A stretch of DNA of 64,000 bases from Sphingomonas sp. BT-65 (lineage in GTDB: Bacteria; Pseudomonadota; Alphaproteobacteria; Sphingomonadales; Sphingomonadaceae), in NCBI RefSeq assembly GCF_026107375.2, contig NZ_JAPCIA010000001.1, forward strand, positions 2,356,001 to 2,420,000, written 5' to 3'. The translations under genes were made by a program, and so were the position numbers. The notes beneath the pieces are model-generated. The model worked only from the letters and a program-made list of their open reading frames with translations, was not told where the DNA came from and ran no database searches. Numbering within the stretch: the stretch's first letter is position 1; each line of letters begins with the position of its first letter. Shown here one piece after another: positions 1 to 64,000 of this stretch.

Positions 1-1460
1 TTGAAGGTGAAGCTTTCCTGCTCGTTTATCTGCTGGAACGAATTCGCGCCGAAGAAGAACAGGTCACCGCCACTGGGATCGTTCGGGTCGTTGTCCGGAG
101 GACCATCGACGAGGCCGTCACCGTCATCGTCGAAGCCCGGTGCGCCGTTGGTCAGCACATATTCCGGCCCCTCCGTGATCGTCGGCGTGCCCGTGAAATT
201 GCTGAAATAGCTGAACGTCAGCTCGTTGAGGAAGCCTTCGCCGCGATGGCTCCATTCGAGCTGATAATTCTTGCTTTCGGTCCCGACGTCGCGACCCTGC
301 TCGAACGCGCGATTGTCGCCATAGTCCTTGACGTCAGTTTCCTTGCGCAGGAAGTAGCTGGCGCTGATGGTGTCAGCATCCGACGCGAACAGGGTCAGCT
401 TGCCGAAATACAGGTCCTGCTTGAAATCCGCGGCGAAGTTGCCGCCGAAGCGGTCGCGGATACCACCCGGCAACAGCGCGGCCGGATTGACGATCTTCGC
501 GGGGCTGGTCTGGCGCGTTCCTTCATAAGCCGCGAAGAAGTGCAGCACGCCGGGGATGATCGGGCCACCCAGGTCGCCGCCGAACTGCCAGCGCTTATAG
601 TCGGGCTTGGGATTGGCGCCGGTCGGGTTGTTGACTTCGCCAGGCCGGTCGAAGAACGGACGGCCGTACCAGGATTTGGGCACGTACTTGCCGAACGCGC
701 TGCCGTGGAAATCCTCGCCACCGGTCTTTGTGATTGCGGTGATGATCGCCGAACCGGCATTCTCGAATTCAGCCTTGAAGTTCTGCGTCTCGACGCGGAA
801 CTCCTGAATCGCGGACTGCGGGAAGGGATTGCCCTTCGAGAAGTTCTGACCGGCGACGCCGCCAAAGCCGACCTGGCTCTTCTGGCTGGTGCCGTCGATG
901 AAGACGTTGACGTTGTTCGAGCTGACACCGCCTGCCTGGATTCCCACATTCTCACCTGCAGGCAGGGTGACGCCCGGGGCAAGCGCGGCGAAGTTCAGGA
1001 AGTTGCGGCTGGTCTGCGGCAGGCTCTCGATCTGAGCCTGGCTGACGCTGGTGCCGATCGTGGCAGTGCGCACCTCGGCGCGACCGCGCGTACCGGTGAC
1101 CACGACTTCGCCACCTTCGGCGGCGGCCGCCTCCGGCGGGCCGAGATCGACATTGACGATCTGGCCGACGGGGAGCGAGACCTGCTGCGCTTCCTGACCC
1201 TCGGACTCGACGCGATAGGTGCTCGGACGCAGGCCGACCACGGTGAAGCTGCCGTCGGCGCGGGTGGTGGTGCTGACGGAGCGGCCGGTGACGGTGTCGG
1301 TGACGGTCACCGTGCTGCCCGCGCTCGCGCCCTCGACTCGACCCTGCAGGGTCGCGGTGGTCTGTGCGAAAGCGGAAGTGCTGACCATCAGCGCGGCGGC
1401 AAAGGCGCCCGCCGAGATCCCGCGGACGAGTTGTGAACGCTTGCTGCGGAAATCCCTCAT
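1..1460 (-). CDS. TonB-dependent receptor with N-terminal carboxypeptidase-regulatory-like domain (partial, C-terminus off the window)
   Basis: About 486 N-terminal residues are visible; the reading frame is open to base 1, so the barrel is truncated by the window edge. It begins with a signal peptide ending near SAFA-Q, followed by a CarboxypepD_reg-like beta-sandwich (about residues 35-100; GRV..G..TVTDT..GRSVSTTT then DGSF), then a plug-like region with EVVVTGTR and a VFIDG motif, as in Oar/CirA-type receptors. The start ATG (1458-1460) follows an AGGGGAG Shine-Dalgarno. Outer-membrane TonB/ExbB-energised uptake is the expected role. The promoter region holds a perfect LacI-type palindrome, which suggests a carbohydrate or related substrate; that is inference. 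Family confidence is high, substrate unknown. Confidence 0.9.
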   Translation of the reverse strand, partial: MRDFRSKRSQLVRGISAGAFAAALMVSTSAFAQTTATLQGRVEGASAGSTVTVTDTVTGRSVSTTTRADGSFTVVGLRPSTYRVESEGQEAQQVSLPVGQIVNVDLGPPEAAAAEGGEVVVTGTRGRAEVRTATIGTSVSQAQIESLPQTSRNFLNFAALAPGVTLPAGENVGIQAGGVSSNNVNVFIDGTSQKSQVGFGGVAGQNFSKGNPFPQSAIQEFRVETQNFKAEFENAGSAIITAITKTGGEDFHGSAFGKYVPKSWYGRPFFDRPGEVNNPTGANPKPDYKRWQFGGDLGGPIIPGVLHFFAAYEGTRQTSPAKIVNPAALLPGGIRDRFGGNFAADFKQDLYFGKLTLFASDADTISASYFLRKETDVKDYGDNRAFEQGRDVGTESKNYQLEWSHRGEGFLNELTFSYFSNFTGTPTITEGPEYVLTNGAPGFDDDGDGLVDGPPDNDPNDPSGGDLFFFGANSFQQINEQESFTF

Positions 1461-1485
1461 CAATCTGCTCCCCTAAACCCAGTTA

Positions 1486-1499
1486 TGTAACCGGTTACA
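1486..1499. promoter_or_regulatory. LacI-family-type operator, perfect 14-bp palindrome
   Basis: TGTAACCGGTTACA is a perfect palindrome centred on CCGG, 26 bp upstream of the TBDT start. The form matches LacI/GalR-type operators (central CG, half-site TGTAAC). Such sites are known in front of TBDT genes for sugar uptake in alpha- and gammaproteobacteria. A close relative lies at 25458-25471. No LacI gene is in the window. Confidence 0.7.
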
Positions 1500-1536
1500 G
1501 CGTCACCGGAGCTTTTAACATCTCCTGATACCTGCT

Positions 1537-1554
1537 TCACAAAGCTCTTTGTGA
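1537..1554. promoter_or_regulatory. Perfect 18-bp palindrome upstream of the TBDT
   Basis: TCACAAAGCTCTTTGTGA has 8-bp arms around CT and lies about 38 bp upstream of the LacI-type site, in the same promoter region. The TGTGA/TCACA halves are in the opposite order to a CRP site, so it is not a canonical CRP box. Likely a second operator or an activator site; regulator unknown. Confidence 0.45.
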
Positions 1555-1604
1555 CTACGTTGTCAATCGCCTTTTCGTGGGAGCTTGACCATGATGGGTA
1601 GGCG

Positions 1605-1629
1605 GGCCCGGATATACGGCATCCGGGCC
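1605..1629 (-). terminator. Hairpin after the amidohydrolase gene
   Basis: GGCCCGGAT - 7 nt - ATCCGGGCC forms a 9-bp stem a few bases beyond the stop codon of the amidohydrolase gene. No U-tract follows on the minus strand, so it may protect a 3' end or be Rho-assisted rather than a classic intrinsic terminator. Confidence 0.4.
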
Positions 1630-1636
1630 ACAGGCC

Positions 1637-4600
1637 TCATTCCCACCAATAGGGACGGCGCTTGGCGGCTCCAGTCTCGACCTCGTTCATCGTCTTGGCG
1701 TCATAGAGGCGGCCGCCGAGCATCACGCGGCTGACCTTGTCGCTGTTATGGATATCGGCGACGGGATCGGCGTCGAGCACCACCAGGTCGGCGAGCTTGC
1801 CCGGCTCAATCGAACCGATGTCCTTGGCGAAGCCGAGCGATTTCGCCGAATCGATCGTGCCCGCGCGCAGCGCCTCGACCGGCGTCATCCCGCCGCGCAC
1901 GAACGACCACAGCTCCCAGTGCGGCCCGATCCCGGCCTGCTGCCCGTGCGCGCCGATCGACACCAGCTTGCCGGTCGCCGCGACCTTCTTCGCCTCGCGC
2001 GCATTGTCGTCGTCGACGAAATTGTCCTCGGGCGCCTTGGTCACGCGCATCGTGTCCGAGCGCAGCCGCGCCGGCGGGGTATGGACGAGCAGCGGGTTCT
2101 TCCACACATCGGTCGCCTGCCGCCAATAGGGATCGCCGGCGAGGCCGCCATAGCTGACGACGAGCGTCGGCGTGTAGTTGGTGTCGCCCTGCCCGAACAG
2201 CTGCAGCACGTCCTTGTAGAAGATGTCCGCAGGGACATTGTGCTCGAGCGTCGAGTTGCCGTCGGCGATCAGGTTCATGTCCATGCCGAACAGCGAGCCG
2301 CCCTCGGCCACGACCTGCATCCCCTCGGCGCGCGCCGCCGCGACGACCATCTGGCGCTGCTCGCGCCGCGGCTGGTTGTAGTTCTTCACCGAATGCGCGC
2401 CCTGCGCCTTGAGGCGGCGGACATGGGCAAGCGCGTCCTCGTAGCTGTCGATCTGCGCATAGACGTCGGCGTTCTTCGCGCCATAGACGATCTCGCCGGT
2501 CGAGAAGATGCGCGGCCCCAGGATCTTGCCGGCGCGCTGCAGCTGCTGCGCTGTGAAGACCAGGCTCGCCTGGCTCGACGGATCGTGGATCGTGGTGGTG
2601 CCGAGCGCGAGATTCTGGACCAGCGACCAGTTCTGCTGCGGCACGAGATCGTCGGTACCATAGGGGCCGTGGGCATGCGCGTCGACCAGCCCAGGGATGA
2701 TCGTCTTGCCCGCGACGTCGATCGTCTTCGTGCCCGCGGGCAGCTGGATCGTAGCGGTCGGCGCGACCTGGACGATGCGGTCGCCCTCGATCACGATCGT
2801 GGCATTGTCGATGATGCCGCCGTCCGCGCCGGACATGGTGACAACGCGCGCACCGGTGAGCGCGATACGGCCTGTCGGCTTGGCGGCCTTCACTTCCATT
2901 GCGAGTGAGGTGGCGCGCGGTGTCACCGCCGGCTTGTCGCCCGGGGCTCCAGCGAAAAAGGCGCTGCGATCCGCGGTGAACAGCGTCGGGCCCATGCTCC
3001 AGTGGAGACGCGCGCCGTCGCCCGACCAGTGGATATAGTCGGCCCCGTCGGTACTGACCCGGTTCACCGGAAGCGCATCGGCCTTGGGCCCGACCGCGAC
3101 CTCCTGCCCGCCGGGCATCAGCGGCATCGCGAACACCTGGTAATTCTGGCGGAAGGCGACGCTCCTGCCGTCGGGGGCGACGACATAGTCGTTGGCGAGC
3201 TCGCCGGTGGCGTGGACGCGCTTGCCCTCGCCGTGCAAATCGGTCGAGACGAGCTGGAGCTTGTCCTCGCCCGGCGCGGTCATGAACAGGCGCTCGCTCG
3301 ACGCACCGAACTGCGGCCGCGCCATGCCGCGCGCGACGAGCTGTGGCGCGCCGCCCGCCGCCGCCACGCGGTACACGCCGGGATCGTCGGACCAGCCGGG
3401 CGCGGTGAGATTGCCGCCCGCCGCCTTCTCGAACACGATCGTCCGGCCATCGGGCGAGAATTGCGGGCGCGAATAGAGGCCGGGCTGGCTCGTCACGTCC
3501 TTCGCCGCGCCGCCCGACGCCGCGACGGTGCGGATGCGGCCGAGCCTGGCGTCGCTCCACTCGACGAACACGATCGACCGGCCGTCGCGCGACCAGGACG
3601 GATAGAGCTCCATGCCAGCATCTTCGGCCAGGCTGGTGAGCCGCTTGGGCGCCCCGCCCGAGACCGGCTTGATCCACAGCTTACCCATGCTCTCGAACAC
3701 CACGCGACCGCCATCGGGCGAGACCGCGGCGAAGCGAGTCATTTTGGTCGTGAAGCTGGCGGGCGCGACCTCGATCTGCGGATGCGTTGCGGCGGCGACG
3801 GCGCGGCTGTCGGCGACGTGGAAGGGGATCACCGCGGCGTTCGCGCCGTCCGCATCGACGCGACGGATCTTGCCGCCCGCCCAGAAGACGATCGACTTGC
3901 TGTCGGGCGTCCAGTCCATGTTGGGATAGACGCCTGTGACCGCCCAGGTCTCCTGCACGTCCTGGTCGAGCGCGTCATAGACCTTGCGCTCCTCGCCCGA
4001 GGTCAGGTCCTTGACGTAGAGCTTCGACTTGGTCGCCTCGCGGCGGACGAAGGCGATCTTCCTGCCGTCGGGCGAGGGCGTCGGGCGCACCGAGCCGCCA
4101 AGGCCGGAGACCGCGGTGGTCGTCTCGCCGCTGTCGAGGTCGTAGCGCTCGATGTTGAACAGGTTGGTGTTCGAATCCTGGGCGTATTCGAAGATCGGCC
4201 CGGGGGTGATGTTGCGGGTGAAGAACACCGACTTGCCGTCGGCGGCATAGACCGGCTCGCCCAGCTCCTTCTGCACCTTCTCACTGGCGCGCTTGACCAG
4301 CTTGACCCCGCTGCCGCCCGAGACGTGGTAGAGCCACACCTCGCCCGTACCGAGCGAGCGGCCCGTCGTGAAATGCTTCTTGGCGACGAGATACTGGCCG
4401 TCGGGCGACCAGCTTGGCTGGTTCAAGAGCCGGAAATCCTCCTTGGTGAGCTGCTTCTTGTCGCTGCCGTCGGCGTTCATCAGCCAGATATTGTCGCCGC
4501 CGCCGCGATCCGAGGTGAAGGCGATGCGGCGGCCGTCGGGCGAGAAGCGCGGATGGACTTCCCAGGCCAGCCCCTCGGCAATCCGCGTCGGCGTGCCGCC

Positions 4601-4834
4601 CGCGATCGGCATGGTATAGATGTCGCCGAGCAGGGTGAAGGCGATCGTCCTGCCATCGGGCGCGACATCGACGTCGATCCAGGTGCCTTCGTCGGTGTCG
4701 ATCGCCGCCTGCTTGAGTGCCGCACCCTGCGGCGCGTTGACGTCCCATTTGGGCTTTTCGGCCGGCTTGTCCTGCGCCTGGGCCTGACCAAGGGCGAAAA
4801 GCGCGGCGAGGACGCCGGCGACCGTGTGACGCAT
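1637..4834 (-). CDS. Beta-propeller (PD40/TolB-like) plus amidohydrolase fusion protein, exported
   Basis: 1065 aa. An N-terminal signal peptide (cleavage near AQAQ) is followed by about 600 residues of repeated FSPDGRxIAF / WSPDGxxL blades typical of a PD40/TolB/DPP4-like propeller. The C-terminal about 400 residues are a metal-dependent amidohydrolase: IPGLVDAHAHG carries the HxH metal motif, SVKNYNQP gives a candidate Lys ligand, TLEHNVP a His, and GSIEPGKLADLVVLD is the typical C-terminal return strand. The usual catalytic Asp region reads SIGAHGQQAG, so an expected Asp is not obvious; this variant may be family-specific. Probably periplasmic peptide or imide hydrolysis; substrate unknown. 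It is transcribed toward the TBDT with a 176-bp gap that contains that receptor's own operators. Confidence 0.88.
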   Translation of the reverse strand: MRHTVAGVLAALFALGQAQAQDKPAEKPKWDVNAPQGAALKQAAIDTDEGTWIDVDVAPDGRTIAFTLLGDIYTMPIAGGTPTRIAEGLAWEVHPRFSPDGRRIAFTSDRGGGDNIWLMNADGSDKKQLTKEDFRLLNQPSWSPDGQYLVAKKHFTTGRSLGTGEVWLYHVSGGSGVKLVKRASEKVQKELGEPVYAADGKSVFFTRNITPGPIFEYAQDSNTNLFNIERYDLDSGETTTAVSGLGGSVRPTPSPDGRKIAFVRREATKSKLYVKDLTSGEERKVYDALDQDVQETWAVTGVYPNMDWTPDSKSIVFWAGGKIRRVDADGANAAVIPFHVADSRAVAAATHPQIEVAPASFTTKMTRFAAVSPDGGRVVFESMGKLWIKPVSGGAPKRLTSLAEDAGMELYPSWSRDGRSIVFVEWSDARLGRIRTVAASGGAAKDVTSQPGLYSRPQFSPDGRTIVFEKAAGGNLTAPGWSDDPGVYRVAAAGGAPQLVARGMARPQFGASSERLFMTAPGEDKLQLVSTDLHGEGKRVHATGELANDYVVAPDGRSVAFRQNYQVFAMPLMPGGQEVAVGPKADALPVNRVSTDGADYIHWSGDGARLHWSMGPTLFTADRSAFFAGAPGDKPAVTPRATSLAMEVKAAKPTGRIALTGARVVTMSGADGGIIDNATIVIEGDRIVQVAPTATIQLPAGTKTIDVAGKTIIPGLVDAHAHGPYGTDDLVPQQNWSLVQNLALGTTTIHDPSSQASLVFTAQQLQRAGKILGPRIFSTGEIVYGAKNADVYAQIDSYEDALAHVRRLKAQGAHSVKNYNQPRREQRQMVVAAARAEGMQVVAEGGSLFGMDMNLIADGNSTLEHNVPADIFYKDVLQLFGQGDTNYTPTLVVSYGGLAGDPYWRQATDVWKNPLLVHTPPARLRSDTMRVTKAPEDNFVDDDNAREAKKVAATGKLVSIGAHGQQAGIGPHWELWSFVRGGMTPVEALRAGTIDSAKSLGFAKDIGSIEPGKLADLVVLDADPVADIHNSDKVSRVMLGGRLYDAKTMNEVETGAAKRRPYWWE

Positions 4835-4913
4835 CCGAAAGCTCCCTGAACCTGTTGCGGGCGGGAGTGGTAACGGGCGAAACAGCCCGCGTCATCTGCG
4901 CTTGGTCGAAAAG

Positions 4914-5540
4914 CTAGCGCCGCAGCAGGAAGACGGCGTGCTCGGCGAGGAAATTGGCGGCGGCGGACGTGGTCCGCGAACCATTCGAGAGGAACCAGGC
5001 CTGCTCGACGGTGATGCCGCGCTCGCGGACATAGGCGCGGAAGTCGTCGATCGTGACGTGATGGATGTTGGGCGTTTCGTACCAAGCGACCGGCAGCAGC
5101 CGAGTCACCGGCATCCTCCCGCCCCACAGCAGCGACACGCGCACGCGCCAATGCGCGAAATTGGGGAAGGAGACGACCGCTCGCTCGCCGATGCGCAGCA
5201 GGTGATCGAGCACCACATGCGGACGCATTGTAGTCTGCAGCGTCTGGCTGAGGATGGCATAGTCGAAGCTTGCGTCGGGATAGTCGGCAAGATCGGTGTC
5301 GGCATCGCCCTGGATCACCGACAGGCCATGCGACACCGCGGTGGCAACGTTATGCGGGTCGATCTCGAGCCCGCGCGCGTCGCAGTCGCGATAGTCGCGC
5401 AAGGCGGCCATCAGCGCGCCGTCCCCGCAGCCGACGTCGAGGACGCGGCTTCCCCGCTCCACGTTCTGGAAGATGATCGACAGGTCCGGGCGGAGGTTCG
5501 GGGGCCCGGGGGTCAGCATTAGGCGGTCGCTGATCTTCAT
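4914..5540 (-). CDS. metW: Methionine biosynthesis protein MetW
   Basis: 208 aa with a class I methyltransferase-like fold: [15 protein letters not shown] near residue 38 is the SAM-binding motif I. The MetW family acts with MetX to make O-acylhomoserine in methionine synthesis. Its ATG overlaps the metX stop by 4 bases (ATGA), so the pair is translationally coupled; gene order metX-metW is the usual alphaproteobacterial arrangement and fixes the assignment. Length fits the family. Confidence 0.93.
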
Positions 5541-6655
5541 GGCTCCCCCGCGCGCAGAAACCCGTCCACAACCCGGTTCAATTCCGGCGCATCCAGCAGA
5601 AACGCGTCGTGGCCATAAGGTGAGCTCAGCTCGACGAAGCTGACCGGCGCGCCGGCGGCGTTGAGCGCGTGGACGATCGCGCGCGACTCCCGCGTGGGAT
5701 AGAGCCAGTCAGTGTCGAAGCTGACCAGGCAGAAGCGCGCCCTGGTCTCGCGAAAGGCGTTGGCGAGCGTGCCGCCATGCTCCTCGGCGAGGTCGAAATA
5801 GTCCATGGCTCGCGTGATGTAGAGATAGGCGTTGGCGTCGAACCGGTCGACGAAGCTCAGGCCCTGGTGGCGCAGATAGGATTCGATCTGGAAGTCGGCG
5901 TCGAAGCCGAACGACTTGGCCTCACGCGCCTGCAGCCGTCGCCCGAACTTCTCGGTCAGGCCGGCCTCGGAGAGATAAGTGATGTGCGCCGCCATGCGCG
6001 CGACGGCGAGGCCGGCGGCGGGCGGTTCGCCGTCATAATAGGCGCCGCCGTTCCAGCGCGGATCGGCCATCACCGCCTGGCGGCCGACCTCGTGGAAGGC
6101 GATGTTCTGCGCCGAATGGCGCGCGGTCGAGGCGATCACCACCGCGGCCTCGACGCGGTCGGGAAAGGTCGCGGGCCAGCTCAGCGCCTGCATGCCCCCC
6201 ATCGAGCCGCCGACCACCGCCTTCAGCCGGCCGACGCCGAGATGGTCGAGCAGCATCGCCTGGGCACGCACCATGTCGCGGATCGTGATCACCGGGAAGC
6301 GCATGCCCCAGGGCTGGCTGGTCGCGGGGTTGACCGTGGCCGGGCCCGACGTGCCCATGCAGCTGCCCAGCACATTGGCGCAGACGATGAAGTGGCGCTC
6401 GGGATCGACCGGCTTACCGGCACCCACCATGCGCGTCCACCAGCCCGGCTTGCCCGTCACCGGGTGCGGCGAGGCGACATGCTGGTCGCCGGTCAGCGCG
6501 TGGCAGATGAGGATCGCATTGCCGCCATCGGGCGTGAGATTGCCATAGGTCTCGTAGGCGATCTCGACCGGCGAGAGCAGCACGCCGCCGTCGAGCCGCA
6601 GCGGCCCGGGCAGGGTGACGTGGCGCGAGAGGCCGAAACGCGGGTCGTCGGACAT
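5537..6655 (-). CDS. metX: Homoserine O-acyltransferase MetX
   Basis: 372 aa alpha/beta-hydrolase-fold acyltransferase of the methionine pathway (acyl-CoA + homoserine to O-acylhomoserine). Diagnostic segments are [11 protein letters not shown], the nucleophile elbow [10 protein letters not shown], a catalytic Asp in FDTDWLYP and a catalytic His in [10 protein letters not shown] start at the ATG at 6653-6655 (MSDDPRFG), where family homology begins; the same frame is open further upstream into the amine oxidase gene but that is a shadow. Acetyl versus succinyl specificity is not decided here. The gene follows the amine oxidase by 32 bp and overlaps metW by 4 bp. Confidence 0.94.
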
Positions 6656-6687
6656 GCGCGTGTGCCTAGGGGCCTCGCGGCCCGCGT

Positions 6688-8247
6688 TCAAGCGGCGCGG
6701 CGTCGCGACCGTGCGGCGATCACCGCCTGCGCCGCGAGCCGGCCGGTCTGCGCGCCGCCGTTCATGAAGCCGACCCAGGCATCCGAGACATGCTCGCCCG
6801 CGAACACCAGCCGTCCGGCGACCGCCTGCTGGCGCTCGGCGGGATCGTCGGATTCGATCCAGAAGAGAGGGCCGAAGCGGGTGAGTTGGCCCGGCGCGCT
6901 GTTGGTGTAGGCGCCGAGCGTCAGCGCATCGTTGCACCAGTTGGTGCGACGGACCATGCCGCCCGTCACTGCCTGTGCGATGCCGGGCACGGCGGGCTCG
7001 GTGCGCTGGGCGAAGGCCGCGGCGAGCGCTTCGGGTGTGTCCTTCGCCGCCGCGACCTGGTCGCCGCCGAGGAACCAGTTCCACACCGGTTTACCGCCCT
7101 TGATCCCCTTGAGCGTGCCGTCCCAGCCGAGCGAATAGGACGAGGCAGTGTCCCACAGCTCGCCGCCGGTGCCGAGCACCTCGGCCCAGGGCGTCGCCGA
7201 GGCGGTGACCTGCACCTTCTCGTTCCGGCCGAGGTCGGCCTGCGCGACGAATTCGCGCCAGCGCGCGGATAGCGGCACGGCGAAGTCGATCTGGCGCAGG
7301 ATCGGCGCGGGGACGGCGACGATCACCGTGTCGGCCTCGGCGCTGGCCCCGTCGAGGAATTCGAGCCGCATGCCGCTGCCGGTCTCGTGGATCGCGCGCA
7401 GTCGCCGCCCGGTCTCGATCCGGTCGCGATGCGCCTGCGCGATCGCCTCGGCGAGCCGGCCACTGCCGCCCGCGATGACGTAGCGTTCGTCGCTGCCGGC
7501 GAGCACTTCGACATGCTCGCCCTTCACCGTTGGCAGGTTGAAGATCAGCTGGAGCGCCGAGGCACCCTCCGGCTCCGAGCCATATTCGGTGCGGATGCTC
7601 GACTCGATCAGCGCGCGGATGCGCGGGTCGCGGATCAGCGCGGCGTGGCGGTCGAGATATTGCGCGACCGACAGCCGGTCGATCGCCGCGGCGGTACGCG
7701 GGCTGGCATCCACCATTTCTGAATCGCGTGCGATCCGCGCAGCGAGCGGGGCGAGCAGCCGCGCGAGCTCGGCCTGCGGCGCCACCGCGCCGTCCGCCAG
7801 CACCACCGAATGGTGCAGTCCGGCCTTGCGATCGACCAAGGGCACCGCGAACTCCTTGGCGAGCGCATGCATGTCCGCATGATCCGAATTGACGAGCTGG
7901 CCGCCCGCCTCGAACAGCTGCCCCTCGGCGGTGCGCTGGGTGAACATGCGCCCGCCGAGACGATTGCGCGCCTCGTACAGCAGCGCGTCGACGCCCGCCT
8001 TGGTCAAGTGATGCAGCGCCGAAAGGCCCGCGATCCCGCCGCCGACGATCGCGACCCGGCCCGTGGCGGGTAGCGCCAGCGCCGGCGCGGGCAGACCCGC
8101 CGCCACGCCGCTCGCCGCCATGCCCTGCAGCAGCGTGCGCCGCCCGATCCCGCCATGACCGGCACGCGGCGCCGCCTTGCCCCGCGCCGCCAGATCATTC
8201 CGCCGCGCCAGCTCCAATGCGCGCCACAAGGTTTCGCTTCCCCGCAT
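6688..8247 (-). CDS. Flavin-dependent amine oxidase with Tat-type signal
   Basis: 519 aa FAD-dependent amine oxidoreductase. After a roughly 55-residue N-terminal extension comes a twin-arginine motif (GRRTLLQG) and a hydrophobic stretch, then the Rossmann FAD site [17 protein letters not shown], and at the C-terminus [21 protein letters not shown], the second FAD-binding segment of monoamine oxidases. I chose the ATG at 8245-8247 because an AGGAGG lies directly upstream; an in-frame start at 8292 has no such site. It is upstream of metX-metW on the same strand and divergent from hisC. The amine substrate is not identifiable. Tat export is predicted from the motif only. Confidence 0.88.
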
Positions 8248-8331
8248 CCTGCCTCCTGTCGACGCTGTGCCTAGCATGGCGCGATTGCGCAAACCTTGCC
8301 ATTCTTACCCGCTTCGGCCATCGCCCGCGCC

Positions 8332-9456
8332 ATGAACGCACCTGCCAAGCCCCGGCCCATGCCCTGGATCATGGAGATCGCCCCCTATGTGCCCGGGCGC
8401 TCCAAGACCGATGACGGCCGCAAGGCGATCAAGCTCTCGTCGAACGAGAATCCGCTCGGCACCTCGCCCGCGGCGCGCGCGGCCTTCGCGGCCGCTGCGG
8501 ACAATCTCGAGCGCTATCCCGATGCCAGCGGCACCGAGCTGCGCGAGGCGCTCGCGCAACTGCACGGGCTCGACCCCGCGCGGATCATCTATGGCAACGG
8601 GTCGGACGAAGTGCTTCACCTCGCCGCGGGCGCATTCGCCGGGCCGGGCGACGAGATCATCTATGTGAATTACGGCTTCTCGGTCTATCCGATCGCGACG
8701 CGGCGCGTCGGCGCGACCCCGGTGGTGGCGCCCGACAGCGACTATGCGACCGATGTCGACGCGATCCTGGCGTGCGTGAGCGAGAAGACGCGGATCGTGT
8801 TCATCGCCAACCCCAACAACCCGACCGGCACCTATGCGGCGCGCGAGGAGATCGCGCGGCTGCACGCGGGCCTTCGCCCCGACATCCTGCTGGTGCTCGA
8901 CCACGCCTATGCCGAATATATCGAGGGCAAGATCGACGACGGCGGGATGGAGCTCGCCAGGACCGCGCCCAACGTGCTGGTCACGCGCACCTTCTCCAAG
9001 CTCTACGGGCTCGCCGCCGAGCGGATCGGCTGGGGCTATGCCTCGGCCGAGATCATCGAGGCGATGCATCGCATCCGCTTGCCGTTCAGCATCACCATCG
9101 CGGGCACCGCGGCGGCAATCGCGGCGCTCGGCGACACCGCGTTCGTCGAGCACACCCGGACGCACAATGCCAAATGGCGACGCTGGTTCGCGGACGAGAT
9201 CGCGAAGCTCGGCAATGCCGGACTGCGCGCAGTACCGAGCCAGGCCAATTTCATCCTCGTGCTGTTTGAAGGCGCGCTGACCGCCGAGGCGGCATACAAG
9301 GGGCTGATGGACGCGGGCTATATCGTGCGCTGGCTGCCCGGCCAGGGGCTGCCGCACGGTCTGCGCATCACCATTGGCACCGAGGACGAGACCCGCGCGG
9401 TGGCGGGCATCCTTCAGCGGCTGGTGGCAGACGCACGCGACAGCGCGGCGGGATGA
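8332..9456 (+). CDS. hisC: Histidinol-phosphate / aromatic amino acid aminotransferase
   Basis: 374 aa class I/II PLP aminotransferase of the HisC family. Visible motifs are [39 protein letters not shown], and the PLP lysine in [17 protein letters not shown]. Start at [12 protein letters not shown]. It overlaps the next gene, a prephenate dehydrogenase, by 4 bases; this pairing suggests the transamination step of tyrosine/phenylalanine synthesis (HisC2 type) as well as or instead of histidine synthesis. That preference is inferred from context. Confidence 0.92.
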
Positions 9457-10202
9457 AGAGCTTCGGGATCATCGGCTTCGGCCGGTTCGGGCAGCTCGCT
9501 GCCAAGCATCTGCGCGATCATTTCGCGGTCACGGTGACCGACCGCGCCGACATCGCCGAACCGGCCGCGGCACTCGGCGTGCGCACCGGCACGCTCGAGC
9601 AGGCCGCGGCGAGCGACGTCGTGATGCTGGCGGTGCCGGTGCAGGCGATGGCGGCGACCGTCGCCGCGATCGCGCCGCTGCTGCGCCCCGGCGCGCTGGT
9701 GCTCGACGTCGCCTCGGTCAAGATGCTGCCCGCGCGCTGGATGCGCGAGATGCTGCCCGAAGGAGTCGACATTGTCGCCACCCATCCGCTGTTCGGCCCG
9801 CAGAGCGCACGCGGCGGCCTCGCCGGCCTGCCGCTGGTGGTGTGCCAGGTGCGCGGCGAGGCGCATCACAAGGTCGCCGAGTTCGGGCGCGGCCTCGGCC
9901 TCGCGGTGTCGATCACCACCGCCGAGGAACATGACCGCGAGATGGCCTATGTCCAGGCGCTCACCCATCTGATCGGGCGCACCTTGGTCAACATCCGCAT
10001 CCCGGACGAGGAGCTCAAGACCCATAGCTACCAGCATTTGCTCGAGCTGTGCGGGCTGATCCGCGACGATACCGAGGAGCTGTTCTTCGCGATCCAGAAC
10101 CTCAATCCGTTCGCGGAGGAGATCACGCGCCAGTTCATCGCCGAGGCGAACGGCCTGCTGGCGCGCAGCCTGAAGGCCGGCAACGCCAGCAGCGCCGGCT
10201 GA
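9453..10202 (+). CDS. tyrA: Prephenate/arogenate dehydrogenase
   Basis: 249 aa NAD(P)-dependent dehydrogenase of tyrosine synthesis. The N-terminus [15 protein letters not shown] is a GxGxxG Rossmann site; [11 protein letters not shown] is the conserved prephenate dehydrogenase segment; the C-terminal helical part includes LTHLIGRTL. It is compact, lacking ACT and chorismate mutase domains. ATGA overlap with hisC shows one operon. The other aromatic branch enzyme, pheA, is elsewhere in this window (46398-47291). Confidence 0.9.
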
Positions 10203-10204
10203 CG

Positions 10205-10690
10205 CTAGCTTATCGCCCAGGCATAGGTAAGCACCACCGCCGCGACGAACGAGGCGAAGGTGCGGACATGGTTCCACCAAGTCCAGTCGCGCAGATAGCG
10301 TGCCCACAATGTCGCGCCCTGCTCGCTCTCCGGATCGACGCGGGCGAGCGCGTCATTGAGCGGGACGTTGCGCCACATCGTCAGAACGAAGCAGCCGAAC
10401 ACATAGCAGATCGCGCCGAGGATGACGTAAGGCGCGCCGGGCCGGCCGAGGTGCAGCGCCGCAGCCACGGCCAGCACCAACAGGAGCAGCGCCGTACCCA
10501 TGAACACACCGAGGAACAGCGGCGTGATCACGGTGATGTTGATCGACTGCATCGCACGGATGCCCTCAGCCACCGGCAGGCGGGCAAGCGCCTGCATGAT
10601 GAAGGTCGAGAAGCCGTAAAAGACGCCGGCGATGATGAAGGCGCCGATCGCGGCGACAAGGACGGGAAGTTCGAACAGGCTGGCCGTCAT
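10205..10690 (-). CDS. DUF1772 (anthrone oxygenase-like) membrane protein
   Basis: 161 aa with about four hydrophobic segments (LFELPVLVAAIGAFIIAGVF, ITPLFLGVFMGTALLLLVLA, VILGAICYVFGCFVLTM, and a C-terminal helix). Conserved features of DUF1772 proteins are present, including the motif NVPLNDALARV. The ATG at 10688-10690 follows GGAGGGAG. Family members include fungal anthrone oxygenases but bacterial functions are unknown. It converges with tyrA, stopping 2 bp away. Confidence 0.82.
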   Translation of the reverse strand: MTASLFELPVLVAAIGAFIIAGVFYGFSTFIMQALARLPVAEGIRAMQSINITVITPLFLGVFMGTALLLLVLAVAAALHLGRPGAPYVILGAICYVFGCFVLTMWRNVPLNDALARVDPESEQGATLWARYLRDWTWWNHVRTFASFVAAVVLTYAWAIS

Positions 10691-10719
10691 GATCCGTCTC
10701 CCTCCGTTCCTTCGTGCAC

Positions 10720-11406
10720 CTAGGATTCGAGCGCGTTGATCCCCCTGTGTACCGCATCCTCCGCCTCGGCGCGTGGCAGGCCGGGCGGGACCGGCGCGCC
10801 GAAGCGGAAGGTGACGATCCCACCCCGCTTGGGTCCGCGCCGCGGCCACAGCCGGCCGCTGTCGAGCGCAACGGGCACCACTGTTAGACTAAGTGCGCGA
10901 TAGAGACCCGCAAAGCCCGAACGCAGCGGCGGCGTTTCGCCCGGCGCGACGCGCGTTCCCTCGGGGAAGATCAGCACCGACCGGCCCTCGCCTGTCGCAT
11001 CGCGCGCCTCGCGCATCATCTGCCGCAAGGCCTTGGCGTTGGCCGCGCGATCGACCACGATCACGCCATAGCGTTGCGCCGCCCAGCCCCACACGGGAAT
11101 CTGCGCGAGCTCGCGCTTCATCACGATGGCGGGCGCGTCGAGCATGACGGCGAGCGCCATCGTCTCCAGCATCGCTTGGTGCTTGGCGGCATAGAGCGCC
11201 GGCCCGGCCGCGCGCTGGCCGTCGACGTGGATGCGGATGCCGGCGATGTGCCGCGCCGACCACACCCCGAACCTCGCCCAAGCCATGCAATAGGGACGCA
11301 GGATGCGCGCGCCGAACAGCGCCGCCACCGGCGCGCCCAGCACGATCGGCACCGACAGCCCATAGAAGAAGATCGCGAAGGCAAAGCTGCGCAACCGCTT
11401 AGCCAT
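10720..11406 (-). CDS. plsC: 1-acyl-sn-glycerol-3-phosphate acyltransferase (PlsC family)
   Basis: 228 aa with an N-terminal membrane segment and the LPLAT motifs KHQAMLET and FPEGTRVAPGE. The first motif reads H-x4-E instead of the common H-x4-D, a known subgroup variant. Role: acylation of lysophosphatidate in phospholipid synthesis, at the inner membrane. Its ATG lies inside the end of the ydcF-like gene (8-bp overlap), so it is the last gene of ftsE-ftsX-ydcF-plsC. Confidence 0.88.
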   Translation of the reverse strand: MAKRLRSFAFAIFFYGLSVPIVLGAPVAALFGARILRPYCMAWARFGVWSARHIAGIRIHVDGQRAAGPALYAAKHQAMLETMALAVMLDAPAIVMKRELAQIPVWGWAAQRYGVIVVDRAANAKALRQMMREARDATGEGRSVLIFPEGTRVAPGETPPLRSGFAGLYRALSLTVVPVALDSGRLWPRRGPKRGGIVTFRFGAPVPPGLPRAEAEDAVHRGINALES

Positions 11407-11950
11407 TGCCGAGCCCGAACAGCAAGGCGACGCGGCGGACCAGATATTTGTGATATTCGCGCAGTAGCATGGCGAAGCGCGGATTGGTGCGCACACCGTC
11501 GCCCTCAATCTCGATCTCGCCGCCCAGCGCATTGCCGAGCTCGAGCTTGGCGCGCGGCACGTGCCAGTCGGCGGTGACCAGCCGCACCGACTTGTAGCCG
11601 CGCGCACGCACCCAGGCGGCGGTCTCGTCGGCGTTGGAGCGGGTGTCGACCGCCTCGTGCCCAAGGTCGATGCAGCAGCGGAACAACGCCGGAGGCGCTC
11701 GGTGCTCGATGGCGAGCTCGATCGGGCGGACGGTGGGGTCGGTGCCGGTGATCAGCATGCGCTTCGCCGTGCCGCGCTGAAGCAGTGCGATGCCGCGCGG
11801 GATGCGCCCCGCGCCGCCGGTGGGGACGACGATCGCATCGGTGCGGACGCCGGGATCGAGCGGGGTGCCGAGCGAGAGCATGAACAGCGCAAAGCCGAGC
11901 GCCCAGGCGAGCGCGAGCACCGCGAGGATGCGCCACGCCGCCCCGATCAC
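11399..11950 (-). CDS. YdcF/SanA-like DUF218 protein
   Basis: 183 aa. One N-terminal membrane helix, then a DUF218 domain: DAIVVPTGGAGRIPRGIALL opens the fold, and RSNADETAAWVRARGYKSVRLVTADWHVPRA carries the family TxDWHxPR-type motif. The GTG start (11948-11950) overlaps the ftsX stop as GTGA. Often implicated in envelope or vancomycin-sensitivity phenotypes; molecular function is undefined. Placement between ftsX and plsC points to the cell envelope. Confidence 0.82.
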   Translation of the reverse strand: MIGAAWRILAVLALAWALGFALFMLSLGTPLDPGVRTDAIVVPTGGAGRIPRGIALLQRGTAKRMLITGTDPTVRPIELAIEHRAPPALFRCCIDLGHEAVDTRSNADETAAWVRARGYKSVRLVTADWHVPRAKLELGNALGGEIEIEGDGVRTNPRFAMLLREYHKYLVRRVALLFGLGNG

Positions 11951-12837
11951 AGCGTCTTCCCCAGCGTGCCCAGCACGGCGATGCGCGCCGCGAACAGCGC
12001 CAGCAGCGCGAAGGCGAGCGGGAGCAGGAGCAGCAGCACCCAGTCGAGCGGCGCCAGCGCGACCCCGCCGAGCAACTCCGACCCGAGCCCCCCCGCCTGC
12101 TGGCCGAGCAGCCACACCACCGCCAGCGCCGCGGCCGTGCCGAGCGCGCCGCCGAGCAAGGTGTCGAACGCGATCCGCCGCTGGAACAGGCGCGCGACCT
12201 GCATGTCGGTCGAGCCGAGCATGTGCAGCACCGCGATCGTGTCGCGATGGGTGTCGAGCCCGCCGCGCGCGGCGAGCAGCACGACAATCGTGGTGGCGGT
12301 CGCCATCAGGATCACGAGCGCCGCGGCGAACCAGGTGATAGTGGTGAGGAAGCGGCTCACCGGCGAGAGCCATTGCGCGTGCCGGTCGACCTGCGCGGCG
12401 GGCGCGACCGCGCGCGCGGCGCGCGTCACGCGGTCGGCCGCAGCCGCGTCGCCCGACGCGAGATCGACGTCGATCATCGCCGGCATCGGCAGATCCGCGT
12501 CGAGCCCGGCCTCGCCCAGCCACGGCTCGAGCAGCGCGGCGAGATGCGCGCGATCGACTTCCGCGACGCGCATCACGCCGGGGAGCGCGCGCACACGTTC
12601 GGCGATGCGGCGGGCATTGGCGTCGCGCCGGGCGGCGTCCGCCTCGACGAGCTGGATGGTGAGACGTCCGGCGAGCTGGCGGTCGAGCGTGCGGCTGGCA
12701 CCCGCCATGCCGAGACCGAGCGCGGCGGCGAGCACCGTCAGGAACAGCATGATCGCCATCACCCACAGCATCGCACGCGTGCGCCGGCTCTCGTCGAGCA
12801 GGCGGCGTTCGGGCTTGTCGCGTGCGAGGAGCTTCAT
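11947..12837 (-). CDS. ftsX: Cell division protein FtsX
   Basis: 296 aa permease partner of FtsE, coupling the divisome to periplasmic murein hydrolase activation. The first TM helix (about 25-47) is followed by a periplasmic domain (about 50-170), then three TM helices at about 175-205, 225-250 and 262-290, the FtsX topology. It overlaps ftsE by 4 bp. The sequence is diverged, as usual in alphaproteobacteria. Confidence 0.88.
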   Translation of the reverse strand: MKLLARDKPERRLLDESRRTRAMLWVMAIMLFLTVLAAALGLGMAGASRTLDRQLAGRLTIQLVEADAARRDANARRIAERVRALPGVMRVAEVDRAHLAALLEPWLGEAGLDADLPMPAMIDVDLASGDAAAADRVTRAARAVAPAAQVDRHAQWLSPVSRFLTTITWFAAALVILMATATTIVVLLAARGGLDTHRDTIAVLHMLGSTDMQVARLFQRRIAFDTLLGGALGTAAALAVVWLLGQQAGGLGSELLGGVALAPLDWVLLLLLPLAFALLALFAARIAVLGTLGKTL

Positions 12838-13541
12838 GCCGGGGCGGCTCCGGGCGGGTAGCGCAGCGAGCCGGTGGGATCGACCAGCCGGCCCTTCTCG
12901 ATCCGCATCATCTGCGCGTCGGGGATGCGGCTGATCAGCTGGAAGTCGTGCGTCGCCACCACCACCGTGGTGCCGAGCCGGTTGAGCGAATCGAATAGGT
13001 GCAGCAACCGTTCCGCCATGTCGGGGTCGACGTTGCCGGTCGGCTCGTCCGCGATCAGCATCTCGGGCCGGGTGATCACCGAGCGGGCGATCGCGACGCG
13101 CTGCTGCTCACCGCCCGACAGCGTCGGCGGCTTGGCGGTGTCGCGGTCCTTGAGGCCGACCCAGGCGAGCATTTCGCGCACCGGCCCCTCGATGTCGCTT
13201 TCGGGCATGCCCGCGACGCGCAGCGGCAATGCGACATTGTCATAGGCGGACATGTGCGGGAGCAGGCGGAAGTCCTGGAACACCACGCCGATGCGGCGGC
13301 GGAAACCCGGAAGACGTTTCCGCGGCAAGGCGCCCGCATCCTCGCCGAACAGCCGCACGATGCCGCGCGTCGGGCGCTGCGCGAGGTAGAGCAATTTGAG
13401 CAGCGAGGTCTTGCCCGCCCCCGAAGCGCCGGTGACGAAGTAGAAGGAGCCGGCACTGAGCGTGAAGCTGACGTCGCTCAGCGTCTCCGCCCCGGTCCCG
13501 TAGCGCAGGCCGACATTCTCGAACTGGACGATATTGGCCAT
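12834..13541 (-). CDS. ftsE: Cell division ATP-binding protein FtsE
   Basis: 235 aa ABC ATPase: Walker [15 protein letters not shown]-loop [18 protein letters not shown], signature [14 protein letters not shown], Walker [13 protein letters not shown] and the H-loop VATHD. Start [15 protein letters not shown] at 13539-13541 is where homology begins; the frame continues upstream without support. First gene of the envelope/division operon and divergent from the zinc-ribbon gene. Confidence 0.94.
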
Positions 13542-13703
13542 GCCCGGCGCCCGGCCGCTCCTGAAAACGCTTTCCCCCGAAGAACCCAGCCATCGCACAG
13601 GCGGGGGGCGGGCTCAAGCGCGAGGACATGCCTCTTGCAAAGCCGAGTCGGGAGGTGTTTAGAATCGGGATCGGCCATTGTGCCCCGTACAAGATGTGCC
13701 GCG

Positions 13704-14417
13704 ATGATCCTGGAATGCCCTGAGTGCCGCACCCGCTATTTGGTTCCCGACAGTGCGATCGGGGCGGATGGCCGCACGGTGCGTTGCGCGAGCTGCCGGC
13801 ACAGCTGGCACCAACTCCCTGCGGGCACACCCGCCGCCAAGCCGGCGCCCGACGTGATCCGCGCCGACGCCTATTCGGCGCCGCCGCCACCTCCGCCGCC
13901 GCCGGCCGCTCCCGTCGCTCCGGTGGCAACAACGGAGGCCGAACGCGACTATGATCCCTTCGCGCACGAGCCGCCGTTCAAGCCGCGCAAGAACCCCGAG
14001 CGGCGCTGGACCGCGGCGGCGCTGATCACCGGCCTGTCGCTGTCGGTCGGCGCGGGTGCGATCCTGTGGCTCGGCGCGCCCGGCATCGCCTCGCAGCTCG
14101 GCCTGCCGATTGGTGAGGCGAAGACGCCGCTGATCTTCACTGCGCAGGCGGTCGAGCGCAAACCGCGGCTCAACGGGGGTGAATTGTTCGTTGTGAGCGG
14201 GCAAGTGATGAACCCGACCCGCGAGCGCCAGCGCGTCCCCAACATCCTCGCCGAGCTGCGCGACGCCAATAATTCGATCGTCTACAACTGGACGATCACG
14301 CCCGAGCCGCGCGCGCTGCCGCCGGGCGGCAGCCTCGAGTTCAACAGCGGCAAGCTCGACGTGCCGGCGAGCGGCAAGACGATCCAGTTCAGCTTTTCCG
14401 GCGAAGCCGCCGACTGA
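13704..14417 (+). CDS. MJ0042-type zinc-ribbon, membrane-anchored protein
   Basis: 237 aa. N-terminal zinc ribbon with [16 protein letters not shown] then [10 protein letters not shown] (CxxC...CxxC), a proline-rich linker (PPPPPPPP) near residue 60, one TM helix at about 110-132, and a C-terminal DUF3426-like beta domain ([16 protein letters not shown]). Common in proteobacteria beside ftsE or MATE genes; function unknown. A TTGCAA / TTTAGA promoter with 17-bp spacing sits at 13635-13663. Its last 29 bases overlap the 3' end of the MATE gene on the opposite strand. Confidence 0.85.
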
Positions 14418-15747
14418 CCCAGAATAGCCGTCCGCCGTTGAGCAGCGCCGCGGCGAGCATGCCCGACGCCGACGCGGCGACCAGCCCGTTCGCGCCCCAG
14501 CCGGCATGGACGGTCCAGAGACCGATCCCGCCAGTGAGCAGGAAGAAGGCGGCAATGCCGTTGAGCCCCGCCGCGACCTGGTCCCCCAGCGAGCGCAGCG
14601 CATAGACGAACACGACCTGAAGCCCGTCGAACAGGATGAACGGCCCCCAGAGCGGCAGCATCGCGGCGGCTGCGGCGGCCACCGCGGCGGTGGCGGGGAA
14701 GCCGCCGACGACGAGCATCGGCGCGAAGATCAGCGGGAGCGCGAGCAAGCCGAGGATCAGCGCGGCGAGCCCGGCAGCGATCGCGGTGCGCGGCCCGGCT
14801 TCGGCCGGCACGCCCTCGCCCACCGCATTGCCCGCGCGCACGCCGGCGGCCGAGCCCAGGCCCAGCGCGAAGGCGAAGGTGACGTTGTGAACCGAGAAGA
14901 CGATCTGGAAGGCGTGAGTCACCGTCTCACCGAGCTGGGTCGAGAGCGCGATCAGGATCGAGAAACCGGCGAGCTCGAGCCCCGAGGCGATCGCCGGCAC
15001 CAGGCCGAAGCCGAGCAGCGCCCGGACGCCGCGCCACATTGCGGGCGAACCGAAGTCATGCCAGTCGCGCACGCCGCGCTCGCGGGCACGTGGCAGCGTG
15101 AGTGCCGCCGCGACCATCGCTACTGCCCCAACCACGGTGGCGGTCACCGTCGCCGCTGCCGCACCGACCGCGCCCATCACGGGCAGGCCGAACTGGCCGG
15201 TCGCGAGCACCCAGGCGAGCAGCGCGTTCAACGGCAGGATCGAGAGATTGACCGCCATCACCCGCTGCGGCCGGCTGACGCCCTCGAGGAAGAAGCTTGC
15301 GGCGACGATCAGCAGCTGGAAGGGATAGCCGAGCGCCATCGTCCGCACGACCCGCGCCGCATCGGGTGCGATGTCCGGATCGACACCGACGCCGAGCAGC
15401 ATCGGCAAAGCGAAGGCGAACAGGGCGCCGCCGCTGAGGAGGCCGAGCAGCAATCCCAGCACCAGTCCCTGGCGCAGCACCGCGCCGGTCCCCGGCAGGT
15501 CTTTCGCCCCGTCGGCGCGCGAGGCGAAGACGAGCACGCCGGTGAGCCAGCCGAGCGCGACGACGATGCCGATGAAGGTCAGCGTGCGGCTCGCGCCAAG
15601 CGCCGCCACCTCGTGCGTGCTGACCATGCCGACGACGACCACGTCGGTGACGTGCAGGATCGTCCAGTTGAGCCCGGTCAGCACCACCGGCCATGCCAGA
15701 GCGAGGATGCGGCGCGTCTCGGCACGGATGTCGGCTGGCAGGTGCAT
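14389..15747 (-). CDS. MATE family efflux transporter
   Basis: 452 aa, about 12 TM helices in two homologous halves, typical MATE length. The N-terminal segment [23 protein letters not shown] matches the first helices; [15 protein letters not shown] is the conserved second-half motif. It would export cationic drugs or metabolites using Na+ or H+. Start at MHLPADIR (15745-15747). It converges with and overlaps the zinc-ribbon gene by 29 bp, and its upstream end abuts repeat copy A. Confidence 0.9.
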
Positions 15748-15770
15748 GGGCAGGCGGGGCTTAGCGTTTG

Positions 15771-15951
15771 TTCCGCTCACGCGGAAGCCGCACCAGTCCG
15801 CTCCCCCACCCGGCCACCCACGAAAGTATCCTGATGGGTGGCCGGGTGGGGAGTGTAGCGGTCGGTCATGCCCCCGGCATGACCTGAACAGCGCGGGGCG
15901 CTGTTCACCGCACACTGGCTGGTGCGGCCACCGTTGTCGTGAAACGACAAC
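15771..15951. repeat. Hairpin-rich interspersed repeat, copy A
   Basis: The core starts at GCACCAG (about 15790) and ends at CTGGCTGGTGC, enclosing a long stem (CCACCCGGCCACCC pairs with GGGTGGCCGGGTGG around AGTATC), a TGAACAGCGCGGGGCGCTGTTCA stem and a CATGCCCCCGGCATG stem. It is bounded by TTCCGC/GCGGAA (15771-15786) and GTTGTCG/CGACAAC (15933-15951) hairpins. Copy B at 18334-18515 is the inverted match. It encodes no protein I can support. Confidence 0.85.
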
Positions 15952-15965
15952 GCACGCATAGACGG

Positions 15966-15992
15966 TTGCAAGCCCCGTGACGCTTTGCTAGG
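15966..15992 (+). promoter_or_regulatory. Promoter of tRNA-Leu
   Basis: TTGCAA (15966-15971) and a GCTAGG-type -10 (15987-15992) with about 15-17 bp between them, in a GACGCTTTGCTAGGGG context. It stands about 50 bp upstream of the mature tRNA. Assignment is by motif and position. Confidence 0.5.
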
Positions 15993-16040
15993 GGCCGCGC
16001 CTTACCAGCCGCCGGGTTCATCCGGCGGACTTGAATCAGT

Positions 16041-16127
16041 GCGGTCGTGGCGGAACTGGTAGACGCGCAACGTTGAGGTCGTTGTGGGCGAAAGCCCGTG
16101 GAAGTTCGAGTCTTCTCGACCGCACCA
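16041..16127 (+). tRNA. tRNA-Leu (anticodon GAG)
   Basis: 87 nt including encoded CCA. Acceptor arms GCGGTCG / CGACCGC pair perfectly; the anticodon stem CAACG/CGTTG holds loop TTGAGGT (anticodon GAG); a long class II variable arm TGGGCGAAAGCCCGT and the T-arm with GTTCGAGTC are present. It reads CUU/CUC codons. Confidence 0.97.
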
Positions 16128-16248
16128 TTCGCCCCGGAAGGGGCCAATCCCATCGCCGGAATGAATTCGCGCTTCGGCGCGGACGCGGCTTGGCGCGCAA
16201 AGCCCAAGGGCTCCGCACGCCGTGTCATTCTTGGGATTATGTCCCCGC

Positions 16249-16662
16249 CTAGCGGACGCGGGTCCAGATCTTGGTGCGGCAGAAAACGGCGACGCAGCCC
16301 TTGAGCTCGAGCTTGCCGTCGGGCAGCAGCTTGAGATAACCACGGCCCGCCCCGTCGCCCGTTTCAGGGTCGTAGACCGGGCCGCCTTTCCATTCGCCCG
16401 GGCCGCCGGTGAAGCCGTTGAGCACCACCAGCCCCTTGAGCCGCCGCTGGCGCAGCTTGGGGTCCGAGTTGCGCAGGTCGCGCAGGTCGGGATTGGTGCG
16501 CAGCCGCGCGGCGTCGACCACGCGCCCGCACAGCGCCTGGCCGCAGCGATAGATCTGGACTCGCCCGCCTTCGCTCCCGGTGGCCCACACGCCGGTGATG
16601 TCGGCGGCCTGCGCGGCGCTGCCGGTGGCGAGCAAGGCGGCGACAAGCGCCAGCAGCCTCAT
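16249..16662 (-). CDS. DUF2147 secreted protein
   Basis: 137 aa with a signal peptide (cleavage near AQAA) and a DUF2147 lipocalin-like domain: GVWATGSEGGRVQIYRC at the N-terminus and KLELKGC..VFCRTKIWTRVR at the end, with paired cysteines. Function unknown; exported. The ATG overlaps the upstream PF10118 gene stop (ATGA), so both are likely expressed from the operator-bearing promoter at 17.53 kb. A paralogue is at 34649-35053. Confidence 0.85.
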   Translation of the reverse strand: MRLLALVAALLATGSAAQAADITGVWATGSEGGRVQIYRCGQALCGRVVDAARLRTNPDLRDLRNSDPKLRQRRLKGLVVLNGFTGGPGEWKGGPVYDPETGDGAGRGYLKLLPDGKLELKGCVAVFCRTKIWTRVR

Positions 16663-17516
16663 GCCGCCTGGCTCCGCGGCTGCTCGAGCAGGGCGAGCGA
16701 TTTCGCCAGCAAGGGCCGATCGTCGAGCTCCCAGGGATGGAAACCGGGCCGCATATAGACGAACACTCCCTTCAGCAGCAGGCGCAATGGGCCGGGACGG
16801 CCGTAGAGATAGCCCAGCAACCGGCGCCATGTCGCGAAATTGTTGCAGCCGTCCTGGCGCAGCAGATCGGCGGTGTTGCGGAAGATCACATAGTGGAAGC
16901 GCATCGTCGTCACGAACATCACCGTGCTGCGCTTGAGCCAGCGGCGCAGCCGCGTCATCTCGCGCGCGGCGTGGAGATAGGTGTCGAACGCCACCGCCTT
17001 GTGCTCGACCTCCTCGATCGCGTGCCATTGCCACAGCCGTTTGGCCTCGTCGGTCGCGCCCGCGAGATGCGCGGGATCGGCCAGCGCGTCATGCGCGAGC
17101 GTCGCGGTGAAATGTTCGAGCGCGCAGGTCGCCGCGAGCTGCTGGATCGGGGAGCGCCGCTTGACCCAGGCGATGGTGCGGCGCGCGCGGTCCTCCAGCG
17201 GCGCGATGTCGTATCCGACATCCTCGGCCTGGCGGTTGAACACCACATGCTCGCGCGAGTGCATCGACTCCTGATACAGGAAATCGTCGATCTGGCTGCG
17301 CAGCGGCTCCGGCGCGCCGTCGCGGAAATGACGCACCGAGGTCATGAAGAACTTCTCGCCGACCGGAAAGGTCGAGGAGAGCGCGTTGAAGAACGCCGTG
17401 CGCCCGGGATCACCGCTGTGCCACCAGCGCGGCAGCGGCGCCTTCCGGCCGAACTTCATATCCCGCTTGTGGATGGCGAGGTCCCGTGGCGTGCGGTCGG
17501 ACAAGATGCACCTCAT
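16659..17516 (-). CDS. Metal-dependent hydrolase of the PF10118 family
   Basis: 285 aa. The family core is clear: RWWHSGDPGRTAFFNALSSTFPVGEKFF, then FLYQESMHSREHVVFNR with Glu/His candidate metal ligands, then WQWHAIEEVEHKAVAFD with further Glu/His residues. The pattern resembles a helical di-metal site. Predicted metal-dependent hydrolase; substrate unknown. Start at the ATG at 17514-17516, which keeps the conserved DLAIHKRDMKFGRK segment; the operator palindrome is only about 14 bp upstream. Divergent from the TetR gene, in front of the DUF2147 gene. Confidence 0.88.
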   Translation of the reverse strand: MRCILSDRTPRDLAIHKRDMKFGRKAPLPRWWHSGDPGRTAFFNALSSTFPVGEKFFMTSVRHFRDGAPEPLRSQIDDFLYQESMHSREHVVFNRQAEDVGYDIAPLEDRARRTIAWVKRRSPIQQLAATCALEHFTATLAHDALADPAHLAGATDEAKRLWQWHAIEEVEHKAVAFDTYLHAAREMTRLRRWLKRSTVMFVTTMRFHYVIFRNTADLLRQDGCNNFATWRRLLGYLYGRPGPLRLLLKGVFVYMRPGFHPWELDDRPLLAKSLALLEQPRSQAA

Positions 17517-17529
17517 CGCGAATCAAATG

Positions 17530-17549
17530 ACATTAACATCAATGTTAAT
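17530..17549. promoter_or_regulatory. TetR-type operator, site 1, between the PF10118 and tetR genes
   Basis: ATTAACATCAATGTTAAT (17532-17549) is a perfect palindrome with 8-bp arms around CA. The reverse complement of 17530-17545 is ACATTGATGTTAATGT, matching site 2 (21962-21977) at 15 of 16 bases. A TATATT/TATTAA -10-like element for the minus-strand gene overlaps its edge and a TTGCAA lies farther upstream. Location between divergent genes suggests dual repression and autoregulation. Confidence 0.75.
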
Positions 17550-17702
17550 ATAGCAGGCCCACAATCGTTGCAAGATCGATTAAGACGCGGTCCAGATTGG
17601 GATTTCCGACGGAATCACCGGCGCAGAGAGGAATTGTGACTATTGCGCGCTTTGCGCTAAAACCGCGCGACCGGTCCGGGGGTGGGCCGGCAGGGAATGA
17701 GA

Positions 17703-18329
17703 ATGTACAAGCAACCGCCACCGCGCGTGAAGCGGCGCAAACGGCTGGGCCCCGAAGTCCGCGAAGAAGGCCTGGCGGCGGCGCGGCGCCTGCTGCTCGA
17801 GGGCGGGCCCGCCGCGGTCACGCTCGCCAATATCGGCGACGAGATCGGCATGTCGCACGCCAACGTCCTGCATCACTTCGGATCGGCGGCGAGCCTGCAA
17901 TCGGCGCTGATGGGTTCGATGATCAACGACCTCACCGTCGCGCTCGACCATGTCGTCGAGATGCTGCGGACCGACGCGGCTGCCCCACGCGCGGTGGCGG
18001 ACAAGGTGTTCGACGCGTTCGACAAGGGCGGCGCGGGCCAGCTCGCCGCGTGGATCATCCTGTCGGGCGATGTCGAGCATCTCGAGCCGGTGCGCGACGC
18101 GGTCAAGTCGCTGGTCGAGGCGATCGTCGGCCAGGCGTCCGACGAAGGCGCGCCGGAGCGGGTGCGCATGGCGGTGCTGATGATGGCGGTGTGCGCGTTC
18201 GGCGATGCCGTGATCGGCCCCTATGTGCGCGACATGCTCGACCAGGAGGACGATGCGATGCGCAGCCTGATCTCGCGCATCTTGCCGCTGTTCCTGCTTC
18301 CCCAGGGAATCCCGCCGGCCCTGACCTGA
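17703..18329 (+). CDS. TetR/AcrR family transcriptional regulator
   Basis: 208 aa. N-terminal HTH: GPAAVTLANIGDEIGMSHANVLHHFGSAASLQSAL (about residues 32-66), with the TetR recognition helix ending in HHFGS. The C-terminal ligand-binding domain is helical (DHVVEML, AAWIILSGDVEHL, AVLMMAVCAFGDAVIGPYV). The ATG at 17703 is preferred because AGGGA lies 6 nt upstream; ATG 17697 and GTG 17682 are in frame. Likely the regulator binding the three ACATTGATGTYAAT palindromes; this is inferred from the divergent promoter. Confidence 0.9.
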   Translation: MYKQPPPRVKRRKRLGPEVREEGLAAARRLLLEGGPAAVTLANIGDEIGMSHANVLHHFGSAASLQSALMGSMINDLTVALDHVVEMLRTDAAAPRAVADKVFDAFDKGGAGQLAAWIILSGDVEHLEPVRDAVKSLVEAIVGQASDEGAPERVRMAVLMMAVCAFGDAVIGPYVRDMLDQEDDAMRSLISRILPLFLLPQGIPPALT

Positions 18330-18333
18330 GTCG

Positions 18334-18515
18334 GATTCAGCTTCGCTGAATCGCGGCACCAGCCAGTCTCGGGTGAACAGCGCCCCGCGCTGTTCAGGCC
18401 ATGCCGGGGGCATGGCCGACCCGATACTCCCCACCCGGCCACCCATCAGGATACTTTCGGGGGTGGCCGGGTGGGGGAGCGGGCTGGTGCCGCCACGTTT
18501 CGGCTTTGCTGAAAC
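18334..18515. repeat. Hairpin-rich interspersed repeat, copy B (inverted relative to copy A)
   Basis: Reverse complement of copy A across the core: GGCACCAGCC...CTCCCCACCCGGCCACCC...GAAAGTATCCTGAT...CATGCCCCCGGCATG...CTGTTCA...GGCTGGTGCC. Its end hairpins differ from copy A in sequence but not in structure: GATTCAGC-TTC-GCTGAATC at 18334-18352 and GTTTCGGC-TTT-GCTGAAAC at 18497-18515. It lies between the TetR gene and the convergent TBDT. Confidence 0.85.
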
Positions 18516-18520
18516 AGATC

Positions 18521-21094
18521 CTAGAAGCGCTTGCGTACCGACAGCTTGATGGTCCGCCCGACCGGATCGACCTCGTCGCGGCTATACCCCGCCGGTACGC
18601 TGCCATCGCCCAGCGTCGCCCGGCGATAGTCGTTGAGCAGATTGTCGATATCGAGCGAGATCCGCATGTCGTCGAGCAACCTGGAGCGCTTCAGCGACGG
18701 AGAGAGATCCTCGGGATCGACGAACAGGCCGAGATCGACGCGCAGCGGCGGCGCGTAGCGATATTCGGCCTGCGGCCCGGTCGCGGCCCGATCGCGCAGG
18801 CGCGCGGCGCTGCTCCAGATCGCGCTGACGTTCGTCCCGAACGCCTTCTTTCCCGCCACGGCCTGGATCGACAGCAGGTGGCGGGACTGGCCCGTGTCGC
18901 GGAGTTGGTCGATCACCGGAACGCCGGGGCGCGTCAGCAACTCGCTCCTCAAGCGCCAGCGATGATTGAGCGTCAGCGTTAACCGGAGCGGATCGGCGGC
19001 CTTGGCCTCCGCCGGCCCCTTGGGCTTGGCGCCGGGGTCGGGGAGCCGCAGCGTGATGCCCGAGACGAGCTCGGACTCGCTGCTGCGGGCGATGTTGATC
19101 GCACGCGCGTCCACCGCCACCAGCCGCCCGGCCGCATCGCGCGTCACGCGCTCGGGAAAGGCCGCCTCGATCACCGGGGTCAGCTCGGGAAAGGCGGCGA
19201 CCCCGCCGGTTCCGCGGTACGCGCGATAGGAGACGTCGATCGAGAGTGCCTGGCTTCCGAACGGCCGCAGCAACGCGCCGAACACGCGGTTCTGCCGGCT
19301 GCCGGCGCGCAGCAACGGGTTGCCGCCGGTGATCCAGACCGGCTCGGCCACTTCCTGGCGCGCGAAATCGTAGATGCGCAGCACGGTCTCGACCCGCGGC
19401 CCGTCGAGCTGCTCGAACGTCGGCGCCACCTCCTCATGATCGAACGATCCGCGCAACTGCAGTTTCGCGAACGGCGACCAGGTGAGCCCGGTGCCGTAGC
19501 GCTTCTGCCATTGCGAACCGGAGGTCTTGTGCCCGCCCAGCGACAGGTCGAGCGCAAGGTCGCCGAGCCGCCACAGCTCGCCCTCGCCGCGGCGCGAGAT
19601 CGGCACGCCGAAGGAAAGCTGGCCATAGAGCTGGTCGCGCGTGCGGCGGTCCAGCGCGATCAGCGCGTCGAGATTGTCGATCCGGCGGTTCTCGACCGAG
19701 CTGCGGCTGGCATTCGCCGACAGGCTCGCCGTCACCGGCCCCGCCGGCAAATCGATAAGCGATTTCCCGAGACCGAACCGCGCGCTCATGTTCTCGCCGC
19801 GCGAACGATTGGTTTCGGCGAGGAGGAGCCGGTCGCCCCAGGGCGCATAGGGATTGAACGCGGGGTCGCCGCGGCTGACCAGCTCCTGCACGCGCACGGT
19901 ATCGATCCCGCGCTCGAGCAGGCTGCTCGCCCAGTTGCGCGTATAGCTGGCCGCGACGTTGGTCTGCCAGCCGCCGATCGTGCCCGACAGGCTGAGCGCG
20001 GCACCCAGCGAGTCCGAACTGGTCTCGCTGCGCAACGGCCGGTCGCGCCGGAGCGGGCGGACCAGCAGGACGTCGTCGGCGAAGGGCGACCACGGGCTGC
20101 CAGCCGGCAGGACGATCGAAGCCATCGGCACGCCGCGCCGGCCGCTGCTGCTGTTCGACGCGGCGTTGACGCTGAGCGAGGCGCTGAAGGGGCCGAGCGG
20201 ACGCGTCATGCCGAGCCGCAGCGAGAGGTTGCGCCGCGACGGCCGCAGCGTCTCGAAGTCGCGCGGATCGGCCGGATGATCGCGGTTGGCGGTCGCGACG
20301 AAGTCTTTGAGCGCCGGCGGCCGCGACAGGACATCGCCGGGAAAGGCGGCGATCGTGACGAGTCCGCCCGCCGCCCGGCTCAGCGCGGGATCGATTTCCG
20401 CCTGGCCGAGGCCGGCGGCATAGCCGGTCAGGTCGATCGGGCCGGTGCGCGGCGGGACGTTCCGCGCGCTCTTGGGCAAGGCGCTGTCGAGGGCGACGCG
20501 CGCCTGCACATTCCACCGCACGGGTCCTGCAATCGCGACCTGGCTCGCGGTCACGCCGCCGCCATATTGGCCGCCGCGAGTCGCCCATTCGACCTCCGCA
20601 TCGGCGTTGCGGCTGGCGAAATTCTTCTTGAGCACCAGATTCACCACGCGCCGGCCCGGCGGGTGGCCATAGCGCGCGGCCGCCTCGGGACGCAGCACGG
20701 CGATGCGGCTCAGCGCTTCGGCGGGATAGCCCAGCACCGAGCGGTCGAATCCGACCTCCTGCCCGTTGACCAGGATGACCGGCTCCTCGTCCGATCCGGT
20801 GGCGATCGGGCCGAGGCGCTTGAGCAGCTCCTCGATACTGTCGGCGCCGTAGCTCGCGATCTCCGCTTCGCCGACCTCGGTCTCGGCCTCCACCTTGGCA
20901 TCGCCATAGCGTTGGGCGGTGATCACGATCTCGTCGGGCCGCGCCGCGCCCTTGCCCGGATCGGTTGCGGTTTCGGAAGGCGGCGCCTGTGGCGGAGGCG
21001 CCGCACCGTTCGCCTGCCCCGCCCGCGCCCTGGCGTCGCCATGTCCCCAGGGGGACAGGATCGTGATCAAGACGGCGAAACGCGCCAGCTTCAT
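18521..21094 (-). CDS. TonB-dependent receptor-like outer-membrane protein
   Basis: 857 aa. Signal peptide, then DEIVITAQRYGDAK, a plug domain (EEPVILVNGQEVGFDRSVLGYPAEALSRIAVLRPEAAARYG, about 110-160) and a long beta-barrel ending in KLSVRKRF with C-terminal Phe. The plug carries the VLxPEAAxxYG form seen in a sphingomonad/Caulobacter receptor subgroup. I use the ATG at 21092-21094 because the signal peptide starts there; a TTG at 21127 is the alternative. Substrate unknown. It lacks the shared operator and is separated from the upstream gene by a terminator. Confidence 0.85.
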   Translation of the reverse strand: MKLARFAVLITILSPWGHGDARARAGQANGAAPPPQAPPSETATDPGKGAARPDEIVITAQRYGDAKVEAETEVGEAEIASYGADSIEELLKRLGPIATGSDEEPVILVNGQEVGFDRSVLGYPAEALSRIAVLRPEAAARYGHPPGRRVVNLVLKKNFASRNADAEVEWATRGGQYGGGVTASQVAIAGPVRWNVQARVALDSALPKSARNVPPRTGPIDLTGYAAGLGQAEIDPALSRAAGGLVTIAAFPGDVLSRPPALKDFVATANRDHPADPRDFETLRPSRRNLSLRLGMTRPLGPFSASLSVNAASNSSSGRRGVPMASIVLPAGSPWSPFADDVLLVRPLRRDRPLRSETSSDSLGAALSLSGTIGGWQTNVAASYTRNWASSLLERGIDTVRVQELVSRGDPAFNPYAPWGDRLLLAETNRSRGENMSARFGLGKSLIDLPAGPVTASLSANASRSSVENRRIDNLDALIALDRRTRDQLYGQLSFGVPISRRGEGELWRLGDLALDLSLGGHKTSGSQWQKRYGTGLTWSPFAKLQLRGSFDHEEVAPTFEQLDGPRVETVLRIYDFARQEVAEPVWITGGNPLLRAGSRQNRVFGALLRPFGSQALSIDVSYRAYRGTGGVAAFPELTPVIEAAFPERVTRDAAGRLVAVDARAINIARSSESELVSGITLRLPDPGAKPKGPAEAKAADPLRLTLTLNHRWRLRSELLTRPGVPVIDQLRDTGQSRHLLSIQAVAGKKAFGTNVSAIWSSAARLRDRAATGPQAEYRYAPPLRVDLGLFVDPEDLSPSLKRSRLLDDMRISLDIDNLLNDYRRATLGDGSVPAGYSRDEVDPVGRTIKLSVRKRF

Positions 21095-21257
21095 TACGGG
21101 GCACCGATATTCTGCAACGATCCGCAACTCCGAACGATACTCCGCCGCCGGCGGCTGCCCCTGCCGAGCCTCGATCCTTCCAGCTGGCGAACCGCGGCGC
21201 GTTGATAGGCACGCGTCCGGCGCGCTGTCACCCCGGCCAGGCGGAACGAGCCGTCAG

Positions 21258-21286
21258 AAAAAACGGGCGCACGATACCGTGCGCCC
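21258..21286 (-). terminator. Intrinsic terminator of the PraB-like gene
   Basis: On the minus strand GGGCGCACG - GTAT - CGTGCGCCC forms a 9-bp GC-rich stem followed by GTTTTTT (A-run at 21258-21263 on the plus strand), 37 bp past the stop codon. It isolates the PraB-like gene from the downstream TBDT. Confidence 0.88.
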
Positions 21287-21322
21287 GCCCCCTTTTAGGT
21301 TTCATTCCGATCGAACTTGCGA

Positions 21323-21880
21323 TCAGGGATGGTTCGGGTTGTAGTCCCCGTCGCCAGGCTCAACCGCATTGCCCGAGCTCGGCGTGTCGAGATCGACGTC
21401 GCCGTCCAGCGTGCAGTCCGCGCCGCTCACCGCCGGCAGCGTGCCCGCGACGCTCAGCCGCTGCAGACCTTCGTTCCAGGTCGCGACGATATCGCCCTCG
21501 CAATTGCCCGGCGTGATCGTCGTCACGAACACGTCGTGCAGCGTGAAGGTGCTGCCCGAATAGCTGATCTTGCCCGCGGGAATCGGAGCGATGTTGACCG
21601 ACGAGCAGAGGCCAAAGAGACCGCCCGTGAGGGTGATGGTCGCGCTCAGGCCGGCAACGTCGCTGTGATTGAAGGGGGGCGAGGTATCGGCCGCATCGTT
21701 GGTGCCGGTGATCTCGACCTCGGCAGTGCAGGTGAGTGCAATGCCCTTGTTGACATCGACAGTCCCCGTGAAGACCCACGGGCTCGTCGCGTCTGGAACG
21801 ATATAAGCTTCCTGCGCCGCAACGGTCTGCGACCCGAGCAACGCGACAGAGCTTGCAAGAAATGCAAATGCCTTTTTCAT
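21323..21880 (-). CDS. Secreted PraB-like protein (putative)
   Basis: 185 aa. Signal peptide MKKAFAFLASSVALLG..AQA, then an all-beta domain (FTGTVDVNKGIALTCTAEVEITGT; ATITLTGGLFGLCSSV; a TLHDVFVTTITPGNCEGDIVATW stretch) with four cysteines, and an acidic Gly/Asp/Asn-rich tail. The pattern resembles proteins annotated as PraB, described in pseudomonads as an extracellular protein that stimulates alkane oxidation; this match is from memory and moderate. A GGGAG Shine-Dalgarno precedes the ATG. Operator site 2 lies 82 bp upstream and an intrinsic terminator closes the gene, so it is monocistronic. Confidence 0.7.
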   Translation of the reverse strand: MKKAFAFLASSVALLGSQTVAAQEAYIVPDATSPWVFTGTVDVNKGIALTCTAEVEITGTNDAADTSPPFNHSDVAGLSATITLTGGLFGLCSSVNIAPIPAGKISYSGSTFTLHDVFVTTITPGNCEGDIVATWNEGLQRLSVAGTLPAVSGADCTLDGDVDLDTPSSGNAVEPGDGDYNPNHP

Positions 21881-21892
21881 CCCACGTCTCCC

Positions 21893-21914
21893 GATTTAGC
21901 TATGATTTAGCTAT
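21893..21914. repeat. Tandem 11-bp repeat in the leader of the PraB-like gene
   Basis: GATTTAGCTAT occurs twice head to tail directly upstream of the Shine-Dalgarno region. It may affect translation or be a small slippage repeat. Confidence 0.5.
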
Positions 21915-21961
21915 GTATTTTTGTCACGCGCCTGAAACTACACGGCATCTTCTTTCTACTC

Positions 21962-21977
21962 ACATTGATGTCAATGT
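21962..21977. promoter_or_regulatory. TetR-type operator, site 2, upstream of the PraB-like gene
   Basis: ACATTGATGTCAATGT is a perfect palindrome (7-bp arms around TG). On the minus strand it overlaps a TTGACA -35 element, the layout expected for a repressor site. It shares 15 of 16 bases with site 1 and 14 of 16 with site 3. Confidence 0.75.
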
Positions 21978-22054
21978 CAATACCTATCAATCCCTAAGCC
22001 GCCCTTAACCCTCCATTTCGGCGTCGATCGCGCCCGTCCCGCCGAGGAATCGCG

Positions 22055-25000
22055 CTAGAACCGCTTGGTCATGCTGAACCCGACGATCCGCGGGTCGAGC
22101 GTGAACACGTTGGTGGTGAGTCCGGTGTCGTCGGCGTTGGTGAAGAAATCGGTGATCGGCGCGTCGTCGAACACGTTCTTCACATAGAGCTGGAAGACCA
22201 GATCATCCGCCGGGCGCGCCAGCGTCATCGACAGGTTGAGATTGTCCCACGCTCGCAGCCGGTCATATTCCGTGTTGTAGATCCGCGCGAAGCTTTCCGA
22301 CTGGCGATAATAGTCGCCGCGGACGGTCAGCTCCCAATCTCCGCCGCCGATGAAAAAGGTGTATTGGGCGCCGATATTCGCCGTCCAGCGCGGCGAGTTG
22401 GGCAGCTCGTTGCCGCCCAGATCCGCGTAGAAGCCACGCCCGCCATTGGGCGCACCGCTTCCGCCCTGGGCGATGTTGAGGCCGACCGTGGCGGGATTGT
22501 AGGGCGCCAGCGGATCATAGGTGAAGCCGTAGAAGGTCGAGAACGGCACCTGGCCGTTCGGCAGGGCGGGGTTGAAGTCGCCGATTCGGCTCGATCCAGG
22601 GCAGAGCCCGGACAGCGCGAGCGCCCGGAAGGCCGGATTACCGGACAGGATCCGCTCGACGAATGCGCGCGGCGCGATGCAGTTGGACGGCACCTGGATC
22701 CAGGGACGCAGCACGACCCAGTCCGGATCGCCCTGGGTGCGGTTCATCACGTCGATCGACTGCGACCCTTCCTTGAGCCGCGTCTTCAGCAGGCCGAAAT
22801 TGCCGTCGATGCGGAAAGCGCGCGACGGGCGCCACGCCGCCTCGAACTCGAGTCCCATGCTGGTCGCGTCGAAATTCTCGTTGAACGCGATGCGATCGAC
22901 GATCTGCGAGACCTGATAATCCTTGTAGTCGTAGAAGAAGCCGGTGACGTTGAAGGTTAGGCGCCCGCCGTCGAAGCTGTTCTTGGTCCCAATCTCGAAC
23001 GCATTGACATATTCGGGTTCAAAGGTCTGCGGCAGGAACTGGTACTGAACCACCGCCGGGTTGAAATCGACCCGCGGCGGATTGGTGCCGCCGCCCTTGT
23101 AGCCGCGCGCGGCCGAGAGATAGATCAGCGTGTCGTCGGTGAAACCGAGGTCGGGCTTCCAGTCGAGCACCGCGCGACCGGTGAACCGGCCCCATTGCTG
23201 CTCGATATCGGGCAGCGCCGGATAGCCGCTGTTCACCCGGCCGCCGGTGATGCCGCCCGGAAACGCCATTCCCGTGCCGCCGCCGAGCAACAATTGGCTC
23301 GGGACCTGAGTCGATACCTTCTCGTCATTGGTGTAGCGCGCCCCGAGCGTCAGCTTCACATTGCTGGCGAGGTTCCAATAGAGCTCGCCGAATGCCGCCC
23401 AGCTTTTGATCCGTACGCCATTCTGGCTGAGGAAATAATTGTGGCCCTGGTTGTTCAGCTGGCCGATCGGATTGGGATCGACATAGATGCACTCCCTGCC
23501 TTCAAAGCCAAGCGCGCAGGGCAGGAGCGCATTGTTCCCGCCAAGCGCGGGATTGCTGTCCTTGCTGTAGAACCATTCCGCCAACAACGTGAAGAAGTTG
23601 TTGAAGACGTAATAATCGTCCTGCGATTTGAAATCGAGATAGTTGACGCCGAAGTTAAAATTCACCGGCCCATCGAAGCTCGACTGCAGACGGAGCTCCT
23701 GCGACCATTGTTCGTTGCGCGAGCGGCTGAGATCCGCGGACAGCATCCGGTCCGAACAGCCGAGCTGGGGATCGCAGCGAATGCCTCCCGGCGTCGGCCC
23801 CGGATACAAGGCGGTATTGAGCGGGACGTTGCGGTTGTTCACCAGCGCGCCGGTGGAATCGTTGAAGATCGGATTGCTGACGAACCGGTTATAGTCCTGC
23901 GTCGAGAAATAGCGGTCGCGCGCAAAGGCGGTCTGCGATACCAGCTGCAACCCGTCCGCGGGCTCGAACTGAAGGTTGAGCTGGAACACGTCGTTGGTCG
24001 CGCGGAACTTGGGATCATAGCTGGTCGCGATCTCGCGCAGGTTGCGCGATTGCGTTAGGCCAGCAAACGGGTCGCTCGCATTGGTCGCGAACACATCGGC
24101 CCCGGGCCTGGTGCCCGTACCCGGCCGCCTGCCGATGAGGATGCCCTCCGCCGGCACCAACGCGTAGACGAGGCTGCGGCCGTTGGGCACGCCATAAGCG
24201 GCTTCGTCATAGAGCGAGCCGGGCAAGCAGCCCTGGCTCATCCGTCCACGCAGCAGCGGATCGGTGACCGCGACATTGCCGACCCGCTCGGGCCCGGGAT
24301 CGTTGGTGCACAGCTGCTTGCCGGTGCGCGAGCGGTCGTCATCCTCCTCGAAATGCTGCCAGATGAAGTTCGCGCGGAAGCGGTCGCTCGGCTCCCACTG
24401 GATCGACGCGCGCGTCGACCACAGGCTGCGGCCGTTGACGCGCTTCTGCGTGAAGGTGTTGTAGTCGAAGCCGTCGCGGCTGGTGAAGGCGCCCGCCACG
24501 CGCACGCCCAGCGTGTCGGTGAGCGGCACGTTGAGCATCCCGCTCGCCCGCATCGTGTCGAAACTGCCGACCTCGAGCTTGGCTTCCATCGCGAAATCCG
24601 GCCCGGGGAGCGCGGGGATGACGTTGACCACGCCGCCCGTCGCATTGCGGCCGTAGAGCGTACCCTGCGGGCCGCGCAGCACCTCCACCCGCTGCAAGTC
24701 GAAGAATTCGGATTCGAACAGCCGGTTGCGGATCAGCGGCGTGTTGTTGAAGCTCACCGCGACCGCCGGGTCGCTCGACGCGGAAATGGCCTTGGTCCCG
24801 ATCCCGCGGATCGAGAAATTGTACATGCTGAAATTGCTCTTCGAGAAATTGACGTTGGGGACCGCGCGCAGCAGCTCCGACCCGCCCTCGATCTTGTACT
24901 GGTCGAGCGCCTCGGCCGAGAAGGCCGAGATCGCGATGGGAACATCCTTGAGCCGCTCCTCGCGCTTCTGCGCCGTGACGACCACCTCGCCCTCATAGGT

Positions 25001-25123
25001 CGGTGCAGCGCTCTGGTTCTGCGGGGTCTCGCCGCCGCCCTCCTGGGCATGCGCGGGAATCGCGAGCGCGCAGGCAAGGGCGAGAAGGCTGGTGGCACGT
25101 ACGGCGTCGGATACGGTCTTCAA
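22055..25123 (-). CDS. TonB-dependent receptor
   Basis: 1022 aa. Signal peptide (LALACALAIPAHAQ), TonB-box-like EGEVVVTAQKREERLKDVPIAISAFS, plug with NFSIRGIGT and VEVLRGPQGTLYGRNATGGVVNV, then a 22-strand-type barrel ending FTLDPRIVGFSMTKRF. I set the start at TTG (25121-25123), because GGAGGGG stands 7 nt upstream and a signal peptide starts there; the in-frame ATG at 25186 has no ribosome site and adds a non-signal extension. Outer-membrane uptake, substrate unknown. Operator site 3 lies about 206 bp upstream, linking it to the TetR regulon. Confidence 0.92.
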   Translation of the reverse strand: MKTVSDAVRATSLLALACALAIPAHAQEGGGETPQNQSAAPTYEGEVVVTAQKREERLKDVPIAISAFSAEALDQYKIEGGSELLRAVPNVNFSKSNFSMYNFSIRGIGTKAISASSDPAVAVSFNNTPLIRNRLFESEFFDLQRVEVLRGPQGTLYGRNATGGVVNVIPALPGPDFAMEAKLEVGSFDTMRASGMLNVPLTDTLGVRVAGAFTSRDGFDYNTFTQKRVNGRSLWSTRASIQWEPSDRFRANFIWQHFEEDDDRSRTGKQLCTNDPGPERVGNVAVTDPLLRGRMSQGCLPGSLYDEAAYGVPNGRSLVYALVPAEGILIGRRPGTGTRPGADVFATNASDPFAGLTQSRNLREIATSYDPKFRATNDVFQLNLQFEPADGLQLVSQTAFARDRYFSTQDYNRFVSNPIFNDSTGALVNNRNVPLNTALYPGPTPGGIRCDPQLGCSDRMLSADLSRSRNEQWSQELRLQSSFDGPVNFNFGVNYLDFKSQDDYYVFNNFFTLLAEWFYSKDSNPALGGNNALLPCALGFEGRECIYVDPNPIGQLNNQGHNYFLSQNGVRIKSWAAFGELYWNLASNVKLTLGARYTNDEKVSTQVPSQLLLGGGTGMAFPGGITGGRVNSGYPALPDIEQQWGRFTGRAVLDWKPDLGFTDDTLIYLSAARGYKGGGTNPPRVDFNPAVVQYQFLPQTFEPEYVNAFEIGTKNSFDGGRLTFNVTGFFYDYKDYQVSQIVDRIAFNENFDATSMGLEFEAAWRPSRAFRIDGNFGLLKTRLKEGSQSIDVMNRTQGDPDWVVLRPWIQVPSNCIAPRAFVERILSGNPAFRALALSGLCPGSSRIGDFNPALPNGQVPFSTFYGFTYDPLAPYNPATVGLNIAQGGSGAPNGGRGFYADLGGNELPNSPRWTANIGAQYTFFIGGGDWELTVRGDYYRQSESFARIYNTEYDRLRAWDNLNLSMTLARPADDLVFQLYVKNVFDDAPITDFFTNADDTGLTTNVFTLDPRIVGFSMTKRF

Positions 25124-25328
25124 GATCTGTCCCCTCCACAATCCTGGCGTCGCGCCGTGCCGGTCACAGGGATGTCGCCGTCCCATCGACCGGCAAGGCG
25201 CGATGCGTCTTGTCTTTTACGGAGGAGATGCATCGGCAGTGCGCGCCCGGTGTCCCCAGCGGACCGCGCTCGAAATATCCTCTCCGTTTGCGGGGATGTT
25301 TCCCCTTACGTCAAGATTCCCATTATGA

Positions 25329-25344
25329 ACATTGATGTCAATTA
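25329..25344. promoter_or_regulatory. TetR-type operator, site 3, upstream of the TBDT
   Basis: ACATTGATGTCAATTA matches site 2 at 14 of 16 positions with the inner ATTGATGTCAAT palindrome intact. On the minus strand it again includes a TTGACA -35-like hexamer, as at site 2. Confidence 0.7.
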
Positions 25345-25457
25345 AAGATTGAGGAAAATCGTCCGCTCAGTTCCGGTGCTTGCGTAGAATCGTCCCCGCG
25401 CCGCCTTCACGCCAAAGGCGCCGCCGCCATCCTCGCGACGCGATCGCGTCCCCGACC

Positions 25458-25471
25458 TGTAACCGTTTACC
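25458..25471. promoter_or_regulatory. LacI-family-like operator upstream of the halogenase-like gene
   Basis: TGTAACCGTTTACC matches 12 of 14 bases of the perfect palindrome at 1486-1499. A TATAGA -10-like hexamer follows at about 25489, so the site sits where a repressor would block the promoter of the gene at 25536. Confidence 0.55.
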
Positions 25472-25535
25472 CCTGACGGGCGCCCGCCTATAGATGCAGA
25501 GCGGCCGCGAGAGCCGGGCAAGAGGGGACGGACAT

Positions 25536-27059
25536 ATGGAGCATGGCAATCCGCCGATTCGCAGGATCGTGATCGTCGGCGGCGGCACGGCCGGCTGGAT
25601 GACCGCGGCCCTGCTCTCCAAGCTGTTGTTCCGCGGGTACGAGATCACGCTGGTCGAATCGGACGAGATCGGGATCATCGGCGTCGGCGAAGCGACCATT
25701 CCCGGGATCAAGGACTACAACCTCCTCGCCGGCATCGACCTGACCGAGATGGTCCGCGCGACCCAGGCGACGTTCAAGCTGGGGATCGAGTTCGTCAACT
25801 GGCGCGAGCCGGGCTTTCGCTACATCCACGGCTTCGGCAAGATCGGCACCGACCTCATATGGCTCCACCCGCACCAGCTGTGGCTCAAGCTGGTGGCCAT
25901 GGGACAGGCCAAGCATTTCGACCTCTATTCGCTCAACACGCTCGCCGCGCGGCAGAACAAGTTCTGCTTCCCCGATCCGCGCAACCCGGGATCGCCGATG
26001 GGGCATCTCGATTATGCCTATCATTTCGACGCCTCGCTTTATGCCCGCTTCCTGCGCGGCCAGTCCGAGGCGCGCGGGGTGACGCGGACCGAGGGCCGGA
26101 TCGTCGAGGTGAAGCAGCGCGCCGAGGACGGCTTCGTCGAGGGCGTCGTGCTGGCCGACGGGCGCACGGTCGAGGGCGACCTGTTCGTCGATTGCTCGGG
26201 GATGCGCTCGCTGCTGCTCGGCCAGACCTTGGGCGTCGACTACGAGCACTGGAACCACTGGCTGCCCTGCGACCGCGCGCTCGCGGTACCGTGCGAGAGC
26301 GTCTCGCCGCTCACCCCCTATACGCGCTCGACCGCGCATGGCTCGGGCTGGCAATGGCGCATCCCACTGCAGCACCGCATCGGCAACGGCCATGTCTATG
26401 CGAGCGCGCAGATCAGCGACGACGAGGCCGCGGACGTGCTGCTCGCCAATCTCGACGGCAAGGCGCTCGCCGATCCGCGGCCAGTCAAGTTCGCACCGGG
26501 CAAGCGCCGCAAGGCGTGGGAGAAGAACGTCGTCGCGATCGGGCTCGCCAGCGGCTTCCTCGAGCCGCTCGAATCGACCAGCATTCACCTGATCCAGACC
26601 GGCATATTGCGGCTGGTGGCGCTGTTCCCCGGTCAGGGCTTCAACGCGGCCGACATCGCCGAGTATAACCGGCAGCACAATTTCGAGTTCGACGATGTGC
26701 GCGACTTCATCATCGCGCACTACAAGGTCACCAACCGCGAGGACACGCCGTTCTGGGCCTATGTCCGCAACATGGACATCCCCGACAGCTTGCACGAGCG
26801 GCTCGAGCTGTTCCGCGCCTCGGCCCGCTTCTTCGTCCACGGCAAGGCCGAGCTGTTCCGCGAGGAGAGCTGGGTTCAGGTGCTGCTCGGTCAGGGCCTG
26901 CCGATGACCTACGATCCGGTGGTCGACATGATCCCCGAGGAGGATGTCGTCGCGTTCATGCGCGACGTCGAGGAAGTGAACGCCGATGTCGCGGCGGCGA
27001 TGCCGACGCACGAGGCGTTCATCGACCGCCACTGCAAGGCGCCGCCCCTAGCGGCGTGA
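25536..27059 (+). CDS. Tryptophan-halogenase family flavoprotein
   Basis: 507 aa. Key features of flavin-dependent tryptophan halogenases are intact: FAD site VIVGGGTAGWMTA, GVGEATIPGI, the candidate catalytic Lys in FKLGIEFVNW (Lys81), the GSGWQWRIPL motif (WxWxIP) and the candidate Glu in FLEPLESTSIHLIQ. The ATG at 25536 follows AGAGGGG. In sphingomonads and Caulobacter such genes usually sit beside TBDTs and sugar regulators, so the real substrate may not be free tryptophan. Upstream is a LacI-like site. The flavin reductase partner is not in the window. It converges with ssb, 7 bp away. Confidence 0.9.
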   Translation: MEHGNPPIRRIVIVGGGTAGWMTAALLSKLLFRGYEITLVESDEIGIIGVGEATIPGIKDYNLLAGIDLTEMVRATQATFKLGIEFVNWREPGFRYIHGFGKIGTDLIWLHPHQLWLKLVAMGQAKHFDLYSLNTLAARQNKFCFPDPRNPGSPMGHLDYAYHFDASLYARFLRGQSEARGVTRTEGRIVEVKQRAEDGFVEGVVLADGRTVEGDLFVDCSGMRSLLLGQTLGVDYEHWNHWLPCDRALAVPCESVSPLTPYTRSTAHGSGWQWRIPLQHRIGNGHVYASAQISDDEAADVLLANLDGKALADPRPVKFAPGKRRKAWEKNVVAIGLASGFLEPLESTSIHLIQTGILRLVALFPGQGFNAADIAEYNRQHNFEFDDVRDFIIAHYKVTNREDTPFWAYVRNMDIPDSLHERLELFRASARFFVHGKAELFREESWVQVLLGQGLPMTYDPVVDMIPEEDVVAFMRDVEEVNADVAAAMPTHEAFIDRHCKAPPLAA

Positions 27060-27066
27060 CGCACCC

Positions 27067-27615
27067 TTAGAAGGGCACGTCGTCGTCGAGATCATCGGGG
27101 AAGCCGCCGCCCGCAGGCGCACCGCCGCCGCTTCCGCCGCGACCGCCGGCGCCGGTCGAGCCGCCACCGAAGCCGCCGCGGCTGCTCGACTGGCCGGCGA
27201 AGTCGTCATTGCCGCCACCCCAGTCCTCGCGCGCGCCGCCGCCAGCGCCGCCCTGGCCGCCGCCGGGCCCGTCGAGCATCACCAGCTTGGCGTCGAAGCC
27301 CTGCAGCACGACCTCGGTCGAATAGCGGTCGGCGCCCGACTGGTCCTGCCACTTGCGGGTCTGGAGCTGGCCCTCGAGATAGACCTTACTGCCCTTGCGC
27401 AGATAGCGCTCGGCGACATTGGCGAGGCCTTCGGAGAAGATCGCGACCGAGTGCCATTCGGTCTTTTCCTTGCGCTCGCCGCTGTTGCGGTCCTTCCACG
27501 ACTCGCTGGTGGCGATGCGCAGGTTCACCACCTTGCCGCCGTTCGAGAAGGACCGGCTCTCGGGATCGCGCCCGAGATTGCCGACCAGGATCACCTTGTT
27601 GACGCTGCCCGCCAT
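27067..27615 (-). CDS. ssb: Single-stranded DNA-binding protein
   Basis: 182 aa. N-terminal OB fold ([49 protein letters not shown]), a Gly-rich linker (about 115-170) and an acidic tail ending DDLDDDVPF that docks partner proteins such as RecO or RecQ. Typical length. Divergent from the DUF4169 gene. Confidence 0.96.
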
Positions 27616-27666
27616 GGAAACTCCGCGTTTTGATCGTTAATGTCTTGGTGCAAAGGGGTAGTCGCG

Positions 27667-27840
27667 ATGGGCGAGGTCGTAAACCTCAACAAGATGCGCA
27701 AGGCGAAAGCCAAGACCGCCTCAGCCGCAAAGGCTGTGGAGAACCGCGCGAAGTTCGGCCGCACCAAGGCCGAGAAGGCGCGCGACGATGCCGAGCGCAC
27801 CCGGATCGAGCGCGCGATCGACGAGTCGAAGCGCGACTGA
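27667..27840 (+). CDS. DUF4169 family protein
   Basis: 57 aa, strongly basic and helical: MGEVVNLNKMRKAKAKTASA opens as family members do (MxxVVNLxxxRK), then a Lys/Arg/Asp/Glu-rich helix. Function unknown; small, probably nucleic-acid-associated or ribosome-related by charge alone. The ATG at 27667 is favoured over the upstream in-frame start at 27640. Confidence 0.8.
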   Translation: MGEVVNLNKMRKAKAKTASAAKAVENRAKFGRTKAEKARDDAERTRIERAIDESKRD

Positions 27841-27867
27841 AGCGTACCCGAAGCTTCGCGGCGGCTG

Positions 27868-27899
27868 CGGAAGTTGTCAAAGTTGCCACTACGTCCCCC
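27868..27899. repeat. 32-bp dispersed repeat, copy 1
   Basis: Its reverse complement (GGGGGACGTAGTG..AACTTTGACAACTTCCG) matches 54741-54772 at about 30 of 32 bases. Both copies are intergenic beside gene 3' ends. Confidence 0.75.
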
Positions 27900-28013
27900 C
27901 TCATTTCCCTTCCCCGGCGCGATGCCGTTGAGGCCGAGACGAACGAATGGGGCCGGATGCAATTCCGCATCCGAGAACAAAAGCAGAACTAATCCAACAT
28001 GGCAAGCCCCGAG

Positions 28014-29857
<1,844 letters not shown>

Positions 29858-29861
<4 letters not shown>

Positions 29862-30106
29862 TCGGCCGCGACCGCGACCTGGATGGCTTCGGCGACATGC
29901 CGGCGCAGCGCCACCGTCATCCGCCCGATGCGGACGGCAGCGGGGCCGCCGGCCCAGCCGCCGGGGCGGACCAGCTCGACCTCGACACCCTCGTCGAGCC
30001 CGAACTCGCGCAGGCGGCGCGCTTCCGACGGGGCAAGCGAATTCCAGTCAACCGACGCGACCGTCGCGGGAACGTTGCGCGCGGTGCGCGCCAGCGAGAG
30101 ACTCAT
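29858..30106 (-). CDS. feoA: FeoA, SH3-like accessory of FeoB
   Basis: 82 aa with the FeoA domain: RRLREFGLDEGVEVELVRPGG and GGPAAVRIGRMTVALRRHVAEAI. It binds FeoB and is needed for Fe2+ uptake. First gene of the feoAB operon. An inverted repeat resembling a Fur site overlaps its start codon (30105-30121). Confidence 0.92.
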
Positions 30107-30121
30107 AATGCGAGCGATTAT
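30105..30121. promoter_or_regulatory. Fur-like inverted repeat over the feoA start
   Basis: ATAAT - GCGAGCG - ATTAT; as GATAATCGCTCGCATTATG on the minus strand it keeps the outer GATAAT and CATTAT of the classical 19-bp Fur box, with a diverged centre. Position at the feoA start fits iron repression. Alphaproteobacterial Fur/Irr sites vary, so moderate confidence. Confidence 0.45.
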
Positions 30122-30246
30122 CAACTGCGACAGGTAAAGACCATAGTCTATCCGCATCGCTGCCCGTTTTCCGGGCGCACAACCTTGCAAAAACCGCACC
30201 GATCGCGCACCGGCTGCCGGTTCCCTCCAGCACGGCAAGCTCGTCC

Positions 30247-31836
30247 ATGACCGATCCCGCACCCAGCCTGTCCCTGCGCGATGCCGCGCTCGCTTCCAAG
30301 GCCTGGCCCTATGAAGAGGCGCGCAAGCTGCTCAAGCGCTATCCCGACGGGAAGCCTGGCGGCGCACCGGTGCTGTTCGAGACCGGCTATGGCCCGTCGG
30401 GGCTGCCGCATATCGGCACCTTCAACGAGGTGCTGCGCACGACGATGGTGCGGCATGCGTTCGAGACATTGTCCGACATCCCTACCCGGCTGATCGCGTT
30501 CAGCGACGACATGGACGGGCTGCGCAAGGTGCCGGACAATGTGCCGAACAAGGCGATGCTGACGCAGTATCTGGGCAAGCCGCTGACGAAGGTGCCCGAC
30601 CCGTTCGAGAAGTATGAGAGCTTCGCGCACCACAACAACGCGATGCTGCGCGAATTCCTCGACCGGTTCGGGTTCGACTACGAGTTCGCCTCCTCGACCG
30701 ACTATTATACGAGCGGCAAGTTCGACGACGCGCTCAAGCTCGTCCTGCGCAGCTACCAGGGCATCATGGACGTGATGCTGCCGACGCTGCGCGCCGAGCG
30801 GCAGGCGACCTATTCGCCCGTCCTCCCGATCAGCCCGAAGAGCGGGATCGTGCTGCAGGTGCCAGTCGAGGTGCTCGACCCGGAGACCGGAATGATCGCC
30901 TTCATCGATGAGGGTGAACGGATCGAGCAGTCGATCCTCGGCGGCAAGGCCAAGCTGCAGTGGAAGGTCGACTGGGCGATGCGCTGGGTCGCGCTCGGCG
31001 TCGATTACGAGATGTCGGGCAAGGACCTGATCGACTCGGTGATCCAGTCGTCGAAGATCGCGCGTGTCATGGGCGGCAAGCCGCCCGAGGGCTTCAACTA
31101 CGAGATGTTCCTCGACGAGAAGGGCGAGAAGATCTCCAAGTCCAAGGGCAATGGCCTGAGCCTCGAGCAGTGGCTGACCTATGGCCCCGACGAGTCCCTT
31201 GCCTTCTACATCTATCGCGAGCCGAAAAAGGCCAAGGCGCTGCACATGGGCGTGATCCCACGCGCAATCGACGATTACTGGCAGTTCCGCGGCAACTATC
31301 CCGGCCAGCCGGTCGAGCAGAAGCTGGGCAACCCGGTGCACCATGTCCATAACGGCGCGGTGCCCGAAGAGACGCTGCCGGTGACCTTCGGCCTGCTGCT
31401 CAACCTCGTCGGCGTGATGGGCGAGGCGAGCAAGGCGCAGGTGTGGGGCTATCTGGCCAACTATGTCCCCGACGCGACGCCCGAGAAGCACCCCGCGCTC
31501 GACGCGCTGATCGGCTATGCGCTGGCCTATGGCCGCGACTTCATCGCGCCGACGCTCAAGCGCCGCCCGCCCGAAGGGGTCGAGATCGCGGCGTTGCAGC
31601 GGCTCGACGCCGATCTCGCCGCGCTGCCCGCGGAGGCCAGCGCCGAGGATATCCAGAACATCGTCTACGAGATCGGCAAGACGGGCGGCTTCGCCGAGCT
31701 GCGCGACTGGTTCAAGGCACTGTACGAGACGCTGCTCGGCTCCAGCCAGGGACCACGCATGGGCAGCTTCATCGCGCTCTACGGGATCGACAACTCTCGC
31801 AAGCTGATTGCCGAGGCGCTCGCCAAGGCGGGTTGA
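30247..31836 (+). CDS. lysK: Lysyl-tRNA synthetase, class I
   Basis: 529 aa. Class I signatures: SGLPHIGTFNE (HIGH-like) near residue 52 and KISKSKGNGLS (KMSKS) near 299. It charges tRNA-Lys; the class I type is found in archaea and many alphaproteobacteria in place of class II LysS. The start ATG at 30247 opens an uninterrupted frame. Divergent from feoA and followed by a REP-like inverted repeat. Confidence 0.95.
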   Translation: MTDPAPSLSLRDAALASKAWPYEEARKLLKRYPDGKPGGAPVLFETGYGPSGLPHIGTFNEVLRTTMVRHAFETLSDIPTRLIAFSDDMDGLRKVPDNVPNKAMLTQYLGKPLTKVPDPFEKYESFAHHNNAMLREFLDRFGFDYEFASSTDYYTSGKFDDALKLVLRSYQGIMDVMLPTLRAERQATYSPVLPISPKSGIVLQVPVEVLDPETGMIAFIDEGERIEQSILGGKAKLQWKVDWAMRWVALGVDYEMSGKDLIDSVIQSSKIARVMGGKPPEGFNYEMFLDEKGEKISKSKGNGLSLEQWLTYGPDESLAFYIYREPKKAKALHMGVIPRAIDDYWQFRGNYPGQPVEQKLGNPVHHVHNGAVPEETLPVTFGLLLNLVGVMGEASKAQVWGYLANYVPDATPEKHPALDALIGYALAYGRDFIAPTLKRRPPEGVEIAALQRLDADLAALPAEASAEDIQNIVYEIGKTGGFAELRDWFKALYETLLGSSQGPRMGSFIALYGIDNSRKLIAEALAKAG

Positions 31837-31845
31837 CCTAACCTC

Positions 31846-31932
31846 CGTTCGCCCTGAGCTTGTCGAAGGGCTGCCATTCTTCCGCAAGCGGCCCAAGGGG
31901 AGAGCAGTGCTTCGACAAGCTCAGCACGAACG
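31846..31932. repeat. Intergenic inverted repeat, arms 23 bp
   Basis: CGTTCGCCCTGAGCTTGTCG.. (31846-31868) pairs with ..CGACAAGCTCAGCACGAACG (31910-31932). The CTGAGCTTGTCGAAG family of intergenic repeats is widespread in sphingomonads. It may end lysK transcripts. Confidence 0.7.
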
Positions 31933-31941
31933 GGGTTCAGG

Positions 31942-33150
31942 ATGCGGGCGCGCATAGCTCGAGTCCGATCGGCGTCCCGCGCGTTCCTAGAGAGCGAGGC
32001 GGCGGGCGGCCTCATCCTGATCGCCGCCGCGGCGCTGGCGATGCTGGTCGCCAACCTGCCCGGCCTGTCCCACGATTATTTCCACCTGCTCCACCTCGAG
32101 ACCGGGCCGGTGATCAGCCCCAAATACGGGCCGATGACGGTGCATCTGTGGATCAACGATGCGCTGATGGCGGTGTTCTTCCTGCTCGTCGGGCTCGAGA
32201 TCAAGCGTGAGTTCGTCGACGGGCAGCTGGCGAGCTGGGAGCATCGGCGGCTGCCGGTGGTGGCCGCCGCCGCGGGCATGGTGGCGCCGGCCGCGGTCTA
32301 TCTCGCGATCACCGGCGGCGGCGAGCTGACGCCTGGCTGGGCGATCCCGGCGGCGACCGATATCGCCTTCGCGATCGGCGTGCTGGCACTTCTCGGCAGC
32401 CGTGCGCCCGCTTCGCTCAAGCTGTTCCTCACCACCGTGGCGATCGTCGACGACATGGGTGCGGTGGCGATCATCGCGCTCGCCTATACCAAGAGCATCG
32501 GCTCGCTCGCGCTGGCGGCCGGGGCGCTGGTGATGGCGGTGATGTACGTGCTGGGCCGCAGCGGGGTGCGCAGCCTGTGGCCCTATCTGCTGCTCGGGCT
32601 CGCGCTCTGGTATTTCGTGTTCCTGTCGGGCGTGCATGCAACCGTGGCCGGCGTGCTGACCGCGATGATGATCCCGGTGACCCGCACGCCCGGCGCGCCC
32701 GATTCGGCGGAGTCGCCGCTCCACCGGCTCGAGCATGCGCTGGCGCCGTGGGTCGCCTACGCCATCGTCCCGCTGTTCGGCTTCGCCAATGCCGGGGTGA
32801 GCCTCGCCGGCATGTCGCCCGCGATCCTCCTCGCGCCGTTGCCGCTCGGCATCGCCGCGGGGCTGTTCGTCGGCAAGCAGCTCGGCATCTTCGGGAGCAT
32901 CTGGATCGCCGACCGCACCGGCTTCGCGCAGCGGCCGGGCGGGGCGAGCTGGGCGCAGCTCTATGGCGTCGCGATGCTCGCGGGGATCGGCTTCACCATG
33001 TCGCTGTTCATCGGCGGCCTCGCCTTCCCGGGCAACGAGGCGCTGGTCGACGAGGTCAAGATCGGCGTGCTCGCGGGATCGCTGCTGTCGGCGGTGGCGG
33101 GCTTCCTCGTGCTCCGGTTCGCGCCGCCGCGCGGCGCGCGCCGGGACTAG
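31942..33150 (+). CDS. nhaA: Na+/H+ antiporter NhaA
   Basis: 402 aa with about 12 TM helices. Landmarks: LWINDALMAVFFLLVGLEIKRE, IPAATDIAFAIGVLALLG, and FLTTVAIVDDMGAVAIIALAYT with the paired Asp (DD) of the ion site. Exports Na+ in exchange for H+ for pH and salt tolerance. The sigma/anti-sigma fusion gene starts 4 bp downstream, so both are probably co-transcribed. Confidence 0.94.
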   Translation: MRARIARVRSASRAFLESEAAGGLILIAAAALAMLVANLPGLSHDYFHLLHLETGPVISPKYGPMTVHLWINDALMAVFFLLVGLEIKREFVDGQLASWEHRRLPVVAAAAGMVAPAAVYLAITGGGELTPGWAIPAATDIAFAIGVLALLGSRAPASLKLFLTTVAIVDDMGAVAIIALAYTKSIGSLALAAGALVMAVMYVLGRSGVRSLWPYLLLGLALWYFVFLSGVHATVAGVLTAMMIPVTRTPGAPDSAESPLHRLEHALAPWVAYAIVPLFGFANAGVSLAGMSPAILLAPLPLGIAAGLFVGKQLGIFGSIWIADRTGFAQRPGGASWAQLYGVAMLAGIGFTMSLFIGGLAFPGNEALVDEVKIGVLAGSLLSAVAGFLVLRFAPPRGARRD

Positions 33151-33154
33151 GCCG

Positions 33155-34405
33155 GTGCCGAGCGACGCTGGCCCGTTCGACCTCGCCGGTTCGCTCGAAC
33201 GGGTCGCCGGCGGCGATCGACTGGCGATGGCGGCGCTCTATGAGACGACCGCGCCCATCCTTCATGGCATCGTCCAGTCGATCACCCGCGATTCCACGGC
33301 GGCCGCGCAACTGACCGAGGGCGTGTATCTGCGCATCTGGGACCGCGCGCCGCGCTTCGATCCGGCTGCAGGCGAGGCGCGCGCCTGGCTCGCCGCCATC
33401 GCCCGCAACGCGGCGATCGACTGGCGCCGCCGCGTGCCGGGCCCGTCCGCGCTTGCCGATGCCGAGATGGTGCTGTCGGACGAGACGCTGCTGACCGGCG
33501 AGGCACCGATCACCTGGGGCAACGCCGCCGCGCTGCTCCACTATCAGCTGCGCGCGCTCCCGTTCGATGCGCAGGCGGCGATCCGCGCGGCGATGCTGAC
33601 CGGCGCGAGCGAGGGCGAGATCGCCCAAGCCGGCCTGATGCGCCCGGAGACGGCCGCGCAGCAAATCCGCGACGGGCTGGCCAGACTCGCGAGCGAATTC
33701 GGCCTGCCCGCGGCCGGCGGCGAGCTTGCCCTCGGCGCGGTGGAGGGCGAACGCCGCGCGCGGGCGCTGCGCATGCAGCTCGCCGACCCCGGCTTCGCGC
33801 TGGAGGTGGAGGCGTGGCAGCAGCGGCTGGCGCCGATGCTCGAAGCGCTGCCCGCGATCGAACCGCCCGCCGAGCTATGGACGCGGATCGACGCGCTGAT
33901 CGAGCTGCGCGAGGCCGATGCACCCCGGCGCATGCGGCGGCGCCAGATGCGCTGGCCGATCGCCCGGACGACGGCGATCGGGCTCGCCGCCGCGCTCGCC
34001 GGGGCGCTGGTGACGATCGCGATCTTCACCTTCGCCTTTGGCGGGCTGCGGCCCGGCCCGCCGGGCGAGGCGCCGGTGCTGGTGGCGCAGATCGCGGGGC
34101 CGGATCGCCGCCCGGACATCGCGGTGCGCTATGATCCGACAGGCTCGGCACTGCGCGTCCGCATGCGCCGCTTCGATCCCGCAGCGGGAGTGGCTGATCT
34201 GTGGCTGCTCGCCGCCGACGGCACGCCCTTCTTCCTCGGGCGTGTCACCAGCAACGGGGTGGCGCGCTTCCCCCTGCCGCGCCCGACCCAGGCGCTGCTG
34301 CGCGATGGCGCGACGGTGATGGTGACGGTGGCGCCCGCCGATCAGGCGCGGCGCTCGCAGCCGGTGGGGCGGGTCATCGCCACCGCCCGCTTGGTGCTGG
34401 TCTGA
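33155..34405 (+). CDS. One-chain ECF-like sigma / RskA-like anti-sigma fusion
   Basis: 416 aa in one uninterrupted frame from a GTG at 33155. Residues 14-93 read as sigma-70 region 2 (ALYETTAPILHGIVQSI, EGVYLRIWDRAPRFDPAAG, ARAWLAAIARNAAIDWRRR). Residues 127-182 read as region 4 (LRALPFDAQAAIRAAMLTG, SEGEIAQAG then ETAAQQIRDGLARL). Residues 189-250 read as an RskA-type anti-sigma domain (GGELALGAVEGE, LADPGFALEVEAWQQRLAPM, PPAELWTRI). A TM helix follows (about 273-295) and a C-terminal RskA-like domain (300-416). Normally these are two adjacent genes. I see no stop or ATG restart between the modules. Function would be a membrane-tethered sigma factor, by inference. Upstream: nhaA, 4 bp. Confidence 0.8.
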   Translation: MPSDAGPFDLAGSLERVAGGDRLAMAALYETTAPILHGIVQSITRDSTAAAQLTEGVYLRIWDRAPRFDPAAGEARAWLAAIARNAAIDWRRRVPGPSALADAEMVLSDETLLTGEAPITWGNAAALLHYQLRALPFDAQAAIRAAMLTGASEGEIAQAGLMRPETAAQQIRDGLARLASEFGLPAAGGELALGAVEGERRARALRMQLADPGFALEVEAWQQRLAPMLEALPAIEPPAELWTRIDALIELREADAPRRMRRRQMRWPIARTTAIGLAAALAGALVTIAIFTFAFGGLRPGPPGEAPVLVAQIAGPDRRPDIAVRYDPTGSALRVRMRRFDPAAGVADLWLLAADGTPFFLGRVTSNGVARFPLPRPTQALLRDGATVMVTVAPADQARRSQPVGRVIATARLVLV

Positions 34406-34430
34406 TCGCGCAAAATTTTTTGGCCGGTGC

Positions 34431-34456
34431 GGAACCAATCGCGGCAGGGGCGCGTT
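34431..34456 (+). promoter_or_regulatory. EcfG-type general stress promoter
   Basis: GGAAC - 17 bp - CGTT, the sigma-EcfG consensus used in alphaproteobacterial general stress response, also with the favoured C after GGAAC and G after CGTT. It stands 25 bp past the sigma fusion stop and about 75 bp ahead of an intrinsic terminator. Confidence 0.6.
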
Positions 34457-34462
34457 GTTTAC

Positions 34463-34564
34463 CAGCTTGATCGATGAGAAAGAGCACTTCGACGAGCCGA
34501 ACCTTTCACGAGGAACGGATCGTCAAGGAAGGCCCGCCATGAAAATGGCGGGCCTTACCTTTTG
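34463..34564 (+). ncRNA. Candidate EcfG-dependent small RNA
   Basis: A roughly 100-nt transcript is predicted from the EcfG promoter (start expected 6-10 nt after CGTT) to a strong intrinsic terminator hairpin at 34530-34557. No good ORF: the only ATG frame (34474) reads through the terminator for 49 codons with no coding signal. Unnamed. Alternatively the region is just the 3' end of the upstream gene with its terminator. Confidence 0.45.
34530..34564 (+). terminator. Intrinsic terminator
   Basis: AAGGCCCGCCAT - GAAA - ATGGCGGGCCTT, a 12-bp perfect stem with a GNRA tetraloop, followed by ACCTTTT. Confidence 0.85.
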
Positions 34565-34648
34565 TGAGCCGCCGGCGTCCGGCGTCACCGATTGCCCGCC
34601 ACCTCACGCTTCCCTAGAATGATCAGAGCCAGGCAATGGAGTAACCGC

Positions 34649-35053
34649 ATGCGCGTCCTCGGCTTGTCCATCGCATTGCTGGCCGTCGCGCCCGCCCTTT
34701 CCGCAGAAGCCCGCGACCAGTCGTTCGGCGTCTGGCGCAACCCCTCCAACAGCGTGCACGTCCGCGCCGAGCCGTGCGGCCAGCGGATGTGCGGGGTGGT
34801 GGTGTGGGCGAACGACAAGGCCAAGGCCGACGCCGCGCGCGGCGGCACCGCGCAGCTGATCGGCGCGCGGCTGTTCCGCGACTTCCGTCAGGAAAAGCCC
34901 GGCGTGTGGCGCGGCCGGGTGTTCGTGCCCGACATCAACAAGACCTTCTCGGGCACGGTCAGCGTGCTCGATCCCAACCGCATCGAAGGCAAGGGCTGCC
35001 TGGTCGGGCGGATCGGCTGCAAATCGCAGATCTGGACGCGGATCCAGCCATAG
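34649..35053 (+). CDS. DUF2147 secreted protein (paralogue)
   Basis: 134 aa. Signal peptide (cleavage near LSAEA), [18 protein letters not shown] and a C-terminal [19 protein letters not shown], the same fold and ending as the DUF2147 protein at 16249-16662. Four cysteines ([15 protein letters not shown]) could form disulfides. Function unknown, exported. A short GGGGCGG/CCGCCCC hairpin lies just after the stop, between it and convergent etfA. Confidence 0.85.
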
Positions 35054-35086
35054 AACGGGGCGGCCGAAACCGCCCCGCCATTACGA

Positions 35087-36016
35087 TCAGAGCTTCTCTG
35101 TCAGCTCCGGCACGATCTTGAACAGGTCGCCGACCAGGCCGATGTCCGCGACCTGGAAGATCGGGGCGTCCTCGTCCTTGTTGATCGCGATGATCGTCTT
35201 GCTGTCCTTCATGCCCGCAAGGTGCTGGATCGCGCCCGAGATGCCGATCGCGACATAGACTTCCGGCGCGACGATCTTGCCGGTCTGGCCGACCTGATAG
35301 TCGTTCGGCGCATAGCCCGCATCGACCGCCGCGCGGCTCGCGCCGACGGCGGCGCCGAGCTTGTCGGCGAGCGGGTCGATCAGGCCGTGGAACTGCTCCG
35401 ACGAGCCCAATGCCCGGCCGCCCGAGACGATCACCTTCGCGCTGGTGAGCTCCGGTCGCTCCGACTTGGCGATCTCGGCCCCGACGAAGATCGAGATGCC
35501 CGCATCGCCCTTGCCCGACACGGCTTCGACGCTGGCCGAGCCGCCCTCGGCCGCGGCCTTTTCGAACGCGGTGCCGCGCACGGTGAGGACCTTCTTGGCG
35601 TCCGATGACTTGACGGTGGCGATCGCGTTACCGGCGTAGATCGGGCGCGTGAAGGTATCGGCGCTTTCGACCGAGAGCACTTCGGAGACCTGCATCACGT
35701 CGAGCAACGCGGCGACGCGCGGCGCGATGTTCTTGCCAGTGGTGGTGGCGGGCGCGACGAACGCGTCGTAGCCGGACATCAGCTCGGCGATCAGCGGCGC
35801 GATATTCTCGGCCAGCGCGTGGCCATAGGCGGCGTCATCCGCCAGCAGCACCTTGGACACGCCGGCGATCTTGGCCGCGGCGTCGGCCGCAGCCTGCGCG
35901 CCCTGCCCGGCGACCAGAGCAACGACGTCGCCCAGCTTGGCACCCGCCGTGACGGCGGCGAGCGTGGCGTCCTTGACCGACGCATTGTCGTGTTCGACCC
36001 AGACCAGAACGCTCAT
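35087..36016 (-). CDS. etfA: Electron transfer flavoprotein alpha subunit
   Basis: 309 aa. The C-terminal FAD-binding signature is visible as [36 protein letters not shown] then [28 protein letters not shown]. With EtfB it carries electrons from acyl-CoA dehydrogenases to ETF:quinone oxidoreductase. 4-bp overlap with etfB. Confidence 0.96.
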
Positions 36017-36762
36017 TTCGCAACTCCCAGCGCCTTGAGCTTGCCGACAAGCTCATCCACATCCGCAACCTTGACGCCCGCCGTCCGCTTGGGCGGCTCG
36101 GCGACGCTGACGACGGTGAGACGCGGGGCCACATCGACGCCGTAGTCGGCCGGGGTCTTCTGCTCGAGCGGCTTGCTCTTCGCCTTCATGATGTTGGGCA
36201 GCGAGGCGTAGCGCGGCTCGTTGAGGCGAAGATCGGTGGTGACGATCGCGGGAAGCTTGAGCTTGACCGTTTCGAGCCCGCCATCGACCTCGCGCGTCAC
36301 GTCGACCTGCTCGCCCGCGACCTCGACCTTGCTGGCGAAGGTGCCCTGGCCCCAGCCGAGCAGCGCGCCCAGCATCTGGCCGGTCTGGTTGTTGTCGTCG
36401 TCGATCGCCTGCTTGCCGAGGATGACGAGGCCGGGCTGCTCCGCCTCGGCGACCTTCGCGAGCAGCTTGGCGACGCCGAGCGGCTCGACCGGGCCGTCGG
36501 ACTGGATCAGGATCGCGCGGTCGGCGCCCATCGCCAGCGCCGTGCGCAACGTCTCCTGCGCCTTGGCCTCGCCGATCGAGACCACGATGATTTCGGTCGC
36601 CACGCCCTTTTCCTTGAGGCGGATCGCCTCTTCCACGGCGATCTCGTCGAACGGGTTCATGCTCATCTTGACGTTGGCGAGGTCGACCCCCGTCCCGTCC
36701 GCCTTCACCCGCGGCTTCACATTATAGTCAAGCACACGCTTGACCGGCACCAGCACTTTCAT
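36013..36762 (-). CDS. etfB: Electron transfer flavoprotein beta subunit
   Basis: 249 aa. N-terminal [19 protein letters not shown] and the AMP-binding segment with [23 protein letters not shown] are diagnostic. First gene of etfBA. Partner of EtfA in fatty-acid and amino-acid oxidation. A terminator isolates it from sucC upstream. Confidence 0.96.
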
Positions 36763-36887
36763 CGCGTCCTCCGCTTGATCGCGTCGTTTTGCAGTTTCGA
36801 GTCTGCGGTTTCCTTGGTCAATTCAGGCCGTTTTCGCAAGTCCGGTATGGAATCGGCCGATTGCCGTAACGTCACCCGCACAAAACG

Positions 36888-36928
36888 CAAAAGGGGGCCG
36901 GGGCGGCCGCCGCCCCGAACCCCCTTTC
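36888..36928 (-). terminator. Intrinsic terminator after sucC
   Basis: Minus-strand hairpin AAAGGGGG..GGGGCGG/CCGCCCC..CCCCCTTTT just past the sucC stop, with TTTTGCGTTTT following. Confidence 0.75.
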
Positions 36929-36951
36929 AATGGGCTTCGAATGCCGGGCGA

Positions 36952-38151
36952 TCAAGCAGCCTGCTTGACCTCCGCGACGATCTTGCGTGCCGCATCGCCG
37001 AGATCGTTGGCCGGGACGATGGCGAGGCCCGAATTGGCGAGGATGGCCTTGCCTTCCTCGACATTGGTGCCCTCGAGCCGGACCACGAGCGGCACCGACA
37101 GGTTCACTTCCTTCGCCGCGGCGACGATGCCCTCGGCGATGATGTCGCACTTCATGATCCCGCCGAAGATGTTGACGAGAATGCCCTTCACCGCGGGATC
37201 GGCGAGGATGATCTTGAACGCCGCCGTCACCTTCTCCTTCGAGGCGCCGCCGCCGACGTCGAGGAAATTGGCCGGGAACATGCCGTTGAGCTTGATGATG
37301 TCCATCGTCGCCATGGCAAGGCCGGCGCCGTTGACCATGCAGCCGATATCGCCGTCGAGCTTGATGTAAGCGAGGTCGTACTTCGACGCCTCGAGCTCGG
37401 CGGGATCCTCCTCGCTCTCGTCGCGCAGCTCCATCAGGTCCTTGTGGCGGAACATCGCGTTCGAATCGAAGCCGACCTTGGCGTCGAGCACGAGCAGGTT
37501 GCCCTGCTCGGTCAGCGCCAGCGGGTTGATCTCGATCTGCGAGGCGTCGGTGGCGAGGAAGGCGTCGTAGAGCGACTTGGCGACCTTCGCCGCCTGCTTG
37601 CCCTGCTCGCCGGTGAGGCCGAGCGCGGCGGCGACGGTGCGGCCGTGGTGGGGCATGAAGCCGGTCGCGGGATCGACCGAGAAGGTCTTGATCTTCTCGG
37701 GGGTCGAATGCGCGACTTCCTCGATGTCCATGCCGCCCTCGGTCGAGACGACGAAGGCGATCTCGCTCGACGCACGGTCGACGAGGAGCGCGAGGTAGAA
37801 TTCCTTGGCGATGTCGGCGCCGTCGGTGATGTAGAGGCGGTTGACTTGCTTGCCGGCCTCGCCGGTCTGGATCGTCACCAGCGTGTTGCCGAGCATGTCG
37901 GTGGCGTGCGCGCGCACCTCGTCGAGGCTGAAGGCGAGGCGGACGCCGCCCTTGGCATCGGGGCCGAGCTCCTTGAACTTGCCCTTGCCGCGGCCGCCGG
38001 CATGGATCTGTGACTTCACCACGAACAGCGGCCCGGGGAGCTTCTTGGCGGCCTCGACCGCTTCCTCGACGGTGAAGGCGGCATGACCGGCCGCGATCGG
38101 CGCGCCGAACTTCGCGAGCAGTTCCTTGGCCTGATATTCGTGGATGTTCAT
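36952..38151 (-). CDS. sucC: Succinyl-CoA synthetase (ADP-forming) beta subunit
   Basis: 399 aa ATP-grasp plus CoA-ligase domains: [19 protein letters not shown] at the start, [18 protein letters not shown] in the grasp domain and [13 protein letters not shown] then [18 protein letters not shown] in the C-terminal domain. TCA cycle: succinyl-CoA to succinate with ATP formation. sucD is not adjacent; a terminator follows sucC, so the alpha subunit must be elsewhere, which is common in this group. Confidence 0.97.
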
Positions 38152-38317
38152 CGGCGACCCCTTCGCGTGCGCAGCAAAAATCCCGCCGCCTTAAGCACAG
38201 GGGCGAAGTCGAATCAAACCGCGAAAAGTCACAAAGGTCCCACCCGCGCGCGTGAGGGCTCGGTGACGCTTTGCCCGACTCGAACCATGTCAGGCGAAAT
38301 CCAACATTCCCAGCGCT

Positions 38318-38617
38318 TCAGCGAGCAAGCCCTGTCGCGCACAGCGCAGCCGAGCTGGAGGTGACCGAAAGAATTTCTGGGTCACCGAGCGCGCGCACGC
38401 GGCGGAGGAAGCGATCGACCGACTCGGCCTCGCGCGCCCTGGGCAGGTCGGCGAGGCGCATCAGCTGGGCGAGGCTGAGCCGGTCGACCATCCGCTCGGC
38501 CATGCACGCGGCGAGCGGGCGCGGCAGCCCGGCATTGACCAGGCCCGTCCGCAGCCGGTCCTCGGGCACGGCGCAGGCCGACAAGACGAGCAGAAGGAGA
38601 AAGGATGCGCTTCGCAT
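38318..38617 (-). CDS. Small lipoprotein of unknown function
   Basis: 99 aa with a lipoprotein signal (SFLLLLVLSAC; lipobox LSAC, Cys about residue 15). The mature part is helical and contains LPRPLAACMAERMVDRLSLAQLMRLADLP. Divergent from crtZ. Not recognised further. Confidence 0.75.
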   Translation of the reverse strand: MRSASFLLLLVLSACAVPEDRLRTGLVNAGLPRPLAACMAERMVDRLSLAQLMRLADLPRAREAESVDRFLRRVRALGDPEILSVTSSSAALCATGLAR

Positions 38618-38639
38618 GCCGCGTCGCTATATCGCGCGC

Positions 38640-39143
38640 ATGCACCCGGCAATCGGCATCGCGCTGTTCCTCGGCACCATCGCGGCGATGGAGGGGGTGG
38701 CCTATGCCGCGCATCGCTGGGTGATGCACGGGCCGGGCTGGTTCCTGCATAGGAGCCATCACGAGCCGCGCGCCGGCATGTTCGAGCTCAACGATCTCTA
38801 TGCCGTCGTGTTCGCGATCCCCTCGATCGTGCTGCTGCTCGGCGGGGTGCAACTGGGCTGGTGGCCGGGCTTCACCTGGATCGGCGCCGGGATCGCCGCC
38901 TATGGCGCGATCTATTTCGGGTTCCACGACGTGATCGTGCACAAGCGGATCGGCCACCGCTATTTGCCCAGATCGAGCTACATGAAGCGCATCATCCAGG
39001 CGCACCGCTTGCATCATGCCGTGGAAACCAGGGACGGCACGGTGAGCTTCGGCTTCCTGTGGGCGTCGGCGCCTGAGCAGCTCAAGGCGCAGCTCAATGC
39101 GCGCGGCAATGCCGGCATGCGTGCCCCGGCTGCCCGCTCCTGA
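38640..39143 (+). CDS. crtZ: Beta-carotene hydroxylase, CrtZ type
   Basis: 167 aa membrane di-iron hydroxylase. Histidine clusters are all present: HRWVMHG, HRSHHEP, FHDVIVHKRIGHR and HRLHHAV. It adds 3-hydroxyl groups to beta-carotene rings toward zeaxanthin or nostoxanthin, matching the yellow sphingomonads. Start ATG 38640, with an in-frame ATG at 38616 as alternative. The next gene overlaps its stop. Confidence 0.92.
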   Translation: MHPAIGIALFLGTIAAMEGVAYAAHRWVMHGPGWFLHRSHHEPRAGMFELNDLYAVVFAIPSIVLLLGGVQLGWWPGFTWIGAGIAAYGAIYFGFHDVIVHKRIGHRYLPRSSYMKRIIQAHRLHHAVETRDGTVSFGFLWASAPEQLKAQLNARGNAGMRAPAARS

Positions 39144-39886
39144 TTTCCGATCCGCTCTTCTACGCGCTGGCGATCCCCGCCGTCGCGCTGATCGGCCTGT
39201 CCAAGGGCGGATTCGCGGGGGCGGGCGCGCTTTCGCTGCCGATGATCGCCTTCGCCACCGATCCGGTGCAGGCGGCGGCGATCCTGCTCCCGCTGCTGAT
39301 CGCGCAGGACGTGGTCGGGGTTTGGGCGTTCCGGCGGACCGTCGACTGGTTCGTGCTCGGCTGGACGCTGGCGGGGGCGGTGATCGGCATCGCGCTCGGC
39401 TATTGGTATGCGGCGAGCGTCTCGGCGGATGCCGTGCTGGCGATGGTCGGCGGCATCTCGATGCTGTTCGGCGCCTATCGCCTGTGGCGCGACCGCCATG
39501 GCGCCCCCGCGCCGTCGACCTCGCCGGGCTGGGTCGGATCGCTGTTCGGCATCGCCTCGGGCTTCACCAGCCAGATCGCGCATGCCGGGCAGCCGCCGTG
39601 GCAGCTATGGGTGCTGCCGCGCCGGCTCGAACGCGACATGCTGGTGGGGACCACCGCGGTCTATTTCGCGCTGGTTAACTGGATCAAGGTGCCCGCCTAT
39701 CTCGCGCTCGGCCAGTTCACGCGCGAGAATCTGCTGACCTCGGCGGCGCTGCTGCCGGTCGCGGTCGCCTCGACCTTCGCCGGGGTGTGGCTGGTGCGGC
39801 GCGTCTCGCCCGAGCGTTTCTACACTGCGATCTACTGGCTGATGATCGCGGTAGGTGCGGTCCTCGTCTGGAAGGCGCTGGCATAA
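39140..39886 (+). CDS. Sulfite exporter TauE/SafE family permease (start uncertain, possibly CTG)
   Basis: 248 aa if it begins at CTG 39140, whose CTGA overlaps the crtZ stop. The upstream residues (ISDPLFYALAIPAVALIGLSKGGFAG) are clearly family sequence, while the first ATG (39242) lies about 34 codons into the homology. No in-frame ATG, GTG or TTG is visible between the crtZ stop region and this segment, and no Shine-Dalgarno, so coupling to crtZ or a rare CTG start is inferred. TauE/SafE permeases have 8 TM helices; this has about 7-8. Anion (sulfite or organosulfonate) export is the family role. Confidence 0.85.
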   Translation: MISDPLFYALAIPAVALIGLSKGGFAGAGALSLPMIAFATDPVQAAAILLPLLIAQDVVGVWAFRRTVDWFVLGWTLAGAVIGIALGYWYAASVSADAVLAMVGGISMLFGAYRLWRDRHGAPAPSTSPGWVGSLFGIASGFTSQIAHAGQPPWQLWVLPRRLERDMLVGTTAVYFALVNWIKVPAYLALGQFTRENLLTSAALLPVAVASTFAGVWLVRRVSPERFYTAIYWLMIAVGAVLVWKALA

Positions 39887-39916
39887 GCCTTCCGGCGCCT
39901 TCACAACTCCCGCTCC

Positions 39917-40008
39917 CGTCACCCTGAACTTGTTTCAGGGTCCATTTCTCCGCAGGCGACTGAGCCGCCTGGGGTACGATGGATGCTGAAACAAGTTCAG
40001 CATGACGG
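39917..40008. repeat. Intergenic inverted repeat
   Basis: CGTCACCCTGAACTTGTTTC.. (39917-39939) pairs with ..TGAAACAAGTTCAGCATGACG (39985-40008), a REP-like element between TauE and prs 3' ends. Confidence 0.7.
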
Positions 40009-40029
40009 CAAAGAGGTTGAAGCCAAATC

Positions 40030-40965
40030 TCAGTCGAACAGGCTGGAGACCGAGCTCTCGTCCGCGATGCGGCGGATGGCTTCGGCGATCAGCGGCGCGA
40101 TGGTGAGGTGGCGGATTTTCTGGGCGTCGGCGATGACGTTGTGATTGCCGATCGAATCGGTGATCACCAGCTCAAGCAGCGACGATCCGTCGACGCGCGC
40201 GACCGCGCCGCCCGACAGCACGCCATGCGTGCAATAGGCCACGACGTCCTCCGCCCCTGCTTCCTTGAGCGCCGCGGCGGCGTTGCACAGCGTGCCGGCC
40301 GAATCGACGATGTCGTCGATCAGGATGCAGAAACGGCCCGAGACCTCGCCGATGATGTTCATCACCTCCGATTCGCCGGCCTTCTCGCGGCGCTTGTCGA
40401 CGATCGCGAGCGGCGCGTTCTCCAGCCGCTTGGCCAGCGCACGCGCGCGCACCACACCGCCGACGTCGGGCGAGACGACCATCAGGTTACGGTCGGAGAA
40501 GCGCGCCTTGATGTCCTCGCTCATCACCGGCGCGGCGAAGAGATTGTCGGTCGGGATGTCGAAAAAGCCCTGGATCTGCCCGGCGTGCAGGTCGACCGAG
40601 AGCACACGGTTGGCCCCCGCGGTGGTGATCAGGTTGGCGACGAGCTTGGCCGAGATCGGCGTACGCGGCCCGGGCTTCCGGTCCTGCCGGGCATAGCCGA
40701 AATAGGGGAGCACCGCTGTGATACGCTTGGCCGACGCGCGGCGCAGCGCGTCGATCATGATCAGCAGCTCCATCAGATTGTCGTTCGCCGGATAGGCGGT
40801 CGACTGGAGCACGAACACATCCTCGCCGCGGACATTCTCGAGGATCTCGACGAAGATCTCCTCGTCGGCGAAGCGCCGGACATTGGCCTCGGTCAGCGGG
40901 ATTTCGAGATAGGAAGCGATCGCCTGGGCGAGCGGCAGGTTCGAATTGCCGGCCATCAATTTCAT
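40030..40965 (-). CDS. prs: Ribose-phosphate pyrophosphokinase
   Basis: 311 aa. [20 protein letters not shown] opens the fold; [14 protein letters not shown] binds ATP/Mg and [20 protein letters not shown] is the PRPP-binding loop. It makes PRPP from ribose 5-phosphate for nucleotide, histidine and tryptophan synthesis. Upstream is a 227-bp region shared with the divergent bkd operon. Confidence 0.97.
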
Positions 40966-41192
40966 GTGTCTCGCTCCCCAGCGACATTTCTCTGCAATGC
41001 TTTCCCTTAGGAGGCGCGAGCCGATCGGGAAAGGGGGCGATTCGCCTGAACCGGTGCGGCGCGATACAATGAAAGTCAGGACAGCGTTGCTGACCCATCT
41101 CGACTCGCACGTTGAAAGAATATAACAGGGGCCTGAAATCATATTCCGTGCGTTGGACGGCGACACGGAGGCCTTTTGACGCTGGAGAGAGC
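40966..41192. other. Divergent promoter region prs / bkd operon
   Basis: 227 bp without a gene. A TTGAAAGAATATAAC stretch near 41113-41128 is the only AT-rich segment and could hold a promoter; nothing else is supported. Confidence 0.35.
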
Positions 41193-42482
41193 ATGACTGC
41201 GGACGCCGTGCGCCCCAATTTGCCGCCGCTCAGCCTGCATGTGCCCGAACCGCGGTTCCGGCCCGGCGATGCGGTGGACTTCGCCGATGTCGAGGTGCCG
41301 CCCGCCGGCGCGCAGCCCCGCCCCGATACCGCCGCCGAGGCCGCGAGCTTCCATGAGCTCGCCTATACGCTGGTGCGCGTGCTCGATGAGGAAGGCCGCG
41401 CAGTCGGCCCGTGGAATCCCAAGCTCGACCCCGACACGCTTCGCAAGATGTTGCGCGACATGGCGCTGGTGCGCGCGTTCGACGAGCGCATGTTCCGCGC
41501 CCAGCGCCAGGGCAAGACCAGCTTCTACATGAAATGCACCGGCGAGGAGGCGGTGGCGATCGCCGCGGCGCATGCCCTCGCCAGCGACGACATGTGCTTC
41601 CCGAGCTACCGCCAGCAGGGCCTGCTCATCACGCGCGGCTACAGCCTCGTGCAGATGATGAACCAGATCTACTCGAACAAGGGCGACGATCTGCAGGGCA
41701 AGCAGCTGCCGATCATGTACTCGTCGAGGGAGAAGGGCTTCTTCTCGATCTCCGGCAACCTCGCCACGCAATATCCGCAGGCAGTGGGCTGGGCGATGGC
41801 GAGCGCGGCCAAGGGCGACACGCGCATCGCCGCGACCTGGTGCGGCGAGGGCTCGACCGCGGAGGGCGACTTCCACTCCGCGATGACCTTCGCCACCGTG
41901 TACAAGGCGCCGGTGATCCTCAACGTGGTCAACAACCAATGGGCGATCTCGAGCTTTTCGGGCTTTGCCGGGGCCGAGGCGACCACCTTCGCGGCGCGCG
42001 CGCTGGGCTATGGCATCGCGGGCCTGCGCATCGACGGCAACGACGCGCTCGCGGTCTATGCGGCGACCCAGTGGGCGGCGGAGCGCGCGCGGACCAACCA
42101 GGGCCCGACGCTGATCGAGCATTTCACCTATCGCGCCGAGGGTCACTCGACCTCCGACGACCCCTCGCAATATCGCAGCGCAGGCGAGCCGACCGCCTGG
42201 CCGCTGGGCGATCCGATCGCGCGGCTCAAGCAGCACCTGATCGCGCTCGGCGAATGGGACGAGGAACGTCACGCCGAGCAGGACCGCGAGCTCGCCGAGA
42301 TGGTCAAGGCGGCGCAGAAGGAAGCCGAGAAGAACGGCATCCTCGGCCATGGCCTGCACCAGCCGCTCGATTCGCTGTTCGACGGCGTGTTCGAGGAGAT
42401 GCCGTGGCACCTCAAGGAACAGCAGCAGATGATGATTGCCGAGGAAGAAGCCTCGGGCCGTCCGTGGGCGCGCAAGAAATGA
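41193..42482 (+). CDS. bkdA1: Branched-chain 2-oxoacid dehydrogenase E1 alpha
   Basis: 429 aa. Thiamine-diphosphate E1 alpha: [19 protein letters not shown], the [34 protein letters not shown]hDP/Mg motif (GDG-type with N-N), and [16 protein letters not shown] at the phosphorylation-loop region. The roughly 95-residue N-terminal extension is typical of branched-chain rather than pyruvate enzymes. First gene of E1alpha-E1beta-E2 for valine/leucine/isoleucine catabolism. Confidence 0.93.
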
Positions 42483-43540
42483 GCGAGGGACGCGTGAGCG
42501 AGGCTGAGGCCGGCGAGGCGGGCGCGACCACCCGCATGAACATGATCCAGGCGATCAACTCCGCCATGGACGTAATGATGGACCGCGATCCCTCGGTGAT
42601 CGTGATGGGCGAGGATGTCGGCTATTTCGGCGGCGTGTTTCGCGCCACCGCGGGGCTGCAGGCCAAATACGGCAAGACCCGCGTGTTCGACACGCCGATC
42701 ACCGAATGCGGCATCATCGGCGTCGCGATCGGCATGGGCGCCTATGGCCTGCGCCCGGTGCCCGAGATCCAGTTCGCCGACTATATCTACCCCGCGCTCG
42801 ACCAGCTGGTGAGCGAGGCGGCGCGGCTGCGCTATCGCTCGGCCGGGCAGTTCACCGCGCCGCTGACGGTGCGTTCGCCCTTCGGTGGCGGCATCTTCGG
42901 CGGGCAGACGCACAGCCAGTCGCCCGAGGGCATCTTCACCCATGTTTCGGGCGTGAAGACGGTGATCCCCTCGACCCCCTATGACGCCAAGGGCCTGCTG
43001 ATCGCTGCGATCGAGGACAATGACCCGGTCATCTTCTTCGAGCCCAAGCGCATCTACAACGGCCCGTTCAACGGCCATTGGGACCGCCCGGCCGAGAACT
43101 GGTCGAAGCATCCCGGCGGCGAGGTGCCCGAGGGCTATTACCGCATCGATCTGGGCAAGGCGGCGATCGTCCGGCCGGGCGAGGCGCTGACCATCCTCGC
43201 TTACGGCACGATGGTGCATGTCGTGCAGGCGACGGTCGAGGAGCTGGGCATCGATGCCGAGATCATTGATCTGCGCACGCTGGTGCCGCTCGACATCGAG
43301 ACGATCGAGGAATCGGTCAGGAAGACCGGCCGCTGCATGGTGGTCCACGAGGCGACGCGCACCAGCGGTTTCGGCGCCGAGCTGGCGAGCCTGGTGCAGG
43401 AACGCTGCTTCTATCACCTCGAGGCGCCGGTCGAGCGCGTCACCGGCTTCGACACGCCGTATCCCCATTCGCTCGAGTGGGCGTATTTCCCGGGCCCGGT
43501 CCGCATCGGACAGGCATTGAAGAAAATCCTCAAGGACTGA
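42479..43540 (+). CDS. bkdA2: Branched-chain 2-oxoacid dehydrogenase E1 beta
   Basis: 353 aa. Landmarks MNMIQAINSAMDVMMDRDP, VIVMGEDVGYFGGVFRATAGL, FAEYIYP-like FADYIYPALDQLVSEAARLRYRS and the C-terminal transketolase-like half with IIDLRTLVPLDIETI. ATGA overlap with E1 alpha. The initial [15 protein letters not shown] is a poorly conserved leader. Confidence 0.94.
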   Translation: MSEGRVSEAEAGEAGATTRMNMIQAINSAMDVMMDRDPSVIVMGEDVGYFGGVFRATAGLQAKYGKTRVFDTPITECGIIGVAIGMGAYGLRPVPEIQFADYIYPALDQLVSEAARLRYRSAGQFTAPLTVRSPFGGGIFGGQTHSQSPEGIFTHVSGVKTVIPSTPYDAKGLLIAAIEDNDPVIFFEPKRIYNGPFNGHWDRPAENWSKHPGGEVPEGYYRIDLGKAAIVRPGEALTILAYGTMVHVVQATVEELGIDAEIIDLRTLVPLDIETIEESVRKTGRCMVVHEATRTSGFGAELASLVQERCFYHLEAPVERVTGFDTPYPHSLEWAYFPGPVRIGQALKKILKD

Positions 43541-43545
43541 CCCGC

Positions 43546-44817
43546 ATGGCACGCTTCACCTTCCGTCTCCCCGATATCGGCGAAGGCATCGCCGAGGCCG
43601 AGATCGTCGCTTGGCATGTCAAGGTCGGCGATCGCGTCGAGGAGGATCAGCAGGTCGCCGACATGATGACCGACAAGGCGACCGTCGAGATGGAATCGCC
43701 GGTGTCGGGCGTGGTGGTCGAACTGGCCGGCGAGGTCGGCGACCAGGTCGCGATCGGCGCGGCGCTGATCGTGGTCGAGACCGGCGGCGATGTTGCGGAA
43801 GAGCCGGAAGCTGCGCCGGTCTCCGAAGAGGTCGAAGTGCAGATCGAGGCGGAAACGCCGGGGTTCGAGGAGGTCGTGGAAGCACCGCCGCCTGCGCCCA
43901 CCCCGGCGCCTGCACCCGCTCCCGAGCCGGTGGTCGAAGCGCCCGCGGCGTCGCACCGCGCGGTCCTCGCCTCGCCCGCTGTCCGCCAGCGCGCCAAGGA
44001 CCTCGGCATCGATCTCACCCAGGTGAAGGCTGAGGGCGATCGCATCCGCCATGCCGATCTCGACGCCTTTCTGCGTTACGGCAGCGGCCAGGGCTATCAC
44101 GCGCCGCACGCCAGCCGGGCGCGCGAGGACGAGGCGGTCAAGGTCATCGGCATGCGCCGCCGCATCGCCGAGAACATGGCGGCGTCGAAGCGCGCCATCC
44201 CGCACTTCACCTATGTCGACGAGATCGACGTGACCGCGCTCGAGGAGATGCGCGCCGACCTCAACGCCAATCGCGGCGCGCGGCCCAAGCTGACGATGCT
44301 GCCGTTCCTGATCGCCGCGATCTGCCGCACCTTGCCCGATTTCCCGATGCTCAACGCGCGCTACGACGACGAGGCCGGCGTGGTGACGCGCCACGGCCGC
44401 GTGCACATGGGCATGGCGACTCAGACCGACGCGGGCCTCATGGTTCCCGTCATCCGCGACGCGCAGGACCTCAATGTCTGGCAGCTCGCGACCGAGATCA
44501 CCCGCCTGGCCGAGGCCGCGCGCACCGGCAAGGCGAAGAGCGAGGAGCTGTCGGGCTCGACCATCACGATCACCTCGCTCGGCTCGCTCGGCGGCATCGC
44601 GACGACGCCGGTGATCAACAAGCCCGAGGTCGCGATCATCGGCCCCAACAAGATCGTCGAACGCCCGATGTTCCACGGCGACGATATCGTCCGCGCCAAG
44701 CTGATGAACCTGTCGATCAGCTGCGACCACCGCGTCGTCGATGGCTGGGATGCGGCGAGCTATGTGCAAGCGCTGCGCAAGCTGCTCGAGACCCCCGTGC
44801 TGCTGTTCGCCGACTGA
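43546..44817 (+). CDS. bkdB: Dihydrolipoamide acyltransferase E2 of the branched-chain complex
   Basis: 423 aa. One lipoyl domain at 1-80 with Lys in the MMTDKATVEMESPV motif, a Pro/Ala/Glu linker, a peripheral-subunit-binding domain at about 140-178 (ASPAVRQRAKDLGIDLTQV), and a catalytic acyltransferase domain ending SISCDHRVVDGWDAASYVQ (HxxxDG). E3 (lpd) is not nearby. 1-bp overlap (TGATG) with the MAPEG gene. Confidence 0.94.
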   Translation: MARFTFRLPDIGEGIAEAEIVAWHVKVGDRVEEDQQVADMMTDKATVEMESPVSGVVVELAGEVGDQVAIGAALIVVETGGDVAEEPEAAPVSEEVEVQIEAETPGFEEVVEAPPPAPTPAPAPAPEPVVEAPAASHRAVLASPAVRQRAKDLGIDLTQVKAEGDRIRHADLDAFLRYGSGQGYHAPHASRAREDEAVKVIGMRRRIAENMAASKRAIPHFTYVDEIDVTALEEMRADLNANRGARPKLTMLPFLIAAICRTLPDFPMLNARYDDEAGVVTRHGRVHMGMATQTDAGLMVPVIRDAQDLNVWQLATEITRLAEAARTGKAKSEELSGSTITITSLGSLGGIATTPVINKPEVAIIGPNKIVERPMFHGDDIVRAKLMNLSISCDHRVVDGWDAASYVQALRKLLETPVLLFAD

Positions 44818-45404
44818 TGTCCGCGCAATCGCGACTGGCGCTGGCCATCGGGCTTTCGCTTCCGGTCGCGATTGGGCTCTGGGTTGCCCTTGTACATTGG
44901 CTGCCACCGATCGCGATCGAGCCAATGCGGTTCACGCTCGGCTGCGTCGCGGCGTCGGTGCTGCTCGCCTTCCTGCCGGGAATCGAGGCAGTCGCGCATG
45001 AGCGGCTGTTCTCGCGCGCGATCGATCCGCTCGCCGGCGCCGATTCGCGGCGGCTGGTCGTCAACCAGCGCTACGTCCAGAATACGCTCGAACAGCTCTG
45101 GGTGTTCGCGCCGGGGCTGGCGCTCCTGGGCCTCTATGCCGACCCGCGCGTTGTCGCCGCAACCGCGATCACCTGGGTGATCGGGCGCTGGGCGTACTGG
45201 ATCGGCTATCACCGCGATCCGCTGTGGCGCGGGATTGGGGCGTCGTCGCTCGCGCAAAGCCTGATCGTGCTGGCTTATGGCGTGGGCTGCTTCGGCCATG
45301 AGCTGGCGGGCTGGGCGGGCGTCGCCGCGCTGCTCGGCCCGTTCCTCGCGATCGAGGCGTATCTGTTCGCCGCGCTCCGCAAGCCGCCCGTGGCCGAACG
45401 CTAG
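44817..45404 (+). CDS. MAPEG family membrane protein
   Basis: 195 aa with four TM helices. The motif VVNQRYVQNTLEQLWVFAPGL is the MAPEG signature (E..Q..LE). Such proteins include glutathione-dependent membrane enzymes; bacterial roles are unclear. It is translationally coupled to the bkd operon (TGATG), so it may be co-expressed; converges on the next gene by 4 bp. Confidence 0.82.
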   Translation: MSAQSRLALAIGLSLPVAIGLWVALVHWLPPIAIEPMRFTLGCVAASVLLAFLPGIEAVAHERLFSRAIDPLAGADSRRLVVNQRYVQNTLEQLWVFAPGLALLGLYADPRVVAATAITWVIGRWAYWIGYHRDPLWRGIGASSLAQSLIVLAYGVGCFGHELAGWAGVAALLGPFLAIEAYLFAALRKPPVAER

Positions 45405-46342
45405 CGCGTCAGCGCCTCGCGCACCTGCTCGCGCCCGGCGATCCGCCCTTCCTTCGCCGCGCGCTGCAACGCCTCGGTCTCGCCCGCCGCCGCCAGCACC
45501 CGCCGCGTCGTCCCGGCGAACGTCGCGCGATCGCCCGCATTGGCGAAGCCGAAATAACCCGCCGCATTGTGCCAGGTCCGGCGCGCGAGCAGTTCGCATT
45601 GCGCCCGGCTGGCACGGGCCAGCTCGACCCGGTTCGCCAGCCGCGCATCCTCGTCGCCCGCGGTGACGACTGCATGTACGCCCGGCTTGGTCGCCGCGGA
45701 CAGCTCCGAGCGATCGACGGCTTCGGCAAGCCGTGCGGTGCGCTCGCGCGCGCGCTTGCTGTGGTCCTGCGCCAGCTGCTCCAGGTCCGAGATCGACGCG
45801 CAATCGGTCAGGATCTGCGGCGCCTGCTGGAGCAGATAGGGGCTGCTCAGCACGCCGAGGTTGAACTTGACCAGCGCGTCGCCCCAGGCGCGATCATCCT
45901 TGTCCGCCTCGCGGATCGCCGCGAGATAGGCGGCCGACGCGGTGCCGCGCGCCGCAGCGGCGGCCGGCACGCCCGGCTTGCCGTCGGCGGCGATGTCGAG
46001 CTCGGCGAAGGTCCGCGCATCCTCCGCGGAACGCGCGACATGGATGCGGCCCGCACCCAGCCCCGCCAATGCCCCCGCCGCTGGAAGCACGAGCAGTGCG
46101 CCCCCGACCACCAGCCATTGCCGCGTGCGGCTCCCCGCCAGCAGCACCAGCAGCCACAGCGCAAGCCCTGCCCCCGCGCCGGCCAGCACCATGGTCGAGA
46201 GATCGAGACGCGGGAGCAGCGCCGGCGCGAACGCGCTGGCGAGGATGAGCGCGAGGCAGCTGAGCAGCGCAATGAGCAGCGGCCAGCCGAACACTGCGCT
46301 CCGCCGCATACCCTCGTCCGCGAATTCGAGTTCCCCGCTCAT
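45401..46342 (-). CDS. Membrane protein of unknown function, three TM helices
   Basis: 313 aa. Three hydrophobic helices at about 18-42, 50-70 and 76-97, then a roughly 215-residue soluble alpha-helical domain rich in Ala, Arg and Glu (RTFAELDIAADGKPG, DDRAWGDALVKFNLGVLSSPYLLQQAP, RVELARASRAQCELLAR). I do not recognise the family. Monocistronic between MAPEG and pheA. Confidence 0.7.
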   Translation of the reverse strand: MSGELEFADEGMRRSAVFGWPLLIALLSCLALILASAFAPALLPRLDLSTMVLAGAGAGLALWLLVLLAGSRTRQWLVVGGALLVLPAAGALAGLGAGRIHVARSAEDARTFAELDIAADGKPGVPAAAAARGTASAAYLAAIREADKDDRAWGDALVKFNLGVLSSPYLLQQAPQILTDCASISDLEQLAQDHSKRARERTARLAEAVDRSELSAATKPGVHAVVTAGDEDARLANRVELARASRAQCELLARRTWHNAAGYFGFANAGDRATFAGTTRRVLAAAGETEALQRAAKEGRIAGREQVREALTR

Positions 46343-46397
46343 GCTTGCGCCCCCTTGCCCCGCATCGATCTAGCAAGGGCCGGGCGGGCACGCGAGC

Positions 46398-47291
46398 CTA
46401 TTCCGGCCGCGCACGCGCCTGCAGATAGGTGCCGAGCAGGCGCATCGACTTGGTGTGGAACTTGAGCTCGTCGAGCGCGCGGTCGACCGCCGGATCCCCC
46501 GGTCGGCCGACGATGTCGGCGTAGAACTCGGTCGCCGCGAAGCTGCCGCCGCGCTGGTAGCTCTCCAGCTTGGTCATGTTGACGCCGTTGGTCGCGAAGC
46601 CGCCCAGCGCCTTGTAGAGCGCGGCGGGGACGTTCTTCACCTCGAAGATGAAGGTCGTCATGTACGGCCCATGGTCGCGCAGCGGCGGCGCGGTGCGCGC
46701 CAGCACGACGAATCGGGTCATGTTATGGTCGGCGTCGGCGACGTCGTTCTCGAAGATGGTGAGGCCATAGAGCGGCGCGGCGCCCGGCGGCGCGAGCGCG
46801 GCGGTCGCCGGGTCCGCGTCCTCCGCCACCACCGCGGCGGCGCCGGCGGTGTCGGGATAGGCGAGCGGCGCGATGCCCTGCCCCTTGAGCCAGTGGCGGC
46901 ATTGGCCGAGCGCCTGCGGGTGGCTCATCGCCTGGCGCACGCCCGAACGCTCGCCCAGGCCCATCAGCGCGTAGCGGATCGGCAGGAAATGCTCGCCGAT
47001 GATCGTGAGGCCGGATTCGGGCAGCAGGAAATGGATGTCGGCGACGCGGCCGTGCAGCGAATTCTCGATCGGGATGATCGCGCAATCGGCCTTGCCTTCG
47101 CGCACCGCGTCAATCGCGTCCTCGAAGCTGAAACACGGCAGCGGCAGCCCATTGGGGAACGCTTCGAGCGCCGCCATGTGCGAATTGGCGCCCGGCGCGC
47201 CCTGAAACGCGACAGCACGTTTGGGCTCGGCAAGCGCGGCTTGCGTCATGCGTGCGACGATCGGACGCGCGGGCGCGGCGAAATTTTCCAT
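46398..47291 (-). CDS. pheA: Prephenate dehydratase
   Basis: 297 aa. PDT domain: VAFQGAPGANSHMAALEAFP, ADCAIIPIENSLHGRVADIHFLL, and TRFVVLAR; then an ACT domain (about 205-290) with TTFIFEVKNVPAALYKALGGFATNGVNMTKLESYQ, the Phe-feedback site (ESRP-like, here ESYQ). Converts prephenate to phenylpyruvate. Divergent from the cytochrome c gene. Confidence 0.94.
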   Translation of the reverse strand: MENFAAPARPIVARMTQAALAEPKRAVAFQGAPGANSHMAALEAFPNGLPLPCFSFEDAIDAVREGKADCAIIPIENSLHGRVADIHFLLPESGLTIIGEHFLPIRYALMGLGERSGVRQAMSHPQALGQCRHWLKGQGIAPLAYPDTAGAAAVVAEDADPATAALAPPGAAPLYGLTIFENDVADADHNMTRFVVLARTAPPLRDHGPYMTTFIFEVKNVPAALYKALGGFATNGVNMTKLESYQRGGSFAATEFYADIVGRPGDPAVDRALDELKFHTKSMRLLGTYLQARARPE

Positions 47292-47414
47292 TGGCGGGCG
47301 CGATTAGCGAGGTGGAGGAAGCCGAGCAAGCCCGGGTTGCGGTGTGCAAAAGGCCGCACTAAAGGATCGCGCCAACCGACACGTCATATCAACTCTGGGG
47401 CAAACGGGCGCGCA

Positions 47415-48089
47415 ATGGACAATCGCATGAACACGATCGCAGGCTGGGTCCTGTTCGGCTGTGCCTCGGCGCTGGGCCTGTCGATCGCCAGCGGCATGGT
47501 CTATCATAGCGGTAAGCCCGAAAAGGCCGGCTATCCGGTCGAGAGCGCGGACGGCGGCGAGGGCGGTGGCGGCGCGGCCGCAGCGGCGCCGATCGCCAAC
47601 CGCCTCGCCACGGCCGATGTCGCCAAGGGCCAGGCCTCGTTCGCCAAGTGCGCGGCGTGCCACACCATCACCAGCGGCGGCGCCAATGGCGTCGGCCCGA
47701 ACCTCTGGGCGACGGTCGGCAAGCCGCACGGCCATATCGCGGGCTTCGGCTATTCGGACGCGCTGAAGGGCGTGCCGGGCAACTGGACCTTCGAGGCGCT
47801 CGACCAGTGGCTCGCCTCGCCGCGCAAGTACGCGCCGGGCACCAAGATGACCTTCGCGGGCCTGTCCGACCCGCAGGAGCGCGCCAACGTCATCGCCTAT
47901 ATGAACGCGCAGGGCTCGAACCTGCCGCTCCCGGCGGCCGAGGCGGCGCCGGCCGCTGGCGAGGGTGCAGACAATGCGGCGGCGCCTGATGCCAACTCGA
48001 CCGAGCTGGGCAATGCCGGCACCCCGGCGAGCGGCGCGCCGTCGGTCGATCCGGCGGCAGCGACCGAGGCAGCGAAGAAGGGCCACTGA
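47415..48089 (+). CDS. Membrane-anchored cytochrome c
   Basis: 224 aa. N-terminal TM anchor (TIAGWVLFGCASALGLSIASG), Gly/Ala linker, one c-type haem site CAACH (about residue 80) with VGPNLWATVGKPHG, and an axial Met in GTKMTFAGL. An Ala-rich tail of about 60 residues follows. It resembles CycM-type cytochrome c552, which passes electrons from bc1 to the terminal oxidase. Confidence 0.9.
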   Translation: MDNRMNTIAGWVLFGCASALGLSIASGMVYHSGKPEKAGYPVESADGGEGGGGAAAAAPIANRLATADVAKGQASFAKCAACHTITSGGANGVGPNLWATVGKPHGHIAGFGYSDALKGVPGNWTFEALDQWLASPRKYAPGTKMTFAGLSDPQERANVIAYMNAQGSNLPLPAAEAAPAAGEGADNAAAPDANSTELGNAGTPASGAPSVDPAAATEAAKKGH

Positions 48090-48099
48090 GCCACTCACC

Positions 48100-48182
48100 G
48101 TCACTCCGGCGAAGGCCGGGGCTGCCAAGTTATTAGCTAAAAGTCCCGCCACATAGCGGCCTCGGCCTGCGCCGGGGCGACG
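48100..48182. repeat. REP-like intergenic repeat
   Basis: Two GC-rich palindromes (TCCGGCGAAGGCCGGGG and GCCTGCGCCGGGGC) on either side of GTTATTAGC, between the cytochrome c gene and the convergent LOG gene. The family of CCGGNGAAGNCCGG repeats is common in sphingomonads. Confidence 0.55.
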
Positions 48183-48183
48183 A

Positions 48184-49053
48184 TCAGCTTTCCTCGCGGT
48201 CCTCGTAGAATTTCTGGACGATCGCCCAACCCTCTTCCGCGGTCTCGCAAAAGTGGAACAGGTCGAGGTCGCGCGGGGAAATCACGCCCTCCTCGCACAG
48301 CGCCTCGAAATTGACGACGCGGCTCCAGAACTCCTTGCCGTAGAACAGCACCGGGATCGGCGCGATCTTGCCGGTCTGGATCAGCGTCAGCAGCTCGAAC
48401 GATTCATCGAACGTGCCGAACCCGCCGGGGAACACCGCCACCGCGCGCGCGTGGAGCAGGAAGTGCATCTTCCTCAGCGCGAAATAGTGGAACTGCATCG
48501 ACAGCGAGGGCGTCACATATTCGTTGGGCGCTTGCTCGTGCGGCAGCACGATGTTGAGCCCGATCGATTCGCAGCCCTTTTCGGTCGCGCCGCGATTCGC
48601 CGCCTCCATGATCGACGGGCCGCCGCCCGAGCACACCACGAAATGGCGCTGCCCGTCGGTGTCCAGCGGGTAGCAGCTCGCCAGGCCGGCGAGCTCGCGC
48701 GCGACGTCGTAATATTTGGACTTGGCGATCAGCCGCTCGGCGATGCGGCGCGAAGGCGCGTCGGTGGCGAGGTCGAGCAGCGCCTGCGCCTTGGCCGGTT
48801 CGGGAATCCGTGCCGAGCCATAGATCACGAAGGTCGAGGCGATTCTGGCCTCGTCGAGCAGCAATTGCGGCTTGAGCAACTCGAGCTGGAAGCGGACGGG
48901 ACGCAGATCCTCGCGCAGCAGGAAGTCCATGTCCTGAAAGGCGAGGCGATAGGCGGGATGCTCGGTCTGCGGGGTGGACACGCCGGTCGCGGCGGTCTCG
49001 GCATCCTGGCGTGCGCGCGGAAAGACGCGCGAGGGCACTTTGGTGTCTGTCAT
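48184..49053 (-). CDS. LOG/TIGR00730 family Rossmann-fold protein (putative cytokinin-type nucleotide hydrolase)
   Basis: 289 aa. The core has FVIYGSARIPEP, VVCSGGGPSIMEAANRGA and the LOG catalytic motif AVFPGGFGTFDESFELLTLIQTGK (PGGxGTxxE). N-terminal 80-residue extension is of the long subfamily. Predicted pyrimidine/purine 5'-nucleotide phosphoribohydrolase. ATG 49053 is preferred over an in-frame GTG 49056. Confidence 0.87.
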   Translation of the reverse strand: MTDTKVPSRVFPRARQDAETAATGVSTPQTEHPAYRLAFQDMDFLLREDLRPVRFQLELLKPQLLLDEARIASTFVIYGSARIPEPAKAQALLDLATDAPSRRIAERLIAKSKYYDVARELAGLASCYPLDTDGQRHFVVCSGGGPSIMEAANRGATEKGCESIGLNIVLPHEQAPNEYVTPSLSMQFHYFALRKMHFLLHARAVAVFPGGFGTFDESFELLTLIQTGKIAPIPVLFYGKEFWSRVVNFEALCEEGVISPRDLDLFHFCETAEEGWAIVQKFYEDREES

Positions 49054-49171
49054 CACCGGCCCCTAGCCGAGATCGCGGGACTTCCCAAGATCGCAACCGC
49101 GGGGTCCGCGTTCCGGTTGCGCCGGCACGGCCGCGCTGCCAAGCTGCCCGCCGGCGCGAGGGAGCACCAGG

Positions 49172-49669
49172 ATGAGCGACATTCCGCAAGCGGTCGAGCC
49201 CGCGTCAGGCCCGCCCTCGCTCGCCGAATGGGCCGGCGGCGGCGAGGCGTTCGCGCGAATCTTCACCCGCTTCTACGAACGTGTGCGCGAAGATGCCGTG
49301 CTCGCCCCGGTCTTCGCCGCGATGGACCCGCACCATGCCGAACATGTCGCGCGCTTCGTCACCGAAGTGCTGGGCGGCGCTAGGCTTTATTCGCAAGCCG
49401 GCGGGTCGCATGCCGGCATGATCTCGCGCCACATGGACCGCCACCTCACCCATTACCAGCGCCGCCGCTGGATGGCATTGCTGCTCGATACCGCCGACTC
49501 GCTGGACCTTGCCGACGATCCCGAGTTCCGCGCCAGCCTGGTCGGCTATCTCGAATGGGGCTCACGGCTGGCGGTGATGAACTCGCAGGCCGGCGTGCCG
49601 CCGCCCGACGCGGACATGCCGATGCCGGCCTGGACGTGGAGTTCGCCGGGCGGCCCCTACCAGCCTTAG
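49172..49669 (+). CDS. Group II truncated hemoglobin
   Basis: 165 aa. Globin core: FTRFYERVREDAVLAPVFA, HAEHVARFVTEVLGG, GGSHAGMISRHMDRHLT (the proximal His is in this region) and MALLLDTADSL. A distal Tyr/Trp pattern fits the trHbO/II group. Roles include oxygen or NO handling. Overlaps extensin-like gene by 4 bp at 3' ends. Confidence 0.88.
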   Translation: MSDIPQAVEPASGPPSLAEWAGGGEAFARIFTRFYERVREDAVLAPVFAAMDPHHAEHVARFVTEVLGGARLYSQAGGSHAGMISRHMDRHLTHYQRRRWMALLLDTADSLDLADDPEFRASLVGYLEWGSRLAVMNSQAGVPPPDADMPMPAWTWSSPGGPYQP

Positions 49670-50343
49670 CGGCAGAACGGCCCGCGCCCCATGTCGAAAT
49701 GGAAGTGGTTGTCGTGCGCCGCATTGTAGTCGGGGCCGAGCACGGTGGCGAAGCGGCGGCATGCCGAGCGATGGAGGATGCGCAAGAACTCCCGCACCTT
49801 CTCGTCGTCCGAGTTCCAGCCTTGCTCGACGCTGATCCGCCGCCCGTCGCGCAGGATGAAGGCGGCGACGTCCACGGCATTGCCCAGGCCATGTTCCGAC
49901 ACGCGCCCCGCCGCGCGCGTCCCGCCGCCAATGATGCCGCGGCACGAATAGGTGCCGAAGGTCTCGACCCGCACCAGTTCGCCGTTCAGGATCTCGCGCG
50001 CCGCCGGCACCGCGGCGTTGCGCACCCAGGCGATGAAGGTGCGTGCAAGCGGGCAGCGCATGCCCTTGAGATTGGTCACCGGCAGGCCGATGTCGATCAG
50101 CTGAACCGCGCCGATCACCTGGCAGCCGCCGCCATAGTCGCGGTCGGGCAGCGGGCTGAACCGCACGCCCGCGGCCGACAGGTCGGCATAGCATTGCTTG
50201 GTCTCGCGGCTGGTCGGCAGGTTGAGCGTCACCGGGCCGCGCGGGTCAGGCCGGATGCCGGGACGCTTCGGGGGCTCGCGATCGCCGCCGCCGAAACAGG
50301 CTGTCAGGAGCAGGGCGGGCAGCAGGACCGACAGGATACGCAT
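49666..50343 (-). CDS. Extensin-like lipoprotein
   Basis: 225 aa. Lipoprotein signal MRILSVLLPALLLTACFGGG (lipobox LTAC), then an extensin-like C-terminal domain: CYADLSAAGVRFSPLPD, GTYSCRGIIGG, SEHGLGNAVDVAAF (HGxxxAxDV metal site) and DNHFHFDMGRGP. Zn-dependent peptidase-like fold of the D-Ala-D-Ala carboxypeptidase superfamily, possibly peptidoglycan binding. I use the ATG at 50343. Confidence 0.85.
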   Translation of the reverse strand: MRILSVLLPALLLTACFGGGDREPPKRPGIRPDPRGPVTLNLPTSRETKQCYADLSAAGVRFSPLPDRDYGGGCQVIGAVQLIDIGLPVTNLKGMRCPLARTFIAWVRNAAVPAAREILNGELVRVETFGTYSCRGIIGGGTRAAGRVSEHGLGNAVDVAAFILRDGRRISVEQGWNSDDEKVREFLRILHRSACRRFATVLGPDYNAAHDNHFHFDMGRGPFCR

Positions 50344-50429
50344 CGTAGCGACTGTAGCGGCTGGTCCGAATCCGCCACAACCGTCAATTCCTCCCCGGGG
50401 AAGGGAAGGGTTCAAAAGATACTATTCCG

Positions 50430-50528
50430 CCGGCCGCTCTTTGCTTGACTTCGCAGGCCTTGCCGTTAGGGCCGCCGGCGGGCCACGCGGTCCCAACGCC
50501 GCGCGTGCTCTCTGCAAGGAGAGTCTAT
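50430..50528 (+). promoter_or_regulatory. serC leader RNA candidate
   Basis: Two stems precede serC: CACGCGG/CCGCGCGTG (about 50483-50507, with a bulge) and CTCTC-TGCAAG-GAGAG (50508-50523). The second stem contains the AAGGAGAG Shine-Dalgarno, so it could block translation. Alphaproteobacterial serC leaders of this type were described as the serC RNA motif; this is a match by layout and position. Confidence 0.5.
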
Positions 50529-51689
50529 ATGACTGAAGTGACTGCCGCCGACGCCGGAATTGCGTCCATTGCCAAGCCCGCCGCCAAGCCGGCCCGCCCC
50601 CATTTCTCCTCCGGTCCCTGCGCCAAGCCTCCGGGCTGGGACGCGTCGAAACTCGCCGTCGAGGTCCTCGGACGCTCGCATCGTTCGAAGCTCGGCAAGA
50701 ACCGTCTCGCCTATTGCATCGACCTGATGCGCGAGATGCTGCGGCTCCCCGACACCCACCGCATCGGCATCGTCCCCGGCTCCGACACCGGCGCGTTCGA
50801 GATGGCGATGTGGACGATGCTCGGCGCGCGCGGCGTGACCACGCTCGCCTGGGAGAGCTTCGGCGAGGGCTGGGTCACCGACGCCGTCAAGCAGCTCAAG
50901 CTCGATCCCAATGTGATCCGCGCCGATTACGGCCAGCTGCCCGACCTCAGCCAGGTCGACTTCGCCGACGACGTGCTGTTCACCTGGAACGGCACCACCA
51001 GCGGCGTGCGCGTGCCCGACGGCGACTGGATCCCGGCGGATCGCGAGGGCCTGACCTTCGCCGACGCGACCTCGGCCGTATTCGCCTACGACCTGCCGTG
51101 GGACAAGATCGATGTCGCCACCTTCTCGTGGCAGAAGGTGCTGGGCGGCGAGGGCGGCCATGGCGTGCTGATCCTCGGCCCGCGCGCGGTCGAGCGGCTC
51201 GAGAGCTACACCCCGGCGTGGCCGCTGCCCAAGGTGTTCCGCCTGGTCAGCAAGGGCAAGCTCGCCGAGGGCGTGTTCAAGGGCGAGACGATCAACACGC
51301 CATCGATGCTGGCGGTCGAGGACGCGATCTTCGCGCTCGAATGGGCGAAGTCGCTCGGCGGCCTCGACGGCCTGATCGCGCGCTCGGACGCCAATGCCGC
51401 CGCGCTCGACACGATCGTCGCGGAGCGCGACTGGCTCGGCCATCTCGCACTGGACGAAGGCTCGCGCTCGAAGACCAGCGTGTGCCTGACGGTCGAGGGC
51501 GCGGACGCCGACTTCATCAAGACGTTCGCCTCGCTCCTCGAAAAGGAGGACGCCGCCTATGACGTCGCCGGATATCGCGATGCTCCGGCAGGGCTGCGCA
51601 TCTGGTGCGGCGCGACGGTCGACACCGCCGACATCGAGGCGCTCGGCCCCTGGCTCGACTGGGCCTACGCGTCGGCGAAGGCCGGTTAA
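50529..51689 (+). CDS. serC: Phosphoserine aminotransferase
   Basis: 386 aa class V PLP aminotransferase: [51 protein letters not shown] (catalytic Lys in SWQK) and [17 protein letters not shown]. The ATG at 50529 has AAGGAGAG at 7 nt and the leader hairpin upstream. First step after SerA in serine synthesis. Followed by serA across a REP-like repeat. Confidence 0.95.
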
Positions 51690-51690
51690 T

Positions 51691-51823
51691 TCCCTCTCCC
51701 GCCTGCGGGAGAGGGTGGCCGAGCGAAGCGAGATCGGGTGAGGGCCCGAACCATCCGCAAGCGCACCGCCAGCCTCCCGCACATACCCTCACCCCGACCC
51801 TCTCCCGCAAGCGGGAGAGGGAG
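51691..51823. repeat. REP-like repeat between serC and serA
   Basis: CTCTCCCGCCTGCGGGAGAG (near 51693) and CTCTCCCGCAAGCGGGAGAG (near 51800) are two hairpins in head-to-head style. The second ends right at the serA Shine-Dalgarno (GGAG 51825-51828). Confidence 0.7.
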
Positions 51824-51836
51824 ATGGAGCAAGACA

Positions 51837-53414
51837 ATGCCCAAGGTACTCATCAGCGACAAAATGGACCCCAAGGCCGCGCAGATCTTCCGCGAGCGCG
51901 GCGTCGAGGTCGACGAGATCACCGGCAAGACCCCCGAGGAATTGAAGGCGATCATCGGCAATTATGACGGCCTCGCCATCCGCAGCGCGACCAAGGTAAC
52001 CAAGGAGATCCTCGACGCCGCGCCCAACCTCAAGGTTGTCGGCCGCGCCGGGATCGGCGTCGACAATGTCGACATCCCCAGCGCCTCGGCCAAGGGCGTG
52101 GTGGTCATGAACACCCCGTTCGGCAACTCGATCACCACCGCCGAGCACGCCATCGCGCTCATGTTCGCGCTTGCGCGCCAGCTGCCCGAGGCCGATCTCT
52201 CGACCCAGCAGGGCAAGTGGGAGAAGAACCGCTTCATGGGCGTCGAGCTGACCGGCAAGACGCTCGGCCTGATCGGCGCGGGCAATATCGGCTCGATCGT
52301 CGCCGATCGCGCGCATGGCCTGCGCATGAAGGTCGTCGCCTATGACCCGTTCCTCAGCCCCGAGCGCGCGATCGAGATGGGCGTCGAGAAGGTCGAGCTC
52401 GAGCAGCTGCTCGCGCGCGCCGACTTCATCACGCTGCACACCCCGCTGACCGACCAGACGCGCAACATCCTCTCGGCCGAGAATCTCGCCAAGACCAGGA
52501 AGGGCGTGCGCATCATCAACTGCGCGCGCGGCGGCCTCATTGACGAGGCGGCGCTCAAGCAACTGCTCGATTCGGGCCATGTCGCGGGCGCCGCGCTCGA
52601 CGTGTTCGTGAGCGAACCGGCCAAGGAGCACCCGCTGTTCAACACGCCGAACTTCGTCGCCACGCCGCACCTCGGCGCGTCGACCAGCGAGGCGCAGGTC
52701 AACGTCGCGATCCAGGTCGCCGAGCAGATGGCCGACTATCTCGTCAACGGCGGGGTCACCAACGCGCTCAACATGCCGAGCCTGTCGGCCGAGGAAGCGC
52801 CGCGGGTGAAGCCGTACATGGAGCTCGCCGAGAAGCTCGGCAGCCTGGTCGGCCAGCTCGCCCATGGCAACATCCCGCGCGTCTCGATCCACAGCGAGGG
52901 CGCGGCGACCGAGGTCAACCAGAAGCCGATCGTCAGCGCCGTGCTGGCAGGTTTCCTGCGCACCCAGACCGACACGGTGAACATGGTCAACGCCCCCTTC
53001 CTCGCCAAGGAGCGCGGCATTGAGGTGCGCGAGGTCAAGACCGAGAAGGAAGGCGATTACCACACGCTGGTCCGCGTCTCGGTCAAGACCGATGCGGGGG
53101 AACGTTCGGTCGCCGGCACGCTGTTCGGCAACAAGGCGCCGCGCCTGGTCGAGCTGTTCGGGATCAAGGTCGAGGCCGATCTCGCCGGGCACATGCTCTA
53201 TGTCGTCAACGAGGACGCGCCTGGCTTCATCGGCCGCCTCGGCGCGACGCTGGGCGATGCCGGGGTTAATATCGGCACCTTCCACCTCGGCCGCCGCGAG
53301 GCGGGTGGCGAGGCGGTGCTGCTGCTCTCGGTCGACGAAGCGGTGACCCCCCAGCTGATCGCCCAGGTCCGCGCGCTGCCCGGCGTGAAGACCGCGATGG
53401 CGCTGAAGTTTTAG
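51837..53414 (+). CDS. serA: D-3-phosphoglycerate dehydrogenase
   Basis: 525 aa long-type PGDH: NAD-binding GLIGAGNIGSIVADRA, NCARGGLIDEAALKQLL, TPHLGASTSEAQVNVA, then an ASB domain and a C-terminal ACT domain (LYVVNEDAPGFIGRLGATLGDAGVNI) for serine feedback. First committed step of serine synthesis. Start MPKVLISDKMDPKA at 51837. Confidence 0.96.
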   Translation: MPKVLISDKMDPKAAQIFRERGVEVDEITGKTPEELKAIIGNYDGLAIRSATKVTKEILDAAPNLKVVGRAGIGVDNVDIPSASAKGVVVMNTPFGNSITTAEHAIALMFALARQLPEADLSTQQGKWEKNRFMGVELTGKTLGLIGAGNIGSIVADRAHGLRMKVVAYDPFLSPERAIEMGVEKVELEQLLARADFITLHTPLTDQTRNILSAENLAKTRKGVRIINCARGGLIDEAALKQLLDSGHVAGAALDVFVSEPAKEHPLFNTPNFVATPHLGASTSEAQVNVAIQVAEQMADYLVNGGVTNALNMPSLSAEEAPRVKPYMELAEKLGSLVGQLAHGNIPRVSIHSEGAATEVNQKPIVSAVLAGFLRTQTDTVNMVNAPFLAKERGIEVREVKTEKEGDYHTLVRVSVKTDAGERSVAGTLFGNKAPRLVELFGIKVEADLAGHMLYVVNEDAPGFIGRLGATLGDAGVNIGTFHLGRREAGGEAVLLLSVDEAVTPQLIAQVRALPGVKTAMALKF

Positions 53415-53420
53415 TTTCAT

Positions 53421-53530
53421 CCGTCACCCCGGACTTGTTCCGGGGTCCACAGTGCGGCAAGCGGCACGCTCGAGCCTCGAGCATCATCGCCTGCGGCCAA
53501 GTGGACCCCGGCACGAGGCCGGGGTGACGG
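53421..53530. repeat. Intergenic inverted repeat
   Basis: CCGTCACCCCGGACTTGTTC.. pairs with ..GGCCGGGGTGACGG (53512-53530), a REP-like element between serA and hisZ. Confidence 0.7.
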
Positions 53531-53540
53531 GATTGAACAA

Positions 53541-54632
53541 ATGAACGGACTTCTTCCCGAGGGCTTCCACGATCGCCTGCCTCCGCATGCCGATGCGGCG
53601 GCGGCGCTTGAGCGGCGTGTGCTCGATGTCGCGCGGCTCTATGGCTATGAGCGCGTCGATCCGCCGCTCGCCGAGTTCGAGGAATCGCTCGGCGCGCGGC
53701 TCAAGGCGGCGAGCGCCAAGGACGCGGTGCGCTTCACCGATCCCGCCTCGCGCCGCACGCTGGCGATCCGGCCCGACATCACCGCACAGATCGGCCGCAT
53801 CGCGGCGACGCGCATGGCGCACCACCCGCGCCCCGTGCGCCTCTCCTATGCTGGCACCGTGCTCAAGCTGCGCGCCAGCGAGCTCCGCCCCGAGCGCGCG
53901 ATGCGCCAGATCGGCTGCGAGCTGATCGGCCGCGACAGCGTGGCCGCCGCGCGCGAGATCGTGACCGTCGCGGTCGAGGCGCTGGAGGCAGCAGGCGTCG
54001 CCGGCCTCGCGCTCGACTTCACCCTGCCCGACCTGGTCGAGCAGCTCGCCCCCGGCATGGTGTCCGGGCAGCTGACGGCGCTGCGCGACCGGCTCGACGC
54101 CAAGGACGCGGCGGGCGTCGCGGCGATCGACCCGGATTTCCTGCCGCTGATCGAGGCCGCCGGACCGTTCGACGCGGCAATCGCGCGGTTGCGCACGCAC
54201 GACAAGGGCGGCACACTGACCTCGCGGCTCGATGGCCTCACCGCAGTCGCCGAGGCGGTCGCCGGCAAGGTCGCGCTGACGCTCGACCCGACCGAGCGCC
54301 ACGGCTTCGAATATCAGAGCTGGATCGGCTTCTCGCTGTTCGCACGCGGCGTACGCGGCGAGATCGGACGCGGCGGCAGCTATTCGGTGATCGGCGCGGA
54401 CGGGTATGAGCCCGCCGTCGGCATGTCGCTATTCGTCGATCCGATCCTCGACGCGGGACTCGCCAATGGCGACCGGCGGCGGCTGTTCCTCCCCGTCGAT
54501 ACCGATCCGGCGGTCGCCGCGAAGCTGCGCGCCGAGGGCTGGGTCGCGGTGGCCGCGCTGGACGAAGACGACAGCGCCGCGGCGCAGCTCTGCACCCACC
54601 AGCTCGTCGACGGGAAGCCCGCCGCGCTCTAG
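53541..54632 (+). CDS. hisZ: ATP phosphoribosyltransferase regulatory subunit HisZ
   Basis: 363 aa, a HisRS catalytic-core paralogue without the anticodon-binding domain: LLPEGFHDRLPPHADAAAAL, VRFTDPASRRTLAIRPDITAQIGRI (motif 2 region), and GGSYSVIGADGYEPAVGMSLFVDPIL. It activates the short-form HisG in histidine synthesis; hisG is not in the window. Confidence 0.88.
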   Translation: MNGLLPEGFHDRLPPHADAAAALERRVLDVARLYGYERVDPPLAEFEESLGARLKAASAKDAVRFTDPASRRTLAIRPDITAQIGRIAATRMAHHPRPVRLSYAGTVLKLRASELRPERAMRQIGCELIGRDSVAAAREIVTVAVEALEAAGVAGLALDFTLPDLVEQLAPGMVSGQLTALRDRLDAKDAAGVAAIDPDFLPLIEAAGPFDAAIARLRTHDKGGTLTSRLDGLTAVAEAVAGKVALTLDPTERHGFEYQSWIGFSLFARGVRGEIGRGGSYSVIGADGYEPAVGMSLFVDPILDAGLANGDRRRLFLPVDTDPAVAAKLRAEGWVAVAALDEDDSAAAQLCTHQLVDGKPAAL

Positions 54633-54740
54633 CCGCGCAACTTGCAATGTTGGATTTGTTCTGCATATGTTCCAGTATGCAGTGTTACCTTCTCCTGGCC
54701 ACGTCCCCGCCGCACCCGCGTGCGGGAGGGCAAGTCGGGG

Positions 54741-54772
54741 GGGGGACGTAGTGTGAACTTTGACAACTTCCG
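54741..54772. repeat. 32-bp dispersed repeat, copy 2
   Basis: GGGGGACGTAGTG..AACTTTGACAACTTCCG, inverted relative to 27868-27899 (about 30 of 32 bases), lying between hisZ and the GNAT gene. Confidence 0.75.
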
Positions 54773-54797
54773 GCGCGAAGCCGGGCTCGTCGAGCGC

Positions 54798-55085
54798 CTA
54801 TTCGAGTGGCCGGGCCAGCAGCTCCGCCCATTCGGGATGCTTGCGGATATAGGCCGCGACGAACGGACATTGCGCGATCACCCGCAGGCCGCGGCCGCGC
54901 ACGTCGGTGAGCGCATGCAGGATCAGCCGGCTGGCGATGCCGCGCCCCTCGAGCGCGGGCGGCACGACGGTGTGGGTGAAGGTGATGACCTCGCCGTCGA
55001 TGCGGTAGGCGGCGAAGGCGGTGTGCCCCTCCTCCTCGAGCTCGAAGCGGCTGCGATCGCGATTGTCGGTGACGTCAGGGTCCAC
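54798..55085 (-). CDS. GNAT-like N-acetyltransferase (YidJ/Gtn10-type short form)
   Basis: 95 aa. SRFELEEEGHTAFAAYRIDGEVITFTHTVVPPALEGRGIASRLI contains the acetyl-CoA-binding RGxAxxL motif; the C-terminus has VIAQCPFVAAYIRKHPEW. This is the single-domain GNAT (PF14542) of about 95 aa. GTG at 55085 is chosen because AGGAGG stands 4 nt upstream. Target amine unknown. Confidence 0.83.
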   Translation of the reverse strand: MDPDVTDNRDRSRFELEEEGHTAFAAYRIDGEVITFTHTVVPPALEGRGIASRLILHALTDVRGRGLRVIAQCPFVAAYIRKHPEWAELLARPLE

Positions 55086-55176
55086 GGAACCTCCTGCGGA
55101 TGGCATGTACGCCAGCCTATATGATTCTTCGCCGATCGGCGCGCATTTCCGGGAGACACCCGTTATACGCCCTGCG

Positions 55177-56946
55177 ATGAATCCGCGCGACGTCCTCCGC
55201 ACGACTTTCGGCTTTCCAGATTTCCGCGGCGTCCAGCACGACGTGGTCGATCGCGTGCTCGCCGGCCAACGCACGCTGGCGGTGATGCCGACCGGCGCGG
55301 GCAAGTCGCTGACCTACCAGCTGCCCGCGGTGATGTTGGAGGGGACGTGCCTCGTCGTCTCGCCGCTGATCGCGCTGATGCACGACCAGCTCCGCGCGGC
55401 GGAGGCGGTGGGCATCCGCGCCGCGACGCTGACCAGCGCCGACGACAATCGCGACGAGACGATCGCGCGCTTCCGCGCCGGCGAGCTCGACCTGCTCTAC
55501 GTCGCGCCCGAACGCGCCTCGGGCGAGGGCTTCCGCAACCTGCTTCGCCAGGCGAAGCTGTCGATGTTCGCGATCGACGAGGCGCATTGCGTCAGCGAAT
55601 GGGGCCATGACTTCAGACCCGATTATCGCCTGCTCCGCCCGCTGCTCGACGCCTTTCCCGAGCTGCCGCGCCTCGCGCTCACCGCCACCGCCGACGCGCA
55701 CACCCGTGCCGACATCCTCGAACAGCTCGGCATCCCCGCCGACGGCCTGATCATCGCCGGGTTCGACCGTCCCAACATTCGCTATGCGATCACCAGCACC
55801 GCGTCGAAGGGCTCGGCGATCGCCTCTTTGGTCAAGCGCACGCCGGGCGCAGGGATCATCTACGCCACCTCGCGCGACCGCACCGAGAAGCTTGCCGCGG
55901 CGCTCGCCGGGACCGGGCGCCCGACGCGCTTCTATCATGCCGGGATGCCGCCCGATCAGCGGCGCCGTGCGCAGGCCGAGTTCGTCCGCTCGGAGGACAT
56001 GGTGATGGTTGCGACGATCGCGTTCGGTATGGGCATCGACAAGCCCGATGTGCGCTTCGTCGCGCATGCCGGACTGCCCAAGTCGATCGAGGGCTATTAT
56101 CAGGAGAGCGGCCGCGCGGGTCGCGACGGCGATCCGGCGGTGGCGCACCTCTTCTGGGCGCCCGGCGACTTCACGCGCGCACGTGAATGGCTCACCGAAC
56201 TGCCGCAGAACCGGCAGACAGCGGAGCGCGCGCGGCTCGATGCGCTGTCAGGCCTCGTCGAGACCGCAGGGTGCCGCCGTGCCGTGCTACTGCGCTATTT
56301 CGGCGAGACGCCGCCCGAGCGCTGCGGCAATTGCGACAATTGCCTCAACGCGCCCGGCGTGCGCGACGCGACCGAGACCGCGCGGAAACTGCTCTCCGCG
56401 GTCTATCGCACTGGCCAGCGCTTCGGCGTCGGGCATCTCGAGAAGGTGCTGAGCGGCGCCACCGACGAGCGCATCGAGAAATGGGGGCACGACCGCCTCA
56501 CCGTGTTCGGCATCGCGGACGCTGAGGACATGGCGCTGGTCAAGCCGGTCGCGCGGGCGCTGCAGGCGCGCGGCGTGCTGGTCGCCAACGAGCATGGCGG
56601 ACTGGCGCTCGGGGGCGATGCACGCGCGATCCTGCGCGGCGAGGCCAAGGTCGAAGTGGTGCTCGCTGCCGAACCCGAGCGCGGCCGCAAGCGCCGCAGC
56701 GAGGCGGCGGCGGCAATGGCCCCCGAGGACGCCCCGCTGTTCGAGGCATTGCGCGCCAAGCGCCGCGAGCTGGCCGAGGCAGCGAGCGTGCCGCCCTATG
56801 TCATCTTCCACGATTCGGTGCTGCGCGAGATGGCCGCGCGCCGACCGCAGGACCGCGCGACACTCGCCACGATCAGCGGCGTCGGCGAGCGCAAGCTCGA
56901 CGCCTATGGCGACGCCTTCCTGCAGGTGATACGCGACGGGGCTTGA
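55177..56946 (+). CDS. recQ: ATP-dependent DNA helicase RecQ
   Basis: 589 aa. Walker A VMPTGAGKSLTYQLP, DEAH motif II FAIDEAHCVSEWGHDFRPDY, motif VI QESGRAGRDG, a zinc-binding CR..RY..C..C..C set (ERCGNCDNCLN), RQC winged helix, and a C-terminal HRDC-like segment (VPPYVIFHDSVLREMA). 3'-5' helicase for recombination repair. Start ATG 55177. Confidence 0.95.
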   Translation: MNPRDVLRTTFGFPDFRGVQHDVVDRVLAGQRTLAVMPTGAGKSLTYQLPAVMLEGTCLVVSPLIALMHDQLRAAEAVGIRAATLTSADDNRDETIARFRAGELDLLYVAPERASGEGFRNLLRQAKLSMFAIDEAHCVSEWGHDFRPDYRLLRPLLDAFPELPRLALTATADAHTRADILEQLGIPADGLIIAGFDRPNIRYAITSTASKGSAIASLVKRTPGAGIIYATSRDRTEKLAAALAGTGRPTRFYHAGMPPDQRRRAQAEFVRSEDMVMVATIAFGMGIDKPDVRFVAHAGLPKSIEGYYQESGRAGRDGDPAVAHLFWAPGDFTRAREWLTELPQNRQTAERARLDALSGLVETAGCRRAVLLRYFGETPPERCGNCDNCLNAPGVRDATETARKLLSAVYRTGQRFGVGHLEKVLSGATDERIEKWGHDRLTVFGIADAEDMALVKPVARALQARGVLVANEHGGLALGGDARAILRGEAKVEVVLAAEPERGRKRRSEAAAAMAPEDAPLFEALRAKRRELAEAASVPPYVIFHDSVLREMAARRPQDRATLATISGVGERKLDAYGDAFLQVIRDGA

Positions 56947-56957
56947 GGAGAAGACGC

Positions 56958-57392
56958 ATGGCCAGCATCCGCCGCATCAACGACCACATTTCGGTCGCCC
57001 CGCAGATCGATCCCGCCGATGTCGTCGAGGCCGCGCGCGCCGGGTTCGTGGCGATCGTCAACAACCGGCCCGATGACGAGGAAGCCGGCCAGCCCGAGGG
57101 CGAGTCGATCCGCACCGTCGCCGAGACGCTCGGCCTCGCCTATCACGCCATCCCGATCACCCATGCCGGCTTCTCCGCGACTCAGGTCGAGGCGATGCGC
57201 GAGGTGCTCGACAATGTGGACGGCCCCGTGCTGGCCTATTGCCGCTCGGGCACGCGCTCGACCAACCTGTGGGCGCTGGCCGAGGCCAGCCGTGGCGAAC
57301 ATCCCGCCGGGCTGATCGAGCAGGCTGCGGGCGCGGGCTACGACTTGAACGGCCTGCGCCCGATGCTCGACGCGCTGTCAGGGAAAGCATGA
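56958..57392 (+). CDS. TIGR01244 / DUF442 phosphatase-like or sulfurtransferase protein
   Basis: 144 aa dual-specificity-phosphatase-like fold: FVAIVNNRPDDEEAGQP, and a CRSGTRSTNLW loop (CxxGxRS) as in Blh-associated proteins. Named as sulfur transferase in databases; function uncertain. 11 bp after recQ, 4 bp overlap with the next gene: one transcription unit. Confidence 0.83.
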   Translation: MASIRRINDHISVAPQIDPADVVEAARAGFVAIVNNRPDDEEAGQPEGESIRTVAETLGLAYHAIPITHAGFSATQVEAMREVLDNVDGPVLAYCRSGTRSTNLWALAEASRGEHPAGLIEQAAGAGYDLNGLRPMLDALSGKA

Positions 57393-57787
57393 ACTGGTGG
57401 CTGGCCGCGGGCTCGCTCGCGGCGGTGCTGGCGCTCGCCGGCATGGCCTGGCTGCTGAAGCTCGGCGGCACGCAGCGGCTGGAAACCGGCGCGGACGCGA
57501 TCCGGCTCGCCGAAGCGTTGAGCTCGGGATTCGAGGGCAAGGCCGGCATCGTCTCGACGAGCGGTGAGTTCGCCGCGGTCGCGGGCGGCCCCGGCGATCT
57601 CGTGCTGGTCGAGCCAATGGGTGCGCGTCACCGCGCCCGCCGGATCTCGGGCGCGCGAATTGCCATGCTAGACGGCGGGCCGGACGGCGCCACGATCACC
57701 TTGCAGGGTTCGCCAGGCGAGATGTTCCGGATCACCGTCGCCGACATCGCTGCGGTGCGCGCCTTCGCCGACACGCTGGGCAGCTGA
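57389..57787 (+). CDS. Membrane-anchored protein of unknown function
   Basis: 132 aa. One N-terminal TM helix (about 2-24), then a beta-rich domain (ALSSGFEGKAGIVSTSGEFAAV, ARRISGARIAMLDGGPDGATITL). I do not recognise a family. ATGA overlap with the preceding gene. Confidence 0.75.
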   Translation: MNWWLAAGSLAAVLALAGMAWLLKLGGTQRLETGADAIRLAEALSSGFEGKAGIVSTSGEFAAVAGGPGDLVLVEPMGARHRARRISGARIAMLDGGPDGATITLQGSPGEMFRITVADIAAVRAFADTLGS

Positions 57788-57823
57788 TCGTCCCCATTGC
57801 GTCCGCGCATCGGACAAGCCTAT

Positions 57824-57837
57824 TTACACATGTGTAA
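57824..57837. promoter_or_regulatory. Perfect 14-bp palindrome over the ribosome-binding site
   Basis: TTACACATGTGTAA with 7-bp arms, touching the AAGGAG Shine-Dalgarno of the following gene. A TetR-type operator form. No matching regulator gene is nearby. Confidence 0.6.
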
Positions 57838-57845
57838 GGAGAGCG

Positions 57846-58808
57846 ATGCCCAACCTGCCCGATCCCGTCGATCTGGCCGTTCCCGCCTTCGTCCTGCTCG
57901 TGGCGGCGGAGATGGTCGTCGCGCGGCTCAAGGATCGCAGCCGCTATTGCCCGCGCGACACGCTGACCTCGCTGATGCTCGGCTTCGGCAGCACGATCGC
58001 CGGCGTGCTGGCGGGCGGTATGGTGTTCGCCCTGGCGACCTGGGTGCACCAGTTCCGGCTCTTCGACATCAACTATGCCTGGTATTGGTTCGTCCTCGCC
58101 TTCGTGCTCGACGACCTCGCTTACTATGTCTTCCACCGTTCGGCGCATCGCGTGCGGTGGTTCTGGGCGAGCCACGTCATCCACCATTCGAGCCAGCATT
58201 ATAATCTGTCGACCGCGCTGCGTCAGACCTGGACCGGCTTCTTCAGCCTGGGCTTCATCTTCCGCTTGCCGCTGTTCCTGATTGGCTTCCCGCCGGCGAT
58301 GGTGTTCTTCGTCGCGGGCGTGAACCTCGTCTATCAGTTCTGGATCCACACCGAGATGATCGGGCGGTTGCCGCGCTGGTTCGAGGCGGTGATGAACACG
58401 CCCTCACATCACCGCGTCCATCACGCGACCAACGCGCGCTATCTCGACAAGAATTATGCCGGGGTGTTCATCGTCTGGGACCGGATGTTCGGCACGTTCG
58501 AGCCCGAGCGCGACGACGAGCGCCCGCGCTACGGCATCGTCCACAATTTGCCCGACTTCAACGTGATCCGCGCGGCATTCCACGAATGGTGGGGGATCGC
58601 GAAGGATGTGTGGGCGGCGCCGGGCATGAAGGCACGGCTCGGCTATATGTTCGGGCCACCGGGGTGGAGCCACGACGGCAGCCGCGATACATCCGAAACG
58701 ATCAAGGCGCGCTGGCGCGCGCGGGAACAGGCGGGGGAGCAGTGGAAGAGGCGGACATCGTCGTCATCGGCGCCGGATCCGGGGGCAGCGCCGCCGCGGG
58801 CCGCCTGA
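57846..58808 (+). CDS. Sterol-desaturase / fatty acid hydroxylase superfamily protein
   Basis: 320 aa membrane di-iron enzyme. His clusters: FVLDDLAYYVFHRSAHRVRWFWASHVIHHSSQHY (HxxxH, HxxHH) and NTPSHHRVHHATN (HHxxHH). Multiple TM helices before. A palindrome sits over its Shine-Dalgarno. The C-terminal tail (after about 290) overlaps the GMC gene by 67 bp and has no family signal. Likely an oxygenase or desaturase of a hydrophobic substrate, in one unit with the GMC dehydrogenase. Confidence 0.9.
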   Translation: MPNLPDPVDLAVPAFVLLVAAEMVVARLKDRSRYCPRDTLTSLMLGFGSTIAGVLAGGMVFALATWVHQFRLFDINYAWYWFVLAFVLDDLAYYVFHRSAHRVRWFWASHVIHHSSQHYNLSTALRQTWTGFFSLGFIFRLPLFLIGFPPAMVFFVAGVNLVYQFWIHTEMIGRLPRWFEAVMNTPSHHRVHHATNARYLDKNYAGVFIVWDRMFGTFEPERDDERPRYGIVHNLPDFNVIRAAFHEWWGIAKDVWAAPGMKARLGYMFGPPGWSHDGSRDTSETIKARWRAREQAGEQWKRRTSSSSAPDPGAAPPRAA

Positions 58809-60319
58809 GCGAGGACGGCAAGTACAAGGTCGCGGTGCTCGAGGCGGGCGGGCGCAATACCGGCTTCCGCACGCTGATGCCCGGTGCGATCGCGATGCAG
58901 ACACCCGCGACCAACTGGGCGTATGAGACGGTCCCGCAGCCCGGGCTCAACGGCCGGCGCGGCTACCAGCCGCGCGGCAAGGGTCTGGGCGGATCGAGCG
59001 CGATCAATGCGATGCTCTATATCCGCGGGCATCCCTGGGATTATGACAATTGGGAAAAGCTCGGCGCCACTGGCTGGGGTTGGGACGATGTGCTCCCGGT
59101 GTTCAAGCGCAGCGAGGCCAATGGGCGCGGGACGAATGAGTGGCACGGCGGTGACGGACCGCTGCAGGTCAGCGACCAGAGTTTCGTCCATCCCGGCAGC
59201 GCGGCGTTCGTCGACGCCGCCGCATCGCTTCAGATCCCGCGCAACGCCGACTTCAACGGCGCCCGGCAGGAGGGCGCGGGCATCTATCAGGTGACGCAGA
59301 AGGGCGGTGAGCGCTGGACGGCATCGCGCGGCTATCTGACCGAGCGGCCGAATCTCGAGATCCTGTGCGACTCGATTGTCGAGCGCGTGCTGTTCGAGGA
59401 CGGCCGTGCCTGGGGCGTCGCCTATTCGCGCGGCGGCCAGTCCAAGGTGATCCGGGCACGGCGCGCGGTGGTGCTGGCGGGCGGGGTGTTCGGCACTGCG
59501 CAGCTGCTGATGCTGTCCGGCATCGGGCCGGGGGCGCACCTCCAGGAGCTCGGGCTACCGGTGCGGATCGAGCGCGGCGAGGTTGGGAGCAATTTGCAGG
59601 ACCATCTCGACTATGTCGCGGCGTTCGAGACCAAGGGCAGCTTGTTCCTCGGCCGCTCGCTGATCGGATCGCTCAAGGGGCTGGCGGCGATGGCGCGCTG
59701 GTTCCGCACCCGCAGCGGGCCGATGACCTCGCCCTTCGCCGAGGCCGGGGCGTTCCTCAAGACCGATCCCGCGCTGCCCGCGCCCGATATTCAGCTCCAC
59801 TTCCTCGTCGCGATCGTCGAGGATCATGGACGCGCCAAGGTCAAGGCGCACGGCTATAGCTGCCACGCCTGCGTGCTGCGCCCCGAGAGCCGCGGCACCG
59901 TGCGGCTCGCCTCGCCCGATTCGCGCGCCGCGCCGCTGATCGACCCCGGTTTCCTCACCGACCGCCGCGACGTCGACCTGCTCATCAAGGGCGTCCGGAC
60001 GATGTACCGCATCCTGGACGCGCAACCGCTCGCCGCATTCGGGGCGCGCGACCGCTACCCAATCGACCGGAACGACAATGCCGCGCTCGAACGCCTGATC
60101 CGGGCGCGAGCGGACACCATCTATCACCCGGTGGGCACCGCGCGGATGGGCAGCGATGCCGACGCTGTCTGCGATCCCAAGCTGCGCGTGCGCGGCGTCG
60201 AAGGCCTCTATGTCGCCGACGCCTCGGTGATGCCGCGGCTGATCGGCGGGAACACCAACGCGCCGAGCATCATGATCGGCGAGCGTTGCGCCGATTTCAT
60301 CCGCACCGATCTCAGTTGA
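58742..60319 (+). CDS. GMC family FAD oxidoreductase (choline dehydrogenase / alcohol dehydrogenase-like)
   Basis: 525 aa. FAD site VVIGAGSGGSAAAGRLSED, the GMC signature 1 region GKGLGGSSAINAMLYIRG, signature 2 LAGGVFGTAQLLMLSGIGP, and the active-site His in YHPVGTARMG with NTNAPSIMIGERCADF. GTG at 58742 follows GGGGGAG. It oxidises alcohol groups to aldehydes; with the membrane oxygenase upstream it may form a two-step oxidation. It resembles AlkJ/BetA proteins. Confidence 0.91.
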   Translation: MEEADIVVIGAGSGGSAAAGRLSEDGKYKVAVLEAGGRNTGFRTLMPGAIAMQTPATNWAYETVPQPGLNGRRGYQPRGKGLGGSSAINAMLYIRGHPWDYDNWEKLGATGWGWDDVLPVFKRSEANGRGTNEWHGGDGPLQVSDQSFVHPGSAAFVDAAASLQIPRNADFNGARQEGAGIYQVTQKGGERWTASRGYLTERPNLEILCDSIVERVLFEDGRAWGVAYSRGGQSKVIRARRAVVLAGGVFGTAQLLMLSGIGPGAHLQELGLPVRIERGEVGSNLQDHLDYVAAFETKGSLFLGRSLIGSLKGLAAMARWFRTRSGPMTSPFAEAGAFLKTDPALPAPDIQLHFLVAIVEDHGRAKVKAHGYSCHACVLRPESRGTVRLASPDSRAAPLIDPGFLTDRRDVDLLIKGVRTMYRILDAQPLAAFGARDRYPIDRNDNAALERLIRARADTIYHPVGTARMGSDADAVCDPKLRVRGVEGLYVADASVMPRLIGGNTNAPSIMIGERCADFIRTDLS

Positions 60320-60320
60320 T

Positions 60321-60348
60321 GAAAAGGGCCGGTTGTGACACCGGCCCT
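60321..60348 (-). terminator. Intrinsic terminator shared by TBDT and GMC genes
   Basis: AGGGCCGG - 8 nt - CCGGCCCT with AAAA upstream on the plus strand, so the minus-strand transcript ends CCCTTTTC. It sits between the convergent genes. Confidence 0.75.
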
Positions 60349-60356
60349 GATTGCGT

Positions 60357-62762
60357 TCAGAAACCCTTGCGCACCGTCAGGCCGAATGTGCGCGGCTGGC
60401 TCACACTGAAGCCCAGCCGGGCGCGCCCGCCGCGTTCGCGATCGAATGCCAGCAGGGCGTTCTCGTCGAGCAGGTTGTTGACGTAGATCGATACGCCGAG
60501 ATCCCCCGGGAAGTTCGCGCCGGCACTGAGGTTGACCAGCTCATAGGCCGGCAGCTTGAGATCGAGCACCGTGGACGCGCTCGCGGGAGCGCCGCCGAAC
60601 GGCAGACCATGGACGAACGTCCGCGGATTATTCTCCTGATCGCCCGGCTGGGTGAAGCGGCTGCCGACATGCTGGAACGATGCGCCGAAATAGGCTTCAG
60701 TGTCCGGCCCCACCGGGAACCCATATTGCGCGTTGGCGGAGATCTGGAACTTGGGCACCGATGGCAGACGATTGCCGTCACGGATGCCCTCGATCACCGT
60801 GCCATTGGGTCGCGCGATGGTCGCGTCGAACTCCGCCTCGACCAGACTGCCGGACACCGACAGATCAAGGCCGGTCACCGGTTCCGCCGCCAGCTCGAAC
60901 TCAAGCCCCATTGTATGCGCCTCAGGTACGTTGAACACGATGCGCGAGGAGCAGCTGCCGGCGTCCGCCGTGACCTGCAAGTTCTTGATCTTGGTATAGA
61001 AGCCCGCGACGTTGAAGGTGATGCCGCCGAACTGGGCCTTCATCCCGCCTTCGTAGTTCCATAAGGTCTCATCGTCGTAGCGCGGCCGCCCGCCAAAGGT
61101 CTGCGCGTCGGGGCCGTTGGGCGCACCGCCGTCGCAGAGCGGCAGGTTGAGCGGATCGTTGACGCCGCCGAGGCGGAAGCCCTTGGCAACCTGGGCGTTG
61201 AGGGTCACGCGCGGCGCCACTTCGTAGCTCAGGATGAAGCGCGGTGAGAAACCCTCGGACGAGGTGCGGTCGCGGTTGTTGTCGAGGTTGGTGAACAGGC
61301 CGCCCGACTTGAAGGTGCGCTCCTCGTTATAGCCGTAATAACGGCCGCCCGCGGTGGCGGTTAACCCCGGCGCCAACTCGTAGCTGAGCTCGCCGAACAC
61401 CGCGAGCTGCTTGAGCTTGTAGGGAATGTCGGCGTTGTAGGGGGAGTCGCCCGCAAAGCCGTTCGCCACTGCCGCCGAAGTTCCCGCGCCCAACGTGGCA
61501 TCGGTGACCGCGTCATAGCCCGGCGTCGGCAGCCGCTGCGCATATTGGCGGTCTGTATCCGAATAGAAGCCGCCGACCAGCCACTGGAACGGTCCGCTGC
61601 CGGTCGAGGCGAAGCGCAGCTCCTGAGTGAATTGCTTGAGCTTGGTGGTGTCGACCAGGTTCGAGGGCAGCAGTACGCCTGCGGTCGGGAAGCCGAGGTC
61701 GACCGAGACGCTGCCGGTCAACGCGCTGGCATCGCGGCTGACGCGGATGTCGCGGTCGGTGTAGCTGGTGACGGAGGTGACGGCGACCGGCCCGTGCTCC
61801 CAGTTCACGGTGAGATCCGCGATCTTGACCTCGTCGGAGAAGCTCTCGTCGAGCAGCAAATATTGCTGGCGGCCGCCGAGCTGAATCGCCGGCCGCGTCG
61901 TGGTGTAGGGGTTGGCGTAGAGGTTGTAGACCTCCTGCCGGTTGAACCCGTTGGTGGTGATCTTCTGCCAGAGAAAGCGCGGCGTGATGCTGAGCTCGCT
62001 GGTCGGTTCGAACAGCAGCGCGATCCGCCCGCCATAGCGTTCGCCGGTGTTGACGTTCTCCTGCACGCCGCCGCCTTCGCGCAGCGCATCGATGAACCCG
62101 CCATAGCGCGTGTAATAGCCGACCGCGCGGAGCGCGACATTGCCGCTGAGCGGCAGGTTGATCGCGCCCTTGATGTGTCCGCCGAAGCTGTCGCCATCGA
62201 CGAGGTTGATGTTCGCCTCGACCTTGCCTTCGGTCCGCGCGGTGGTGGGCTGATTGGTGATATAGCGCAGCGTCCCGCCGACCGAGCCGGAGCCGAACAG
62301 CGTGCCCTGCGGGCCGCGCAACGTCTCGACGCGGTTGAGATCGAACAGGTCGAGATCGGGCGTGAACAGCGACAGCGAGATCACCGATTCATCGAGATAG
62401 ACGCCGACCTGCTCCTTCACGCCGGGCTGGTCGCGTGCAATCTGGCCGGCGGAGACGCCGCGCACGGCGACAGTGCTCTGCCCCGGCCCGAGATTCTGCA
62501 CCGCGAGGCCGGCGATGTTGCGCGACAGGTCTTCGACGGTGGTCGCATTGGCGCGCTCGATCGACTCCTCGGTCTGCGCGTTGATCGAGAAGGGAACGTC
62601 CTGCACGGTCGACGCGCGCTTGGTCGCGGTCACAACGATTTCATCCGGGGCGTCGGGATCGGTTTCCTGCGCCAATGCGGCCTGGGCGGCGACGGCGATC
62701 GCGATGAACGAAGATGCGGCAAGGCACGCGCGCACGCGGCGCGCGAAACGGAGGCTAGTCAT
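60357..62762 (-). CDS. TonB-dependent receptor
   Basis: 801 aa. Signal peptide (AIAVAAQAALAQ), DEIVVTATKRASTVQDVPFS TonB-box region, plug with VAVRGVSAGQIARDQPGV and NRVETLRGPQGTLFGSGSVGGTLRYITN, barrel ending LGFSVSQPRTFGLTVRKGF. The ATG 62760-62762 follows AGGAGAGG. Its promoter region carries an inverted repeat at 62824-62842. Substrate unknown. Confidence 0.93.
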   Translation of the reverse strand: MTSLRFARRVRACLAASSFIAIAVAAQAALAQETDPDAPDEIVVTATKRASTVQDVPFSINAQTEESIERANATTVEDLSRNIAGLAVQNLGPGQSTVAVRGVSAGQIARDQPGVKEQVGVYLDESVISLSLFTPDLDLFDLNRVETLRGPQGTLFGSGSVGGTLRYITNQPTTARTEGKVEANINLVDGDSFGGHIKGAINLPLSGNVALRAVGYYTRYGGFIDALREGGGVQENVNTGERYGGRIALLFEPTSELSITPRFLWQKITTNGFNRQEVYNLYANPYTTTRPAIQLGGRQQYLLLDESFSDEVKIADLTVNWEHGPVAVTSVTSYTDRDIRVSRDASALTGSVSVDLGFPTAGVLLPSNLVDTTKLKQFTQELRFASTGSGPFQWLVGGFYSDTDRQYAQRLPTPGYDAVTDATLGAGTSAAVANGFAGDSPYNADIPYKLKQLAVFGELSYELAPGLTATAGGRYYGYNEERTFKSGGLFTNLDNNRDRTSSEGFSPRFILSYEVAPRVTLNAQVAKGFRLGGVNDPLNLPLCDGGAPNGPDAQTFGGRPRYDDETLWNYEGGMKAQFGGITFNVAGFYTKIKNLQVTADAGSCSSRIVFNVPEAHTMGLEFELAAEPVTGLDLSVSGSLVEAEFDATIARPNGTVIEGIRDGNRLPSVPKFQISANAQYGFPVGPDTEAYFGASFQHVGSRFTQPGDQENNPRTFVHGLPFGGAPASASTVLDLKLPAYELVNLSAGANFPGDLGVSIYVNNLLDENALLAFDRERGGRARLGFSVSQPRTFGLTVRKGF

Positions 62763-62823
62763 GGTCCTCTCCTGTTACAGGCGGCTCTGCGGCCGCATCG
62801 CAGGGTATAGGGCTTGACCAGAA

Positions 62824-62842
62824 TTGGGCCAATGCGGCCCAA
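62824..62842. promoter_or_regulatory. Inverted repeat upstream of the TBDT
   Basis: TTGGGCC - AATGC - GGCCCAA, followed by AAATTTTATTT; 62 bp ahead of the TBDT start. Candidate operator for a GntR- or LysR-like regulator; none is nearby. Confidence 0.4.
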
Positions 62843-62900
62843 AATTTTATTTCAAGCGTGTCTTCTGTGCATCTGCCGAAGTAAAATGGCGATAAACCAT

Positions 62901-62932
62901 AAAAAAAGGGCCGGTGGACTTGCCACCGGCCC
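62901..62932 (-). terminator. Intrinsic terminator of amtB
   Basis: On the minus strand GGGCCGGTGG - CAAGT - CCACCGGCCC then TTTTTTT, a 10-bp stem. Confidence 0.88.
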
Positions 62933-62989
62933 AGTCGTCCGCAGGAGGAACGAAGTTAGGGGCCGCGCCGGAGCGCGACCCCAATCTCG

Positions 62990-64000
62990 TCAATAGTTGT
63001 AGGCGCGTTCGCCGTGCTCGTTGATGTCCAGACCTTCGGTCTCGACTTCCTTGCTCGGGCGAAGGCCGATCGTGTGCTTGAGCGCGAGGAACAGCACCGC
63101 GCTGACCACGCCGGTCCACAGCACGGTGGTGCCGACCGCCCAGAGCTGAGTCGTCACCTGGCCGGCCATGTCATAGGCGCCGGCCTTGGCGACGGGGGCG
63201 GTGTAGTCGATCCAGCCCTGGCCGCCGAGCGCCGGGTCGGCGACGATGCCGGTCCCGATCGCGCCGACGATGCCGCCGACCGCGTGAATGCCGAACACGT
63301 CGAGCGTATCGTCATACTTCAGCTTGTTCTTCACCGTGGTGACGAAGAAGAAGCAGATCGCCGAGGCGGCCGCGCCCAGCAGGATCGCGGTGCCGGGGTG
63401 GGCGAAGCCCGCCGCCGGGGTGATCGCGACCAGGCCGGCGACGACGCCCGAGGCGGCGCCGAGCAGCGACGGCTTCTTGTGGATGATCTGCTCGATCACT
63501 GCCCAGGTCACACCCGCCGCTGCTGTGGCGGTGAAGGTGTTGATGAAGGCCAGCGCGCCGAATGCGTTGGCTTCGAGGCCCGAGCCGGCGTTGAAGCCGA
63601 ACCAGCCGATCCACAGCAGCGAGGCGCCGATCATGGTCATGACCAGGCTGTGCGGCGGCATCGGCTCGCTCTTGTAGCCAAGGCGCGGACCGATCACGAG
63701 GCAGCCGATCAGGCCGGCGACGCCCGCATTGATGTGCACCACGGTGCCGCCCGCGAAGTCGAGCGCGCCCCAGCCCCACAGCAGGCCGGCATCCTGCGAT
63801 ACGAGGTTGCCAGCGGCATCCTTGACGATCGTGGCGTGCAGGAAGTCCGGACCCGCCCAGTACCAGACCATGTGCGCGATCGGGAAGTAGGCAAGCGTCA
63901 GCCATGCGACCACGAAGATGATCAGCGGGGTGAACTTCACGCGCTCCGCAAACGCCCCGACGATCAGCGCCGGCGTGATGCAGGCGAAGGTCATCTGGAA
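62990..64000 (-). CDS. amtB: Ammonium transporter AmtB (partial, N-terminus off the window)
   Basis: 336 C-terminal residues are visible; the frame is open to base 64000. FQMTFACITPALIVGAFAERVKF, VWYWAGPDF, WGALDFAGGTVVHINAGVAGL, NAGSGLEANAFGALAFINT and DVFGIHAVGGIVGAIGTG are AmtB segments, including the pore histidines (VVHIN, GIHAVGG). Ammonia/ammonium uptake. The usual glnK would be upstream, outside the window. Confidence 0.95.
   Translation of the reverse strand, partial: FQMTFACITPALIVGAFAERVKFTPLIIFVVAWLTLAYFPIAHMVWYWAGPDFLHATIVKDAAGNLVSQDAGLLWGWGALDFAGGTVVHINAGVAGLIGCLVIGPRLGYKSEPMPPHSLVMTMIGASLLWIGWFGFNAGSGLEANAFGALAFINTFTATAAAGVTWAVIEQIIHKKPSLLGAASGVVAGLVAITPAAGFAHPGTAILLGAAASAICFFFVTTVKNKLKYDDTLDVFGIHAVGGIVGAIGTGIVADPALGGQGWIDYTAPVAKAGAYDMAGQVTTQLWAVGTTVLWTGVVSAVLFLALKHTIGLRPSKEVETEGLDINEHGERAYNY

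Follow-up and report, generated by a model that had tools for sequence, protein, structure and literature searches.

Three nearly identical palindromes lie in front of a PF10118 enzyme gene, a PraB-like gene and a gene for a TonB-dependent receptor (TBDT) in a 64,000-nucleotide stretch of the Sphingomonas sp. BT-65 genome, hereafter the window. Are these palindromes operators of one TetR-family regulator, and to what kind of compound would such a regulator respond? We consider it probable (roughly three chances in four) that the locus represents a TetR regulon with a 20-bp operator, TBDT, PraB-like and PF10118 targets and an acyl-type ligand, and that its regulator belongs, as one branch, to a broader TetR family of sphingomonads.

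Operators in the window

All three palindromes pointed out in the sequence-only reading are present at their places, and no other place in the 4.08-Mb genome matches the motif as well as these three. The 16-bp frame in which they were first described is shifted off register; the symmetric unit, kept across tetR regions, comprises 20 bp and reads about TAYTKACAT-NN-ATGTMARTA. Operator 1 (CATTAACATCAATGTTAATA, 17531-17550) lies between tetR and the PF10118 gene, 14 bp ahead of the start codon (ATG) of the latter, and is conserved between these genes in relatives. Operator 2 (CATTGACATCAATGTGAGTA on the minus strand, 21957-21976) precedes the ATG of the PraB-like gene by 76 bp, and operator 3 (AATTGACATCAATGTTCATA on the minus strand, 25324-25343) precedes the likely TTG start of the TBDT by 200 bp. 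Their scores are 30.8, 22.9 and 27.1, respectively, against a weight matrix that was counted from tetR-upstream regions only, with a seed typed by hand after the sites had been seen. The first score is the best of the window and comes from one of the matrix training regions.

Scans of both window and genome show the sites to be rare. With up to three mismatches, the window contains six matches (0.15 expected; none of 100 shuffles reached six), which amount to three loci counted on both strands and in overlapping registers. The whole genome yields 19 rows at the same tolerance and the backward control none. The genome scan proposed earlier as a check thus finds a rare motif: with up to two mismatches, only the three window sites appear, together with C3:68271, which falls within a 1002-aa ORF. 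The TTGACA hexamers, previously taken as -35-like elements of the PraB-like and TBDT genes, are part of the operator consensus, and a simple sigma-70 scan returned no promoters at any of the three operator places; they therefore do not count as promoter evidence.

The arrangement around operator 1 agrees with its first description as lying between tetR and a divergent PF10118 gene with DUF2147 coupled behind it. The PF10118 gene occupies 16659-17516 on the minus strand, and its stop codon (16659-16661) forms an ATGA overlap with the DUF2147 ATG, which begins at 16662. The DUF2147 protein (16249-16662, minus strand; PF09917, 81.2 bits) has a signal-peptide-like start and is retained in relatives.

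Receptor and PraB-like promoters in other genomes

The receptor gene (22055-25123, minus strand) encodes PF00593 and PF07715 domains, and its likely TTG start at 25123, as read from the sequence, stands behind GGAGGGG. Orthologues are 55-77% identical. With the tetR-upstream training regions masked, matrix sites precede 32 of 79 orthologous TBDT genes and 7 of 866 other genes (Fisher 3.9e-31), several of these seven having their intergenic region in common with a listed target. Five loci (L136, L202, L205, L206, L207) were left out of this count as duplicates or late additions. At matched threshold, none of 200 column-permuted matrices was as good.

Among genomes with TBDT loci, the site occurs in 30 of the 48 that have the tetR clade and in none of the 14 that do not (p=2.1e-5; threshold 17; TetR presence assigned by hand from search listings), with 18 of the 48 showing no TBDT site at this threshold. 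At threshold 20, the counts are 21/48 and 0/14 (p=0.0013). Four loci with no TetR status assigned (L182, L192, L194, L195) are omitted here, and related genomes are non-independent samples in all these statistics. A TBDT or PraB-like gene call is absent at L133, L146, L191 and L197; the genomes of L133/L146 and L197 enter no count.

The PraB-like gene (21323-21880, minus strand) is the weakest member. Sites were found in 6 of 43 promoters of this type, a number equalled by 16 of 200 permuted matrices, and in 4 of 27 cases with TetR against 0 of 10 without it (p=0.56). Homologous promoters with sites include those of G004, G098, L141, L143 and L151; at L138, L139 and L152, sites with at most two mismatches are below the matrix threshold or without gene call. 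In G004 and G098 the synteny of TBDT, PraB-like gene and ORF868 is kept, and both the TBDT and the PraB-like gene are preceded by sites, in clusters unlinked to tetR. Pelagerythrobacter marinus retains the site at both promoters though its tetR is on another contig. ORF868 (18521-21127, minus strand), an 868-aa outer-membrane-receptor-like protein with no Pfam match, is encoded downstream of the PraB-like gene on the same strand; it has no operator of its own, and an upstream site occurs in 0 of 35 cases.

One might suppose that only the tetR/PF10118 site is functional, and that what precedes the TBDT and PraB-like genes is AT-rich promoter sequence with an accidental likeness to the operator. 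The PraB-like counts, not clearly better than those of permuted matrices, would suit this view, but no permuted matrix attains the TBDT result, the TBDT site co-occurs with TetR, and the G004 and G098 PraB-like promoters have retained their sites. We regard a chance likeness as very improbable. The comparisons rather support one TetR-linked operator common to PF10118-DUF2147 and the TBDT and, less clearly, to the PraB-like gene, as first proposed. It is conserved in other genera; its TBDT link is kept in many relatives, its PraB-like link in a few.

Orthologous TBDTs in many relatives have ECF sigma and FecR genes in the same locus, as in FecI/FecR-controlled receptors. The window locus differs in this respect: no gene between 10 and 35 kb belongs to the FecR or ECF families. 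When FecIR genes anywhere within the locus are counted, 75 loci divide into 22 with the site only, 8 with both, 29 with FecIR only and 16 with neither, a tendency to mutual exclusion (p=0.002). Orthologous receptors might thus be placed under two alternative controls, surface signalling by FecI/FecR or an intracellular TetR. Sites also occur at 7 of 36 ECF sigma promoters; the Sphingopyxis ones are not independent evidence, and neither are the Caulobacter FAD-dehydrogenase promoters, which sit in the same intergenic region as the TBDT. In the window, operator 3 faces also a divergent flavin-dependent halogenase-family gene (25494-27059, plus strand; PF04820, 620.5 bits), a possible extra target.

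The regulator, its paralogue and the wider family

The regulator (17682-18329, plus strand; 215 aa) passes the Pfam cut-off for the TetR_N helix-turn-helix (PF00440, 34.6 bits against 24) and falls within one clade of 56 rows with support 99/98. The palindrome accompanies its orthologues: 41 of 63 tetR-upstream regions score at least 17, an in-sample count with a few duplicate regions. PF10118 is present in 23 of 30 TetR loci fetched (L018-L047, own locus included), and tetR/PF10118 pairs are divergent.

The same genome harbors a TetR paralogue of about 40% identity at C2:108546. It uses nearly the same operator, which makes the assignment of either TetR to a given site ambiguous. The operator could then be real and yet mainly bound by this paralogue, acting as a fatty-acid regulator of general scope, with the TetR of the window as a duplicate of minor or overlapping function. 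The palindrome is indeed shared by TetRs of the 40% group, which adjoin PF10118; fadD lies behind the motif in genomes for which the search found only such a TetR; and a strong fadE site occurs in L157 without a TetR of the close clade. However, TBDT sites are confined to close-clade genomes in the co-occurrence counts given above, and 11 of the genomes lacking this clade carry a 36-45% relative yet no TBDT site. We therefore find control mainly by the paralogue unlikely and retain the window TetR as the probable regulator of its own locus.

Exact palindromes number 134 in 78 of 149 genomes of the family, against 1 in the backward control. Targets were annotated for 30 listed loci out of these 134 palindromes. 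The targets there are fadD (8), tetR/PF10118 (7), Coq4-like (2), thioesterase (2), acyl-CoA dehydrogenase (1), P450 (1), CDP-alcohol transferase (1) and ABC ATPase (1) genes; 2 sites lie beside an M16 peptidase gene, and 5 are without assignment. A fadE-led beta-oxidation operon follows a site in L156 and L157. Within the genome studied here, fadD has only a variant site (matrix score 15.8), and the Coq4-like site scores 18.6. The proposed scope of three genes is consequently too narrow, as in other members of the family very similar operators also precede fatty-acid genes. Many related bacteria of soil and water show the same operator signature.

PsrA and FadP are not known to use the operator seen in the window. 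The passages of PMC5343134 that treat them count these two as TetR regulators of fatty acid degradation, with 12 and 3 taxonomic groups, respectively; the one regulon for which a TBDT is named there is that of HutC, for histidine in Caulobacterales and Sphingomonadales. PsrA and FadP, of gamma- and betaproteobacteria, resemble our regulators by TetR family and by targets (fadD, acyl-CoA dehydrogenase and beta-oxidation genes family-wide); the window branch additionally has the TBDT, PraB-like and PF10118 genes as predicted targets. A literature search found no description of this regulon, nor of a TetR fatty-acid regulon in sphingomonads and Caulobacteraceae, and it stays a candidate for an undescribed one. 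For lipid or hydrocarbon handling in these bacteria, it would supply a defined operator together with a regulator and its targets.

Candidate ligand, enzyme and carrier

The suggestion of a small hydrophobic ligand gains from the fatty-acid-type genes behind family-wide operators. Elsewhere in the family the operator stands before fadD or before PF10118, Coq4-like, thioesterase or acyl-CoA dehydrogenase genes, which makes a long-chain acyl or hydrocarbon compound the most likely ligand. We hypothesize that, without ligand, TetR dimers occupy and block the promoters of the PF10118-DUF2147 operon, the TBDT and the PraB-like/ORF868 pair. A build-up of some long-chain acyl-type compound, be it a fatty acid, an acyl-CoA or a hydrocarbon-derived acid, would release them. 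The TBDT, aided by the PraB-like barrel and ORF868, might then bring in a hydrophobic substrate, which the PF10118 enzyme would oxidise and pass to beta-oxidation. TetR proteins are capable of activation as well.

The 'hydrolase' label of PF10118 (Metal_hydrol; 255 bits against a gathering score of 33.2) seems ill-suited. E53, E82xxH85, E133 and E168xxH171 (numbered without Met1) are invariant in 27 aligned sequences. The six candidate metal ligands lie on predicted helices 36-61, 71-98, 122-145 and 155-170, with H171 just past the last one, in a model of pLDDT 90.7. The protein thus looks like a ferritin-like di-metal (diiron-type) oxygenase, with the E/ExxH/E/ExxH ligand pattern of AurF/CmlI, R2lox, aldehyde-deformylating oxygenase and acyl-ACP desaturase and a predicted fold that may resemble theirs. 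It differs from them in that a PDB sequence search gave nothing except one chance match and the ferritin-like Foldseek matches are not significant (best E-value 0.013). To our knowledge, no activity is known for PF10118. A function class is hereby suggested for it and for Coq4-like bacterial proteins.

The imported compound might also be a sterol, isoprenoid, quinone-like or aromatic one instead of acyl chains or alkanes. Coq4-like genes replace PF10118 in several Caulobacteraceae and Maricaulaceae clusters, the neighbours of some clusters include a protein of the bile-acid-symporter family and a PRK12834 FAD dehydrogenase, and the window TBDT matched no named substrate class. Against this, the one FAD dehydrogenase tested had no 3-ketosteroid dehydrogenase match at E <= 1e-10, and the identified family-wide targets are mostly fadD and acyl genes. 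We deem such a substrate somewhat unlikely and prefer the acyl-type compound.

PraA/PraB proteins of Pseudomonas are alkane-solubilising, and a praA mutant is retarded on hexadecane, according to the relevant passages of PMC4542665. The resemblance noticed earlier holds in part. The window protein has a signal-peptide-like start, four invariant Cys in alignments and a predicted beta-barrel (pLDDT 87.8), and a close UniRef homologue is named protein activator of alkane oxidation. Three of five homologues tested match NCBIfam PraA/PraB, all below the curated equivalog cut-offs (150/120 bits; best 34.7 bits), and the window protein and the other two homologues give no match. It is like PraA/PraB, the alkane oxidation activators of Pseudomonas, as a small exported-looking protein with such sub-cut-off homologue matches; its gene adjoins a TBDT and not an alkB/ompP1 cluster. 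In a more speculative and rather doubtful scheme, the locus would be a dedicated TonB-dependent 'lipophore' system, its PraB-like barrel a secreted carrier, akin to TbpB-type or haemophore partners for iron, that passes a long-chain hydrocarbon or lipid to its own TBDT. The acyl-responsive TetR would couple this uptake to PF10118 as an unrecognised di-iron oxygenase (Coq4-type in Caulobacteraceae and Maricaulaceae). If true, this would be a new active import route for hydrocarbon or lipid, widespread in these alphaproteobacteria. A TonB-dependent route for oily substrates becomes testable here.

A candidate fourth window site, the variant operator TTTACACATGTGTAAG (57823-57838; matrix score 15.2), stands 7 bp before a fatty-acid hydroxylase gene (57846-58808, plus strand; PF04116). 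Exact TTACACNNGTGTAA sites number 3 in the genome and 0 in the control. The ACAC variant, which may belong to another regulator, shows a modest excess, with 9 places as compared with 3 for the control. In the variant search, the three own-genome rows match by construction; outside this genome, a fadD, Coq4-like or flavin monooxygenase gene comes directly after the site at 5 of 6 places. A GMC oxidoreductase ORF (58586-60319) comes after the hydroxylase gene.

Operator and regulator

The three near-identical palindromes from which the sequence-only reading had built a TetR regulon are present in the sequence exactly as it gave them; that regulon is real and its core was correctly named. In its 20-bp form, the putative operator lies between tetR and the PF10118 gene (17531-17550), before the PraB-like gene (21957-21976) and before the gene for a TonB-dependent receptor, TBDT (25324-25343). 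The proposed genome-wide motif scan, covering 4,077,375 bases in 6 contigs, returned matches with at most two mismatches only at these three sites and at C3:68271, within a 1002-aa ORF. The window holds 6 palindrome matches against 0.15 expected with both strands and registers counted, and none of 100 shuffles scored equally high.

We built a palindromic 20-bp matrix from a seed hand-typed after the sites were known, with counts then taken from 63 tetR-upstream regions; its 45 sites give the consensus TAYTKACAT-NN-ATGTMARTA. The highest scores in the window are 30.8 at 17531 (in-sample, as this region belonged to the training set), 27.1 at 25324 and 22.9 at 21957; the reversed window reaches 3.9 at most. 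Another near-perfect palindrome, TTGACATTTATGTCAA, lies upstream of flagellar flgF/flgG-type genes of the same genome (G000:C3:163335-163350; L091 ~5336) and is not explained by the lipid regulon.

Pfam identifies TetR_N in the regulator (17682-18329), the PF10118 protein (16659-17516), Plug and TonB receptor barrel in the TBDT ORF (22055-25186), and a flavin halogenase family protein (25494-27059). Together with sequence reading it places a DUF2147 gene, with its start at 16662, behind the PF10118 gene and overlapping its stop. For the TBDT, the probable start codon is the TTG at 25123, which GGAGGGG precedes. Pfam gave zero matches for the PraB-like protein and for the 868-aa receptor-like ORF downstream of its gene.

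A TetR relative (E <= 1e-20) was found in 117 of 149 family genomes; besides the window's own genome, four contain a close TetR (59-81%), the remaining relatives being about 31-48%. A single branch, with support 99/98, sets the close rows (56 of 89) apart from the rest. At 30 TetR loci examined (L018-L047, own locus included), PF10118 is present in 23 and a symmetric motif with at most three mismatches in 16.

Receptor and PraB-like promoters

Five TBDT orthologues used as queries led to 79 loci (best 80 of 121 kept). These come from Sphingopyxis, Sphingomonas, Erythrobacteraceae, Caulobacter, Brevundimonas, Maricaulaceae, Microbulbifer and others, and many have tetR, PF10118, DUF2147, PraB-like or ORF868 (868-aa ORF) genes nearby. 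Counting sites that score at least 17 within 250 bp upstream of a gene, with tetR-upstream stretches masked and duplicates removed, we found one before 32 of 79 TBDT genes versus 7 of 866 other genes (Fisher 3.9e-31). Sites also precede 10/21 FAD dehydrogenase, 7/36 ECF sigma, 2/5 FadE and 6/43 PraB-like genes, the last in the window, G004, G098, L141, L143 and L151; none was found before ORF868 (0/35) or FecR (0/30). Of 200 column-permuted matrices at matched threshold, none equalled the TBDT value, 16 the PraB-like, 2 the FAD dehydrogenase and 1 the FadE value. On this test the TBDT link is therefore strong and the PraB-like link weak.

In Pelagerythrobacter marinus H32 (G004) and G098, orthologues of TBDT (66/59%), PraB-like protein (33-44%) and 868-aa ORF (49/53%) keep the window's order, with candidate sites before the TBDT and PraB-like genes; tetR/PF10118, with its own site, lies elsewhere in both genomes. 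We searched for the window TetR in 37 genomes where it is not linked to the TBDT: 22 have a close TetR (54-80%; an in-frame stop in three), 11 only a 36-45% relative and 4 none. The TBDT site occurs in 30/48 genomes with close TetR versus 0/14 without (p=2.1e-5; at threshold 20, 21/48 versus 0/14, p=0.0013), the PraB-like site in 4/27 versus 0/10 (p=0.56).

The site tends to be absent where the locus has a FecI or FecR gene (Fisher 0.002, 75 loci). At Sphingopyxis loci L149, L150, L165, L186 and L193, the stretch that separates the TBDT from a divergent ECF sigma gene contains an operator-like site; because the intergenic site is shared, ECF sigma and TetR-type control may meet there at one promoter.

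Lipid genes behind the operator

The predicted regulon is wider than originally proposed and more clearly lipid-related. Across 149 family genomes we counted 134 copies of the strict palindrome, spread over 78 of them (backward control 1). Thirty of these loci were annotated: fadD 8, tetR/PF10118 7, Coq4-like 2, thioesterase 2, acyl-CoA dehydrogenase 1, P450 1, CDP-alcohol transferase 1, ABC ATPase 1, a position beside an M16 peptidase 2, and 5 with no gene assigned. A fadE-led operon that has a site before it and contains reductase and thiolase is present at L156 and L157, the one at L156 also with FadD. In the own genome, TTACACCTGTGTAA stands immediately 5´ of the fadD orthologue ATG (59%) and TATTAACACGCTTGTCAGTA 11 bp 5´ of a Coq4-like gene ATG (34%).

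A Coq4-like gene (assigned by Pfam for one member, by clustering for others) takes PF10118's place in several Caulobacteraceae and Maricaulaceae clusters, with an upstream site in 6/10; such loci in Brevundimonas and Maricaulaceae are L168, L169, L170, L173, L174, L177, L179, L180, L184 and L201. This shared regulon position suggests that the two proteins are analogous enzymes. Human COQ4 is an oxidative decarboxylase, as stated in a passage of a review (PMC11495197).

The variant TTACACNNGTGTAA has exactly three copies in the own genome, preceding fadD, a flavin monooxygenase and, as TTTACACATGTGTAAG at 57823-57838, a pair of fatty-acid hydroxylase (57846-58808) and GMC oxidoreductase (58586-60319) genes. 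Extended, it occurs at 9 places in 7 of 149 genomes, against 3 in the backward control; of the 6 places in other genomes, 5 lie before Coq4-like (2), flavin monooxygenase (2) or fadD (1) genes. The flavin monooxygenase, which we take to be AlmA-like, has only a weak, Baeyer-Villiger-type match in NCBIfam.

We found no description of the regulon in the literature, subscription papers being mostly outside the search. PMC5343134 lists PsrA and FadP, from other lineages, as TetR proteins that regulate fatty acid degradation; the window regulon would therefore work like theirs.

Further loci

The operator adjoins an M16 peptidase gene at L084, L088, L240 and L251, and at the first three precedes a small ORF (roughly 101-112 aa); the two of these tested had no Pfam match. 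The own genome has a second divergent tetR/PF10118 pair (G000:C2:107621-109154, L093; TetR 43% identical) with its own putative operator, a 3-mismatch palindrome at C2:108525 immediately before tetR; the pair adjoins an AcrAB-type efflux system. On L141, a contig labelled Phenylobacterium sp. SCN 69-14, the TetR is nearly identical to the Sphingopyxis terrae protein; the contig is probably mis-binned.
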